Assembly: GCF_037975245.1 (NCBI RefSeq)
Contig: NC_092574.1
Location: 26,766,713-26,830,712 of the forward strand
Reading direction: 5' to 3'
Source of the DNA: Apostichopus japonicus
Lineage: Eukaryota; Echinodermata; Holothuroidea; Aspidochirotida; Stichopodidae
DNA: 64,000 nt
The stretch's first letter is position 1. Every line of letters begins with the position of its first letter. The notes below the pieces were generated by a model, which had not been told where the DNA came from, did no database searches, and worked only from the letters and a program-made list of their open reading frames with translations. Position numbers and translations under genes: made by a program. Positions 1-64,000 of this stretch are shown in pieces.

Positions 1-494
1 CCTTCCCGAAATGTTCCCCGACGACTCGGTCGAGTTCAAGACCAGCCACAGTTGGTTCCATATAGCACAATTCTACAATTGTTTAAGGCGTCCATACACA
101 CACGCGCGTTATGATAGACCATATATAGTATTTATATAGATACATTAGTGAGAGAGGAAAAATGGAAACGTCAAAAATGGAGTTGTCGATGTAAGGGGTA
201 GGGTGAGGCGCACACCCCTTCCGTAATCCTTGATCTGTCACTGGCTACCTGTGTATATAATAGGGATCAGCGCTTTAACTATGACTGTTCCTCTTTCTCT
301 TCCCGAGGTCTTGACTATCTTCTACGACCTCCTTTCTCCTTTTTCCCTCTTTTTTTCTTTTTCTTTTCCCTTCCTTCCTCTCCTCCTTTTCTTTTTTTCC
401 CCCTCCTTTTCCCTTTTTTCTTCTCTTTTTTTCTCTCCTCTTTTCCTTACCCGGGGGGCGCGCGCCCCCAACGCCCCCCCTGGATACGCACCTG
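1..494. mobile_element. Right part of a G/C-ended inverted-repeat element (truncated by window edge)
   Basis: Bases 1-494 are a close copy of about 1090-1594: the same CCTTCCCGAAATG start, the same pyrimidine-rich tract and the same terminal GGATACGC(A/G)CCTG. The left half lies outside the window. The tract at 300-450 is almost pure C/T and gives open frames on both strands that I do not regard as genes. Confidence 0.65.
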
Positions 495-786
495 ATGTAA
501 TTTGTTCCATTCAAATCGACTGCGCCTCGTTGAATGGAACATTCCATCTTTCAACTCATGAAATTTTTGCACTATTGCACTCATAACCATTTATTATTTG
601 TATAATAACCGATGCTTGCTTATATGATATTGACATTGAAATGTTGAACGCGCGCAGAGCGCGCGAAAATTTTTGGTTCTTTTTTTTTTGGGCAAGTCGG
701 GCAGTTTTGAGGCTGTTCATCCTGGAACGCCATTTTCATGCTCACTGATATGATGTGATATCTGCTGTTTGCTTTACAAATTCGAA

Positions 787-1594
787 CAGGCGCGTAGCGA
801 GGAATTTGCCAAGGGAGGAGCCAAGCCTGTAGGCAAATTATCTAAGCGTAGCTCCACCATGAGTTGGCGCGAAGCGTACAAGAAAAGTTTGGCCGAAAAT
901 GCCTCCCAGATCGTTGGAAATGGCACTACCCAGGACCGTTTGTTGGTGCGAAGCGTACAAGCAAATTTTGGCCGAAAATGCCTCCCAGATCGCTGGAAAT
1001 GACACTTCCCAGGCCTTGTATTTTCTATTGTGAAATTACTAGCGATATCATAAAGAAACACGCTGAAGGGGGGGGGGATGGTCTCCCCCTTCCCGAAATG
1101 CGTCATGTTCCCCGACGACACGGTCGAGTTCGAGACCAGCCACAGTTGGTTTCATAGCACAATTCTACAATTGTTTAAGGCGTATATACACACACACCCG
1201 TTATGATAGACCATATATAGTATATATATATAGATCATTAGTGAGAGAGAAAAATGGAAACGTCAAAAATGGAGTTGTCGGTGTAAGGGGTAGGGTGAGG
1301 CACACGCCCCTTCCGAAATCCTTGATCCGTCACTGGCTACCCTGTGTATATAATAGGGATCAGCGCTGTAATGATGTCACTGTTCCTCTTTCTCTTCCCG
1401 ATGTCTTGGCGATTATCTTCTACTCCCTCCGTTTCTCCTTTTTCTCTCTTTCTTCTTTTTCTTTTCCCTTCCTTCCTCTCCTCCTCCTCTTTTTTCCCCC
1501 CTCTTTTCCCTTTTTCTTCTCTTTTTTTCTCTCCTCTTTTTCTTACCCGGCGGCGCGCGCGCCCCCAACGCCCCCCCCCTTGGATACGCGCCTG
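787..1594. mobile_element. MITE-like element with CAGGCGCGTAGC ends
   Basis: The left end reads CAGGCGCGTAGCGAGG and the right end is its near complement, ggatacgcgcctg. A run of G lies inside. It contains an internal tandem duplication of roughly 87 bp (about 864-1020) around the words CGTACAAG and CCTCCCAGATCG. A short member of the same family is at 55681-55946, where an 8-bp target duplication is clear. I see no target duplication here. No coding capacity. Confidence 0.65.
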
Positions 1595-1657
1595 CCTACT
1601 GCCCATATTGACCCTGTGTGTGTAGCGGCGCAATTTGACACCGCTACTGTTTCCGTT

Positions 1658-1903
1658 AAGCCCGGGTCACATCTGCGCGATTCAACACGCGATTCAACTC
1701 GCAATACAATTGAAGGTTGAATCGCGTAGTTAGACACGGGTATCAACTTGTCGCGCAATAAAAGTTGCGCCGTCGATTTGGGTTGATTTGCAATAGAGCA
1801 ATGTCCTAATCAGCGCAACTTCTCAGAAGCAACTTTTCTGATTCGCGTGATTTTAATTGCGAGTTGAATCGCGTGTTGAATCGCGCAGATGTGACCCGGG
1901 CTT
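1658..1903. mobile_element. MITE with perfect 48-bp terminal inverted repeats
   Basis: Bases 1658-1705 are the exact reverse complement of 1856-1903, starting AAGCCCGGGTCACATC and ending GATGTGACCCGGGCTT. The flanks continue the symmetry as TA on both sides, so a TA target duplication, as in Tc1/mariner-like or Harbinger-like MITEs, is possible. The interior of about 150 bp is itself rich in inverted GCGCAACTT/AAGTTGCGC words. No coding capacity. The perfect arms suggest a young insertion. Confidence 0.85.
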
Positions 1904-1904
1904 A

Positions 1905-2968
1905 GAGATTCTATATCTCTAATTTCCGTCTAAATATACGGCTCTGGTTTCCGTCAGAGCCGGCTCTGGTTTCCGTCAACTTTTAGCGCCCTTAACTACC
2001 CTTGTGGTATCGCTAGTTCGAACTTACACCACTTCGACTTTCGACCGCTCGACACGACGAGCTACCAACGTCGTTGATCGCATACATTAATCGACTTATT
2101 ATTACTTTCGATCGGATTATTCTTATCAACTTGGGAAACGTTCCTATCCGACCGCTATATATATTTTATTGGTACGTAGGCCTACGTACCGCATTCCTTT
2201 ATTTCTTTACATAAACTATACGTATTTTGTGAAAGATCTAAACATACTTTTAATTATGGATAGATGCTGTATTTACTATTAAGTTATTCGTAACGGACCG
2301 ACCCAGTTGACCGGAGTTATTTTTGCTGTGCTAGACGAACTGGTTAGTAATAATTTCGTTTAAATTTGTAACCGAATCTGACATGAAAGTACATAAAATA
2401 TTGACCCAACTGGACGGGAACAGCTCTAGTAGTAGTAGAGAGTTTCAGTGACGGACACATGATTGTCAACTGTGAGAGGCGGTACGGTAATAGAAATTTC
2501 CCTCGGCTGGTTGAGATAGGCGCATTAATCTCTACGGAAGGGCCATATTGGCGAATAGAGGATTTTTTTCATAAAGGAGAGGTTGAGGCCCTGGAGTCGT
2601 TTAAGACGAATTGCTTGTCTTGGGTCTAGGGGTCCTACCCAGAAAAAGTAATGACATTTAGAAGTCAACGGTTGCATTCTGGAGTGCAATTAGGGTAAAC
2701 ATTAAGTCTATAATTATATCTTAACACAAGGTTGTACTAAACTAATTCATTTGAATTTTAGTGTGGGGTTGAAAATAGAATGTAAACCTGGAGGGGTGGT
2801 ACATATATTTCAGCCTCAACTGAATGTTTAAAATCTCCCGACTGAATCATATTCCCGACTGAAAATGGAACGTTGGGCAGTCCCTGCCCCCTTTGCGCGT
2901 GCTACTTCAGAGTATGAAGGTGTTAACATATATAATTGTTGATTATGGAAGTTTAGAAGAATCAATCT
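1905..2968. other. Intergenic, no gene seen
   Basis: AT-rich sequence with no coding signal I can support. A short direct repeat of GGCTCTGGTTTCCGTCA occurs near 1940-1978. Confidence 0.5.
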
Positions 2969-3207
2969 CAAGGGCGTAGGAACCGGGGGGGGGGGGGCTG
3001 GGGGGCGCCAGCCCCCCCAGTGAAAATTATGGAGGGGCGGAAGTATCATTCCGCCCCTCCCCCCGCTTCGCAAGTCAGAAAACCCATTTTTCATTTCCAA
3101 ATGAGAAAAAAATCTCATTTGGAGCACCAAATTGCATCTAAGGCCAGGTGAAAATGCCATCAATCTTCAGCCCCCCCCCCACTCAAAAGTACCTTCCTAC
3201 GCCACTG
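2969..3207. mobile_element. MITE, hAT-like, GGCGTAGG-ended, with 8-bp target duplication
   Basis: The left end CAAGGGCGTAGGAACC is followed by a G run. The right end TTCCTACGCCACTG is its near complement. The element is flanked by an exact 8-bp direct repeat ATCAATCT (2961-2968 and 3208-3215). An 8-bp duplication is typical of hAT-type transposition. Related longer copies are at 29814-30170 and 50537-50894. No coding capacity. Confidence 0.85.
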
Positions 3208-3215
3208 ATCAATCT

Positions 3216-4333
3216 ACAGGGATCGAGTGTAATACACGTGGAGTTAGTGTCCATTATACCTAAAATAACTATACTTTAGAAATGCTAAGCTGTCCTTTAA
3301 AAACCTTATAATCTTCACTACACTATCTCAGCAATTTTCTGTAAAATGTTTAAATCTAGACTTATATCCGAACAAAGTGCAGAAATTCGTTGAACTGCTG
3401 ACTTATTGAATTTTGGTAATTTATCATTTTGCAATTAAAAAATGATTTGCCAGTACTTTGCATCTTGTGAGTACTTTGCATCTCAACAACTTTGTGCAAA
3501 GGGTTCTTTTACTAACTGCATTTTACTGTCTCACAAAGAAATGATCACTCTGAGATTTTTGTGGTCAATTCATCACTACTATATTTGATCTGATTTCAAT
3601 TTTGTTACATTTTATTCTTTCAATAGTTTGTTGACTTACTAACTCTATGTGAAATGAAGATATTATCAATTGCTGCAAATCATACGTTAATAAAACTGAC
3701 AAGCAATTATTCTGTCGTTTTTGATTTCCTGACTTATTAAAACATAACAAATTCACCAAACTGTTGCAAATTTTGAAGATATTCACTCATGCAAATCATT
3801 TTTTGAAAATTGCTAACATCTTTGAAGAAAAATCTAACAGTTTGACTGCAACGTACCGTTGCCATGCAACTCATCTCGCTTTTCAATTAGTCTTTAACAA
3901 AATGAGATACTAAAGACTCGATAGTTTGGTTTGCTACAACAGCAAAAAGTGTGCCCATCCATACATGTCATATAAATAACAAGTGTCTTAAGATCCTGGC
4001 AAGATTAAAATTCAAGCATATGAAATAAAAGCTTCAAAAGACAACAGTAAATCAAGGACACTTGCATTTTACACTATTTTATTTCAGCTTTTGGTCCTTA
4101 CAAGAGTTTTCTTTTAAATTAATTGATGTCTGAAACCATACAGTGGTTAAATTCCAAGGGTAATAGTATGGACAGTGCATTTGTAATAGCTACCGGGATA
4201 TCTTTTTTTTTACAAATTCACCTCATCCACAAACAATTGTCCCTAAAAGAATCTCAAATAAGTAATGTCCAAGAAGTATTTTAAAACGTTTTATAATTCT
4301 GAAAATGATCAAGTGTTCATCCACTGGAATGTT
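3216..4333. other. Intergenic, no gene seen
   Basis: AT-rich with many short open frames and stops. I see no recognisable protein or RNA gene. Confidence 0.45.
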
Positions 4334-5684
4334 CAGAACTGAATCTATTCTGTTCACTGAAATTTCTTAACAGTAATAGAGAATGATAATCTGAATCTAC
4401 TCTGTCCACTGAAATTCATAGCAGTAATTAGAATAATGAACTGAATCTATTCTGTCCACTGAAATTCATAGCAGTAAATAGAATAATAATCTGAATCTAT
4501 TCTGTTCACTGAAATTCATAGCAGTAAATAGAATGATAAACAGAATCTATTCTGTCCACTGAAATTCATAGCAGTAAATAGAATGATGAACTGAATCTAT
4601 TCTGTCCATGATATTCTTAGCAGTGAATAGAATGATTAACTGAATCTATTCTGTCCATGAAATTCTCAACAGTTAAATAGGATGATGAACTCAATCTATT
4701 GTTCACTTAAATTCTTAATGTGAACAGAATGATGAACTGAATCTATTATGTCCACTGGAATTCTTAACAGTAAATAGAATGATGAATTGAATCTATTCTG
4801 TTCACTGGAATTCTTAACAGTGAACAGAATGATGAACTGAATCTATTATGTCCACTGGAATTCTTAACAGTAAATAGAATGATGAATTGAATCTATTATG
4901 TCCACTGGAATTCTTAACAGTAAATAGAATGATGAATTGAATCTATTCTGTTCACTGGAATTCTTAACAGTGAACAGAATGATGAACTGAATCTATTATG
5001 TCCACTGGAATTCTTAACAGTAAATAGAATGATGAATTGAATCTATTCTGTTCACTGGAATTCTTAACAGTAAATAGAATGATGAACTGAATCTATTATG
5101 TCCACTGGAATTCTTAACAGTAAATAGAATGATGAACTGAATCTATTCTGTTCACTGGAATTCTTAACAGTAAATAGAATGATGAACTGAATCTATTCTG
5201 TTCACTGAAATTCTTAACAGTAAATAGAATGATTAACTGAATCTATTATGTCCACTGGAATTCTTAACAGTAAATAGAATGATGAACTGAATCTATTCTG
5301 TTCACTGGAATTCTTAACAGTAAATAGAATGATGAACTGAATCTATTCTGTTCACTGAAATTCTTAACAGTAAATAGAATGATGAACTGAATCTATTATG
5401 TCCACTGGAATTCTTAACAGTAAATAGAATGATGAACTGAATCTATTCTGTTCACTGGAATTCTTAACAGTAAATAGAATGATGAACTGAATCTATTCTG
5501 TTCACTGAAATTCTTAACAGTTAAATAGGATGATGAACTGAATCTATTCTGTTCACTGGAATTCTTAACAGTAAATAGAATGATGAACTGAATCTATTAT
5601 GTCCACTGGAATTCTTAACAGTAAATAGAATGATGAATTGAATGTATTCTGTTCACTGAAATTATTAACAGTAAATAGAATGAT
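4334..5684. repeat. Minisatellite, 50-bp unit, about 27 copies
   Basis: Tandem units of 50 bp share the words CTGAATCTATTCTGTTCACTG and TTCTTAACAGTAAATAGAAT. Units at the left end (4334-4700) are the most diverged. The middle and right units are nearly identical and fall into TTCACTGGAA/TCCACTGGAA and GATGAACTGA/GATGAATTGA variants. 50 is not a multiple of three and no long frame crosses the array. It lies about 2 kb beyond the stop codon of the CKAP2-type gene. Confidence 0.9.
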
Positions 5685-7719
5685 GTTCATTTCAGCATGG
5701 AAGGTTCATGCTTCACAATAGTACAAACAGTTAGAACTTGAAGGTGACGACAGATTTACATCAATGTAAGTTGTGAAGTTTCCAGCAGCCTGAAAACTTC
5801 ATATTAAGCCCAATTATTGATAACTTCCTTAAAGATTTATTTCTCCTTAATACACCGGATAGCGAGTCTATATACAAGTGCACTTATAACATATTAACGT
5901 TTCTATCTTAAATCTTATGACTGAAATTTTGCTAGAATTACAGTTGAAGCTATCAAACATAAATAGTAACAATGTTATATTACATGCACAATGAAACATG
6001 TTAAAATTTTGATGCAGTCCTTCAAGTTCATGACTAATTCTAGCTAAGATTGTCAAATTTGCAAATTAAAATGAATAAATTAAATGTAATTACATCTTAA
6101 AATCTCAAAGGCTTTTTAAAAAGTTTCCACAATGCATTTGTGCACACTTAAAAGGAATTGAGAATAAAGAGGCAAAGTGTGACATTCTGACAGCATTCTT
6201 ACAGTGCTGCCTATTTCAAATGCTGTAGTACAGAACTGAAGTAGGAACAAACATTTTACTACTCTCTGTTCCTCTCCCCTCCTCTATCCCACAAGTACGG
6301 CCCTTGCCCTCTTTGCTTCCTCCCTGGTGACCCACCTCCATCCACCACTAAACCCCTGCCGACTGTAGGTCCCTCCAGCTAGACAACACTGCTGATCATG
6401 TGACTGGCATGGAGAACAAGCAGGACATTAAATTTTATCATACCAAGCTCTTTACTAGGACTCAACTTATGAAAAGTACATCCATGGTCAAATATCTTGA
6501 CACAGAAAAACAAATTTAATAAGCTTCTTTTATTTGGTTTTCTCCCATTAAACCTGGTAGAGTACTAGGAATATGTACTCATGTTTTGAATGAAACACTT
6601 TAAGTTTACTAAGTCAAGGGAAACTTTCCGCCATCAATTTATTAATTGTGGATTTTCTAGGACAAAAATTGGTTGTGAATGTTTTGAGCAGTCTGCATCT
6701 CATAAGTTGCTGTCTTAAACAATGCAAGGTCATTGGTCTCATGTCGATACAGACAACTCACAACATTAGAAGATTGGTAAAGGATTAACTTTGGGATACC
6801 AAACTTGAAATTTGTTACCAACCCATGTACAAAATCAATTGGAGTAATATGAAATGAAATATAAAGCATTTTAGTAATTAATATTTGAGGTCTATCGCAT
6901 CCCACCTCAGACAGCCTTGGCTTTTGGCTTGATTGCCACAGGTGGCTGCCTTCTCATACATTTAAGTTTTTATTTAAAACTAAACAAGGCCCCCCCCCCA
7001 CCAACCCCCAAACATGCTTAATACAGCCTTTCTCTCACAGCAAGAATTATTTACCTGTTGATCAACTTACAGTATTTAATGTTTAATCATGTGGCACAGT
7101 ATTTACATTTCATAGAGACGTTCACATATTATGATTTTATACAAATGATTTCAATAATTATTATACAGTTAAAAGCCAAGTAAACTCCATCAATTTACTC
7201 AACCCTTCTGTATCTCACTACAATTTTTGATCAAACAAATCTGTAATTTTCTTTCAAGAAACCAACATTTTGCACCCCTAGTACACATATAATTTCACCC
7301 ACCTGTTTTCCCTTCAGCTAATGGTACAATTCTCTACACGTATGCTTCGAATCATTAGTCCACACACACAATGGTAATCACTTCAAGGCATTCATATTCA
7401 GATTAGTCTAGGCCTTGGTACAGCTGTAATGTAAACTGAATGTAAGTGTGGTAGGCAAAATGTAAAGTCTTGATATTCTGTATGAAAGAGTACCAAATTT
7501 ATACTAGATCTGCTTGTGACACTAAACTAACAACAATATTTTTGCTTCTGTGTTTGCAGGAAAGGGGACATTACGCTGCAAACACAGGCAGCTACAGTAT
7601 ATGGGCTGTGCATAGTTTCTAATTGAAGATTCTTCTGGAATGGTTTGAAGCACAAAATCATTTCATTATGATTAAAAATAATATTGCAAGCTCCCAATAA
7701 TGGATCAATCAATCGCGTT
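5685..7719. other. 3' flank / possible 3' UTR of the CKAP2-type gene
   Basis: AT-rich sequence downstream (minus strand) of the CKAP2 stop. No further coding exon is recognisable. A C run occurs near 6990. The transcript end cannot be placed from sequence alone. Confidence 0.4.
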
Positions 7720-10700
7720 TCAGATTGACATCTCTTCATCATTAAGATCAAACTCTTCCTCTAAAGCTCTGTTTGATCTCAGAACAAGCTGCACCGGTTC
7801 TTCCAGAGGCAAATCTTCAATTTCTCTCAAATTGCTGACGCACATGTCAACCTCACCTCGCTGACGTGATGCGAAGCTGACCGATTTTCGTTTGGAGAGG
7901 CGGATAGATCTTCTTACTGGAGTGATAATCATCGTCGAGGGAGTAGTGTCTGATGTACGTCCCAGTGCCTGCTGGATCCTAATAGGGAGAGAAAATATCA
8001 ACAACATTTTCAGCTATAAACAGACCTTCAAAATTTGTCAAATATTGTGTATGTTTTCAATTTTCCAGATTTCCAAGACCTTATCAATTTTTTTCCCCAC
8101 TTGGCAGCGATAAATTTATCAATTCTTTGAATGCTTTCACAAAGTTAATGTTTCCAAACAGTGACATTCTTGTTGATCTTCAATGTCCTAATCCTCTGAT
8201 CAAGTGAAATTTTATTGACATCACACATGACAGAACAAAACAGATATTTAGTTACTTTGGACCTTTGGCTTTTGCCTGTTTACTTCCTTAGAAAAACATA
8301 TTAAATTTACCTAAATACCTAGTATCTTCCAAAATATAAAAGAAGAAAAAGAAGTTTTATGTATCATAACATAAGCTGCACATAACTTTTTATTATCAGA
8401 ATATGTTTGCTCTCATTTAGGCCTGTGCATTAGCTGATCTGTGTCTAAATTCAGGTCAATGCCAGTAAGAACTTGACTTTAACCAGGAGATTTTATGAGC
8501 ACTGTTTTTTTATAGCGAGTGGCTAAAATTGAAATATCTAAAATTGGTTGGTTCTGGATCAAACTACTCTAGGGAAGTTGGCCAGCATTTGTCCACAAAT
8601 TGGCTAACTTCCTTTATCTTGAACAGTTAGCTACTGATGCTTCACCCTGGTAGTCAATATCTATTCTATGATAGAGTTATAATTAATGTTTTATTTTAAA
8701 ACCCTTATGTTTGTACATATCTAGCAAATCCATAATTTAGTGAATGACAAAACTGCCAGATCTTTTCGCATCTAGTTAACAGTGAAGTGTCTCAGGAGAT
8801 GTTTACCTCATAAACACAATAATAGTGCAATATCAAATAATTTTAGTAAACTTTAAACAAAACTGGGAACTATATTTCAATGCAATTTAGAGAACTCAAT
8901 GTTAAGAGGTCAAGGTATGGTGTAGATGATAGCCTCATAACAGATTCTCTTGACCTTAGTATGCAATAATGTTGCTATGCAGTGTTTCTCTTGACCTAAG
9001 TATGCAATATTGCTGCTATGCAGTGATTCTCTTGACCTAAGTATCAATAATGTTGTTATGCATTGTTTCTCTTGACCTAAGTATGCAATATTGCTGCTAT
9101 GCATTGTTTCTCTTGACCTAAGTATGCAATATTGCTGCTATGCAGTGATTCTCTTGACCTAAGTATCAATAATGTTGTTATGCAGTGTTTCTCTTGACCT
9201 AAGTATGCAATATTGCTGCTATGCAGTGATTCTCTTGACCTAAGTATCAATAATGTTGTTATGCATTGTTTCTCTTGACCTAAGTATCAATAATGTTGCT
9301 ATGCATTTCTCTTGACCTAAGTATCCAATATTGCTGCTATGCATTGTTTCTCTTGACCTAAGTATGCAATATTGCTGCTATGCAGTGATTCTCTTGACCT
9401 AAGTATGCAATATTGCTGCTATGCATTGTTTCTCTTGACCGAAGTATCAATACTGTTGTTATGCAGTGTTTCTCTTGACCTAAGTATGCAATATTGCTGC
9501 TATGCATTGTTTCTCTTGACCTAAGTATCAATAATGTTGTTATGCATTGTTTCTCTTGACCTAAGTATGCAATATTGCTGCTATGCATTGTTTCTCTTGA
9601 CCTAAGTATGCAATATTGCTGCTATGCAGTGTTTCTCTTGACCTAAGTATCAATAATGTTGTTATGCATTGTTTCTCTTGACCTAAGTATGCAATATTGC
9701 TGCTATGCATTGTTTCTCTTGACCTAAGTATGCAATATTGCTGCTATGCAGTGATTCTCTTGACCTAAGTATCAATAATGTTGTTATGCAGTGTTTCTCT
9801 TGACCTAAGTATTCAATAATGTTGCTATGCAGTGATTCTCTTGACCTAAGTATCAATAATGTTGTTATGCAGTGTTTCTCTTGACCTAAGTATGCAATAT
9901 TGCTGCTATGCAGTGTTTCTCTTGACCTAAGTATTCAATAATCCTGTGGTTGATAACACAACTTGGCCGTTTGCCGGTGTGTACCTTTTAAAGTATGGTG
10001 TAGCATCCCTGACTTGGTACTTCACTGCTGACGATTCTTCATGTTCTCCCAAAGGACTGAGCAATTGAAAGCAGGATCTTCTTGATTTACGTGGAGTGGG
10101 TGTAGCTGGAGGTCCAGGAATAGTTTCTATGGAAACCTCTTTTGTCTCTTCCATAAGAGCCTGATGAAACCCAAAAAATGCATGAAAAAGTATCTTAAAT
10201 AATAAAATAAAGTATGCCTTTGGAAAAGAGTTACTGAACTGAAAAAGAAAAAAAAAAACGGTAAATTTCAACATACAAAAACAGTTTTTGTGTACGTCAA
10301 AACTGTATTTAGAGTACTAAGCAATATGCTAGTATTTTACTTAAGTTACAAATAAGCACTTTATGCTATCAAATTGATGAATGTTTCTTGCATATATAAG
10401 CAGAATCATTTACTAATATTTTCTATATAAAATTTGCTTCTATCCTCTAAACTGCAATCTGAATGTATTTTTTATTTTTTACTTAATCTTTACCCCTTGA
10501 TATTAAATATGTTGAATCACCTCTGGAATTATTTCATCAATGCTTTGTCCATTGAAGGCTTCTTGTACTGTTTTCCTACATTCCAGAAAGGATTCCATAT
10601 CACTCAAGTAGGGTAGTTTAGTCTCTATATTTGTTAGCCAATCAAATAGATATTCTGCTGGACAACCCTGTAAAATAAAAAAACAAAACAATGTTGATGT

Positions 10701-13700
10701 TCAGGAAATATCACAGTTGTATGTACAGTAATACATAGATCATATGCAGGCCTGCAAACCTAAAAACATACATACACACTGTACTGTCCAACATCACGAA
10801 AATGAAAGGCATATAATCAGGGCGTCCGTAGGTTGAATAGGTGTTTACATCAAATTCAGTTTGCTTGGTAACTCAATACCCCAAAATTGGTAATTGATAA
10901 ATTGGTATCACCCCCAAAGTTGATGTTCTATTCACCAAACCTACACATCTCTCCTACAGTGTACAGTACATATTGATGTTCTATTCACCAAACCTACACA
11001 TCTCTCCTACAGTGCACATATTGGTGTTCTATTCACCAAACCTACACATCTCTCCTACAGTGTACATATTGGTGTTCTATTCACCAAACCGACACATCTC
11101 TCCTACAGTGTACAAATTGGTGTTCTATTCACCAAACCTACACATCTCTCCTACAGTGTACATATTGGTGTTCTATTCACCAAACCTACACATCTCTCCT
11201 ACAGTGTTCATATTGGTGTTCTACTCACCAAACCTACACATCTCTCCTACATTGGTAATATTGGTGTTCTATTCACCAAACCTACACATCTCTCCTACAG
11301 TGTACAAATTGGTGTTCTATTCACAAAACCTACACATCTCTCCTACAGTGTACATATTGGTGTTCTATTCACCAAACCTACACATCTCTCCTACAGTGTA
11401 CATATTGGTGTTCTATTCATCAAACCTACACATCTCTCCTACAGTGTACATATTAGTGTTCTATTCACCAAACCTACACATCTCTCCTATAGTGTTCATA
11501 TTGGTTTTCTATTCATCAAACCTACACATCTCTCCTACAGTGTACATATTGATGTTCTATTCATCAAAACCTACACATCTCTCCTACAGTGTACATGTTG
11601 GTGTTCTATTCACCAAACCTACACATCTCTCCTACAGTGTACATATTGGTGTTCTATTCACCAAACCTACACATCTCTCCTATAGTGTTCATATTGGTTT
11701 TCTATTCATCAAACCTACACATCTCTCCTACATTGGTAATATTGGTGTTCTATTCACCAAACCTGCACATCTCTCCTACAGTGTACATATTGGTGTTCTA
11801 TTCACCAAACCTACACATCTCTCCTATAGTGTACATATTGGTGTTCTATTCACTAAACCTACACATCTCTCCTACAGTGTACATATTGGTGTTCTATTCA
11901 CTAATCCTACACATCTCTCCTGCAATGTATATATTGGTGTTCTATTCACCAAACCTACACATCTCTCCTACAGTGTTCATATTGGTGTTCTATTCATCAA
12001 ACCTACACATCTCTCCTACAGTATACATATTGGTGTTCTATTCACTAAACCTACACATCTCTCCTACAGTGTACATATTGGTGTTCTATTCACCAAACCT
12101 ACACATCTCTCCTACAGTGTACATATTGGTGTTCTATTCACCAAACATACACATCTCTCCTACAGTGTACATATTGGTGTTCTGTTCATCAAACCTACAC
12201 ATCTCTCCTACAGTGTACATATAGGTGTTCTATTCATTAAACCTACACATCTCTCCTACAGTGTACATATTGGTGTTCTATTCACCAAACCTACACATCT
12301 CTCCTATAGTGTTCATATTGGTTTTCTATTCATCAAACCTACACATGTCTCCTACATTGGTAATATTGGTGTTCTATTCACTAAACCTGCACATCTCTCC
12401 TACAGTGTACATATTGGTGTTCTATTCACCAAACCTACACATCTCTCCTATAGTGTACATATTGGTGTTCTATTCACTAAACCTACACATCTCTCCTACA
12501 GTGTACATATTGGTGTTCTATTCACTAATCCTACACATCTCTCCTGCAATGTATATATTGGTGTTCTATTCACCAAACCTACACATCTCTCCTACAGTGT
12601 TCATATTGGTGTTCTATTCATCAAACCTACACATCTCTCCTACAGTATACATATTGGTGTTCTATTCACTAAACCTACACATCTCTCCTACAGTGTACAT
12701 ATTGGTGTTCTATTCACCAAACCTACACATCTCTCCTACAGTGTACATATTGGTGTTCTATTCACCAAACATACACATCTCTCCTACAGTGTACATATTG
12801 GTGTTCTGTTCATCAAACCTACACATCTCTCCTACAGTGTACATATAGGTGTTCTATTCATTAAACCTACACATCTCTCCTACAGTGTACATATTGGTGT
12901 TCTATTCACCAAACCTACACATCTCTCCTATAGTGTACATATTGGTGTTCTATTCACCAAACCTACACTTCTCTCCTACAGTGTACATATTGGTGTTCTA
13001 TTCACCAAACCTACACATCTCTCCTACAGTGTACATGTTGGTGTTCTATTCACCAAACATACACATCTCTCCTACAGTGTACTGTACATATTGGTGTTCT
13101 ATTCACCAAACCTACACATCTCTCCTACAGTGTACATATAGGTGTTCTATTCATTAAACCTACACATCTCTCCTACAGTGTACATATTGGTGTTCTATTC
13201 ACCAAACCTACACATCTCTCCTACAGTGTACATGTTGGTGTTCTATTCACCAAACATACACATCTCTCCTACAGTGTACTGTACATATTGGTGTTCTATT
13301 CACCAAACCTACACATCTCTCCTACAGTGTACATATCGGTTTAAATATTGGTTATATGTGTGTTTTATTGTAATCGATTGTATGTACAGAGTCATGAATT
13401 ACTTGGTTTTATTATTGGTAATATGTGGGTTTTCTTGTTTAAGGTTGTATGTTCAGAGTCATGAATTAATTGGTTTTATAATTGGTAATATGTTGCTTAT
13501 ATTGTTTAAGGCTGTATGTACAGAGTCGTGAAGTACTTGGTTTTATTATTGGTAATATGTGGGTTTCATTGTATTCGGTTGTATGTACAGAGTCGTGAAT
13601 TACTTGGTTTTATTATTGGTAATATACGGATTTTATTGTTTAAGGTTGTGTGTAATGAGTCACGATTTCTTTTGATTTCCTCTTCCAACTGATCATTGGA

Positions 13701-15950
13701 AGATCAGTCAAACACATAATGATCCTCTTTAAGGATTCGGTTACATTACCTCATTGAGAAGGCTCTTGCAGGTTTCCATAGCTTCATCAACTGTTAGTAC
13801 ATTGTCGAGAGATGTTGCTTCTTCATCTTCCTCCAGGCTCATCCTTGATCTGGTAGACACTTTGGGAGTTTTCATAAATTTAGCTGCCCTCTTAGGAGTT
13901 TTTCCTTTAGCTATCAACCATTGTTCAAGTTTTTCTCTGCAAAGGAAAGAAGAGGTGGTCATCTCCCTACACAAATTTATTTAATAAAAGCAGGGATTTT
14001 CCTTACGAAATGGTGAATAATATAATGAGAAATGCTGAAATGTAAACAACATAATCTATGAATCAGCGGACTGCTGTATAACCCAGGGCATAACATAAAT
14101 CACTGGGTAAGTTGAATTAAGCCTTTATCTACAAATTTCCAAACTCAGTTTCAATGAACAAATGATTGTGAGCTGAATAGATAACAAGCAAAACATACCT
14201 CATGCTTTCCTGTGTTCCTTCCTGAGAAGTAGAAGGTCTTTCGTGAACACTTGGTTTAGTAAGACTGGTCTTGTGTAACCATTTATGGCTCTCAGCTCTC
14301 AATTTTCTTTGCTCTCCAAGGCCTCCATTTGTTGTTACCTTTGACTGCCTCCAGGGTCTTTCTCTCGTCATCCTCCTGTCCTTCCTCTCTGCAACTGAGT
14401 TCATCTTGTTTCCACTTTGCTCTCCTCCTAAAGTGTTAGCAGATCTCTTCTTAGCAGCTCTCCTCTTCACCTGCAATTCCCGTCTCAAGTCATTTTCCTC
14501 ATCCTCATCTTTCAAGTCTCTCTCTTGTTTCTCATGTTGAGTGTTTAGCTTCTTTCCAGTTGACAGGGTCAATGTTTCTCTTCTAGCATTGCTGGTATCA
14601 TTTTTGCTTACTTCTTGAGAAACAATTTTGGAGTCCCTTTTAGATCTAGAGTCCATCTTGACTTTACCAGTGGACAGGGTCAGTGTTTCTCTTCGATTTG
14701 TACTCTTCCTCACAGATTTACGATTCTCTTTTCCATTCATTCTCTTCTCAGTCTGTTGGGGAGTTCTCCTGGCAGAAGCTAAAGTCTTCCTGTAGTTCAG
14801 ATGTCTCGGTGATGTGTTGTAACTCCAGCTAGTCTTGAGATTCGACTCAACTAGTAATTTCATCTTCTCGCTGGCTTTGGAAGGAACTTTGCCTTTATTT
14901 TGTTGCATTGAAGTGGATCCAGCTTTAAATGGTTTCTTCGTGGAAGCTTTCATTGAGGTCTGCCTCTTTTTCTTCTCTGTCTTCCATTTCTCTAGTTTCT
15001 CCCTGCAAGGTGAACACAATATATTACAATCACCTGTTACATAGTAAGACATCTAAACTGAATGCTACATTAGTTTTCAAAGCCATTAAGCAAAATAACA
15101 AAAAAGGGGGAGGTTTGTAGAGGAAGAATGAGAAAAAGAAAACCCTTTCCTTCTTATTTGCTGCTGATAGCAGCTGGTTGTCATGGCAATCCAGCAGAGT
15201 TGTAACAAGTCACTTTATTTTGAGTAAATTGAGTTCAAGTTAAGTCTCTAGTACCAGTACTTTTCCTGACTCCATTCAGTGTGCTATCTTCTTTTTAAAA
15301 TTTCTTCATTTCGGAGAATGAGTGGCTTGAACCATTACTTGTTTGTGACAATGGACAATTAAGGCCTAGAATACTTTAATATCAAGTGTACAGTACATAA
15401 AGGTAAACTCAGCATAATTTGCATATCGAAGGGCACTTGACTTTGCTGTCATGAATACAGGCAAAATACAATCCCAGGCACCATTTCAAAACAATGCAAG
15501 GAGTAGGTATGGTACAGTAGGTTAGTGGCATGCCCATCAAAGCTGTTTCAGATGAGAAGAAAAAAAGTGTACCCTATCATTTCCAGTCTAGAAGTAAATT
15601 ATTTACAATTGTACAACTGGCTACACATTTATTTATGTAAAGATCTATACTGGTTGTTTAAACACTGACTAAATAGTATTTACTTTCAATAATTATTTTT
15701 TCTCAACTAAAACTTCACAAACCTAGAAACCCAGCTACATGAAATGTGAACAATTTTATTCTCTGGATAAGTTCTCGCTTCTGTAATAAACTGTGCCATC
15801 TCTAACAGGATCTTTTGCAAATATTGGGTTCCTTTAAATATGATCTTACCACATGGATGGAGACCTATACTGGTCTAAATTTGACTTTGTCATTTCTCCC
15901 TCTGACTTGATAACAGATGTTGAAACCATAGTTCTCTTTGCAGACTTCAT
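7720..15950 (-). CDS. CKAP2: CKAP2/CKAP2L-family mitotic spindle protein, six exons, 557 aa
   Basis: Coding exons in transcript order are 15950-15850, 15002-14199, 13936-13750, 10667-10521, 10160-9985 and 7978-7720. All introns are GT-AG and junction phases match (2,2,0,0,2), so the 1,674-nt frame closes at a TGA. Vertebrate CKAP2 and CKAP2L are microtubule-binding spindle proteins degraded through the APC/C. Family marks seen: a basic N-terminal half with EKLEKW (35-40) and REKLEQWLIAKGKTPKR (302-318), matching the family's LEEW..KGKTYKR block; a KEN degron-type box (125-127); two copies of RRETLTLSTGK (137-147, 174-184); LLNEGCPAE at an exon junction; KEVSIE; VKYQVRDATPY; and C-terminal TPVRRSIRL. 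The start is the first ATG in exon 1, after an in-frame stop. An upstream non-coding exon is possible. One pre-vertebrate gene probably stands for both paralogues, so the symbol is approximate. Confidence 0.88.
8935..9945. repeat. Minisatellite, about 41-bp unit, in last CKAP2 intron
   Basis: About 24 tandem units begin TTCTCTTGACCTAAGTAT. Two subtypes are interleaved: GCAATATTGCTGCTATGCA and CAATAATGTTGTTATGCA. The array fills most of the intron between exon ends 9985 and 7978 and stops some 40 bp before exon 5. Short minus-strand frames with HSSNIAYLGQEK repeats are by-products. Confidence 0.9.
10919..13336. repeat. Minisatellite, 48-bp unit, about 50 copies, in CKAP2 intron
   Basis: Units of 48 bp contain TGTTCTATTCACCAAACC and ACACATCTCTCCTACAGTG. 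Because 48 is divisible by three and the unit lacks stops in two frames, a 722-codon plus-strand frame (10973-13141) appears. A one-base insertion near 11567 only switches it from an FYSPNLHISPTV to an FTKPTHLSYSV repeat. A higher-order repeat of 624 bp (13 units) is visible: landmark variants such as ACATATAGG at 12218 and 12842 recur exactly 624 bp apart. The array is antisense to, and inside, the intron between the exons ending at 13750 and starting at 10667. Confidence 0.93.
13340..13665. repeat. Short tandem repeat, about 67-bp unit, 4-5 copies
   Basis: Units contain CAGAGTC(A/G)TGAATTACTTGG, TTATTGGTAATATG and TTTAAGGTTGTATGT. It abuts the 48-bp array and ends about 85 bp from the CKAP2 exon 13750-13936. 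Confidence 0.8.
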
Positions 15951-17073
15951 TTCTCATGTAGATGGTAAGTTCTGTGAAAAACAATTTACAAGTACAGTAG
16001 CAATTGGGATAAGTTGTTGTAACCAATGCAAATTTATAAAGTACATGTAACTATTTAATATATATTCTATTTCTGGTCTGTAAGAATACAGAAAATTTTG
16101 ACATTGTCAAAACAATTCCTGCAAGCAGGCACGTAGCCAGTCCTGTCGGTATGGGTGGGGGGGGGGTGGGGGAAATGGGGGATTAAATGATTGCCTTGAT
16201 ATCATGGTTTAAATTTAATTGTGAAACACTGAATAATATTGAATTAAAGCAGTCGATATATTGTACAAACATGGTCATCTGTGGTTGATTGTTCTTGGAC
16301 TTCTTTCCTTTGAGCTTCTAGTGTCTGAAAGTTCTGTTTCTATTATTATTTTCAGGGGTATACAGTAGCTAGACTTTAATTTTTGGGAGTGGGCATTGCA
16401 TTAATTCATGGGAGGCTTCAGGTTGGAATGACCCGACAGCGCCTAAGGCACTACTGGATCCTGAGGGCGTGGGTGCCCCTGGAAGCTCTGGGGTACTTAC
16501 AAATTTGAGCAATGAAGCATTTAATATCTTCAAATTGCATCGGATGCGCACAAATTAAAACAGACAATAAAAGTCACCATTTAACCAATTTTATTATAAA
16601 AGCCAAACTTGGACTAATGGCTGATGATGCAGGGGGCTTGCGGGTGGGGAAGGTGGTAGGGGTTGCATGGGGCTTTGGAACAATAACTACCTACAGTAGG
16701 ATGGATAGCATTCTTTTAGACAGTGACTGTAGTGCTTGTTTACAGTATGTACGTGTGAGCTAGCTTGCTATGTAAAGTATTATAGTACTGTATTGTGGAG
16801 TGATGTAATAGCCGTTACTAGGCATTGAGTTCAGTATTAGGGTATTCCTGGTTTGTAATGAGTTCAAATACCTGGGAGGTTGGAATGGGTTTGTTGGCAT
16901 GTGTTTCGTGGAATGTTTTGTCTAGAGAGAGAAATAAGAGCAGAAAACAGTTCAAAAGCTACATTTTACAAAATACAGTGATATTATTTATATTCTACAC
17001 TACTTTTATATGTTCATGTCTTCATTTTTACAGTTTAGGGCACAGGTTTTCCCTCTCCCCTGTAGCTACTGTA
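15951..17073. other. Upstream region of the CKAP2-type gene
   Basis: This should hold the promoter and any 5' UTR exon of the minus-strand CKAP2-type gene, but I cannot place a start site. A G-run stretch headed by CAGGCACGTAGCCAG near 16127 resembles one end of the CAGGCGCGTAGC MITE family. I found no matching other end. Confidence 0.35.
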
Positions 17074-17465
17074 CAGTGGCGGAGCTAGGAGTATTGGTCA
17101 GGGGGGGCAAGAATGGTCTGTAGGGGCGCTTTCAACACTATCTAAGCGGAGCGCCACCACAGGTTGGCGCGGAGCGTACAGAAAATTTTTGAGTAAAGAT
17201 ACTCCCTAGATCGCTGGAAATGACCCTTTCCGGGCCTTGCTAATTTGCAGATAAACGAAGAATAAATAGGTGTCATCGCCATTTTGTCAGAAAATTACAC
17301 CAACAGAATATGACAAATGTCAATAGGTAGATGAGAGCGCAATAAAAAGTCAATAATCGCGAATAAGTAAAAAGTAGTTAAAGCTGAAAAGGGCGCCAGC
17401 AGTCCATTTGAGTCCGTCAGGGGGGAGCATTCAACCCCCCTGACTGAATGGACGCTCCGCCACTG
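17074..17465. mobile_element. MITE, CAGTGGCGGAGC-ended
   Basis: It begins CAGTGGCGGAGCTAGG and ends GCTCCGCCACTG, flanked by the 6-bp direct repeat ACTGTA (17068-17073 and 17466-17471). An inverted second copy, interrupted by a 1.1-kb insertion, is at 27163-28711 and has an exact 8-bp target duplication. No coding capacity. Confidence 0.85.
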
Positions 17466-18617
17466 ACTGTACACCTCTGTTATATTCCATGCTATGATGA
17501 ACTGAAACATTGATACTTAGCCGTAATTTTATCCCAAAAAATTGTTTATACAGTTACACACATTACACTGAAGGTTATTCGTGTACTGTCTGTACATGAC
17601 ATAAATAGAAAAAAAAAAATCTACAGTATCATCAAATGTTGTAAGACAAGTACGTCCTGCACGTAAACTGAGTAAATGCTGGTTCATTGTATTGATTCAA
17701 GTTTTAACTTGGTTTGTTTCTGCATCAATGGTCTTTCAATAGGAAACTATTAGTAACAACATACTTGCAAGGTCCATCTGTAAGACTGTAGACAAGACAT
17801 TGGCAATTTATATCTCTCATGAGTGCACTTTGTTGCTTTTCTCATAATGTCAAAAGATTTCTTTACTGCCTACCTGTATAGCGGGTGTTCCTATTCAAAT
17901 GAAACAAAAAATTTGAGTCCTACCAATCTCTTAATTATGTATACTTTAAAGTTGACTGCATCAAATTTGAAGTCCTCTGAAATATTGTGCTCTATGCTGA
18001 GAATTTCAGCCTGTTACTTCATACATGGTGGATCTTAGACACAATTTCGGTAGCTTCAAGCGACTGAATGACCCCTCACTTGAAGCAGATGACATCGTGA
18101 TTGTACCAAAAATTCTATACAAAGGATGCCCTGCCTGCCTCAGTTCTTGTCCCATTTCCATTTCTCCTCTCCCTCCCTGTGTCAATAATCCCTAGATTCT
18201 TCTCATTTCTTTCTTTTCCATTTTGTCTGTCTAGAGCTCTTTCTCACCTTTTCTCATCTCTTTTTCTTCCTTCTTTTTTTTTGTTATTTTCACTTCTTCG
18301 TTATTTCAACTTTTTTGCCTAATTTCTTTTCACCTTAAAGCCTTAGGCCTAAAGGGAAACATCCAAAGTTGCCACAGAGAAACAAGGGAACAGCAAGTTT
18401 GTATTTTGGGACACTTTCATGTGATTCCACCCATTTAGTGGAATTGTTTGGTATTAAACTTCAACACATGCCCGAAGTTTGAGAAATTTTTAATTGTCTT
18501 GAGCAGTTTGAATCCCGACCTTACAGATATTGTAATGGTAAATAGTATAGGCCTATTTACTTCTGGTGCAATATGTTCAAACCATCCATTAATCACTTAG
18601 CTGAAGAAGAAAACTGA

Positions 18618-18874
18618 ACAAAGTGGCTATTCTTACGACTGTTCGTAAGAATAATTTCCGACTACGCATGCGCAGTTGCTATTTTTATGACAGGAGAACT
18701 ATTTTTTACGACCAGGAGTAACAATAATTTCCGGTTAGGGTTAGGATTGGGGTTTAGGGTTACCCCTACTACATGCGCAGTTGCTTTATTTACTTTACTG
18801 CGCTTGAATTCGCCTTTGTCGTAAGAATAGTTTATAAATAATTGTTACGACTAGTCGTAAGAATAGCCACGGCC
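18618..18874. mobile_element. MITE with GTGGCTATTCTTACGACT ends and telomere-like core, copy 1
   Basis: The terminal inverted repeats read GTGGCTATTCTTACGAC at the left and GTCGTAAGAATAGCCAC at the right. It is flanked by the exact 8-bp direct repeat AAAACTGA (18610-18617 and 18875-18882). The core contains GGTTAGGGTTAGG and TTTAGGGTTA, which resemble metazoan telomere repeats. Copy 2 is at 25708-25976. Confidence 0.9.
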
Positions 18875-19324
18875 AAAACTGAACCACTGAGCAAAGTCAG
18901 CGAGATCTTCATCACTGCTATCATTTAAAATAACGTTAATACCCTTAGTACTTACTGTACAGTAGTTACTATCTTGAATACCGTATAGGTCTAGGGCCCT
19001 ACGTACATCTTATTGTTTTGTGTAAAACTAAAAGTAAGAGGGCCTGGCATTTTATTGTTTTACTAGCCTTACTTGGATAGGCTACAGTATGCCTATGAGT
19101 ATGAATACTAATTAACCTACATGATATAACTTAGACAAATTACGAAAAGCTTTGTCTAGATTTACCAACACGTACACGTTACGGATTTTCCTACCTAGTC
19201 CGCCTAGGTTACTTACAATGTAGTGATCAGCATGAATCCTAGGCTTGCCAACACACAACTATCTTATTCTTACTTAGTCAAGTTAGTGTCACTAAGGCTT
19301 GAAATCGATTTTAGATCTTAGTTC

Positions 19325-19490
19325 GGAGAGTATGTTTTGATATTTTAGGTGTGTATGCCTTCCATTTATATATTTATGTGTTGTTATATTTTGTATGTTT
19401 TATATGTGCAGGGATCCTGGGGAGAACACTGGTTCACCAGTGACAGGATCCCTGGTTACGAATAAAGTTAATAAAGAAAAGAAAAAAGCT
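19325..19490 (+). mobile_element. 3' tail of a non-LTR retrotransposon (probable)
   Basis: A nested hairpin, AGGGATCCTG...CAGGATCCCT around CACTGGT/ACCAGTG, is followed by the short tail AATAAAGTTAATAAAG. A 3' stem-loop plus short AT-rich tail is characteristic of several LINE and SINE families. No coding part remains. The family cannot be assigned. Confidence 0.45.
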
Positions 19491-19924
19491 TAGCGTTACG
19501 ATAGTTTTTACTCTATCCTTACTGTTACTCTGTAAGACTGTAGTGACTCTTACCTAGGCTTCGTGCTCACTTTACCTTTGACTGTGCGAGTACGAAACTA
19601 GTTGTAGGCTAGATTTGCATCACATTCACAAAATCGGTGTTTTCTTCTGTCAGTTTACAATTTTAGCTCCACATCAATGGCTTCGATTAGGCAATGACAT
19701 ATTTCAAATTGGTTTTCCGTTGAACTCACTGATTGACAGGAAATGGAGGAAACGTGTTTTTGTTATGACTGCCTTGTCAATAACAGATTTCAAGCTATGC
19801 GCTAATTTGAATAAAGGGATCATGGAACAACTACAAAACCTAAGCTCGGTATGTCGTTTTATGTTGTCTGACACATCCCATCATGATGTTTTTCACCATA
19901 AAAGTATAACCCTGGCTTCTTAGT

Positions 19925-20102
19925 CATACAACCACCCAGTCAGTGCATAGGTTTTATAGTTTACATGGAGTGTACGACACACCCTGTTTCAGCCTTTGTA
20001 ATTTTGCGTTGATACGATTGAACTTACTCATTACTTCCTACATGGGTGAGACACTTTCATTAAAAAAACTTTTCATTTGACTTCTAATAGTTGACACTTA
20101 TG
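19925..20102. repeat. Dispersed repeat, copy 1 (about 178 bp)
   Basis: About 90% identical by eye to 23659-23836 in the same orientation, starting CATACAACCACCCAGTCAGTG and ending near AGTTGACACTT. No inverted ends are visible. It may be a SINE or part of a larger element. Confidence 0.7.
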
Positions 20103-23015
20103 TCATTATTCACAAAGGTTTGACATGTCGTTGCAAACACCCACCAACTTGAGGTCATTCTGCATATCCTTTAAAACATTCATTTTCATAAAACGTGAGA
20201 AAGTTTGGCATTAGAAGTTAATTGAACACAGGACTCAACAATGAGTCTGATTTCCTACATAAGAGTAATGGTTTTGTTGCTGTTGTCATATATTTACCTG
20301 GATTTACCATTGGCCAAACTAAAAGAAGATTTTTGGTTACATTGACCTGTTTTGTTTTATCACTCTATGAGATTCAACAGCCAATGCCCAGGTATACAAC
20401 TACCAAGTCTGAAGTTGACTGGTCTGATGGTTTAGAAGACATCTGAGACATTTATAGTTTGGCCTTTGAGTTACTATTACGATATTTGACATTTAATATT
20501 TTAAGTAAAATTGTAGGATGGAAATATTTCTTATAATAGTTTTGGCCATTTTGTAGTTTGGGACTGATTGACCTTTTAATGTCGTGATACAGAGGTTCCA
20601 TAGGGCTTGCCAAGACATACACCATGTTTGAATATAAGAAGTCAACAAGCCTGTTTGCTTAGGAGAAATTTGAGACACTTTCAAATAAATTTGGCCACCT
20701 ATGAGCTTTGACCTCTTTGGAATATGTGACTCTTGGCTTTAAACATTACTTGATATGATATGAACTTTGAGAATCTGATATTCTATTATTCTACATGGGT
20801 TTGAAATGTTTCAGCCAACACACATCTTAATTCCTACTTCTGACTAAATGTTTAAATAAACTATTAAACTATTTAAGATTGGTTATTTAATGATATAAGA
20901 CAACAAGTTCATATGACTGATATAAACATGAAAAAAAGACAACAAACTGTAAAGTACTCTTTAAGATTCTTCTCTCTTTTTATTTTTATTTTCCTCTGAA
21001 AAAAATTGTGCAATTCTTCTCTGAACCTCTGCTTATATTTGTGCTATGACAAAGGTTATATGACGTAACATACATACAAAAAGTGAGTTTGATATAATAA
21101 ATTAAAAGTACATGATTGGAAGGTTGTTACCTATAAGTGGTTTAATAAAAAGCAGTACAAGGACATATACATGTATATTATATAAGTTTTATCAATAGGA
21201 ATTACACAAAAACCACCTACAAGGAGTGGTGTCTTTTGTATTGTACAGTACCACATGCAACTTCCAACCAGATTCACCCATTTTCCTAAATCCATGTTCT
21301 CTACAAAGTTTATACAGTGTTTTTATTCTTCTTCTTCAAGAAACAAGATTTGGCCAGTAGTCAGTCTTAACATTTAATGACAATAGCAGATTCAGCCCTG
21401 ATTTAGCTATGCAAAGAAGAGACTAGCCACATGCACTTTTCAACTATGTTCGCCAAAAAAAAAAAAAAAAACTTCAGGCACCAAATTTCCTTTTCTTAGA
21501 GGCAAAAGACTTTCTCATGAACTTAAACATTTGATGTGAAATGGCATAGGATCTACTTCACAATGTTATGAGCAAAAAGATCTCTTTAAAGACAATTGCA
21601 ATGACGATGCCCTTCACATTGATCCATGGCTTAGTTTGGTCTTTCCGCAAAAATGCAACAATTTCACAATTTGTGTGCACTTTATGTGTGCAGGACAGAA
21701 TTAGTTAAAGTTCACTGTATAAATGGCATAAATCAGGGTGCCTCAGGATACAAATACAGGTTTCCTTCCTTTACTTTATCAATCTGTTACATGAAGAACA
21801 TGTTGACTACCATAACATTATTGAAACTAAAATGTTTGCATCTCAAAGGATATTGGACAGCAAGAACAAATAAGACCTGTTAAAACAGCTGCATGCTTTT
21901 GTTTACTGCCAGATCTAGAGTAATATCAGATTCAAGACAGATAAAGGAAGAAATAAGCCTCAATAATTAGATATTATATATTAACTTTAACAGAGGTTGC
22001 AAACTCACAGGCCCACTGAGCACCGCTTTGGGACTCATGACCTTTTGACCTAAAAATGTGAATTAAAACTGGCTGATGTATTAAAATATATTAAGAAAGT
22101 GTATTGATTACAGGTGTGCACACAACAAAATTTTACAAAATACAATGGATATAGGTGAACACATACATATTAGTTATCAAATAGTACCTTTTGTTCAAAC
22201 AGCTTAGAAATAATATAGCAAACACACACACAATGTTAAACATGATAAAATCTTCTACATATTGCATAATAAATAGGGAATAATAGGCCTATCCCCTAAA
22301 ACTCTCTCCTTCATTTAGCAGAGCAAGATAACGGCATTTTCATACTGAGTTTTATTGACCAAAGTTTACTAGTTGATATATAATTCATTACATCTAAATA
22401 TTGCTTGAAATGAGGAAAAGTGAAAATTATTGTCATTTTAATATGGGCTTTCATTTCACTAGTTTAATTTAAAAAATCATTTTAAAAGTAAGAAAGGTAT
22501 TGGGTTATTTTATTCAATTCATTGCCAAGAGATAACGCTTTGTGCGTTGTTGAAGAAATCCCTAGTGAAATCTAGAAATCTAGTGAGGTAATTATAACAA
22601 GTTTAAAGATGTTCTGGCACATACTGAAATGGTTTGAAAGTTTATTCATAAAGTATGTAACAGATTTCTTAGATTTTTATAAAGGTTTTATCTCTACTTA
22701 AGGATATGATACAGGTTATATCCAGTGCACCAGATATTTCAAGAATTTATTCCAAAAATTGTCAGAATTTTCTTTTTTAATTAAATAGGTTCTTTCTGCC
22801 CCCCTCTCAAAAAGCACCAGGCCATCCTCACAGAAAAAGTCTAGCCAAACCCCTGTCTTGTACTCTCATGAAAACTGATTTTCATCCTCAACATTTATGA
22901 CCAAAAGGCAAACAGAATCAATGTCTTCCTAAGATTTCCCATCTTTTTCTTTATTACCACTACTGTCTAAGAATTAAATGCTGAAATGGCTGTTTCTCAG
23001 AAAAGTTGCGGCCAC
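20103..23015. other. Intergenic between URAD and the CKAP2-type gene, no gene seen
   Basis: AT-rich with an A run near 21453. I see no coding exon, RNA gene or clear mobile element. Confidence 0.45.
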
Positions 23016-24069
23016 TTAAACAGCATCTCTAGCAGACATTTCTGTGTGACTGCACAGTTTAACATTTGCTATTCCCATAAGAACTTCCTCTTGTCGTGAA
23101 TGTTTCAATCTCAACTGCAAACCTTGTACTATTGCATGCCTCTTGCTTTCATTGACACAGATCACAAAGGGAAAGCCAAACTTACGAGTATACTTATCAT
23201 TCAAGTCTGTGATGAGTTCAAGGTCATCCGAGGATAACGTTAGAAGACCTGCTCTTCTGCTTGGTTCGTTGATGTCTCTAAAACTATTACTGGCTATGGC
23301 AAGTCTGGAGGGCAGATCAGGGTAGCATCTTAACAATCCTTCCTTACCTATTTCACAAGAAGAGAAATGAGCATTTGCAAAACATAGCTATATTAAGTCT
23401 GTATCAAATTGAAAGGTTTGAGAAAGTTTTGAAGGTTTGTTGATGAAAAATTTCAATTTGGACACCACAAGAGGATGACAGGGAGAGTAATTCTATTTGA
23501 AAAACCATCATTAAACCTGATTCCTGGCATGGAGTCAAATTTATCTGTATTTTTGGTATTCCAATGGTGTCGAGAGATAGGGTGACTCAGTTTTGCTTCA
23601 TTCTTTAAATTCCCCTGGATGAGGAAGCTATAAACAGCTTAGTGGCTTTTAAAATGGCCATACAACCACCCAGTCAGTGCAAAAGTTTTATGATTTACAT
23701 GGAGTGTACGACACACCCTGTTTCAGCCTTTGTAATTTTGCCTTGATACGATTTAACTTTCTCATAACTTCCTACATGGGTGAGACACTTTCATCCAAAA
23801 AGCTTTTCATTTGACTTCTAATAGTTGACACTTGTGTACACTTGACACAACTTTAGCAGTTGTATGCTAAATGGAGACTCACCCTGAAAAGGAAGATTAT
23901 CCAGAAACTTACAGAGAGTTGCGTGTAAATCCCTTACGCTACAGAATGGTCTATCAGACCAGGCTGCTAATGGTATCATGGGAGTCTTAGCAACAACATT
24001 TGCCAGATAGTCACCAAACTCTTTGTAGCCTAAATTGTTGATGTCTTCAAGAGATTTCACTTTAGCCAT
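23016..24069 (-). CDS. URAD: URAD: 2-oxo-4-hydroxy-4-carboxy-5-ureidoimidazoline (OHCU) decarboxylase homologue, 172 aa
   Basis: The family enzyme decarboxylates OHCU to S-allantoin, the last step of uric-acid oxidation after uricase and HIU hydrolase. Exon 1 is 24069-23883 (ATG in good context, donor CAGG|GTGAGT). Exon 2 is 23347-23016 (acceptor AATAG). The joined frame is 519 nt and the length equals the usual ~170 aa. Family marks: the N-terminal NNLGYKEFGDYLANVV, WSDRPF, DLHATLCKFLDNLP, then GKEGLLRC and near the C-terminus KFGFPFVIC and KRHAIVQGLQLRL. Odd point: the conserved HPDLAGR active-site block reads YPDLPSR (Tyr at residue 71, codon TAC) and the usual EQ..AGL motif reads EPSRRAGL, so catalysis is doubtful. 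The C-terminal SARDAV is not a peroxisomal PTS1. A degenerate dispersed repeat (23659-23836) lies in the intron. Exon 1 is duplicated at 48021-48207. Confidence 0.9.
23659..23836. repeat. Dispersed repeat, copy 2, in the URAD intron
   Basis: Partner of 19925-20102, same orientation. It ends about 25 bp before the left breakpoint of segmental duplication copy A. Confidence 0.7.
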
Positions 24070-25707
24070 GGCAACAATTCCCCTATATGCAAAGAAAGAA
24101 AGACAGAAACACCAACATACAATACTGAAACCTCACATGCATAATGTATTCAAAATTGAGCAGCAAGCATACAGTTTAACTAGATTCACCGGCATGAACT
24201 GAGTTTATTAAAATCAAACTGGATTGATCATTCCAAGGTTTACTGGTAATAGTTTTCTTCAGGTACAAATTAATGTTTGACTGAAAGTTTGTTTTTGCAC
24301 CATCAGCAACCAGAGCTGAGAAGATATTAATACAACTTACAAGATCATACTGTACAATACCACTATCCCTGTTTTGTTTTACTTAGCAAATTTGCAAACA
24401 AGAGATTATGTTCTTGAATCCTGAATCCAAAGAAACATAATGTTGCATCAACTTTGAGTAAATCTGAAGCTTAATAAAAGACATTGGAACCAAGAGACAT
24501 TTTTCCCATGACATGTACTTTCTTCAAAATATTCCTTCAATACTTGAATGTCAAAGACAGCAGGTTTGAGTAGTGCCAAGAAACCTTCCATAAGCAAGAC
24601 TTACCTGTACCTTCAAAATACATGCAAGGATACAAGCAGTGGTTCAGTACATTCATGAAATATAAATTATCATTTCTAAAAATTGACTCCACAAACTTAC
24701 AAATTACAGAAAAAAAGGAATGATTTCCAAAAAGCCATTTTTGTACTTAAATCATTGCTTTAGGCATACTGTACTTATTCATTGTTAAGTAGGCTACTTA
24801 AAAAATATATTTGCTACCTACTGTTACTATGAAGTAAACAACATATCACCAACTTTGTATAATTTTGTAAGCCTACTATAGAGGCAAAAACTGCATCATT
24901 GAAGTTTAAGAAAACTAGGAAAGGGAAATTCCAAAGATTTTTCAAAACAATTAGGAAACAATTTAGATACGGTACCTTTAAATTATACCCCATTGATATT
25001 GGGTATGAATATTATATTTGTATAATTTCTGAAAGCTTTATGGATATTGTTTCAGACATTTCATGTTAACCTACATTATAGCCTACCATGCACTGAAGAT
25101 GAGGTGCAATGAATTTAGCACGCAAACTCTTGTCCTACATTCTCAGTTTAACTTTAAAGGCATTGAAGAATCGCCCAAACAGCGTGCGGCCATCTGGAAA
25201 AAGTCAACTTTCCATTGCTTGCAAGTGACGTTTTGTTTGTGTTGCTACAAAATGCAGACAGTAATGAAACATGATACCTTGTTATCTTTAGCTGGACCTG
25301 AGATGTCGGTCGCTGTATTGTTTGTACCAGAGCCAAATATACGACTCTGGTTTGTACACTGTGCTGTGGGTATTGACTGCAGCTGTATGTACTGACTATA
25401 CACTAGTGTCTATGTACCGATGGTAGCAAGCTGTGTGTGTGTATTTTCTGGGATAGATGGTGGGATAGATGGAACAGAACACTTCTGTTACAACTCATTC
25501 GAAACTAGGTCAGATTACCGGCATTAGGTGTTTCTTTTTACACGAGTCTTCACACCCTTTAATTGTATCTTTTACTGACATTACTGTGTTCTCACAATCT
25601 CCGTAACCATTTCATTGTTTCAAGTTTACAAGATGTTTTAGGAATAAGATATGGCTCAATATGTGAACATTTAGGTTTACGGGCATGCTATCATGATGTA
25701 AACAACA
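24070..25707. other. URAD upstream region, duplicated in copy B
   Basis: Non-coding by my reading and nearly identical to 48208-49850. A 110-codon plus-strand frame (25063-25395) recurs in B, but all four differences I can see within it change the amino acid, which argues against a protein under selection. Confidence 0.5.
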
Positions 25708-25976
25708 ACAAAGTGGCTATTCTTACGACTATTCGTAAGAATAATTTCCGATTGAGCATGCGCAGTTGCTATTTTTATGACAGGAGTACTATTTTTTACG
25801 ACCAGGAGTAACAATAATTTCCGGTTAGGGTTAGGATTGGGGTTTAGGGTTAAAGTTAGGGTTACCCCTACTACATGCGCAGTTGCTTTATTTACTTTAC
25901 TACGCTTGAATTCGCCCTTGTCATAAGAATAGTTTATAAATAATTGTTACGACTAGTCGTAAGAATAGCCACGGCC
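25708..25976. mobile_element. MITE with telomere-like core, copy 2 (absent from duplicate B)
   Basis: Same ends and core as 18618-18874. It is flanked by the exact 8-bp repeat AAACAACA (25700-25707 and 25977-25984). Copy B has the uninterrupted site GATGTAAACAACAATGG at about 49844-49860, so this insertion postdates the duplication. Confidence 0.93.
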
Positions 25977-27498
25977 AAACAACAATGGCTTATCTAATTA
26001 AATTATGGCCTACACTAGCCGTATACTGGCATAGGACCACTGATCTACACTAACTGGATAGGCCGCGCGGCTCCGTTTGTGAAGCAGCCGGAAGTGACTC
26101 AGCGGCCATGTTGGGATATTCAAAACATCACCGCACGCACATACAGGGCATACTGTACGTTGCTATGTCGGTCGGTGGCCGAGAAGGTGATGCGAAGAGA
26201 TGCCAAGGAAGGGAAGTGAATGTCGCAGAAACAAACCTTATTGATCAAGGAAGTGAAGGTGAACATTTGAACCCCTGAGAAATATGTGTTATGCCAGACT
26301 AAAATGGTTAATATGCCTATTTTCAGTGCAGGAAAAGATATGGAATGGGTCGTCTGTACAGAGACAGACGCTGCAACTGCATTGCAATACAAAGTCTATG
26401 GTATACGTCGGGCTAGGAACTTGAGTGGCATCCCTTCCTCCATGGTTAGGGCCTTTTAATTTCAAGAAAAATGTTAAGCGTTTCTTCTAAATTCACTTTA
26501 AATTGGGGGAAAGAATATCATAACTGGACGAGGCTACACCATCCATGCAACAAACTACATGTATCGCTATCTAGTACTGGGGAGGGCAGATATTAAATTT
26601 TGAGGTGGCTCGCAGGGTTACAAAATTTGAGTTAATTTCCATCTAGAAACTAAAAATGCGAGTTCCATGATAAATAAAAAAAATAGGAGGGAAAAATTCC
26701 ATGTGTTCTCAGGAAAAACTTGTCGCATAGGGTTTTTGCATGCGGCTGGGGTCTTAAGGCAGTGTGTCCAGTCTAGTAATACAGTGGCGGCGGAACCGGG
26801 GGGGCTTGGGGGGGCTCAGCCCCCCAATAAAAAATGTTGAGGGGGCAAATGCATGATAAGCCCCCCCAATATTTACCAAGGCTCCGAAACGTGCATCTGC
26901 CCATTTTTCAATGCATACTTGTCGATCTGTCCGATGCACACGTATGCTCTATACAGGTAGGTGTAATAATTTTAGTAATTGCTGGGGGACCATCGGCCCG
27001 TCCCCTGGCTATAGACCACATTGTCACCCCAACCGCGTCTTCACGCGGTTGGGAAGCAGTGAAAAGTGGAAGCAGTGAGTGTGAGTACCGGTAAGCGTAA
27101 CACAACTTCGTCTTAGGCAATGACTTGCCTCATTTCAGCCAGTTCTCCAACATCCCCTTACTTAGTGACGGAGCGTCCATATATACAGTCAGGGGGCGGA
27201 TGCCCCCCCCCCCTGACGGACTCAAATGGACTGCTGGCGCCCTTTTCAGCTTTTCACTACTTTTTACTTATTCGCGATTTTTGACTATTTTATTGCGCTC
27301 TCATATACCTATTGACATTTGTCATATTCTGTTGGTTTAATTTTCCGACAAAATGGCGACGACACCTATTTATTCTCCGTTTATCTGCAAATTAGCAAGG
27401 CCCCGGAAAGGGTCATTTCCTGCAATCTAGGAAGTATCTTTACTCAAAAATTTTCTGTACGCTCCGCGCCAACCTGTGGTGGCGCTCCGCTTAGATAG

Positions 27499-28644
27499 TG
27501 TAACGCGCCGTCCTCGGTGGTGAGCGCAAGGAAGAGTGGAAATGCGGGAACACAGGAATGAGGCTGTCGACAGGAGATATTAAAGTTTACCCGTTTATTT
27601 ACGATCAATGTACATGTCAAGATGGTGCACAGTGGTCGTGCATTACAGAGGCAATTATTAAATACGAAACCAGGTTTTAACAAATGCTTAGAAGTCGGTG
27701 AAGTTAAATACAACACTGTATATTACTAATGGCGGGTCTCGACACGGAGGGCAGAACGATAGACTTCGGCGCTGAAGATTGGGCTATGGTGAATTGCGGC
27801 GCAGTCGGCGGATTGGTGAACGGCGGCGCAGTTGGCGGATTGGTGAACTGCGGCGCGGATTGGTGATCGGCGGCGCAGTTGGCGGATTGGTGATCAGCGG
27901 CGCAGTCGGCGGATTGGTGAACGGCGGCGCAGTTGGCGGATTGGTGAACTGCGGCGCAGTTGGCGGAATGGTGAACAGCGGCGCAGTCGGCGGATTGGTG
28001 AACGGCGGCGCAGTTGGCGGATTGGTAAACTGCGGCGCGGATTGGTGATCGGCGGCGCAGTCGAACCGAAGTGTTGAACCTGGTCTTCTAGGTTATTTTA
28101 CTCGTCTTCCGGTCCTACTTCCTGGGCTGTTCCACCACTGTTTTTGCCAATAGAAGACTCGTTCGTCTCCTAACTCATGGTCAGAATCGTTCTACCCCTC
28201 CTATTCCGAGCCGGGAACCGCCCCTCGTCCGAGCCCGCAGTTGCTTTTAAACAGAAACTACTTCCTATACCTATAACGTGTGAACCTACACTTAAACCTA
28301 TTAGAAACATAAACCACGCCCAGTCTACAACCATCAACCAATAAAACACAATTAAATACGACATGCGTGCTGGTTAAGATTTACCCAGACCTAACATTTT
28401 TGGCCCCCCGGAACGTAAACTAGACGTCCTACTCAGTGACCTCCAAAATCGGTCAACAAGAGAGAATTCCCCCTTAACAGTTGTTCATAAATCAAGCAAG
28501 TGACACCCTTATACGGTTTTATCTAATAAACAATTCCCGTAAAGCGTCTAATAATGTAAAGAATCAACCCAAGTTAAAACATTTGATTGGAGAAAATACA
28601 TGTTAACGCTAACGACACACAATGAGCTTTGACGTGTCGTTACA
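27499..28644. mobile_element. Solo-LTR-like insertion (nest level 4), 1.15 kb
   Basis: It begins TGTAACGCGCC and ends GTCGTTACA, i.e. TG...CA termini with short inverted ends, flanked by the 4-bp repeat ATAG (27495-27498 and 28645-28648). Removing it restores TTAGATAGTGT as in the sister MITE at 17074. No gag or pol is visible, so a solo LTR of a Ty3-like element is the simplest reading. A non-LTR origin cannot be excluded. Confidence 0.7.
27787..28063. repeat. GC-rich minisatellite (nest level 5), about 27-bp unit
   Basis: Units are built from GGCGGCGCAGT(T/C)GGCGGATTGGTGAAC with shortened variants. They give an 89-codon Gly/Ala/Val-rich frame that is a by-product. It lies inside the solo-LTR-like insertion. 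Confidence 0.85.
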
Positions 28645-29813
28645 ATAGTGTCGAAAGCGCCCCTACAGACCATTCTTGCCCTCCCTGACCAATACTCTAG
28701 CTCCGCCACTGCCCTTACTACACTCAAAAACATCATTGCGAGAACACTACGAGTAATAGCTACTCTCTTAAAAAACCATCGAATATACAAATTACAATGT
28801 TTTTACAGACTTTTACGTGCAATCTGAGAAATTGCAGGCTTGAGACCCATATTTTAGGGCTGGGTATTCGCAGCATAAAACACTCGGAAAGTGCCGTTTC
28901 CGGCCATTTGGGGGTTTGAAAAAACCCAAAATTTTCTCGTACACTCCGCCCCAACCGATGGTGGCGCTCCGCTTAGTTAGTCTCCACACATTAGCCCCCC
29001 CCCCCAATAATTTTTCCGTTCCGCCGCGCCTGTAGTAATATATGGACGGTCGTTGTCATATGCGCGGTGATGTTTTGAATATCCCAATATGGCCGCTGAA
29101 CAACTTCCGGTGACTTCACGGCTCGCTATACAATCACCGTACGCGCAGCCTATCCAGTTAGTGTAGATCAGTGCATAGGACTAAGGTAGGTCCTGACTAA
29201 ATTAAGGCCTACGCTAGTCGTAGGCTGGCCTAAGTTAGCTTATCATCATGGCACAATGAAGTTACGAATTACGGCCTGATAATGAATAAACTAATCCACT
29301 CCTAAGTAAGGCCGCTATCTAACAATATGACTGATTGAAAAACCATTATATAAAACTCAACCTACAGCACAATTACCACGAATAGGCAAAACTCGTATCG
29401 CCAGGCCGAAACTGGGAAATTACAGTCATGAGTAACACTAACAGCTATCGACTAACAGCTATGTAAAACATTGTGTGTTTACTGATCTACACTAGTTTAC
29501 GTACGTACCAGGGCACAGATATCATCGGAACGGTCCCAAAGGACTTGAAACCAGTGACCATTTTGCAGCATTGAAGTAAGCTAATTTTAGAAAATTTCGT
29601 ATACAGTTAGTAGTTGGGGTGTTACTGTGGATATAAGTACGTTGATGCTGTTGAGATTGGGCTAGGTGGGAAAGAGGGTATGGAAAGACCGAGGAAGATG
29701 GGGAAAAAGTTTTGAAGGGAAAGGAATGGGTTTGGACGAGTGTAAGGCCGGGTGTGTCAGAGTTTTTGGATGGATCCTTACTCGCTATTCAACACTGACA
29801 TGTTAGCTATACT

Positions 29814-30170
29814 CAAGGGCGTAGGAACCGGGGGGGGGGGGCTGTAAAAAATAAAGATGGGCGGAAGTATCATTCCCCCCCCCCTGCTTCGCAAGTCAGA
29901 AAACCCCCTTTTCATTTCCAAATGCGAAAAAAAAATCTCATTTGGAGCACCAAATTGCATATAAGGCCAGGTGAAAATGCAAAATTATATACAAAAAGGA
30001 GTGGGTGGGTTGAAGTGTGCTATATTGCACCAAATTGCATCTGAGGCCACCTAGAAATGCAAATAAAAAGCCAAAGGGAAGGGGGACACCCTCCCCTTAG
30101 ACCCCTCCCCAGGCCGGCCATCAGTCTTCAGCCCCCCTCCCCCACTCAAAAGTACCTTCCTACGCCACTG
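29814..30170. mobile_element. MITE, GGCGTAGG-ended, shared by both duplicates (copy A)
   Basis: Ends CAAGGGCGTAGGAACC and CCTACGCCACTG with an exact 8-bp target duplication GCTATACT (29806-29813 and 30171-30178). The same insertion is at 50537-50894 with the same duplication, so it predates the segmental duplication. Confidence 0.9.
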
Positions 30171-30672
30171 GCTATACTGTTGACAGTGGCGTAACCAGCG
30201 GGGAGAGGGTACAAAGGGATACCCAATCAAATGTCTTGCACCCCCACTTGCTCCGAAAATGACATTGGTAATCTAAAGAAATGGACGAAATTTACCAGTG
30301 CATTTATAGGTCTTCTGTATAGACCCCAACTATTGCACGTTATCATGGCAGAGTTTCTTGAGATTACGTTATCGACCTGCCTTGGTCGTATGTCGTAACA
30401 TCACCTCTTTTCACTCATTGGTCTGCAACGCTTGCCACATATTTTTCTTGCATGAGGTTCTTTTGTGTGAACGCTGTGTGATTATAACTACATTATAGAC
30501 ATAGGACATACTTCCACACAGTGTTTACACAAAGAGCCTAATGGTGTTAAGAAGCTATACAGGCTAGCTAATTGCAGAGCATGAGGTTGATTTACGAACG
30601 TGGCAGGTCGATTACGTAATCACAAAACTTTCCTAGCTATAGTGTGCTATAATTGGAGCAGGGAGTTGTTAA

Positions 30673-31249
30673 CAAGGGCGGCGGAACCGGGGGAGGGGGC
30701 ACAGGGGGCACGCGCCCCCACTTTTCCTTAAAAATGTGCCCTTTTTCTACATAAAAATTGAGGTGTCTTAAGTTAGCAAGAGGCCAGGGAACCAGAATGA
30801 ACACTCAGGAAGGGCCGTTTCCGGCCATCTGAGGGGTTTGTAAAACCAAAAATATTCTTGTGCGCTCCGCGCCAACCGATGGTGGCGCTCCGCTCACATA
30901 GTCGTGCATACAACTTTGCAAATCCTGGTTACGCCTGTGCCGTTTAATGAATTTCTGTGGGTCAAACTCAAAGCTATTTCGAATGGGAAAAAATTTGTTA
31001 AGATATTAACATAATCCTTGTTTCCCAATTTGCACATTGGATATTGGAGTGCTAGTATATATGCATATTTTCCGTGAGGTGGGGGGGGGGGGGGGCGTTG
31101 ATGGAGTGATATGTATACGCAAATAAGATAATACAATAAGAATTATAAAGGTCACTAAATATAAGGCTGCATCAGTCCAATCGAATTTCTGCAAAGTGCC
31201 ATTTGATGTCGGTGCCCCCCCCAGATTAAAAGTGATTCCGCCGCCCTTG
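30673..31249. mobile_element. G-rich MITE, CAAGGGCGGCGGAA-ended, only in copy A
   Basis: The left end CAAGGGCGGCGGAACC is complemented by the right end TTCCGCCGCCCTTG. A long G run is near 31080. Flanks GTTGTTAA and GTGGTTTAA are only approximately repeated. Copy B has instead a 30-bp perfect palindrome at 51391-51420. Confidence 0.8.
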
Positions 31250-32739
31250 GTGGTTTAACCAGTTCGCGGTTGACGTTGATTCGTAATTGACGGGTATTCT
31301 CAATCTATACCAGCCAATTGCGTCTCAAGTTAAATATTATCCTTTTCATTTTGCTTTCTGTCTTCGCCATCCCCCCCCCCCCTTCGCCACAAACTCTACC
31401 CTACGAGATAACCAGCTATACCATGCTACTTGTAACTCCCTGCTTGTATTTTGTGTATGTTTAAAACCTTATACCATTGTTTTATCATCCGAAACTAATC
31501 CGATATAAGTTGTTATTGGAAGCTGCAGCATGATATATTACGTAATTTCAAGATGGCACAGGTGAATTCACACAGAATGATCATTCATTAGAATATGCCT
31601 AACCGAAATATTGTTTCCCACGACTTTACAGATTTCAGTCGATTAATGTAATAAAACCAATGGACTATGGCCCTTGACAAACACTTTTGTAGTGGCTGAA
31701 TGAAGGAAGCCTAATTCGATGAAACTGACATTCATATACACATTTATTTAAACCATAGTTAGAGTAAATCATAGACAATGGGATAGATTAAAATGTACTG
31801 ATGAAAGAATAGTACAGAAAAAAAGACGACAAAACAATTGAAATGACGAAAAAATGAACCTAATTGTCAAAATCCCATCGCTATACCATGTTTTCTAATT
31901 TTTAAGTTTATCCAAATTCTAAATTTGATTGGGCCAATTAAAAATATTACTGAAACCAGAATGAAAACGCATTGAGGTTTCGATGGCTTCATTGCACTAG
32001 ACTTCTGCTTGTCAACCAGAAACAGCTGTTACAATATTAATTAATGTCCCGAACCAATATGTTGATGTACAATAGACTAAGGCATGGTAAACCCAGGTCA
32101 GTCTATTGTACGTGGCAATACACACCTCCACCAAAAACAATATGATTATTTTACTCAATGTGATGCATCCACACACCAAATATTAGAATTATCAACGATT
32201 CCCATCGTTAGATATCATGTAAAAGGCTTTTCAGAGTTTGACCTCTGGTGACCTCAAATGATATTTGACAAGCAACAGGATTCTTGTACACAATATGGCA
32301 AATCCATATACCATGTAGGCTATATATGAAAAGTATCCATGAGTTCTACCATAAGAAATCATGTTTTAAAGGTTTTCGGGCCTGACAATTGTTTTAAATG
32401 TACTAGTTATTTTGCGACCGTGACTAAAAGTCTACTATCCAAAATGCAAAATTCACTCGCCACTATGACTGCTGTTCAAATCTCCATAGTACTGATCTGC
32501 AACATCAATACTTTCTATGAACAAAATGTTTAGCACTTAGGCAGTTGCATGGTGCTACGTAATTGCACATTGGAAAATTATGTTTCTGTGCAGTATGAAA
32601 TTTAAACTTTGTTCCACCAGAAGTAAGGGATTAACTAAGTAAAAGATGTCGCAGAATTGTAAATAGGCAGCTAGACCTACTGCAGTGTCTCAATCAAAAT
32701 ATGAAACATCTGCAAAAATACCAACGGAGATAGCATGGC
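31250..32739. other. Shared duplicated non-coding DNA
   Basis: Matches about 51415-52493 in copy B with small differences. No coding exon, RNA gene or additional element recognised apart from homopolymer C runs near 31370. Confidence 0.5.
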
Positions 32740-33447
32740 TTCTGTTACATTCGCGCGTTTTCTGTGCCTTAGTGTATTCGTTATGGATGTGCCTGATCGT
32801 TTAGTCTGCGGTGATGTGATGAGTGTAATTATGTGGATCGAGTTTTAGGTTTCTAGCTTGGAATGTGATTTTAATTCTGCGTCGAGTAAAGATATTGTGT
32901 GATAAGTGTGTGAAATTTAAGGAATTAGAGGAGCTATTGAATAGCTGTAATTGTGAATGGACTGAAGTCAGGAATAGTAGGACTGTAACTAGTGCAGTTG
33001 TCGAAAGGGATTTTTGTGAGGGTGTTCCAACTTGTAATGGATTCGACGTGTTACCTGTGGAGGAGTTGCGTGATGTTGGTGATGGGAATGAAGTCTCCCC
33101 AAGAGAGAAATAGTGTGTGGTTAGTAGTGGACGAAGAACGTGGTGATTGTGATGTGATTGACGATGGAAGTGTGGTTGAAAACAGCAGTCAGTGGGACGG
33201 GAGAAGTCAAAAGGAAGAATGGTCTTGTGTGAAGATTCACTGAAGCGGTATGTGGACCGAAAGTTCTGCAGGCCGGATAAAGCAAAAAAGGGTCAAGGTA
33301 CGTTGCCAGGTGCCAAAATCCAGGATGTCAGTGAAAGGGTTAAAAAAAAATTGTGTCAAATGAGGAGGTGGCTGTGGTCCAGGTAGGTACCAATAATGTG
33401 CAGAAGGAGTCACTCGACATAATTCGGTCAAGGCATCACGAATTGTT

Positions 33448-33819
33448 GTGTCGCCTATAGCATCGACTCGTGCTAAAGTTGTCATCTGTAGTGAGTGTAG
33501 TCTATTGCCAAGATTTGACAACAAGGTTCAGTCACATAAGATGGTAACTTGGAATGATTTCTTGCATAGTCTGTGTTCTGACTTCGGCTTCACATTCGTT
33601 GACATGTTGTCATGTTTCCAGGGTAGGGATTTGTTTGCCAGGGATGGGTTGCACTTAGCTAATACTTGGGCCTTGTTGTTTGGTAGGATGGTGAATTACT
33701 CTGTTGAACAGCTATGTTTAAACAAAATTGGGGGGCGATGGGCAGGCATACATTTTGATAAGGATTATATTTCCGTGGAGGTGCTTATAGGCATTTTGAA
33801 AGCAAGGAAAGTGATATAG
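33448..33819 (+). pseudogene. LINE ORF1 SGNH/GDSL-esterase-like fragment
   Basis: The fragment has VVIC then LLPRFDNK, a spacer, and DLFARDGLHLA. The last block has the Asp-x-x-His arrangement expected near the C-terminus of SGNH hydrolases. Esterase domains in ORF1 are known from CR1-type LINEs. It is preceded in other frames by the rest of ORF1, so the gene is broken. In copy B the same region is further frameshifted (55096-55296). Confidence 0.7.
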
Positions 33820-34319
33820 TCATAGTTCTAACATTATCAGGAGGCATGCTAAGGTACATAGTTTCAGGATAAGCTGAAGATTGTCTTTACCATGGTAGCT
33901 TGAAGTATTCGTAAAGTTTTGCTGAATTTACTATTCTTCTTGAGGATCTGAAACCTGATGTGTTTGGTATCACAGAATCTTGGTATATAGGGAGGACATT
34001 GGAAGTGCTGAGGTTTCCTACCCGGGGTATGTTGTGTATCGTCAGGACAGAAGGGATACTCATAATGGGATCGGTGGGGGAGTTTTATTGTATATAACAT
34101 ATAACATATGTTAGGGATGATATTGTAAGTGTTGAGAAATCTCAGTTGCAAGGTTCTTTTGTAAATTCTGTCTGGTGCGAGTCGCCGAGTTGTCCACAGA
34201 CAAGAGGTTCGGTGATGTTATAACTATTGGCGTTGTTTACCGTTCTCTTAACAGCAGCGAAAATAATGATGTCTTGCTGTTTGATACATAATTAGAAAGG
34301 CTGCTAAAGGTGATGTTGT

Positions 34320-36310
34320 GTTATAATGGGCGACTTTGATTTTCCTGACATTAATTGGATAGATGGTTCAAGTAGTAGGACGGGTAATAACTTTCTAGAT
34401 GTTGTGCAAGATTGCTTTTTACATCAGCATGTTACTTTCCCTACTGGGGGGGGGGGGGGATAACATCCTGGATCTTGTTTTGAGTTCTGATCCAAGCAAT
34501 GTTTTTGATTTGACGGGTCTAGGAAAACTAGGAACTAACGATCATGATATACTAGCTTTTGATGTTGTTTGCAAGGTCGTACATTCTGTTAGCAAGGAAA
34601 AATTCTCCGATTTTTCGAGATCAGATACATAGGCAATTGAAACTTTACTAAAGGGTACATATTTGATTAATTTGTTTAGAGATATAAGTGCTTCTCAGTC
34701 TTGGATTTGTTGAGCTGATAAGTTACATGTCATTATGGAAAATCATGTTCCGTGGCAGAATTGTCGTCGTAAAAGCAGTATGTCTTCCTGGATGAATAAG
34801 AAAGGTAGATGTGCAATTAGGCAAAAATGTAGAATGTGGAAGTTGTTTAGGAGGACTAAATCTGAATCTCTTTTGGCCAAGTTTAAAATTCATCAGCTGA
34901 AGGTAGAATGCTTAGTCTCTGTTGCAAAGGTGAATTTCGAAAATAACATTGCCTAAATATTAAGGATAACCCACAGGCCTTCTTTTCTTATATGTCAGAT
35001 CAAAGCAGAAAGTTAAAGATGCAATTGTTTTTCTGAGGGCACTACAGGCTGATAATATAGTTACTGATAGTCAGGATCTTGCAGATCTTTTGAACAACTA
35101 TTTTGTTTCGGTTTTTACAAGGAAAGATACGAGTAGTTTTCCAGATTTTCAGGGAGGAATTGATGGTCCTAAACTGGATACGGTCTTATAGTTTCGGATG
35201 AGGTTTAAAAGGTCTTAAAGGAGCTGCTTTGTCTAAATGTTTCTAAAGCTTCTCGACCTAATGCAATCCATCCGTATTTGTTGAAGACTTTTGCACACCG
35301 TTTCTGCGTTCCACTCTCATTGGGTTTTAGTAAATTTATGAATGATTGGAGATGTTCTAATATTACCCCAGTTTTCAAGAAGGGTGATATAAGTCTAAGC
35401 CCTGTAATTACAGGCCTGTTAATCTCACTAGTCTTGTTTGTAACGTATGGAGTATACTGTTAAACAGTCTATCGTCAATCACTTCAGCAGTCTGTCTTTG
35501 ATCAGAGAGTCTCAACATGGCTTTTGTCAAAAAAGGTCATGTCTCACTAACATCCTTGAGTTTATGGAAGATGTAACAAGCTCACTAAATAGGCAGAAGT
35601 CTGTAGATGTTGTGTTCCTGGATTTCCAGAAGGCCTTTGATAAAGTTCCCTACCAGCATCTTTTACTTAGGCTAAAGAGTGTGGGTTTCAATAGGAATTA
35701 CTCTCTTGGATCGAGAATTGGCCAGCTTGGTAATAGGAAACAGAAGGTGGTTATTAAAGGCTGTGCTTCTTCTTGGCAGGACGTTACTAGTGGGTTTCCA
35801 CAAGGGTCTGTTTTGGGTCCCTTGTTGTTTGTTGCCTATATAAATGACATTGACGGAAATATTTTGTGTATAGCTAAGACGTTTGCTAATAACACCAAAT
35901 TGTATTCTGAGGTCCCTTCCAAAAGCAATTCTGAGAAATTTCAAACGGATTTGGATAAGGTTTTTCCTGGTCTCAGGGATCGATGGCTAATGCTTTATAG
36001 TATTGGTAAATGCAAAGTGAGCATTTAAATAGTAGTAACCTTAAGTATACCTACCATCTTAATGGTGTAGAGTTACAGGAGGTCTTTGTTGAAAGAGACC
36101 TGGGTATCTACATTGACTGACTTATCTCTGCAACCTTCTAAACATTGTCTTGAAGCTGCTCGGGCTAAAAGAGGTGAAAGGGTTTTAGGTATGATAAGAG
36201 GAACTTCAGTTTTCTGAAAGAGGATATAGTAGGTAGGCTTTATAAGCAGTTGGTTAGGCCTCATTTGGAGTATGCTGTGCAGGTTTGGAACCCATATTTG
36301 ATTTCCCCGT
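34320..36310 (+). pseudogene. LINE ORF2: AP-endonuclease and reverse transcriptase remnants
   Basis: Endonuclease: GDFDFPDINWIDG near 34328, DNILDLVLSSDP near 34460 and NDHDILAF near 34537. Reverse transcriptase: ITPVFKKGD near 35360, then the 35447-36028 frame with QHGFCQKRSCLTNILEF, DVVFLDFQKAFDKVP and GFPQGSVLGPLLF. The catalytic F/YADD block reads FANN, so both acidic residues are lost. The motif set is typical of CR1/L2-type enzymes. The ORF is interrupted many times. Confidence 0.85.
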
Positions 36311-37089
36311 GAGTCTTTGATTGAATTCTACGGATGCCCATAAGCTTATTTTCAATTGCCAACAACCTATTCTTATGAGGCTCAGGCGTAAAGCACGTGT
36401 TATTTACTAGGCTGTTCGTTGGGAGATACGGTAGATTATGAAACAAGGTTCCACAATTTGGCCTCTGGTGACTCCAAGTGACTGGAAACCCTGCTCTGTC
36501 GGCTGTAAACTGGTATCACACCGTAACACCATCAGTAGTGGTTTCGTATTACTGGCTACTGTCTCAGTGCCACGGATTTGACTAGGCCACCCTAGATTAG
36601 CTTCTCTTTTTGAGTGAGTTATTACCTATTTGAATTATTTCTACCCAACGAATCACGGTTAGGCTTATCATATGCAGTATTTCAGTAATATTACATGGCT
36701 AAAATCTGGACCGATTAGCTAAAACATGAAAACTCTGAAGTATCTAAAGTTTTTCACATTGTACCCCACGCAGATAGCGCAAAGCGCGCTCTCGTTGACA
36801 TGTAAATCTTATGCCCCCCCCCGGCTACGCGCTTGACTTTCGTTACAACATATCAAGTTCATATTTTTAGTTGCATGATCACTTCAACCATTTTAGCGTA
36901 TGGAATCCAGGAATAAACTGTTCAGTTTTGAATAAAGAAACATTAATAACACTACCGTTACAACGGTTTCAAGTGTTTGGAATGGGGCATATTGCAAAAG
37001 TAACTAAATTGACCAAACTTCTCTCGCGCGAAACTCTAACCCCCCCCCACACTCAAAATATCTCCCCCCCCAGCCACTAGATGAAAACT

Positions 37090-37217
37090 TGGAACAGGTG
37101 CAGGTCTGACACATGGAATCGATAAAAGAAGCGGTACGAGTTTTAAACACAAAAATTTACTTTATTATACGAAACCATAAGTTACTTGAGGCCTCCTACA
37201 ATAATACTTAATACAAA

Positions 37218-37248
<31 letters not shown>

Positions 37249-37465
37249 GAATAAGAATAATACAGGTTAGGCTCGACACGGCTTTCTCTCCAGTTCCAGG
37301 ATAAAGACTCAAAGCGATCTCTGCCTCTCAAGCAGTCGAAAGGAACATCGCATGTCGCCTTTCAGCCAATGTCTGACCTAATTCTCAGGTCACAAGCACC
37401 CTATGAATTAAAAAGGAAGAATTTGTCTAATCTCTAATTCCTTTGAACCATATTCCAGTATTAAC
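37090..37465 (-). repeat. 3' LTR of the gag-protease remnant
   Basis: Direct copy of 39094-39420, longer by about 49 bp, largely through an AAT microsatellite expansion at 37219-37250. The protease reading frame runs into it without a polypurine tract, so the deletion junction lies at its edge. Confidence 0.8.
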
Positions 37466-38913
37466 ATTTTCATATAGTAATACGTATGACAACACATTCT
37501 TTTTTTAACTCCTTGCAATTGTTTTTCATTTATTAGAGCTTCCTGTACGACAGCCGCACTACAACCGGTGTCGCGCAGGACATCAACCTCAGTGTTACCT
37601 ATTAATCCCTTCAAAACTGGCATACCTTGACCGGCAATGCAGGCTGCGCTTGCAAGCGGAATTCAGTGACCACATGTCAGTTTGACATAAGACCCATTGG
37701 ATGGAAAACATGTAGGCCGTATACAAAGCTGAATATCGACGCAAGCTCCCAATGGTCTGTCGTTATAGTTCGTTAGTTCGGGTGAAGTCGTCATGGTATT
37801 GTCTTGTTCTAAACCTCTCAATCTATCACGTGGAACACCCTCAAACTGACGGTTACAGTCCTTAGCTAAATGACTTTTATTACCACACACAAAGCACCCA
37901 CTGAAATTTGGACCTATGGTAAATCGATTATCTCGATTATTATTGCTACCACGCCCACCACGGTTACTACCATCCCGATTACTACGATCACCATGATTCT
38001 GCTCTGTGTTACCGCGCCCCTATTTTGATTTTGATTATATGATCGGTTATTTGGCCTATTTCCATTACTCGTTTGACTCGATCTGAAGTGAGCGAGGGCG
38101 TATTGGTCTGCCAGGGACGTCAATTCTGAAAGTGAATGTGGTTTACGTTCTCTTAAAAAGATAGCCAATTCCTTACTACAACTTGCCAGCAATTGCTCTC
38201 TTATTACAGTAACTCAATAACCCCCTCGTAAATTTTCTCTATTTTTGCTAATTCCATCCAGCGAGTTATGTACCCATTAAGTCTTTCCGCGAACTGCACG
38301 TAAGTTTCATCCGCTAAAGGTTTCGCAATTCTAAATTTGTCCCTGTAACCACCCTCGGTTAATTGATAGCTTTGTAAAAGCGCGGATTTTAACTGCTTGT
38401 AGTCAGTTGCAGTTGCTACTGGTAGGCGAGAGCCTATATCTCCAGTGCCCGACCAGTTGTGAGTGCACTTAAGGACAACGCCCAATTTGATTCTAACCAA
38501 CCAGATGACGTGGCAAATCTTTCGAACCTTAGCAAATATGCATCCAGGTCATCAAACCTGTCACGAAATTGAGGCAATTTGGGTAATTTTGGAATTGTGC
38601 GTACTGTGTCATTTGAATCAGTCCTTTGTGTATTCTGCCTACTTTCAGCAATATTCAATTCATACTCTTTGATCTCAAGTGCATGTGCACGTTCCCTCTC
38701 TCTTTCCTCATGTTGAACAATTCTTTCCTTTTGCTCACTTTCAATAGCTTCAGCTCGTTCTTGACGCTCAAAAGCTTTTTGTTTTTCCTCACGTTCAACC
38801 CTTCTTTCCTCCCTTTCCAGAGCTTGCTGCTCTTGTGCAAATTTAATTAATCCATCCCCCTCCAAACCCAATTCACGCCCTAAAATTAGGCATTGTTGTA
38901 ATCTATCAATCAC
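37408..38913 (-). pseudogene. LTR retrotransposon gag (coiled coil, capsid-like, CCHC knuckle) and protease start
   Basis: From the ATG at 38913: a charged coiled coil (EREERRVEREEKQ), then PKLPQFRDRFDDLDAYLLRFERFA and QLKSALLQSYQLTEGGYRDKF capsid-like motifs, KELAIFLRERKPHSL, an Asn/Arg-rich stretch, the zinc-knuckle half CGNKSHLAKDC (about 37880) and a protease motif DVLRDTGCSAAVV (about 37580). Frame changes occur near 38470, 38200, 38000 and 37650. Such gags are common in Ty3/mdg4-type elements of marine invertebrates. It ends at the left LTR. Confidence 0.82.
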
Positions 38914-39093
38914 TTACATTAGTATTCGTTATAGTTTCTTTCTCTAAAACTATATGATGAAACGGTAAATATGGACCTTCTCTCATCGACTCTCTGCATC
39001 AAATTATACCATGCACACAATTGGGGGGGGGGGGGGGCAAAAGATGCCTCGCACTTCCACCAGTTTTCACAAGGTCCCACTATACAAGGTCCT

Positions 39094-39420
39094 TGGAACA
39101 GGTGCAGGCCTGACACTTAGAATCGAGAAGCGATACGAGTTTTAAACACAAAAATTTACTTTATTATACGAAACCATACGTTACTTGAGGCCTCCTACAA
39201 TAATACTTAGAATACAAATGAATAATAATACGAATAATACAGGTTAGGCTCGACACGGCTTTCTCTCCAGTTCCAGGATAAAGACTATCTCTGCCTCTCA
39301 GGCAGTCGAAAGGAACATGCATGTCGCCTAATTCCCAGGTCACAAGCTACCACCCTATGAATTAAAAAGGAAGAATTTGTCTAATCTCTAATTCCTTTGA
39401 ACCATATTCCAGTATTTACA
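39094..39420 (-). repeat. 5' LTR of the gag-protease remnant
   Basis: Direct copy of 37090-37465, starting TGTAAATACTGG on the minus strand. The next internal sequence leads through a C-rich run to the gag ATG at 38913. Confidence 0.8.
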
Positions 39421-40248
39421 CATCCGGTTAAGTTAATCGAGGGATGGACTTCACGAAAATCTCGGAATTGCTTTCTACAACGCTAATCCCATACTAGCAG
39501 AATGGTTTGGTGTCCCCACGGTACGTGGTCTACCGAGGCTTTATATCCTGAAAATATAAAAGAAAAATATATTGTTTATTCAAATGAAAACAATTTCACA
39601 AACTGAGTGAAAACAACAGCTACATGTAAAACTTGGCCAAAGGTTTGTAAATAAACAACAACACATCTCTATAAATTCGTGAGATTTACAATTTTTCTAG
39701 GTTGAATAAAGAATATGAAAGAACTTATAACTGTAAACTTCATCATTATTTATAGCTATGTTCACTGCAGCTGATTGTAATACGACGTAAATATTAAGTA
39801 TGGGTAATTCAGAATGAAGCCAAATTACGCCTAACCACAAAAATAAAGTTTGAATATTATCATATAGAAATTTTATATTATTGGCTGACCATTTCGTACT
39901 ATTCTAATATGCTGTTTGATTGCTTTAACGAAATCAATTAAACAGCCTCGAAATTGTAAAAACAGGAATACGAGTGATGGCATGAAACATCGTTACCCGA
40001 ATTAGAGTTACTCAATGCAAAGCGCGCCTACAATTTTAAGCTTCGGTAAACAAACACACATGGTTAGTTATTGGTGAACAAGTATCAGAAAAGAAGCAGT
40101 CAGTGTGATACGGTGCGATACGTTGGACGTATACACAGTGGTTAAATTTACGATTTGTGGTTTGAACACTTTTAGTTTATTTTTGTTAGTTTTAGTGAAC
40201 ACTTTATACTTTTCTTCTTTTGAACGTGACCAGAGCCCAATATCAAGG

Positions 40249-43200
40249 ATGGCATCGACACAAGAAAATACCGGTAAGTTGGTATCACTACATAAGGTAA
40301 ATTGTATAGGATTTAGACTATATCCGAATTAACCCAAGCACGTTACTGTTGTACACGGAATATTGTTCCATGAGTCATTTCGTTAATATTTGTTGTGTAA
40401 TGGTTCCGTTTGTGTTACTGGTAGCTATAGTGCAGCAGTAATCTGTACGGATATCATTATAATAGAACAAGTCAGTGATAACTTTTGTACATGCCGTCTA
40501 TATGATATGCGTGGGTATACCTATCCGTGCAGTTTTAAAAGGGAACTATAAATATGTGTGAAGTGAATCAAGAAACACCAAACGTCGTTTGTGGGCGATT
40601 TGATAAAAAAAATCAAGCTCCAATGAGACAGCATTCTTTGGTTAATACTTTTGGATACTTGCAAGTACTCTGCGACATCATAAACGCAAGATTATCGAGG
40701 CTGAAATTGTTATTTTTCAAAACCCTCAGTCTGAACAAATGTGCGACTTATGTACATTTCAAGACATTGTGGCCAAATTAGCTTATTTAAAAATAGTAGG
40801 TTATGACGTAACGTCATTGGTATTGGCATGTGGATGACATAGGCTATCATCCGATGATGCTCTGTTGTTTCCATGAAATAAATATAATATTTGGTAAAGT
40901 TATTAGAATTTATAACATAATGGGTGAAAATCTATAGAAGCCTGTATCGAGTAGTCGACGTCATCGTCACTTTAGCCTTAAAGGAGAATTCCAGAGATTT
41001 AGCATATTTTGAATATCTTAAAAACCGGAATAGCTTGGAAATATTGCATTTTTATTTGACTATAATATATCAAGACAAAAATTATGCTTAAAGCTGGATA
41101 TACTCAGTATATCAATGAGGATTCTTTCTTCTTTCTTCCACAACATTTAAAGTTGACAAGTAAATTTGATAGCTGTTATGTCATATTCATGCATTTATTT
41201 TACTTGCAAATTTCTCAGTAATGCATTCATTGGTTTTATTGTTAAGTTCACATCCACCTTAGGTAGTAGACATTATTATTTGGAAGTTTATCCAATTCAA
41301 TCCAGGTCAAAAAAACATAAACCAGATTTTTTGGGGGGTCAGTGGAGTAACTATTAAATAATACCTTTGTTTGGTATAAACAGTGACACCTTTAACTATT
41401 AATATCTCAAATCATTATATAATTTTGTCGGAATTGTAATCAAATTTCCGGCGGATATTTAGAATATGTTCCTCTTTCATAATTCAAAACGTCCCCTAGA
41501 CTATTAAGAACAGGAAACCTTCCACTGGTGCTTGTTTTCTTGTTTTCTATTCCTGCCCCCAGTATTTGACTAGGTTTAGTTGCTTGTGGTCTGTCCCAAG
41601 TTCGCTTTGTCAAAGTTCAGACGGGACGTACATGGAAACATCATGGTTAACTTGATGAATACAAATATAAGCTAGTGTATATAGTTGGTCTGAAAGACGA
41701 TATGGGGAAGAGAAGGTGAGTTGGAGTGAATCGGGACACATATGTCATGTATAGTTTTCCTCACACCATCTAAAGAACACTTATATTGAAAGATACGTGA
41801 TGATCGGCAAAGCGAAACTTACCATAGACTATTTAAACCATAACACATATACAGCGGAAACTTTGACTCTGTGTTCTGTTGTAACTTAATAGTGTAATCT
41901 CCGGTACATAATATACAAACTAAAGTAAATATTTGAACACGATGATCCTTGTTCACTACTTTCAACAACTATAAAAGTTCACATATTTGTAATGCATAGT
42001 CCAGAATCCATTGAGTCACCACACAACAAACACTACACAATCTACAATTATTGACGTTTTGACGACACTAACGTATGATATGTTTTTATTTCATAACATT
42101 GTCTTATATTGTGAACTCCTCGAACTTTATTGCTTAGTGGGTAAACACATTCATATACAGAAAGTTTCAAGCAAATAGCTGCGATTGTGATGCAGATAAC
42201 GTCTCTCACCAACGAAAACACATATAATATATGTTGTTCCGAGGTGTACTATGTTAATGGCACAAGAGATCGCTATGCTATCATAAGAACTTTTGTATCT
42301 AAACGAAACAGCAAGTAACTATTGACACCCATGGAGCTTACGTAAAGGAACCGATGTAGCTTGACACAAGGACCAAAATGAAATCTGTACCAATGCTTGT
42401 TTAAGAAAAAACCTTAATTTCTTTGACCAAGGAGGGCCAAGTTTGAACAGTCTAACACCCGCCAAACAAAAAGGAAAAAAAATCTGATGTCGTACTCTGA
42501 TGGCTTGGAGTATTTCCTAAAATGTGTGTGCAGTGGTTGTCCCTTAAAAAACTTCAAGCAGTGGTTTAAAAGGCCACGTACACTTTCAATCGACATCAAT
42601 CAATCGATATGTAAATCAACATATACCATTGCAATTGAAATCGTCATATACCAATTTAAATCAATGTTATAAGTCAATAAGTTTAAACTGACATCGACCA
42701 TTTTCAGATTGCATGAATCGATTTAAACTAGTATAATATATTAGAAACTATCAGATGTCGACTCAAAGTGATCGTTAGTGAATGAAAATTGCATCTGTTC
42801 CTACTGTTCGCACTTCCACCGATGGGGAAAGTTGCTTTGCTAGATCAGCTCCACAGCTCTAGAACAGTCTCCCCTTACATCTGAAAACAATCCAGCATGT
42901 GTCAACATTCCAGAAAGAACTCAAGACGCTCTTATTCATCAATACGTTTCCATTTGTTTGATAACTGTTGTATCCATTTTGGGTACTTTGCTCCTGCAGC
43001 GCTTCTGAGCAGTTTTTTTAACTGGATAAAAGCGCTTTACAAATTCTTATATTATTATGATTATGAAAATGCCGAAAACATATAGTTTTCGATTTCCCGT
43101 GATCTGATACAATATGGCCGCCATGTTCCTAGAACATGAGTAATATCAATTTAACAGAGATATAATGGCTGGAAGCGATATTGACAAAATATACCAAAAA

Positions 43201-46200
43201 GGTAATATCCTGAAGCTAAAATGTGGTGAGAGAGGGCGAAGGGGAGGGTGGTGACGATGTAGAAAACTGTGTCCAATCCCGTACAGAGTTGCCGAGTAAT
43301 GTATTATAATGCTAACTAAGATATGCAAATGCAATTGTATTTAAACTAGTAATGGTTTACTTTATCGGCTTGAGCTATAGGGCAAAGTTGACTCCGACGT
43401 AGTTTGATATTGCTAAAATTTGTCAAGTTGGAATTGGATGGGACCGTCTGTTATCAAATACAGTTTGAAATTCATCCTAGAAGTATTCCAACTGTGATCA
43501 GTTTATCCATGGTTGTAATTTATCTTCATATCTATGATGTGTTAATTTACTTTAAAAGTAGAGCTATATTTAGTTCACAGACCAAAAGAGGCATACATCA
43601 ACCTTGAATGAAAATTACAATTTCTAAGCAAACTGTGGTGCCAAATATCTATTAAAATTGAGATTACTCGAAGATCGTGAGATTTTTGGAACTCTAGAAT
43701 CGCATCATATCATATTCTGTTCTTTGGCAATCATTGGTTTTAGTTTCCATTCGGAATCATCACAACAACTGTGCTGTTTAATCGAATTGTCAAGTTTGGT
43801 GGTAAACTGAGTTTTTTTGTTATCAGTTTTAATATTTTAACGCTACATTAATCATAAAGTACACCACTTATATGTTTTATGTATTATAACTGATTTTGCA
43901 GAGTCAAATGTTTACTACGATATTGTTGAAAATCGGGACCAGATCCCGGAGTACATAGAAGTCACTGGAGATGCAGAATATATGAGGGTAATTCCACCTG
44001 GGACACCGCCATCAAACACGACTGTGGCATCTGCACCACCTGCAGGAAATGTGATGTTAACACCTAACATTGCGAATCAACAACTTCAAGGATCGCAACC
44101 ACCGGTTAACCCGAATTACCAGACTACGTCCCAGCCACAGCAGCTTCCACGACAACCACAACATCAGCAGCCGTACCTTCAACCCCAGATGCCTCCACAC
44201 CAACAACAAACAGCCGAGAATCAACCCCAGCAAAACCCTGTCACATATCCCGCTCCTCCGCCATATCAACAATACGACCAAAAAGGATCTTTACCTCCTC
44301 CTCCCTACCAGCCACAAGAGATACAGACTATTCAGCCGCAACCGATTCACGCAATGCCGTACAATATGTCACAACAAGGTCAGGGGGTAGTTATCCAGCA
44401 GCCTCAACAGTTTCAACAAATGGTATGCAGTTTTGTGTGTTGCAGTTGTTATTAAGAATGTAACATAATGTTATCCATGTTGAGAGGTGTTGACGTTACA
44501 TGGCTTGGGAATTGGTTTCATTTCTATTGTATAAGAAATATGTATGCGTGAAATAGAATCCCACTTATATAATCACCATAATTCTGAAACGAGGAGGATA
44601 AGGGAAATATATCAAAGATAATATTGCGAGATAGTCTTTATTATTTTCAATGAACGGCTGGTTCATGACATTCATATACTCGGTTTTATGAATGGTTGTT
44701 TCAACTCGTCATCGCCCTCCCCATAGTATGCATTCATAATCAATGGAATATCACATTGTACACATTGATATGTTCATCTAGGGGCGTCCATACTTCATCG
44801 TTTTTCAAATGGTGTAAATCGATTTGGGGATCGGCTAGCTCTTTTGAGATCAAATAAAGTGACAGGTAGAGTAAGTTGGGCCATCGAAACCGGTTTTTGT
44901 CTAACATTAATTACTGTCTACTGCGAGGCGTATAGGAGGGTAGTTCGGGTTGGTTGTCGACTGGAGATGTATATTTATTCGTAATCGACTTTGTCGGGGT
45001 CCAGGGACAGATCTCTGGTTCTCCCTTAAGCTGCAGCATTTTCAGATATTGTCAGGCTTTGCCTGTTCTCTCAGAGCCATGTTGATCAAAGAAAGAACAA
45101 TCTCCTACATTTGTTCAGCACTTGAAACGATAAGTGATGGAGAAATGAACAGTTATCTTTGGATCTCACCATGTCGTCACCCAGGCAATTTGTCAAAATT
45201 ATTGTTAAAAGCAAATTAATATTTGTCTTTTTACTTTATTTCCTTTAAAAAAAAATTCTCCAGTAAGGTTTATCTGCAATATATTTTCTTCATGATATGT
45301 TCAATATCTACTATCGGAAATGTTAATATCAAAATCAACTCAAAAATCTGCCTTAGTCCCCAAGGAGAAGAAGAAGAAGAACATTAATAAATAATATCAT
45401 GGTACACACCTGAAAGATCGTAAAATTTCCATTTGGTATTCTGAAGGTTACCCTTACATAACGTGTACAGACACCATTCTCGTAATTTATTAAATACGAA
45501 GTGGCGGATTCCAGATAAATTTGATACCAATCCGTCAATCTGTTCTCCTGTTCCGGGAAAGTGTCAAAAAGCAACAAGAGAACATTTTTGGATATATGCT
45601 ATTAAATAAGATTTTGGGTTTTTCTATTTTGTGGCTTGTACGAATGGAATTACATGTGTTGCCAACCTTCAACTGAGGCAACTTAGGACTTGTTTTTACC
45701 GGTTAGTAAAGGTTACTTGATAACAAGCGACGAAAACTTAGAGGCTGGTCGAAATATTCTACATGCTAATGATGGAAAATTTAAGATACCGTGATGACCA
45801 ACGCGTCAACTGTAATAATATGGGATACAATGCCATTAAAGTGAACATATAGTATGGTATATGGTTAATATAATAACCCGTTTGTAACATTTGTGCACAC
45901 GAGTGATGTAGTGTTAGATATATATGCTGATAATTTTGTTCTTGCTTTATATTCTCAGCCATTCCAACCTGTCACGGTAATAAATACATCGGATGCAGGT
46001 CAAAGTAACTCAATACAAGGAATGGCTATAACCTCCATAGTGCTGTCAGCGATTGCAACAGTGTGTGTTCTTGGATGCCTTTGTACCGTACCAGCAATAG
46101 TGCTTGGTTCACTGGTGAGTTATAATGTGTTAATCTATGTAAATGGCTCACACAGACAATATGACATGATTGTCGTTCAAGGTGTTTTGCCCCAAGATGT

Positions 46201-47022
46201 CATTTTGCAAATCTCAATTGGTTTGTAGCATCGCTGATATTCTAAAGTTCAGTTTACTGCCTTTGACAGGCAATCAAGCTGGACGTCTCTAGAGGCTATG
46301 TGTGTATATGTGTTGTGCGCGTGTAAAGCCACATACCTTGTACACACGATATATAAAGACTTCACGTGGTCCAAGAATCTGAACTTGGAAAAGTCGGCAC
46401 ATGAATGATAGATTGATCATACGACTTCACAAATTCGCTGTTTCCCATAGAATTACAGGAATCCTTGTATACCTCTCCTTCTTCGGGTAACCATGTGTAT
46501 TCTTAGCCACTCAAGTCATAATTTGAATGCTTGAATGTTTTAGGTTTCCTAATATGGTAAGAAACTGCTCGGAGCCTGGTTGCGAGTCTGTTCTTTCTAT
46601 AATAATAAAAGTAGAGACTTCTTCATGTGTTCAACTATTAGCGATGAGATATCATACTTAGCCTTGTTCAAGTCTACAACCTATAGCCTAATGGGAAGGA
46701 ATGCTTCATCATTATATCTCTCAAAAGGAATCAAATTATTCTTAGTTGCATGTGGTTCATAATTTATTACTACGCATCCCTATCACATATATAAGTTTAT
46801 ATTTTAATCTGATAAATAATCTGAAAATTGTAACGTTTCGCAGCCAGTCGAAATGCTATATTTTCAGTTACTCATAACGTTTCTCCTAAATCTCTCCTTC
46901 AGGCTTTAAACAGATCCGCGGCGGAAGACACAAGGAAAAAATTCGCTATCACTTCTATGGTTTTGACAGTTACAGTATGGATCATATATGTTGCCTTATT
47001 ATTGATTTCAATATTTCAATAA
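40249..47022 (+). CDS. Two-membrane-span protein with Pro/Gln-rich, PPxY-bearing N-terminus, 273 aa
   Basis: Exons: 40249-40273, 43902-44422, 45959-46114 and 46903-47022. All introns are GT-AG, phases 1, 0, 0, giving an 822-nt frame ending TAA. AATAAA follows at 47115. Residues 1-35 are acidic with Tyr (SNVYYDIVENRDQIPEY). Residues 36-182 are rich in Pro and Gln with two PPPY motifs (127-130, 141-144), the type that binds WW domains of NEDD4-like ligases. Hydrophobic span 1 (about 204-232) holds the CVLGCLC cysteines, candidates for palmitoylation. A short loop LNRSAAEDTRKK precedes span 2 (about 248-272), which ends the protein. The layout recalls dispanin/CD225 and PRRT-type proteins, but I cannot assign a family by motif. 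The start ATG is in exon 1, preceded by AAGG. Confidence 0.8.
42790..43080 (+). mobile_element. 5'-truncated LINE 3' end in intron 1 of the two-span gene
   Basis: Reading from about 42805, the frame gives FARSAPQL, a stop in place of the usual Trp, then NSLPLHLKTIQ and TFQKELKTLLF: the conserved last segment of many LINE reverse transcriptases (APxLWNSLP...FKxxLKTxLF). It ends in AAAAGCGCTTTACAAATTC and an AT-rich repeat tail. Confidence 0.8.
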
Positions 47023-47114
47023 TTTCAATAATAGGAGGCTAAGAGGCTGTGGTGCAGAGGCTGCGCTGAAGTAACCCGCTGGTTTCAACTCGAGGAAGGA
47101 ACCATATAGCGGGC

Positions 47115-47120
47115 AATAAA
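47115..47120 (+). promoter_or_regulatory. Poly(A) signal AATAAA of the two-span gene
   Basis: A canonical AATAAA 93 nt after the stop codon on the coding strand. Confidence 0.6.
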
Positions 47121-47185
47121 CGTTGAAATAGATATCTATACATTAACTTAGCAATTAAAAGGAATATTTTACTCTTATGTAAATG

Positions 47186-47295
47186 GTGGTCAGGTATTAA
47201 ACTCAGCCTGTGGTTGTTCGCCAACAGCCTCAACATTATCAACAAATTGTACAGTTTTGTATGCTGCAGTTGTCGTTAAGTATGTAACATATAAT
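47186..47295 (+). pseudogene. Decayed duplicate of the exon 2/intron 2 junction of the two-span gene
   Basis: Aligns with 44388-44490: CAGCCTCAACA, TTTCAACAAATGGTATGCAG versus tatcaacaaattgtacag, then a shared intron start TGCAGTTGT..TTAAG.ATGTAACATA and ATGTTGA. It lies after the poly(A) signal and has no partner exon, so it is a remnant of an internal duplication. Confidence 0.7.
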
Positions 47296-47999
47296 ATTAT
47301 TCATGTTGATATCTATTTGTCAGAGATAGCTAGAGAATACGCATCAGAAAGCTGAGTTATTTAAAGCCTGTTGCTTCAAACAAATTGTTCTCTCTACAAG
47401 AGTATAACAGAGACTGAGGATAAACTGTACAGTACATATATACAGAAACAAGATTACTTTAAGGTAACAAACTAACAATACAACTTGATTAACCTATAGT
47501 CTGAAGCAGAGCTGTAAAAAAAGACACTTAACAGTTCCACAAACGGCCTTCTTTCTGAATACATATAATAGAGCTAGGAACTTAAAGGTATATAAAGAGT
47601 ATTAAATAGAATGTGAGACTACACTTAGCAACAGTATTCCTCAACTTTCTAACAAAAAATCTAAGCATAGCTGATTTTGAAGCATGGGTTTACAAAGGAA
47701 TATTCAATCTATGGTCATTTCACAAACTGGTATGCTGCCAAACAGATTACCTTCAAGGACTTTTGTGCATATTAGTACTAGACTAAAGTACCTGTGTACA
47801 ATCCGAGAGATTTACACGTCTTACATCCTTCAACCTCAAGAGACTTACATCCTTCAACCCCATTCCCCCACTCCCTCCCCTCCCATGCCTGGTATCCATT
47901 ACTGTTCCTGTGCAGGTGTCATAGATCTAAGAACACCGTACTTGATCAAACTCTTTTATTTTTTCTCGTTCTCAGTTGTGTCCTTGACAATAAGTAGTA
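47296..47999. other. Intergenic up to duplication copy B, no gene seen
   Basis: AT-rich. A plus-strand frame at 47684-48025 has no recognisable features and ends by overlapping the orphan URAD exon in antisense. Confidence 0.4.
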
Positions 48000-48020
48000 G
48001 TATGCTAAATGGAGACTCAC

Positions 48021-48207
48021 CCTGAAAAGGAAGATGATCCAGAAACTTACAGAGAGTTGCGTGTAAATCCCTTACTCTACAGAATGGTCTATCAGACCAG
48101 GCTGCTAATGGTATCATGGGAGTCTTAGCAACAACATTTGCCAGATAGTCACCAAACTCTTTGTAGCCTAAATTATTGATGTCTTCAAGAGATTTCACTT
48201 TAGCCAT
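48021..48207 (-). pseudogene. Orphan duplicate of URAD exon 1
   Basis: 187 nt from ATG (48207) to an intact GTGAGT donor, differing from the URAD exon 1 at 23883-24069 by three bases that I can see. Two change residues (Ser to Arg after PFC, Asn to His before LPFQ). No exon 2 follows on the minus strand within copy B, whose breakpoint lies about 20 bp past the donor. It could be transcribed but cannot make the enzyme. Confidence 0.85.
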
Positions 48208-50536
48208 GGTAACAATTCCCCTATTTGCACAAAGAAAGAAAGACAGAAACACCAACATACAATACTGAAACAGCACAAGCATAATATATTCAAAATTGAG
48301 CTGCAAGCATAAAATTTAACTAGATTCACCGGCATGAACTGAGTTTATTAAAATCAAACTGGATTGATCATTCCAAGGTTTACTGGTAACAGTTTCCTTT
48401 AAATATAAAAATTTACTGTTTGACTGAAAGTTTGTTTTTGCACCATCAGCAACCAGAGCTGAGAAGATATTAATACAACTTACAAGATCATACTGTACAA
48501 TACCACTATCCCTGTTTTGTTGTACTTAGCAAATTTGCAAACAAGAGATTATGTTCTTGAATCAATGTTCTTGAATCTTGAATCCAAAGAAACATAATGT
48601 TGCATCAACTTTGAGTAAATCTGAAGCTTAATAAAAGACATTGGAACCAAGAGACATTTTTCCCATGACATGTACTTTTTTCAAAATATTCCTTCAATAC
48701 TTGAATGTTTAAGACAGCAGGTTTGAGTAGTGCCAAGAAACCTTCCATAAGCAAGACTTACCTGTACCTTCAAAATACATGCAAGGATACAAGCAGTGGT
48801 TCAGTACATTCATGAAATATAAATTATCATTTCTAAAAATTGACTCCACAAACTTACAAATTACAGTACAAAAGTAATGATTTCTAAAAAGCCATTTTTG
48901 TACCTAAATCATTGCTTTAGGCATACTGTACTTATTCATTGTTAAGTAGGCTACTTAAAAAATATATTTGCTACCTACTGTTACTATGAAGTATACAACA
49001 TATCACCAACTTTGTATAATTTTGTAAGCCTACTATAGAGGCAAAAACTGCATCATTGAAGTTTAAGAAAACTAGGAAAGGGAAATTCCAAAGATTTTTC
49101 AAAACAATTAGGAAACAATTTAGATACGGTACCTTTAAATTATACCCCCTTGATATTGGGTATGAATATTATATTTGTATAATTTCTGAAAGCTTTATGG
49201 ATAATGTTTCAGACATTTCATGTTAACCTACATTATAGCCTACCAAGCACTGAAGATGAGGTGCAATGAATTTAGCACGCAAACTCTTGTCATACATTCT
49301 CAGTTTAACTTTAAAGGCATTGAAGACTCGCCCAAACAGCGTGCGGCCATCTGGAAAAAGTTAACTTTCCATTGCTTGCAAGTGACGTTTTGTTTGTGTT
49401 GCTACAAAATGCAGACAGTAATGAAACATGATACCTTGTTATCTTTAGCTGGACCTGAGATGTCGGTCGCTGTATTGTTTGTACCAGAGCCAAATATACG
49501 ACTCTGGTTTGTACACTGTGCTGTGGGTATTGACTGCAGCTGTATGTACTGACTATACACTAGTGTCTATGTGCTGATGGTAGCAAGCTGTGTGTGTGTA
49601 TTTTCTGGGATAGATGGTGGTGTCTAACACTTCTGTTATAACTCATTCGAAACTAGGTCAGATTACCGGCATTAGGTGTTTCTTTTTGCGCCAGTCTTCA
49701 CACCCTTTAACTGTATCTTTTACTGACATTACTGTGTTCTCACAATCTCTGTAACCATTTCATTGTTTCAAGTTTACAAGATGTTTTAGGAATAAGATAT
49801 GGCTCAATATGTGAACATTTAGGTTTACGGACATGCTATCATGATGTAAACAACAATGGCTTATCTGACTAAATTATGGCCTACACTAGCCGTATACTGG
49901 CATAGGACTAAGGTAGATCTTGACTAAATTAAGGCCTACGCTAGTCGTAGGCTGGCCTAAGTTAGCTTATCATCATGGCACAATGAAGTTACGAATTACG
50001 GCCTGGTAATGAATAAACTAATCCACTCCTAAGTAAGGCCGATATCTAACAATATGACTGATTAAAAAACCATTATATAAAACCCAACCTACAGCACAAT
50101 TACCACGAATAGGCAAAACTCGTATCGCCAGGCCGAAACTGGGAAATTACAGTCACGAGTAACACTAACAGCTATCGACTTTTACATTGTGTGTCTACGT
50201 GACTGATCTACACTAGTTTACGTACGTACCAGGGCACAGATATCATCGGAACGGTCCCAAAGGACTTGAAACCAAGTGACCATTTTGCCGCATCGAAGTA
50301 AGCTAATTTTAGAAAATTTCGTATCCAGTTAGTAGTTGGGGTGTTACTGTGGATATAAGTACTTTGATGCTGTTGAGATTGGGCTAGGTGGGAAAGAGGG
50401 TATGGAAAGACCGAGGAAGATGCGGAAAAGGTTTGGAAGGGAAAGGAATGGGTTTGGACGGGTGTAAGGCCGGGTGTGTCAGAGTTTTTGGATGGATCCT
50501 TACTCGCTTATTCAACACTGACATGTTAGCTATACT
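48208..50536. other. Duplicated non-coding DNA with two empty insertion sites
   Basis: Matches 24070-25707 and 29174-29813. At 49844-49860 and 49901-49908 it shows the uninterrupted targets of the copy-A insertions 25708-25976 and 26038-29173. No gene seen. Confidence 0.6.
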
Positions 50537-50894
50537 CAAGGGCGTAGGAACCGGGGGGGGGGCGGAGCTGTAAAAAATAAAGAGGGGCGGAAGTATCATT
50601 CCGCCCCCCCCCTGCTTCGCAAGTCAGAAAACCCCTTTTTCATTTCCAAATGCGAAAAAAAATCTCATTTGGAGCACCAACTTGCATATAAGGCCAGGTG
50701 AAAATGCAAAATTATATACAAAAAGGAGTGGGTGGGTTGAAGTGTGCTATATTGCACCAAATTGCATCTGAGGCCACCTAGAAATGCAAATAAAAAGCAA
50801 AAGGGAAGGGGGACACCCCCTCCCCTTAGACCCCTCCCCCAGACCGGCCATCAGTCTTCAGCCCCCCACTCAAAAGTACCTTCCTACGCCACTG
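50537..50894. mobile_element. MITE, GGCGTAGG-ended, shared by both duplicates (copy B)
   Basis: Same element and same 8-bp target duplication GCTATACT (50529-50536 and 50895-50902) as 29814-30170. Confidence 0.9.
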
Positions 50895-51390
50895 GCTATA
50901 CTGTTGACAGTGGCGTAACCAGCGGGGGAGGGTACAAAGGGATACCCAATCAAATGTCTTGCACCCCCACTTGCTCCGAAAATGACATTGGTGATCCAAA
51001 GAAATGGACGAAATTTACCAGTGCATTTATAGGTCTTAGATCTGTATAGACCCCGACTATAGCACGTTATCATGGCAGAGTTTCTTGAGATTACGTTATC
51101 GACCTGCCTTGGTCGTATGTCGTAACATCACCTCTTTTCACTCATTGGTCTGCAACGCTTGCCACATATTTTTCTTGCATGAGGTTCTTTGTGTGAACGC
51201 TGTGTGATTATAACTACATTATAGACATAGGACATACTTCCACACAGTGTTTACACAAAGAGCCTAATGGTGTTAAGAAGCTATACAGGCAAATTGTAGA
51301 GCATGAGGTTGATTTACGAACGTGGCAGGTCGATTACGTAATCACAAAACTTTCCTAGCTATAGCGTGCTATAATTGGAGCAGGGAGTTG

Positions 51391-51420
51391 TTAAACCAGG
51401 GAGTTAACTCCCTGGTTTAA
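51391..51420. repeat. Perfect 30-bp palindrome
   Basis: TTAAACCAGGGAGTT followed by its exact reverse complement. The adjacent CAGGGAGTTGTTAA is a direct copy of part of an arm. It sits where copy A has the MITE 30673-31249. Confidence 0.9.
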
Positions 51421-52493
51421 CCAGTTCGCGGTTGACGTTAATTCGTAATTGACGGGTATTCTCAATCTATACCAGCCAATTGCGTCTCAAGTTAAATATT
51501 ATCCTTTTCATTTTGCTTTCTGTCTTCGCCATTCGCCCCCCCCCCCTTCGCCACAAACTCTACCCTACGAGATAACCAGCTACCATGCTACTTGTATCTT
51601 GTATCAGGGAGATAACAACTCCCTGCTTGTATTTTGTGTATGTTTATAACCTTATACCATTGTTTTATCATCCGAAACTAATCCGATATAAGTTGTTATT
51701 GGAAGCTGCAGCATGATATATTACGTAATTTCAAGATGGCACAGGTGAATTCACACAGAATGATCATTCGTTAGAATATGCCTAACCGAAATATTGTTTC
51801 CAACGACTTTACAGATTTCAGTCGATTAATGTAATAAAACCAATGGACTATGGCCCTGGACAAACACTTTTGTAGTGGCTGAATGAATGAAGCCTAATTC
51901 GATGAAACTGACATTCATATACACATTTATTTAAACCATAGTTAGAGTAAATCATAGACAATGGGATAGCTTAAAATGTACTGATGAAAGAATAGTACAG
52001 AAAAAAAAGACGACAAAACAATTGAAAAGACGAAAAAATGAACCCAATTGTCAAAATCCCATAGCTATACCATGTATTCTAATTTTTAAGTTTATCCAAA
52101 TTCTAAATTAGATTGGGCCAATTAAAAGTATTACTGAAACCAGAATGAAAACGCATTGAGGTTTCGATGGCTTCATTGCACTAGACTTCTGCTTGTCAAC
52201 CAGAAACAGCTGTTACAATATTAATTAATGTCCCGAACCACTATGTTGATATACAATTACACTAAGGCATGGTAAACCCAGGTCAGTCTATTGTACGTGG
52301 CAATACACACCTCCACCAAAAACAATATGATTATTGTATTCAATGTGATGCATCCACACACCAAATATGAGAATTATCATGCAACGATTCCCATCGTTAG
52401 ATTTCATGTAAAAGGCTTTTCAGAGTTTGACCTCTGGTGACCTCAAATGACATTTGACAAGCAACAGGATTCTTGTACACAGTATGGCAAATC

Positions 52494-52747
52494 TGTAATA
52501 TTCGTGATGATAATTATACAAGAGATGACTGAAAGAGGAGTTGTTATAGATTTGACTTCTGTATTCAGAGTGTCTCATTATACACACTCTTAACTACTTC
52601 TACTAACATGCGTCATATACAAACATTCCAAAGAGTGACCACAGCCCCATGCTTTTTAGGGTAGGTTGGTGGTTACAACAGGACATATTGTGGTTGCTAA
52701 AGGGTGGTGTAAAATACAATACTGTAGAATGAGTACAATATGTTACA
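52494..52747 (-). repeat. 3' LTR of the integrase-only element
   Basis: 254 bp with TG...CA ends on the minus strand, preceded by a polypurine tract. Its first 30 bp recur at 53994-54023. Confidence 0.85.
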
Positions 52748-54023
52748 TCTCCCTTTTTTCAGTTAAAATAAATTTAAGGATGTGGATGAGAAACAATTTA
52801 CTTATCCAGAAATATACTTGAATGATAATGACCTAACACTGCATAAATATAAACTCAATCTCTAGCAAAGATTCGACTACTGGTTCTAGGTTACCAAATA
52901 ACTACCGCTTCACTACCAAATTAAATTCCTTTGGTCACATTTCTTAGTCACTGTGCCAACGTGGTTTTGTCTTTGCTCTAATACTTCTTCGAAAATCAGT
53001 GTTCGTGGTTTGGTTCTCTGAAGAGGTTTGTTCATTGTCAGAATTAACTATGTCATTGTCGTCATGTCTGTCATAACTAAATGTTTCAGCAGTTTTAAGT
53101 AAATGTTTGCGGTTGCGTCTATACTGCACACCTTCAGCTGTCTCTACATAGTATGATCTGGGCTGATCAGCCTTAGATACAATAGTGGCTGGTTTCCAAC
53201 CTTTGTCAGTCTGTAGGCGAATATTATCTTCTGGTTGCAATTCTGGTAATTTCTTTGTCTGTCGGTCGTAATATGTTTTTTGTGTTTGTCTCTTCTCTAC
53301 CAGTCTTTTGTGTACTGTCTCTGGCTTCAGTATTTTCGGCTTGAGTAAATGTTCAGTCACTGGAAGTAGGGTATTTGTCCTTCGTCCAAACAGTCGTTGT
53401 ACAGGTGATCCGAGAATATTATCTCTTGGTGTATTCCTGTAGTCCAATAAAGCTAGGTATGGATCTTGTCCACTCTTCTTTGCCTTCATTAGCAAAGCCT
53501 TTGCAATCTGCACCCCTTTCTCTACCATGCCGTTAGACTGAGGATGGTATAGACCAGACTTAATATGATGAAATTTATAAAGATTCGAAAAACTGTCAAA
53601 TTGCCAACTTTTGAATTGGGGTCCATTATCTGTGATTAGAACATCTGGAATACCATGGCGTGCAAATTGTGATTTACAATGTACTTTAACAGTTTCACTC
53701 TTGTTACTAGGTAAATGTGAAATTTCAAAGTACCCAGAGAAATAATCAATTAAAATCAAATAGTTATTTCTATTCCACTCAAAGAGATCAGCACCCAGCT
53801 TCTGCCAAGGTCTTTGAGGAATCTCATGAGATGTTAGAGGTTCCTTTTGATTCTGCCTTCTGTGTGTGTTACAGATGGAACACTTTGGAGTTAAATCTTC
53901 AATTTCAGCACTCATTTGAGGCCAAAACATAATGTCCCTTGCTCTTCGTTTACATTTTTCAACACCAAGGTGAGCATTGTGGACTTGACTTAAAATACTG
54001 TAGAATGAGTACAATATGTTACA
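52494..54023 (-). mobile_element. Internally deleted LTR retrotransposon with integrase only
   Basis: Flanked by the 5-bp target duplication AAATC (52489-52493 and 54024-54028). Copy A has the empty site. On the minus strand, 53994-54023 is just the first 30 bp of the 5' LTR, joined directly to integrase. A polypurine-like AAAAAAGGGAGA precedes the full 3' LTR (52494-52747, TGTAACATATTG...ATTACA). Gag, protease, reverse transcriptase and RNase H are absent. Confidence 0.92.
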
Positions 54024-54038
54024 AAATCCATATACCAT
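52944..54038 (-). CDS. LTR retrotransposon integrase (Ty3/mdg4-like), open frame of 364 codons
   Basis: Uninterrupted frame. The first residues read through host DNA and 30 bp of LTR. Then come a zinc-binding HHCC domain (H20, H23, C53, C56, with GVEKCKRRARDIMFWP), the catalytic core with D84 (GADLF), D137 (TDNGPQF) and E173 (NGMVEKG) giving exact D,D-35-E spacing, and a C-terminal tail with DNIRLQ...GWKPATIV typical of Ty3-like integrases. The catalytic residues are all present, so integration activity cannot be excluded. With no upstream polyprotein or promoter it is probably inactive, or at most captured by chance. Confidence 0.9.
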   Translation of the reverse strand: MVYGFCNILYSFYSILSQVHNAHLGVEKCKRRARDIMFWPQMSAEIEDLTPKCSICNTHRRQNQKEPLTSHEIPQRPWQKLGADLFEWNRNNYLILIDYFSGYFEISHLPSNKSETVKVHCKSQFARHGIPDVLITDNGPQFKSWQFDSFSNLYKFHHIKSGLYHPQSNGMVEKGVQIAKALLMKAKKSGQDPYLALLDYRNTPRDNILGSPVQRLFGRRTNTLLPVTEHLLKPKILKPETVHKRLVEKRQTQKTYYDRQTKKLPELQPEDNIRLQTDKGWKPATIVSKADQPRSYYVETAEGVQYRRNRKHLLKTAETFSYDRHDDNDIVNSDNEQTSSENQTTNTDFRRSIRAKTKPRWHSD

Positions 54039-54339
54039 GTAGCCTATATATGAAAAGTATAAGATCTACCACGAGAAATCATGTTTTAAAGGTTTTCAGG
54101 CCTGACAATTGTTTTAAATGTACTCGTTATTTTGCGACCGTGACTAAAAGTTTACTAGCCAAAACGCAAAATTCACTCGCCATTATGACTGCCTTTCAAA
54201 TCTCCATAGTACAGAGCTGCAACATCAATACTTTTTATGAACAAATTGTGCTACGTAATTGCACATTGGAAAATTATGTTTCTGTGAAGTATGAAATTTA
54301 AACTTTGTTCCACCAGAAGTAAGTGATGAACAAAGTAAA

Positions 54340-56893
54340 AGATGTCGCAGAATTGTAAAACATTTGCAAAAATACCAACGAAGATAGCTTGGCTTCTGTT
54401 ACATTCGCGCGTTTTCTGTGCCTTAGTGTATTCGTTATATATAGATGTGCCCGATCGTTTAGTTTGCTGTAATGAGTATAATATGTGGATCGAGTTTGAG
54501 GTTTCTGGCTTGGAATGTGATTTTAATTCAGCGTCAAGTCAAGATATTGTGTTTGTTATCGATAAGTGTGTGAAATTTAAGGAATTAGAGGAGCTATTGA
54601 ATAGCTGTAATTGTGAATGGACTGAAGTCAGGTATAGTAGTAGGACTGTAACTAGTGCAGTTGTAGGAAGGGAGTTTTGTGAAGATGTTCCAAATTGCAA
54701 TGGATTCGAGGTGTTACCTGTGGAGGAGTGCGTGATGTTTGTGATGGGAATGAATTCTCCCAGGAGGGAAATGTGTGTGGTTAGTAGTGGACGAATTACG
54801 TGGTGATTGTGATGTGATTGACGATGGAAGTGTGTTTGAAAACAACAGTCAGTGGGACGGGAGAAGTCAAAAGGAAGAATGGTCTTGTGTGAAGATTCAC
54901 TGAAGCGGTATGTGGACCGAGAGTTCTTCAGGGCGGATAAATCAAAAAGGGTCAGGGTATATTTGCCAGGTGCCAAATTCTAGGATGTCAGTGAAGGGGT
55001 AAACAAAATCGTGTCAGATGAGGAGGTGGTTGTGTAGGCACCAATAATATGCAGAAGGAGTCACTCGACAAACTCGGTCAAGGTATCACGAATGGTTGTG
55101 TCGCCTAGCATCAACTCGTGCTAAAGTTGTCATCTGTCTATTGCCAAGATTTGACAACAAGGTTCAGTCACATAAGATGGTAAATTGGAATAGTTTCTTT
55201 CATAGTCTGTGTTCTGACTTCGGCTTCACAGTTGTGACATGTGGTCATGTTTCCAGGGTAGAAGGGATTTGTTTGCCAAGGATGGGTTGCACTTAGCTAA
55301 TACTGGGGCCTTGATGTTTGGTAGGATGGTGAATTACTCTGTTGAACAGCTATGTTTAAACAAATGTTAAATTGGGGGGGGGGGGCGATGGGCAGGCATA
55401 AATTTGGATAAGGATTATATTTCAGTGGAGGTGCTTATAGGCATTTTCAAAGCAAGGAAAGTGATAGTCATAGTTCTAACATTATCAGGAGGCATGCTAA
55501 GGTACATAGTTTCAGGATAGGCTGAAGATTGTCTTTACCAATGCTAGAAGTATTCGTTAAATTTTGCTGAATTTACTATTCTTCTTGAGGATCTGAAACG
55601 TGATGTGTTTGGTATCACATAATCTTGGTAAAGAGGGGACCTTGATAGTGCTGAAGTTTCCTACCGGGGGTATGTTGTGTCAGGCGCGTAGCCAGGAATT
55701 TGCCAAGGGAGGGGCGAAATTGTAGATTCGGCATTGCAAACTATCTAAACGTAGCGCCACCATGATTGGGGCGAGGCCTCCAGATCGCTGGAAATGGCAC
55801 TTCCCAGGCCTTGTAAGTTGCATCTTAGCATTTTCTCTTTTGAAAATACTAGCGATATCATAAAAACATTAAAACAATTTTTTATTAAATATGCTCAAGG
55901 GGGGGGGGGGGCGGCTGCCCCCTTCGCCCCCTTGGCTACGCGCCTGTGTTGTGTATCGTCAGGACAGAAGGGATACTCATAATAGTATATATGGGGGAGT
56001 TATACTGTATGTTAGGGTGATATTGTAAGTGTTGAGAAATCTCAGTTGCAAGGTTCTTTGTAAATTCTGTCTTGTGCGAGTTGTCCACTCTAAGAGGTCC
56101 GGTGATGTTCTAACTATTGGCGTTGTTTACCGTTCTCTTAACAGCAGCGAAGATAATGATGTCTTGCTGTTTGATATATAATTAGAGAGGCTGCTAAAGG
56201 TGATGTTGTTATAAAAGGCGACTTTCATTTTCCTGACATTAATTGGATAGATGGTTCCAGTAGTAGGAAGGGGAATAACTTCCTAGATGTTTTTCAAGAT
56301 TGCTTTTTACATCAGCATGTTACTTTCCCTACTAGGGGGGGGGTAACATCCTGGATCTTGTTTTGAGTTCTGATCCAAGTAATGTTGTTGATTTGACGGG
56401 TTAAGGAAAACTAGGGACTAGCGATCATGATAAACTAGCCTTTAATATTGTTTGAGAGGTCGTAAATTCTGTTAGCAAGGAAAAAGTCCCTGATTTTCGA
56501 GATCAGATACAGAGGCAATTGAAACTTTACGAAAGGGTACAGATTTGATTAATTTGTTTAGAGAATTGAGTGCTTCTCAGACTTGGAGTTGTTTAGCTGA
56601 TTCGGTCATTATTGAAATTCATGTTCCGTGGAAGAATATTTGTCGTAAATGCAGTATGCCTTCCTGGATGAATAAGAAAGTTAGATGTGCAATTAGGCAA
56701 ATATGTAGAATGTGGAAGTTGTTTAGGAGGACTAATTCTGAATCTCGTTTTCCAAGCTTAAAATTCATCTGCTGAAGGCAAAACGCTTAGTCTCTGATGC
56801 GAAATGGAATTTCGAAAATAGCATTGCCTTAAATATTAAGGAAAACCCAAAGGCCTTCTTTTCTTATGTCAGGTCAAAGCAGAAATATACTTG
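54340..56893 (+). mobile_element. Decayed CR1/L2-like LINE, copy B, without reverse transcriptase
   Basis: Paralogue of 32740-36470. The ORF1 N-terminal part is better preserved here (a 154-codon frame at 54342-54806 containing DKCVKFKELEELLNSC). The esterase-like and endonuclease parts are frameshifted. Sequence matching copy A stops at about 56893. The next 230 bp are unrelated, and similarity resumes near 57120, so the reverse transcriptase was deleted. Confidence 0.85.
55681..55946. mobile_element. MITE, CAGGCGCGTAGCC-ended, only in copy B
   Basis: The ends CAGGCGCGTAGCCAGG and TTGGCTACGCGCCTG are complementary. Exact 8-bp target duplication TGTTGTGT (55673-55680 and 55947-55954). Copy A has the single uninterrupted TATGTTGTGTATCGTC near 34028. 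It inserted into the decayed LINE. Same family as 787-1594. Confidence 0.93.
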
Positions 56894-58034
56894 ATAGGAT
56901 AGCTGTATGTTTAAGCGTTTTGCCCATACACTTTTGAAAGGCTATCAGCCTACATAGAGTCACCCTATCGAAAAGGAATGCAAACTACCAAATTGTAAGC
57001 ACTGAAGCCACATTGTAGGCCACCTATACACGTGCAGAAATCGAAGAAAATACCCTTTTTTGCCTTTATTCACTCGATTTGTTCGATAAATTCTCTTAAT
57101 ATGATCGGCTGTGTTACCGAAAAACTGGAAACCCTGCTGTGTCGGCTGTAAACGTCAAACTGGTATCACACCGTAACACCACTAGTTGTTGTTTCGTATT
57201 ACTGGCTACTGTCTCAGTGCCACGAATTTGACTAGGCCACCCTTGAATTAGCTTCTCTTTTTGAGTGAGTTATTACCTATTTGAATTATTTCTACCCAAC
57301 GAATCACGGTTAGGCTAGCCATATGCAGTATTTCAGTAATATTACATGGCTAAAATCTGGACCGAATAGCTAAAACATGAAAACTCTGAAGTATCTAAAG
57401 TTTTTCACATTGTACCCCACGCAGATAGCACAAAGCGCGCTCGCGTTGACAGGTAAATATTATACCCACCCCCCCTCCCCCTCAAGATGAAGTCCTGGCT
57501 ACGCCCTTGACTCTCGCTACAACATATCAAGTTCATATTATTAGTTGGACTATCCATTCAAGAATTTAGCGTATGGAATTCAGGAATAAACTGTTCATTC
57601 TGGGGTAAAGAAATATTCATAACACTACCGTTACAATGGTTTCAAGTGTTTGGAATGGGGCATATAGAAAAAGTAACTAAATTTACCAAACTTCCCTCGC
57701 GCGAAACCCCCCCCCCCCTCACTCGAACTCTTTGCCCCCTCCCTCAGCCACCAGATGAAAGGTCTGGTTACGCCACTGACTATTGATGACCTTGTAAAGT
57801 ATTCACGGTACTTTACTCTCAAGGTCAGTTTGACAAACTTAGCTACAAGAATCATGGCCAACAAACATGGGGTATGCCACGGACTCGATTCTTGAAAGCT
57901 TGGATTCGACTCGTATTGCATGGTAACTCCGCATGACAATCGTTTCCAATTTTACTGATAACCGGTGAGAAAAGTCAATTCAAGTCCCGAGTCCTGACAT
58001 GACTAGTACATATACATACCAAGCACTATACAGT

Positions 58035-58271
58035 CAGGTGCGTAGCCCGCGAGGGGTGGGGGTGTTGGATGATGTTCGTCCTGGGAAGGGTCCCCTCTAT
58101 GAGATATTTTCGTTTGAGTATGGTAAGTATATAAACGGAAATGGTGCTATCATTTGCATCATAACTTTACTGAGCACAAGTTTGGGATTTTTTTCAGCAT
58201 TCGCTATTACATGCAAGTCATTTCACGTACATTCACCCCCTCCTCCTCACCCCGCCCGTCGCTACGACCTG
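58035..58271. mobile_element. Possible MITE remnant
   Basis: CAGGTGCGTAGCCCGCGAGGGG at the left and a C-rich stretch ending CGCTACGACCTG at the right are roughly inverted. No target duplication is seen. The region has no counterpart in copy A. Confidence 0.4.
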
Positions 58272-59043
58272 CCACAATTTTTACACATCCGGTTAAGTTA
58301 ATCGAGAGATGGACTTCACGAAATTCCCGGAATTGATATGAAACTAAGATATGATTACACCCGGCAGTACGGTTGCTAATTTTAGTAATGCGGACGAGGA
58401 AGTTTGGCTTTTTGGCGGACGAGGAAGACTCAAGTACGCTTGAGCTTGAGTGTCATCTACAACGCTAGTCCCGTAGTACCAGAATAGTTTGGTGTCCCCA
58501 GGGTACGTGGTCTAACGAGGCTTTATATCCTGACAATATAAAAGAAAAATATATTGTTTATTCAAATGAAAACAGTTTCACAAACTGAGTGAAAACAACA
58601 GCTACATGTAAAACTTGGCCAAAGGTTTGTAAATAAACAACAACACATCTCTATAAATTCGTGAGATTCACAATTTTTCTAGGTTGAATAAAGAACATGA
58701 AAGAACTTATAACTGTAAACTTCATCATTATATATAGCTATGTTCACTTCAGCTGATTTTTAATACGACGTAAATATTAAGTATAGCTTATTCAGAATGA
58801 AGCCAAATTACGACTAACCACAAAATTAAAGTTTGAATATTATGATATAGAAATATTATATTATTGGCTGACCATTTCGTATTATTCTAGGTTGCTGTTT
58901 GATTGCTTTAGCGAATTCAATTAAACAGTCTCGAAATTGTAAAACAGGAATACGAGTGACGGCATAACACATGGTTACCCGAATTAGAGTTACTCAATGC
59001 CAAGCGCGCCTACAATTTTAAGCTTCGGTAAACAAACACACAC

Positions 59044-60280
59044 AAACTTATAATAGTCAAAACCCCCATTTTATTTCAGCTCAATAATAATAGGTATCCT
59101 ATTGCGTGCAGTTTGCATGATAAACAAGTGAGGTCACCTTAGGCCTACACTGATTCCAGCTTCACGGTTATAGGCCATGGGCCGTGGCTCTGAAATCCTT
59201 CCAGAAAATGATTCTTGTTACGTCCGGAGTGGTATTACATGAAATATAGTCTGAGTTATAGATAATATGTCCATAATAAAGAATCAATTTGTTCTTTTGC
59301 TCAAAAGTGGCACATTAATATGTAATTCACAGATAAAATGTCAAATTTTTCAACATAAAGAAAAACATAAGAAAAACAGCGCCCTCACTTGATCAAAAAT
59401 ACTTAGTCTGTCTCCAGATAGAAGCAGTTTACCCCCCAAAAATTCACATTTTGATGTGGAAACCTTTATAATTGTAAAGATTATGTATGGCACAACAGTT
59501 CTTAAAGTTTGTATAGGCATATGGCTATTGGAATAATATTTTTCAACTGTACTTGGTGTTTTTTGTGGTGGGGATAGGCCAGTTTGTTCATTGTTAAATT
59601 GTTGAAATACACTATTTCTAGGCAATAAACGATCCAGTAATAAGAAATGAGAGCAAGGGGTAGGCCAGCATGTATACATTATAACATGATTGAGGAGGGG
59701 GTCATTATTGGTGAATAAATAAGCACACTATTTCGTATTAATTATAATCAAACTGGAGATTTCTTAACAAACAAAGTATGTCTAAACAGTATTTCTTGTG
59801 CACAGAATATCACTAGGCAAAACTAATAATTGACTTGTCTTACTCTTGTTTGGGTAGAAAAATGAACAAAAATCACAAAATTACCAATCACATCTCAGTT
59901 TAATAAGTACACGTGGATGCTGGAATGTACTTGGTTTTATCCAAACGTGTGCATTTTTTGATCTTCACATTATACCAAGTGACTGAATACATACAAACAT
60001 GAAGATGTTACATGTACGCACGCAGTGATGTGGCTTTAAATTCCGCCTAAGATAGCTAACAAATTTAATGTTACAAATGTTTTAATATAACTTTGTGCAA
60101 TAACAAGAGTTGTGCAATAACAATTCAATGGCATAAGTAAATCTCACTACCCAAATAACATTTGGAATGTTTCTTTTCATTTTGGTTCTTGTGAACAGGA
60201 ATTAGACTTTGTGTTACATTTTGAGTCATACACCGCACTCACTTGATCAAAAAGTTATCTAGTACATATCATTTGTTTTC
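59044..60280. other. Region beyond duplication B and 3' of the CXC-domain gene
   Basis: AT-rich, no supported gene. The words CACTTGATCAAAAA occur in the same orientation at about 59387 and 60240. They might mark element ends or internal repeats of the adjacent gene's element. Confidence 0.35.
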
Positions 60281-63200
60281 TCATCCTTCATCTTCATCTT
60301 CGTCATCCTCGTTGTTTTCATCATCTTCATTTGCCTGCTTTTCATTGTGACAATCTGTGCACTTGCAAAGTTCAGAGCAAGGCAATTTGTTCTTTAGACA
60401 GGAACATGCTGATGTCTCACATTTAGACTTTCTACAGCTACAATGTGTCAGCTCAAGGACTTCATCTGGTGCTGGGGAAAGATCCATCCAGTCAATGATG
60501 AGATGATCACCATCCATTTGCCATCCATGGCCGACTGGGTGTGTCTGGATTAGAAATCAAACTCCTCTTCCAAACTGCCGCCTGATAGTTTGATCTCAAG
60601 ATGTGTTTCTTTAAAGAGTCTTGATTTGGTGGCATTGCTGACTCTGACTTGTTCTCATGCATTTTAAAATGCCTGTACCGGGCCTCATTTACGGATGATG
60701 TGCCGTTCTGGTTGTACACTGAACATGTAAACTTCTCCAGAGATAGAGCTACATTTGGTGACAGAGTGAATGATTCTCCTAAGTCTGCAAATGAACTGTA
60801 TGCTGCCTGTTCCTCCATTTTCTTCCACATGTTTACCTTTCCCTTCCTGTGAATACATGTAAACCTATAAGTGCGCTTGTTTTCTCAGTTCCAAGTGATT
60901 CACGGATAGCTGTCAAGTTGACTATCCTCTTTACCTTCTGGCCAGTATGGAATAAGACATTTCCATCTGATGTTATTTCCTTGCATAGTGTCACACCAAT
61001 GACAAAAACTTCAGTGTCAGGGCTTTTTATGATAACATTAGCTGTGTCGGTTGAGGCAAACTTACTGTGAAGCAACAAGCGAGTATCAGCTTCCTCATGG
61101 TTGCAGTAGAGCTGTACAATTGGCTGGACCAGTATTTGACCACTGCGCACAGAAAATGAGTGGCATTCCTCTCCATGAGCTAAGTAGATGGTCACCTCTC
61201 CTAAGATTGATGCTGATGATGCCTGGCCCCATGCGGTGAACAGAAATTTCACCAAATCCTCCTTATTTGGACCATGGCTCAAGAATTTCTTCCATTGTCG
61301 TGGAACTTTCATCTGTCTTCCATATATTTTGAGAGTTTGCACCCCGCTAGTCCCAGCTCGCCTTTCACGTTCTGCATTTTTGATACTTACGACTGGGTAC
61401 TGATCTGTGACAAAGTGGATGTGCTTATGACTAGTTGCATCTGCTAGCTTCACCAGCTGAGAAAGAATGTCGTCAGCCAATTCGCCAAAGGTTGCTGGTA
61501 ATGTGCTGACCTTAAGTTGTTGCAACATGGCCATGGCATCCACAATCCAGGTGCAGTCTTGAGGAATACTACACAAATATGGATCTTGTGTACATGATTC
61601 CAAGTGATGCATGAGTTTAGCCTTTGGGTGTTTGACTAAAGTTCCATCGTGTGTTGACAATGACAGAGGTAATGGCCCCAGACAGTATTGCAACATAGAC
61701 TCAAGGCTAATATTTCTTGAAGTACCACAGAGTAGCAATCTTGCAAAGAGGTTTCGGTTAGATTTTAATTCAATCACTTTTCCTTTCACTTTTGTTGTCC
61801 GTTTTCTTCTCATTGATGCAAATGTTTTCAAGTTGAGTCGTTTGATTGGTGCAAAGAACCCTGTTTCCTCTCCTTGTAGCCGGTCAGTGATGAAAGATTG
61901 TACCGCTACTTCTCCTTTTGATTTAGCACTAGCTAGATCATCAGCCACTTCTTTAGAGGCCACAACACCTGATGTTAGATTCACTAGCTGGTTACTCTCT
62001 TGGTCAAAGGGGTCAACCATGGACTCTATTGAAGACATTATAGCCATGATGTCTCTTTCATCCCTTTCATTTCTGGTGGGATCTAAATCCTTTCGCTGTC
62101 GTGAAACTTCACCTTTGCCAGCCATCTCTTCACATTCTCTTGAAATCTCTGCTCGCATGTGATCGGATGAAATCCAGCGATGTACAGCACCTTTGTTGAC
62201 TGTGATGCCCGTAAGTCCTCCTTTGGTTTTGGAATCCCTGTTTGCAGTTTGTTCAATGGTCTGATCACATGGTATACCTGCAAATCCATGGCTCGTCTGT
62301 CTCTGAACACTGAAGTGCCCCCTCTGAAATTCCTCTTCTACGGATGGGTGTTTTGTACTAAGCTCCTTCATCTCTAACCAATAAACTGGTGCATACCTTG
62401 CATAGTTGACTCTATCGTAAGCCATGAACCATGGCATCATCGACCTGATAGATGACAGATGTAAATTCCAGTTACTTTCTCTGGATGCTCGGATGAAGAG
62501 AAGGAGAACTTGTACCATGTCTATGTAGCTGCTCCAAAATGCAAACATAGGATTGGTTGCAGCCTTGGAAACAAATTCTTGGTATGACTGAAGCAGACTT
62601 TGAAGCTTTTCATCAGAAAGACGGTCAGGAAAGTTAGTTGGGAAAGAATCACTTAGGCTCGCAAGTATGTTATGGACTTCAAGTGCCTCGTCTGTTGGTA
62701 ATGTTGCAATGTATCTCTGGAAACGGAGTCGGTGTAGAGCCTCAAACATTAGCTTGTGGATCTCACTGATCGGTTGTAGTGATGTCCATTCAGGACCCCA
62801 TTAATGGACCCTTGTGCAACCACTTCTGATGCAATAGCAACTTCTTCCAGCCCAGCATCCCCAAACCGTTTCCCTAGACAAGCTAAGAAGGTCATTGCAG
62901 TATGAAAGGCCCCTAGTCTAACTATAATACGGCTGCTGTACGGACCACTTTTCCACCTGATTTGCTGTGCTTTGGCGTAGATAGCCTGATCAAAGACTGT
63001 GACAATTGTCTGTAGGTGTAGGGCATTGGCTATTTCTAGCGATCTACATAAAATGGTTTCTATAGTATCCATTTCTGTAGGTGAGGCATCGATGACTGGC
63101 AAATATCCAATTATGGACTTGGCTGGTATGTTGTCAGCTATAAGCGTATTAAACCTTGTCCAACTTGGGGGCCTGTGTTGGTTGGACTCTCTCTGGATAG

Positions 63201-64000
63201 CTCTTGAAAGAACGTATGATGTATCTAATGTCATAGCATTCACCTGCCCATCAGTTGTCTCATGTATGGGGATAGCTGCCCCAAATACACTGGGCCCTTT
63301 TTTGGCTCCTCCATAGTAGGAGGCTAGTTCTGTTGGTGGAGGTTCAAGGGAACGGCTCTTGGTCGCAACTGGCGGGCAGCAGAAGGCATCTTCAGGAGAG
63401 TGGTCTGCTTGTTGGGTTTGGACAACAATGCCGTTGGTGTTATGGGTTGTGCCACTGCCGGAGAGCGTTTCTTCCCCAAAATCATTGTTGTCCCAAATTA
63501 GTGTCGTAAACTCCCTCTGCTTTATGAATGGTGGAAGATTGATAGGGCCCATATCAAGCTGTTTTTGAGCAAGAGCGGTGTCATGTTCTAAAATGACAGA
63601 GTGTGATGAAGCATGGCCAAAACCATTCAGTAGGCCAATTAACTTAGCAGAGCCAGTAAGATGTCGGACAGTCATGGCAAGAGCGGCGTGTTTTGGCATT
63701 GACTTCTTGCCTCCTGATGAATTATAAATGATATCTTGTGCCATGGACAAAATTCTTCTGTCATGCTGTTCAGAAACTGCAACTCGCTCACTTTCGGATG
63801 GTTCTTCTGAAGCTCCAATAAGCCATGCTAGAAAATTGTACAGTTGCACAGGAACAAGGTTACGAGCTATGGCTAATGTCAAATCTTGCCCTGTTTGTGG
63901 CCATGCTGTGTCCACATGTACCTCTTGGACAGCAATTCTAAGCTGTCTAGCTGTAAAGTACATGTCACTCAATGAAATGCCTTTACTTCTACACGAACCT
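60281..64000 (-). pseudogene. HEEADTR / CXC-domain protein of an uncharacterised invertebrate family, frameshifted and partial
   Basis: One long gene broken into four frames. (1) 64000-62750 enters open from the window edge and ends with FDQAIYAKAQQIRW, RLGAFHTAMTFLACLGKRF and NGHHYNRSVRS. (2) 62749-60833 starts at HKLMFEALHRLRF, one base out of frame, and contains CNHEEADTRLLLHSKFAS, NVIIKSPDTEVFVIG and ALIGLHVFTG. (3) about 60845-60545 continues at KGKVNMWKK after a short deletion. (4) about 60545-60284 reads HPVGHGWQ, then PAPDEVLEL and a tesmin/TSO1-like CXC motif CxCx4Cx4CxCx6Cx3CxCx2C, then an acidic tail. From memory, intact relatives have a conserved GCD..S/A..F block after HAFTG, exactly the part missing here. 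The family is abundant in cnidarians, molluscs and echinoderms and may be transposon-linked. The SPDT and CD blocks recall metal-binding nuclease motifs, but that is inference. No intron is evident. Confidence 0.75.

What the first reader, a model, noticed from the sequence alone, without database searches (positions are those of the whole stretch)
60281..64000. HEEADTR-CXC family: probable undescribed mobile or nuclease-like system
The gene combines a long N-terminal region with a D-Q-A-x-Y-x-K-A motif, a core with HEEADTRLLLH and SPDTEVFVI, and a C-terminal tesmin/TSO1-type CXC domain, which in other proteins binds DNA. Acidic motifs in an alternating fold next to a DNA-binding cysteine domain would fit a transposase or nuclease. 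I know the motif set from many invertebrate genomes as unannotated proteins but know no described function.
Basis: partly seen in the sequence, partly recalled or inferred. Interest (0 to 1): 0.75.

Follow-up and report, generated by a model that had tools for sequence, protein, structure and literature searches.

The report
Decayed AcademX-type cut-and-paste DNA transposon
The window ends in a decayed copy of a large jumping gene whose protein joins a likely transposase core, a flap-nuclease (FEN1/EXO1-like) domain and a DNA-binding cysteine domain; nearly identical copies of a related element in the same genome show recent movement, but it most likely belongs to the already named Academ group.

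Summary
The minus-strand frames at 60281-64000 code part of a broken DNA transposon of 7211 bp, running from window 59171 to 2381 bp past the window end, with inverted ends starting TAGGCCATGGGCC and a 3-bp target duplication TTA. The genome holds at least 76 protein matches. Three copies of a related 8.39-kb element are 99.95-99.99% identical on three contigs, each with a 1572-aa open frame. One interrupts a 5S rRNA gene; the unoccupied site matches 40 of 40 scored places exactly. All 13 internally deleted relatives read at both ends have perfect 3-bp duplications. The protein joins a DUF6589 region with conserved D, D and E, a FEN1/EXO1-type nuclease (E 7.6e-6) and a CXC domain. 'Mobile, nuclease-like' is right. 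'Undescribed' is probably wrong: nuclease plus 3-bp duplications fits AcademX (PMC10045372, passages), though no Academ reference sequence was available for comparison.

The parts
59171..64000 (-). Decayed AcademX-type DNA transposon, the part inside the window; it continues 2381 bp beyond the window end (7211 bp in all). Coding strand is minus.
   Evidence: Inverted ends and 3-bp TSD TTA/TTA on window + adjacent locus L008; alignment to the C8 copy L009 in two pieces (94.3% over 6613 bp, 93.6% over 673 bp) reaches the same outer ends to within one base
59171..59187 (+). Terminal inverted repeat on the 3' side of the gene, TAGGCCATGGGCCGTGG; its partner TAGGCCATGGGCCATGA lies beyond the window
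   Evidence: 21 of 23 genome rows, the window itself included, start at exactly this base
59168..59170 (.). Target site duplication TTA (the other TTA follows the far end, outside the window)
62752..63999 (-). Frame 1: DNNDFGEETLSGSGTTH (in 63430-63492), DQAIYAKA (in 62968-62994), LGAFH (62902-62916): likely transposase core
   Evidence: matches L001 residues 301-713, 49%, E 1e-129; conserved residues in relatives; relatives match Pfam DUF6589
60836..62800 (-). Frame 2 (655 aa): rest of the core with CDQTIEQTANRDSK (62228-62269), then FEN1/XPG-like nuclease: WIVDAMAML (61523-61549), FVTDQYPVVSIKNAERERRA (61355-61414), HEEADTRLLLH (61067-61099), SPDTEVFVI (60998-61024); frame lost at FTGRER where relatives have TGCD
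60510..60884 (-). Frame 3: linker between nuclease and CXC
   Evidence: matches L001 residues 1363-1472, E 1.5e-28
60335..60451 (-). Tesmin/TSO1-type CXC domain (in frame 60281-60556), followed by an acidic tail
   Evidence: PF03638 E 1.9e-7, 31.7 bits over cut-off 23.5; frame matches L001 residues 1467-1556

Best explanation
This is a dead copy of a cut-and-paste DNA transposon of the AcademX type. Relatives with an open frame code one protein of about 1550-1570 aa. Its N-terminal part holds a D-D-E transposase core (Pfam DUF6589 region) that would cut the ends and join them to the target. A fused FEN1/EXO1-type nuclease would process the other strand or the flaps and gaps at the ends. The CXC domain would hold DNA. 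Shown here: the element ends, the 3-bp target duplication, near-identical copies of relatives at separate sites, the domain order and the conserved acidic residues. Inferred: the catalytic chemistry, the division of labour between the two active sites, and what the CXC domain binds.
For: Many copies, some with long open frames. Three copies 99.95-99.99% identical over 8.39 kb in different flanks. Inverted ends TAG[A/G/T]C with 3-bp duplications: 3 of 3 group A and 3 of 4 group B copies, the fourth lacking its far end; 13 of 13 internally deleted relatives of the window copy, 12 separate sites. Unoccupied 5S site 100% over 120 bp in 40 of 40 scored places; the interrupted and an intact 5S gene are recognised by Rfam. 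FEN1/EXO1 profile match E 7.6e-6, score 47.5, 230 columns; 200 shuffles at most 24.2; other segment of the same proteins 16.9. All seven XPG-type acidic positions in 9 of 13 rows, six distinct families. DUF6589 E 4.9e-13 in L016. CXC. AcademX makes 3 or 4 bp duplications and encodes a nuclease (PMC10045372, passages).
Against: No Academ reference sequence was at hand, so the name rests on architecture and duplication length. That the AcademX nuclease is of XPG type is recalled, not read. Pfam XPG_I does not reach these proteins. hhalign against human EXO1 alone is weaker: score 34.0, E 4.9e-4, 50 columns at the C-terminal end, shuffles at most 26.1. No structure: single-sequence model pLDDT 35.5. 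DUF6589 passes its cut-off only in L016 among the proteins with listed scores. No credible ends for L007, L010, L015, L016 and L019 (5 of 18 loci).
Confidence: 0.85

Rival explanations
1. A DNA transposon of a separate, unnamed superfamily that acquired a FEN1-like nuclease independently of Academ.
For: Apart from DUF6589 and TCR no Pfam family passes its cut-off in the proteins whose scores are listed; no direct comparison with an Academ sequence was possible (key paper not held).
Against: 3-bp duplication plus nuclease is what is described for AcademX; Academ is reported as amplified in bivalves (PMC10294476, passages), though the host here is unnamed.
Confidence: 0.1
2. The FEN1-like nuclease alone is the recombinase and the DUF6589 region is only structural or DNA-binding.
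For: The nuclease is related to known enzymes, whereas the D/D/E set is a reading of conserved residues with no match to a named transposase family.
Against: The two D and the E are conserved in all rows that cover them (E with a one-column shift in four rows). FEN-type enzymes hydrolyse DNA and are not known to join ends, whereas short fixed duplications are typical of DDE strand transfer (general knowledge; a general description of the latter is in PMC10045372).
Confidence: 0.1
3. A host gene family (domesticated or housekeeping), not a mobile element.
For: Long open frames and conserved acidic residues.
Against: Flanking duplications, inverted ends, unoccupied site and near-identical copies on different contigs.
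Confidence: 0.01

Closest known systems
AcademX lineage of the Academ superfamily (eukaryotic DNA transposons)
   Same: 3-bp target duplications, inverted ends, large protein with a nuclease, no helicase match
   Different: Not compared by sequence. The CXC domain and the DUF6589 assignment do not appear in the passages I read; they may be in Kojima 2020, which was not held.
AcademH
   Same: Superfamily, if the AcademX filing is right
   Different: AcademH makes 9 or 10 bp duplications and encodes a helicase (PMC10045372); here 3 bp and no helicase match
FEN1/EXO1/XPG nucleases
   Same: Seven acidic positions, the K/R-rich stretch after the second D, and the GCD motif; L016 reads SGCDYVSFF, human EXO1 SGCDYLSSL
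   Different: Distant: Pfam XPG_I does not match; fused to a likely transposase
Pfam DUF6589
   Same: L016 residues 639-1001, E 4.9e-13, 49 bits over cut-off 27
   Different: Only weak matches (E 0.0074 to 0.1) in L001, L004, L010 and L018, which are closer to the window copy; Pfam gives it no function
LIN54/tesmin CXC domain
   Same: Cysteine pattern; Pfam TCR over cut-off in the window protein and in L019
   Different: One CXC repeat instead of two; the TTYRAA site of LIN54 (recalled) is not consistently enriched at the element ends, 1 of 6 elements stood out

Membership tests
AcademX (Academ superfamily) | target site duplications of 3 or 4 bp | tested here: met
   3 bp: window copy TTA; 13 of 13 internally deleted relatives; 3 of 3 and 3 of 4 in groups A and B
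AcademX (Academ superfamily) | encodes a nuclease (XPG type, recalled) | tested here: met
   hhalign to a FEN1/EXO1 profile E 7.6e-6, score 47.5; shuffles at most 24.2
AcademX (Academ superfamily) | no helicase (a helicase marks AcademH) | tested here: met
   no helicase among the 12 Pfam families matched by any of 13 members at E up to 1
AcademX (Academ superfamily) | DDD/E transposase core | tested here: inconclusive
   conserved D, D, H, E and DUF6589, but no match to a named DDE family and no structure
AcademX (Academ superfamily) | sequence similarity to Repbase Academ transposases | not testable with these tools
   no Academ reference sequence found; Kojima 2020 not held
AcademH | 9-10 bp duplications and a helicase | tested here: not met
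EnSpm/CACTA and Harbinger | their own transposase domains; CACT ends or a fixed T-rich target (recalled) | tested here: not met
   no such domain among the 12 Pfam families matched by 13 members; ends start TAG; targets vary
FEN1/XPG nuclease family | seven conserved acidic metal-binding positions | tested here: met
   all seven in 9 of 13 rows (L001, L004, L010, L011-L014, L018, L019). Not in: L015 and L016 (first D is E; L015 also loses the last), L017 (first E is D, last not aligned), window (one D is E, last lost)
FEN1/XPG nuclease family | match to Pfam XPG_I over cut-off | tested here: not met
   XPG_I not among the families matched by 13 members; none of the 6 genome-wide rows lies at these elements

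The most novel reading that the evidence does not exclude
DUF6589, a family with no named function, is the transposase core of these elements, and the fused FEN1-like active site cuts the second strand or trims the flap at the ends, which would set the 3-bp duplication. A DDE enzyme and a repair-type flap nuclease would then act as one two-site transposition machine, with CXC as its DNA clamp.
Probability: 0.35. Interest if true: 0.6.

Novelty: new member of a known kind. Interest (0 to 1): 0.35.

Why it matters
Almost identical copies with open frames and exactly mapped ends make this a good natural system to ask why a DDE-type transposase would carry its own FEN1-type nuclease. It also suggests a role for DUF6589, and warns against annotating such frames as host genes.

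Tried and rejected
Single-copy host gene: rejected. Viral home: one scan of viral contigs with a single peptide pattern gave 28 pattern hits, none confirmed. Structure of the nuclease piece of the window: mean pLDDT 35.5, not used. CXC recognising LIN54-like TTYRAA sites at the ends: 1 of 6 elements stood out, so not supported. NCBIfam on three proteins: one sub-threshold match only (SLATT_1, 17.7 bits, cut-off 41), disregarded. Rfam and tRNA scans of the window: nothing.

Literature: Academ with XPG and transposon, 0 papers; DUF6589, 0 papers; five Academ/XPG phrases, at least two required, 0 papers; tesmin/CXC with transposase/transposon terms gave a listing of 18 papers, none with a title on such an element, none opened. 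The first Academ search matched 'academic' and was of no use. Passages only were seen of PMC10045372, PMC10799480, PMC10294476, PMC9587614, PMC5753468 and PMC9783078. Kojima 2020 was not seen.

Limits of the end test: the scan demanded inverted ends and equal 3- or 4-bp flanks, so its hits are selected for duplication. For L011-L014 and L017 the rows I accept (ends TAG...) were not the top-ranked; the other rows are internal repeats or chance. The ends of L011-L014 and of L009/window were checked by alignment of copies, within 3 bases; those of L017 and L018 were not. One search located each far end by its motif before the flanks were compared. Of 19 fetched copies far ends were fetched for 13; L079 and L081 share flanks and count as one site. 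One search, a first attempt on all 19, found 0 of 19 far ends because the pieces were too short. Five of 13 rows (L012, L013, L014, L015, L017) were dropped from the profiles, and 23 of the 53 FEN1 loci were used. The shuffles were run on match columns only (real score then 46.5).

Full report
What is in the window. They tile the single open frame of a relative, L001, in order: residues 301-713, 715-1353, 1363-1472 and 1467-1556 at 46-49% identity. The last frame has a tesmin/TSO1 CXC domain over Pfam's cut-off (31.7 bits, cut-off 23.5). The gene is broken, so the window copy cannot make the whole protein.

It is a repeat, and relatives look young. The 655-aa frame has 76 matches in the 671.6-Mb genome (234 candidates, 68 scored, so a lower bound). 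Three copies on contigs C8, C18 and C19 (group A: L001-L003) share 8.39 kb at 99.95-99.99% identity and then stop sharing flanks. Each has one open frame of 1572 aa from stop to stop. A second group (B: L004-L007) shares about 9 kb, with a 1551-aa frame open in two of four copies.

Element ends and target duplications. Group A ends read TAGACTATGGGGC and, from the other side, TAGACGGTGGGGC, flanked by GGA/GGA, ACA/ACA and GTA/GTA. Group B ends read TAGTCAGTGGGCC on both sides, flanked by TAG, ATG and ATT in 3 of 4 copies; similarity to the fourth (L007) stops before the far end. A scan of 18 loci gave ends with 3-bp duplications also for L009, L011, L012, L013, L014, L017 and L018, and none that I believe for L007, L010, L015, L016 and L019. 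For the window copy the ends are TAGGCCATGGGCCGTGG at 59171 and TAGGCCATGGGCCATGA at position 66381, counted on into the adjoining locus L008, with TTA on both sides. The C8 relative L009 aligns in two pieces (94.3% over 6613 bp and 93.6% over 673 bp) and reaches the same outer ends to within one base.

Independent test of the ends. The first 300 bases of the window element have 23 matching rows in the genome; 21, the window itself included, start at exactly base 1. I fetched the 19 other than the window and L009, and the far ends of 13 of these. All 13 have a 16 of 16 match to the end motif and an identical 3-bp flank on both sides. Two share flanks, so there are 12 separate sites. The duplications differ (AAC, TGG, TGA, TAA, GAC, TTA, ATA, ATC, CAG, CTA, CAA, CAA), so no fixed target sequence is seen. 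The group A end gives 13 rows, all starting at base 1.

Unoccupied site. The L001 element starts at base 1495 of that locus, inside a 5S rRNA gene that Rfam places at 1395-1516 (79.8 bits); an intact 5S gene lies at 560-678. The two flanks joined with a single GGA match 40 of 40 scored places at 100% over 120 bases (494 candidates); 35 of the 39 spacings between them are 830-840 bases. This shows precise insertion with a 3-bp duplication. That it is recent rests on the near-identity of the copies, not on the flanks, since 5S arrays homogenise.

Domain order. In the 13-row alignment (L011-L014 are near copies of one another) the order is N-terminal cysteine motifs, a region with DN(I/N/V)D, then DQAxY and LGxxH, then D...E...K, then the nuclease, then CXC. 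The D at 471 of L001 is present in 11 of 11 rows that cover it, the D at 637 in 12 of 12, the H at 666 in 12 of 12, D879 and K891 in 13 of 13. The E at 883 is in column in 9 of 13 and one column off in the other four, the L011-type rows. Pfam DUF6589 matches 6 of 13 members at E up to 1, best in L016 (E 4.9e-13, residues 639-1001). That stretch spans the second D, the H and the E; the first D, at 553, lies before it. I read this as a DDE transposase core; that is inference.

Nuclease. A segment of 309 residues of L001 that spans D1123 to D1355, with 7 relatives (8 sequences, 5 of 13 rows dropped), was compared as a profile with 23 archaeal FEN1 plus human EXO1. The result was probability 84%, E 7.6e-6, score 47.5 over 230 columns. 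Two hundred column shuffles gave at most 24.2, and the transposase segment of the same proteins gave 16.9. With archaeal FEN1 alone the score is 38.0, P 2.3e-4, over 94 columns; with human EXO1 alone 34.0 over 50 columns, shuffles at most 26.1. In the best alignment WIVDG, FVTD..SIK..ER.RR, SPDTD and TGCDS fall in register with EXO1 VAVDT, LVFD..PSKKEVERSRR, TEDSD and SGCDY. The E-A-D of HEEADTR lies beside EXO1 YEADA with a gap; its exact register is by eye. All seven acidic positions are kept in 9 of 13 rows, six distinct families. Pfam XPG_I does not reach these proteins, so the relation is distant. The window copy has SPDTE for SPDTD and loses the last acidic position.

How it most likely works. 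Shown: an element with inverted ends that inserts with a 3-bp duplication. Inferred: DDE cutting and joining, FEN1-type processing of the second strand or flap, CXC as DNA grip. No LIN54-like site is consistently enriched at the ends. The window family also spread as internally deleted derivatives. In 17 of the 19 fetched copies the matches listed show the left 0.45-0.62 kb of the element and then the right part from about position 4732-4980, with about 0.8-1.3 kb of other sequence between. The region that codes the CXC domain, the nuclease and most of the core is missing from them.

What it is called. PMC10045372 (passages) states that AcademX makes 3 or 4 bp and AcademH 9 or 10 bp duplications, and ties this to nuclease and helicase. 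PMC10294476 (passages) reports Academ as amplified in bivalves, with a mean curated length of 5565 bp, shorter than the elements here. PMC9587614 (passages) lists Academ among superfamilies with a DDD/E transposase and describes Kolobok lineages with added nucleases or helicases. The main Academ paper (Kojima 2020) was not held. I therefore file it as AcademX with high but not full confidence.

Noticed in passing
window 10920-13340: Large tandem array, 48-bp unit, about 50 copies, open in more than one frame (746-aa frame at 10901-13141); repeat-coded, probably not a gene.
   Followed up: no
window 4336-5685 and 8945-9940: Two more tandem arrays, 50-bp unit x27 and 41-bp unit x25.
   Followed up: no
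window 35444-36028: Reverse transcriptase fragment, Pfam RVT_1 E 1.6e-14, probably a LINE remnant.
   Followed up: partly
window 52944-54065: Integrase with H2C2 zinc finger (E 6e-10) and rve core (E 3.6e-8), probably a Gypsy-type retrotransposon remnant; described only.
   Followed up: partly
L079-L082, L084-L094, L096, L097, between the retained left and right parts: These internally deleted relatives carry about 0.8-1.3 kb of sequence with no listed match to the window element between the retained parts; its origin is unknown.
   Followed up: no
G000 C8 38242537-38277577 and L001 560-1516: 5S rDNA repeats; the group A element L001 interrupts a 5S gene about 104 kb beyond the 40 listed repeats, next to an intact 5S gene.
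   Followed up: partly
L015 and L016: A divergent, longer family (1737-aa frame in L016; the two loci 98.4% identical over 9.2 kb) with the best DUF6589 match; no ends were found in the fetched stretches.
   Followed up: partly
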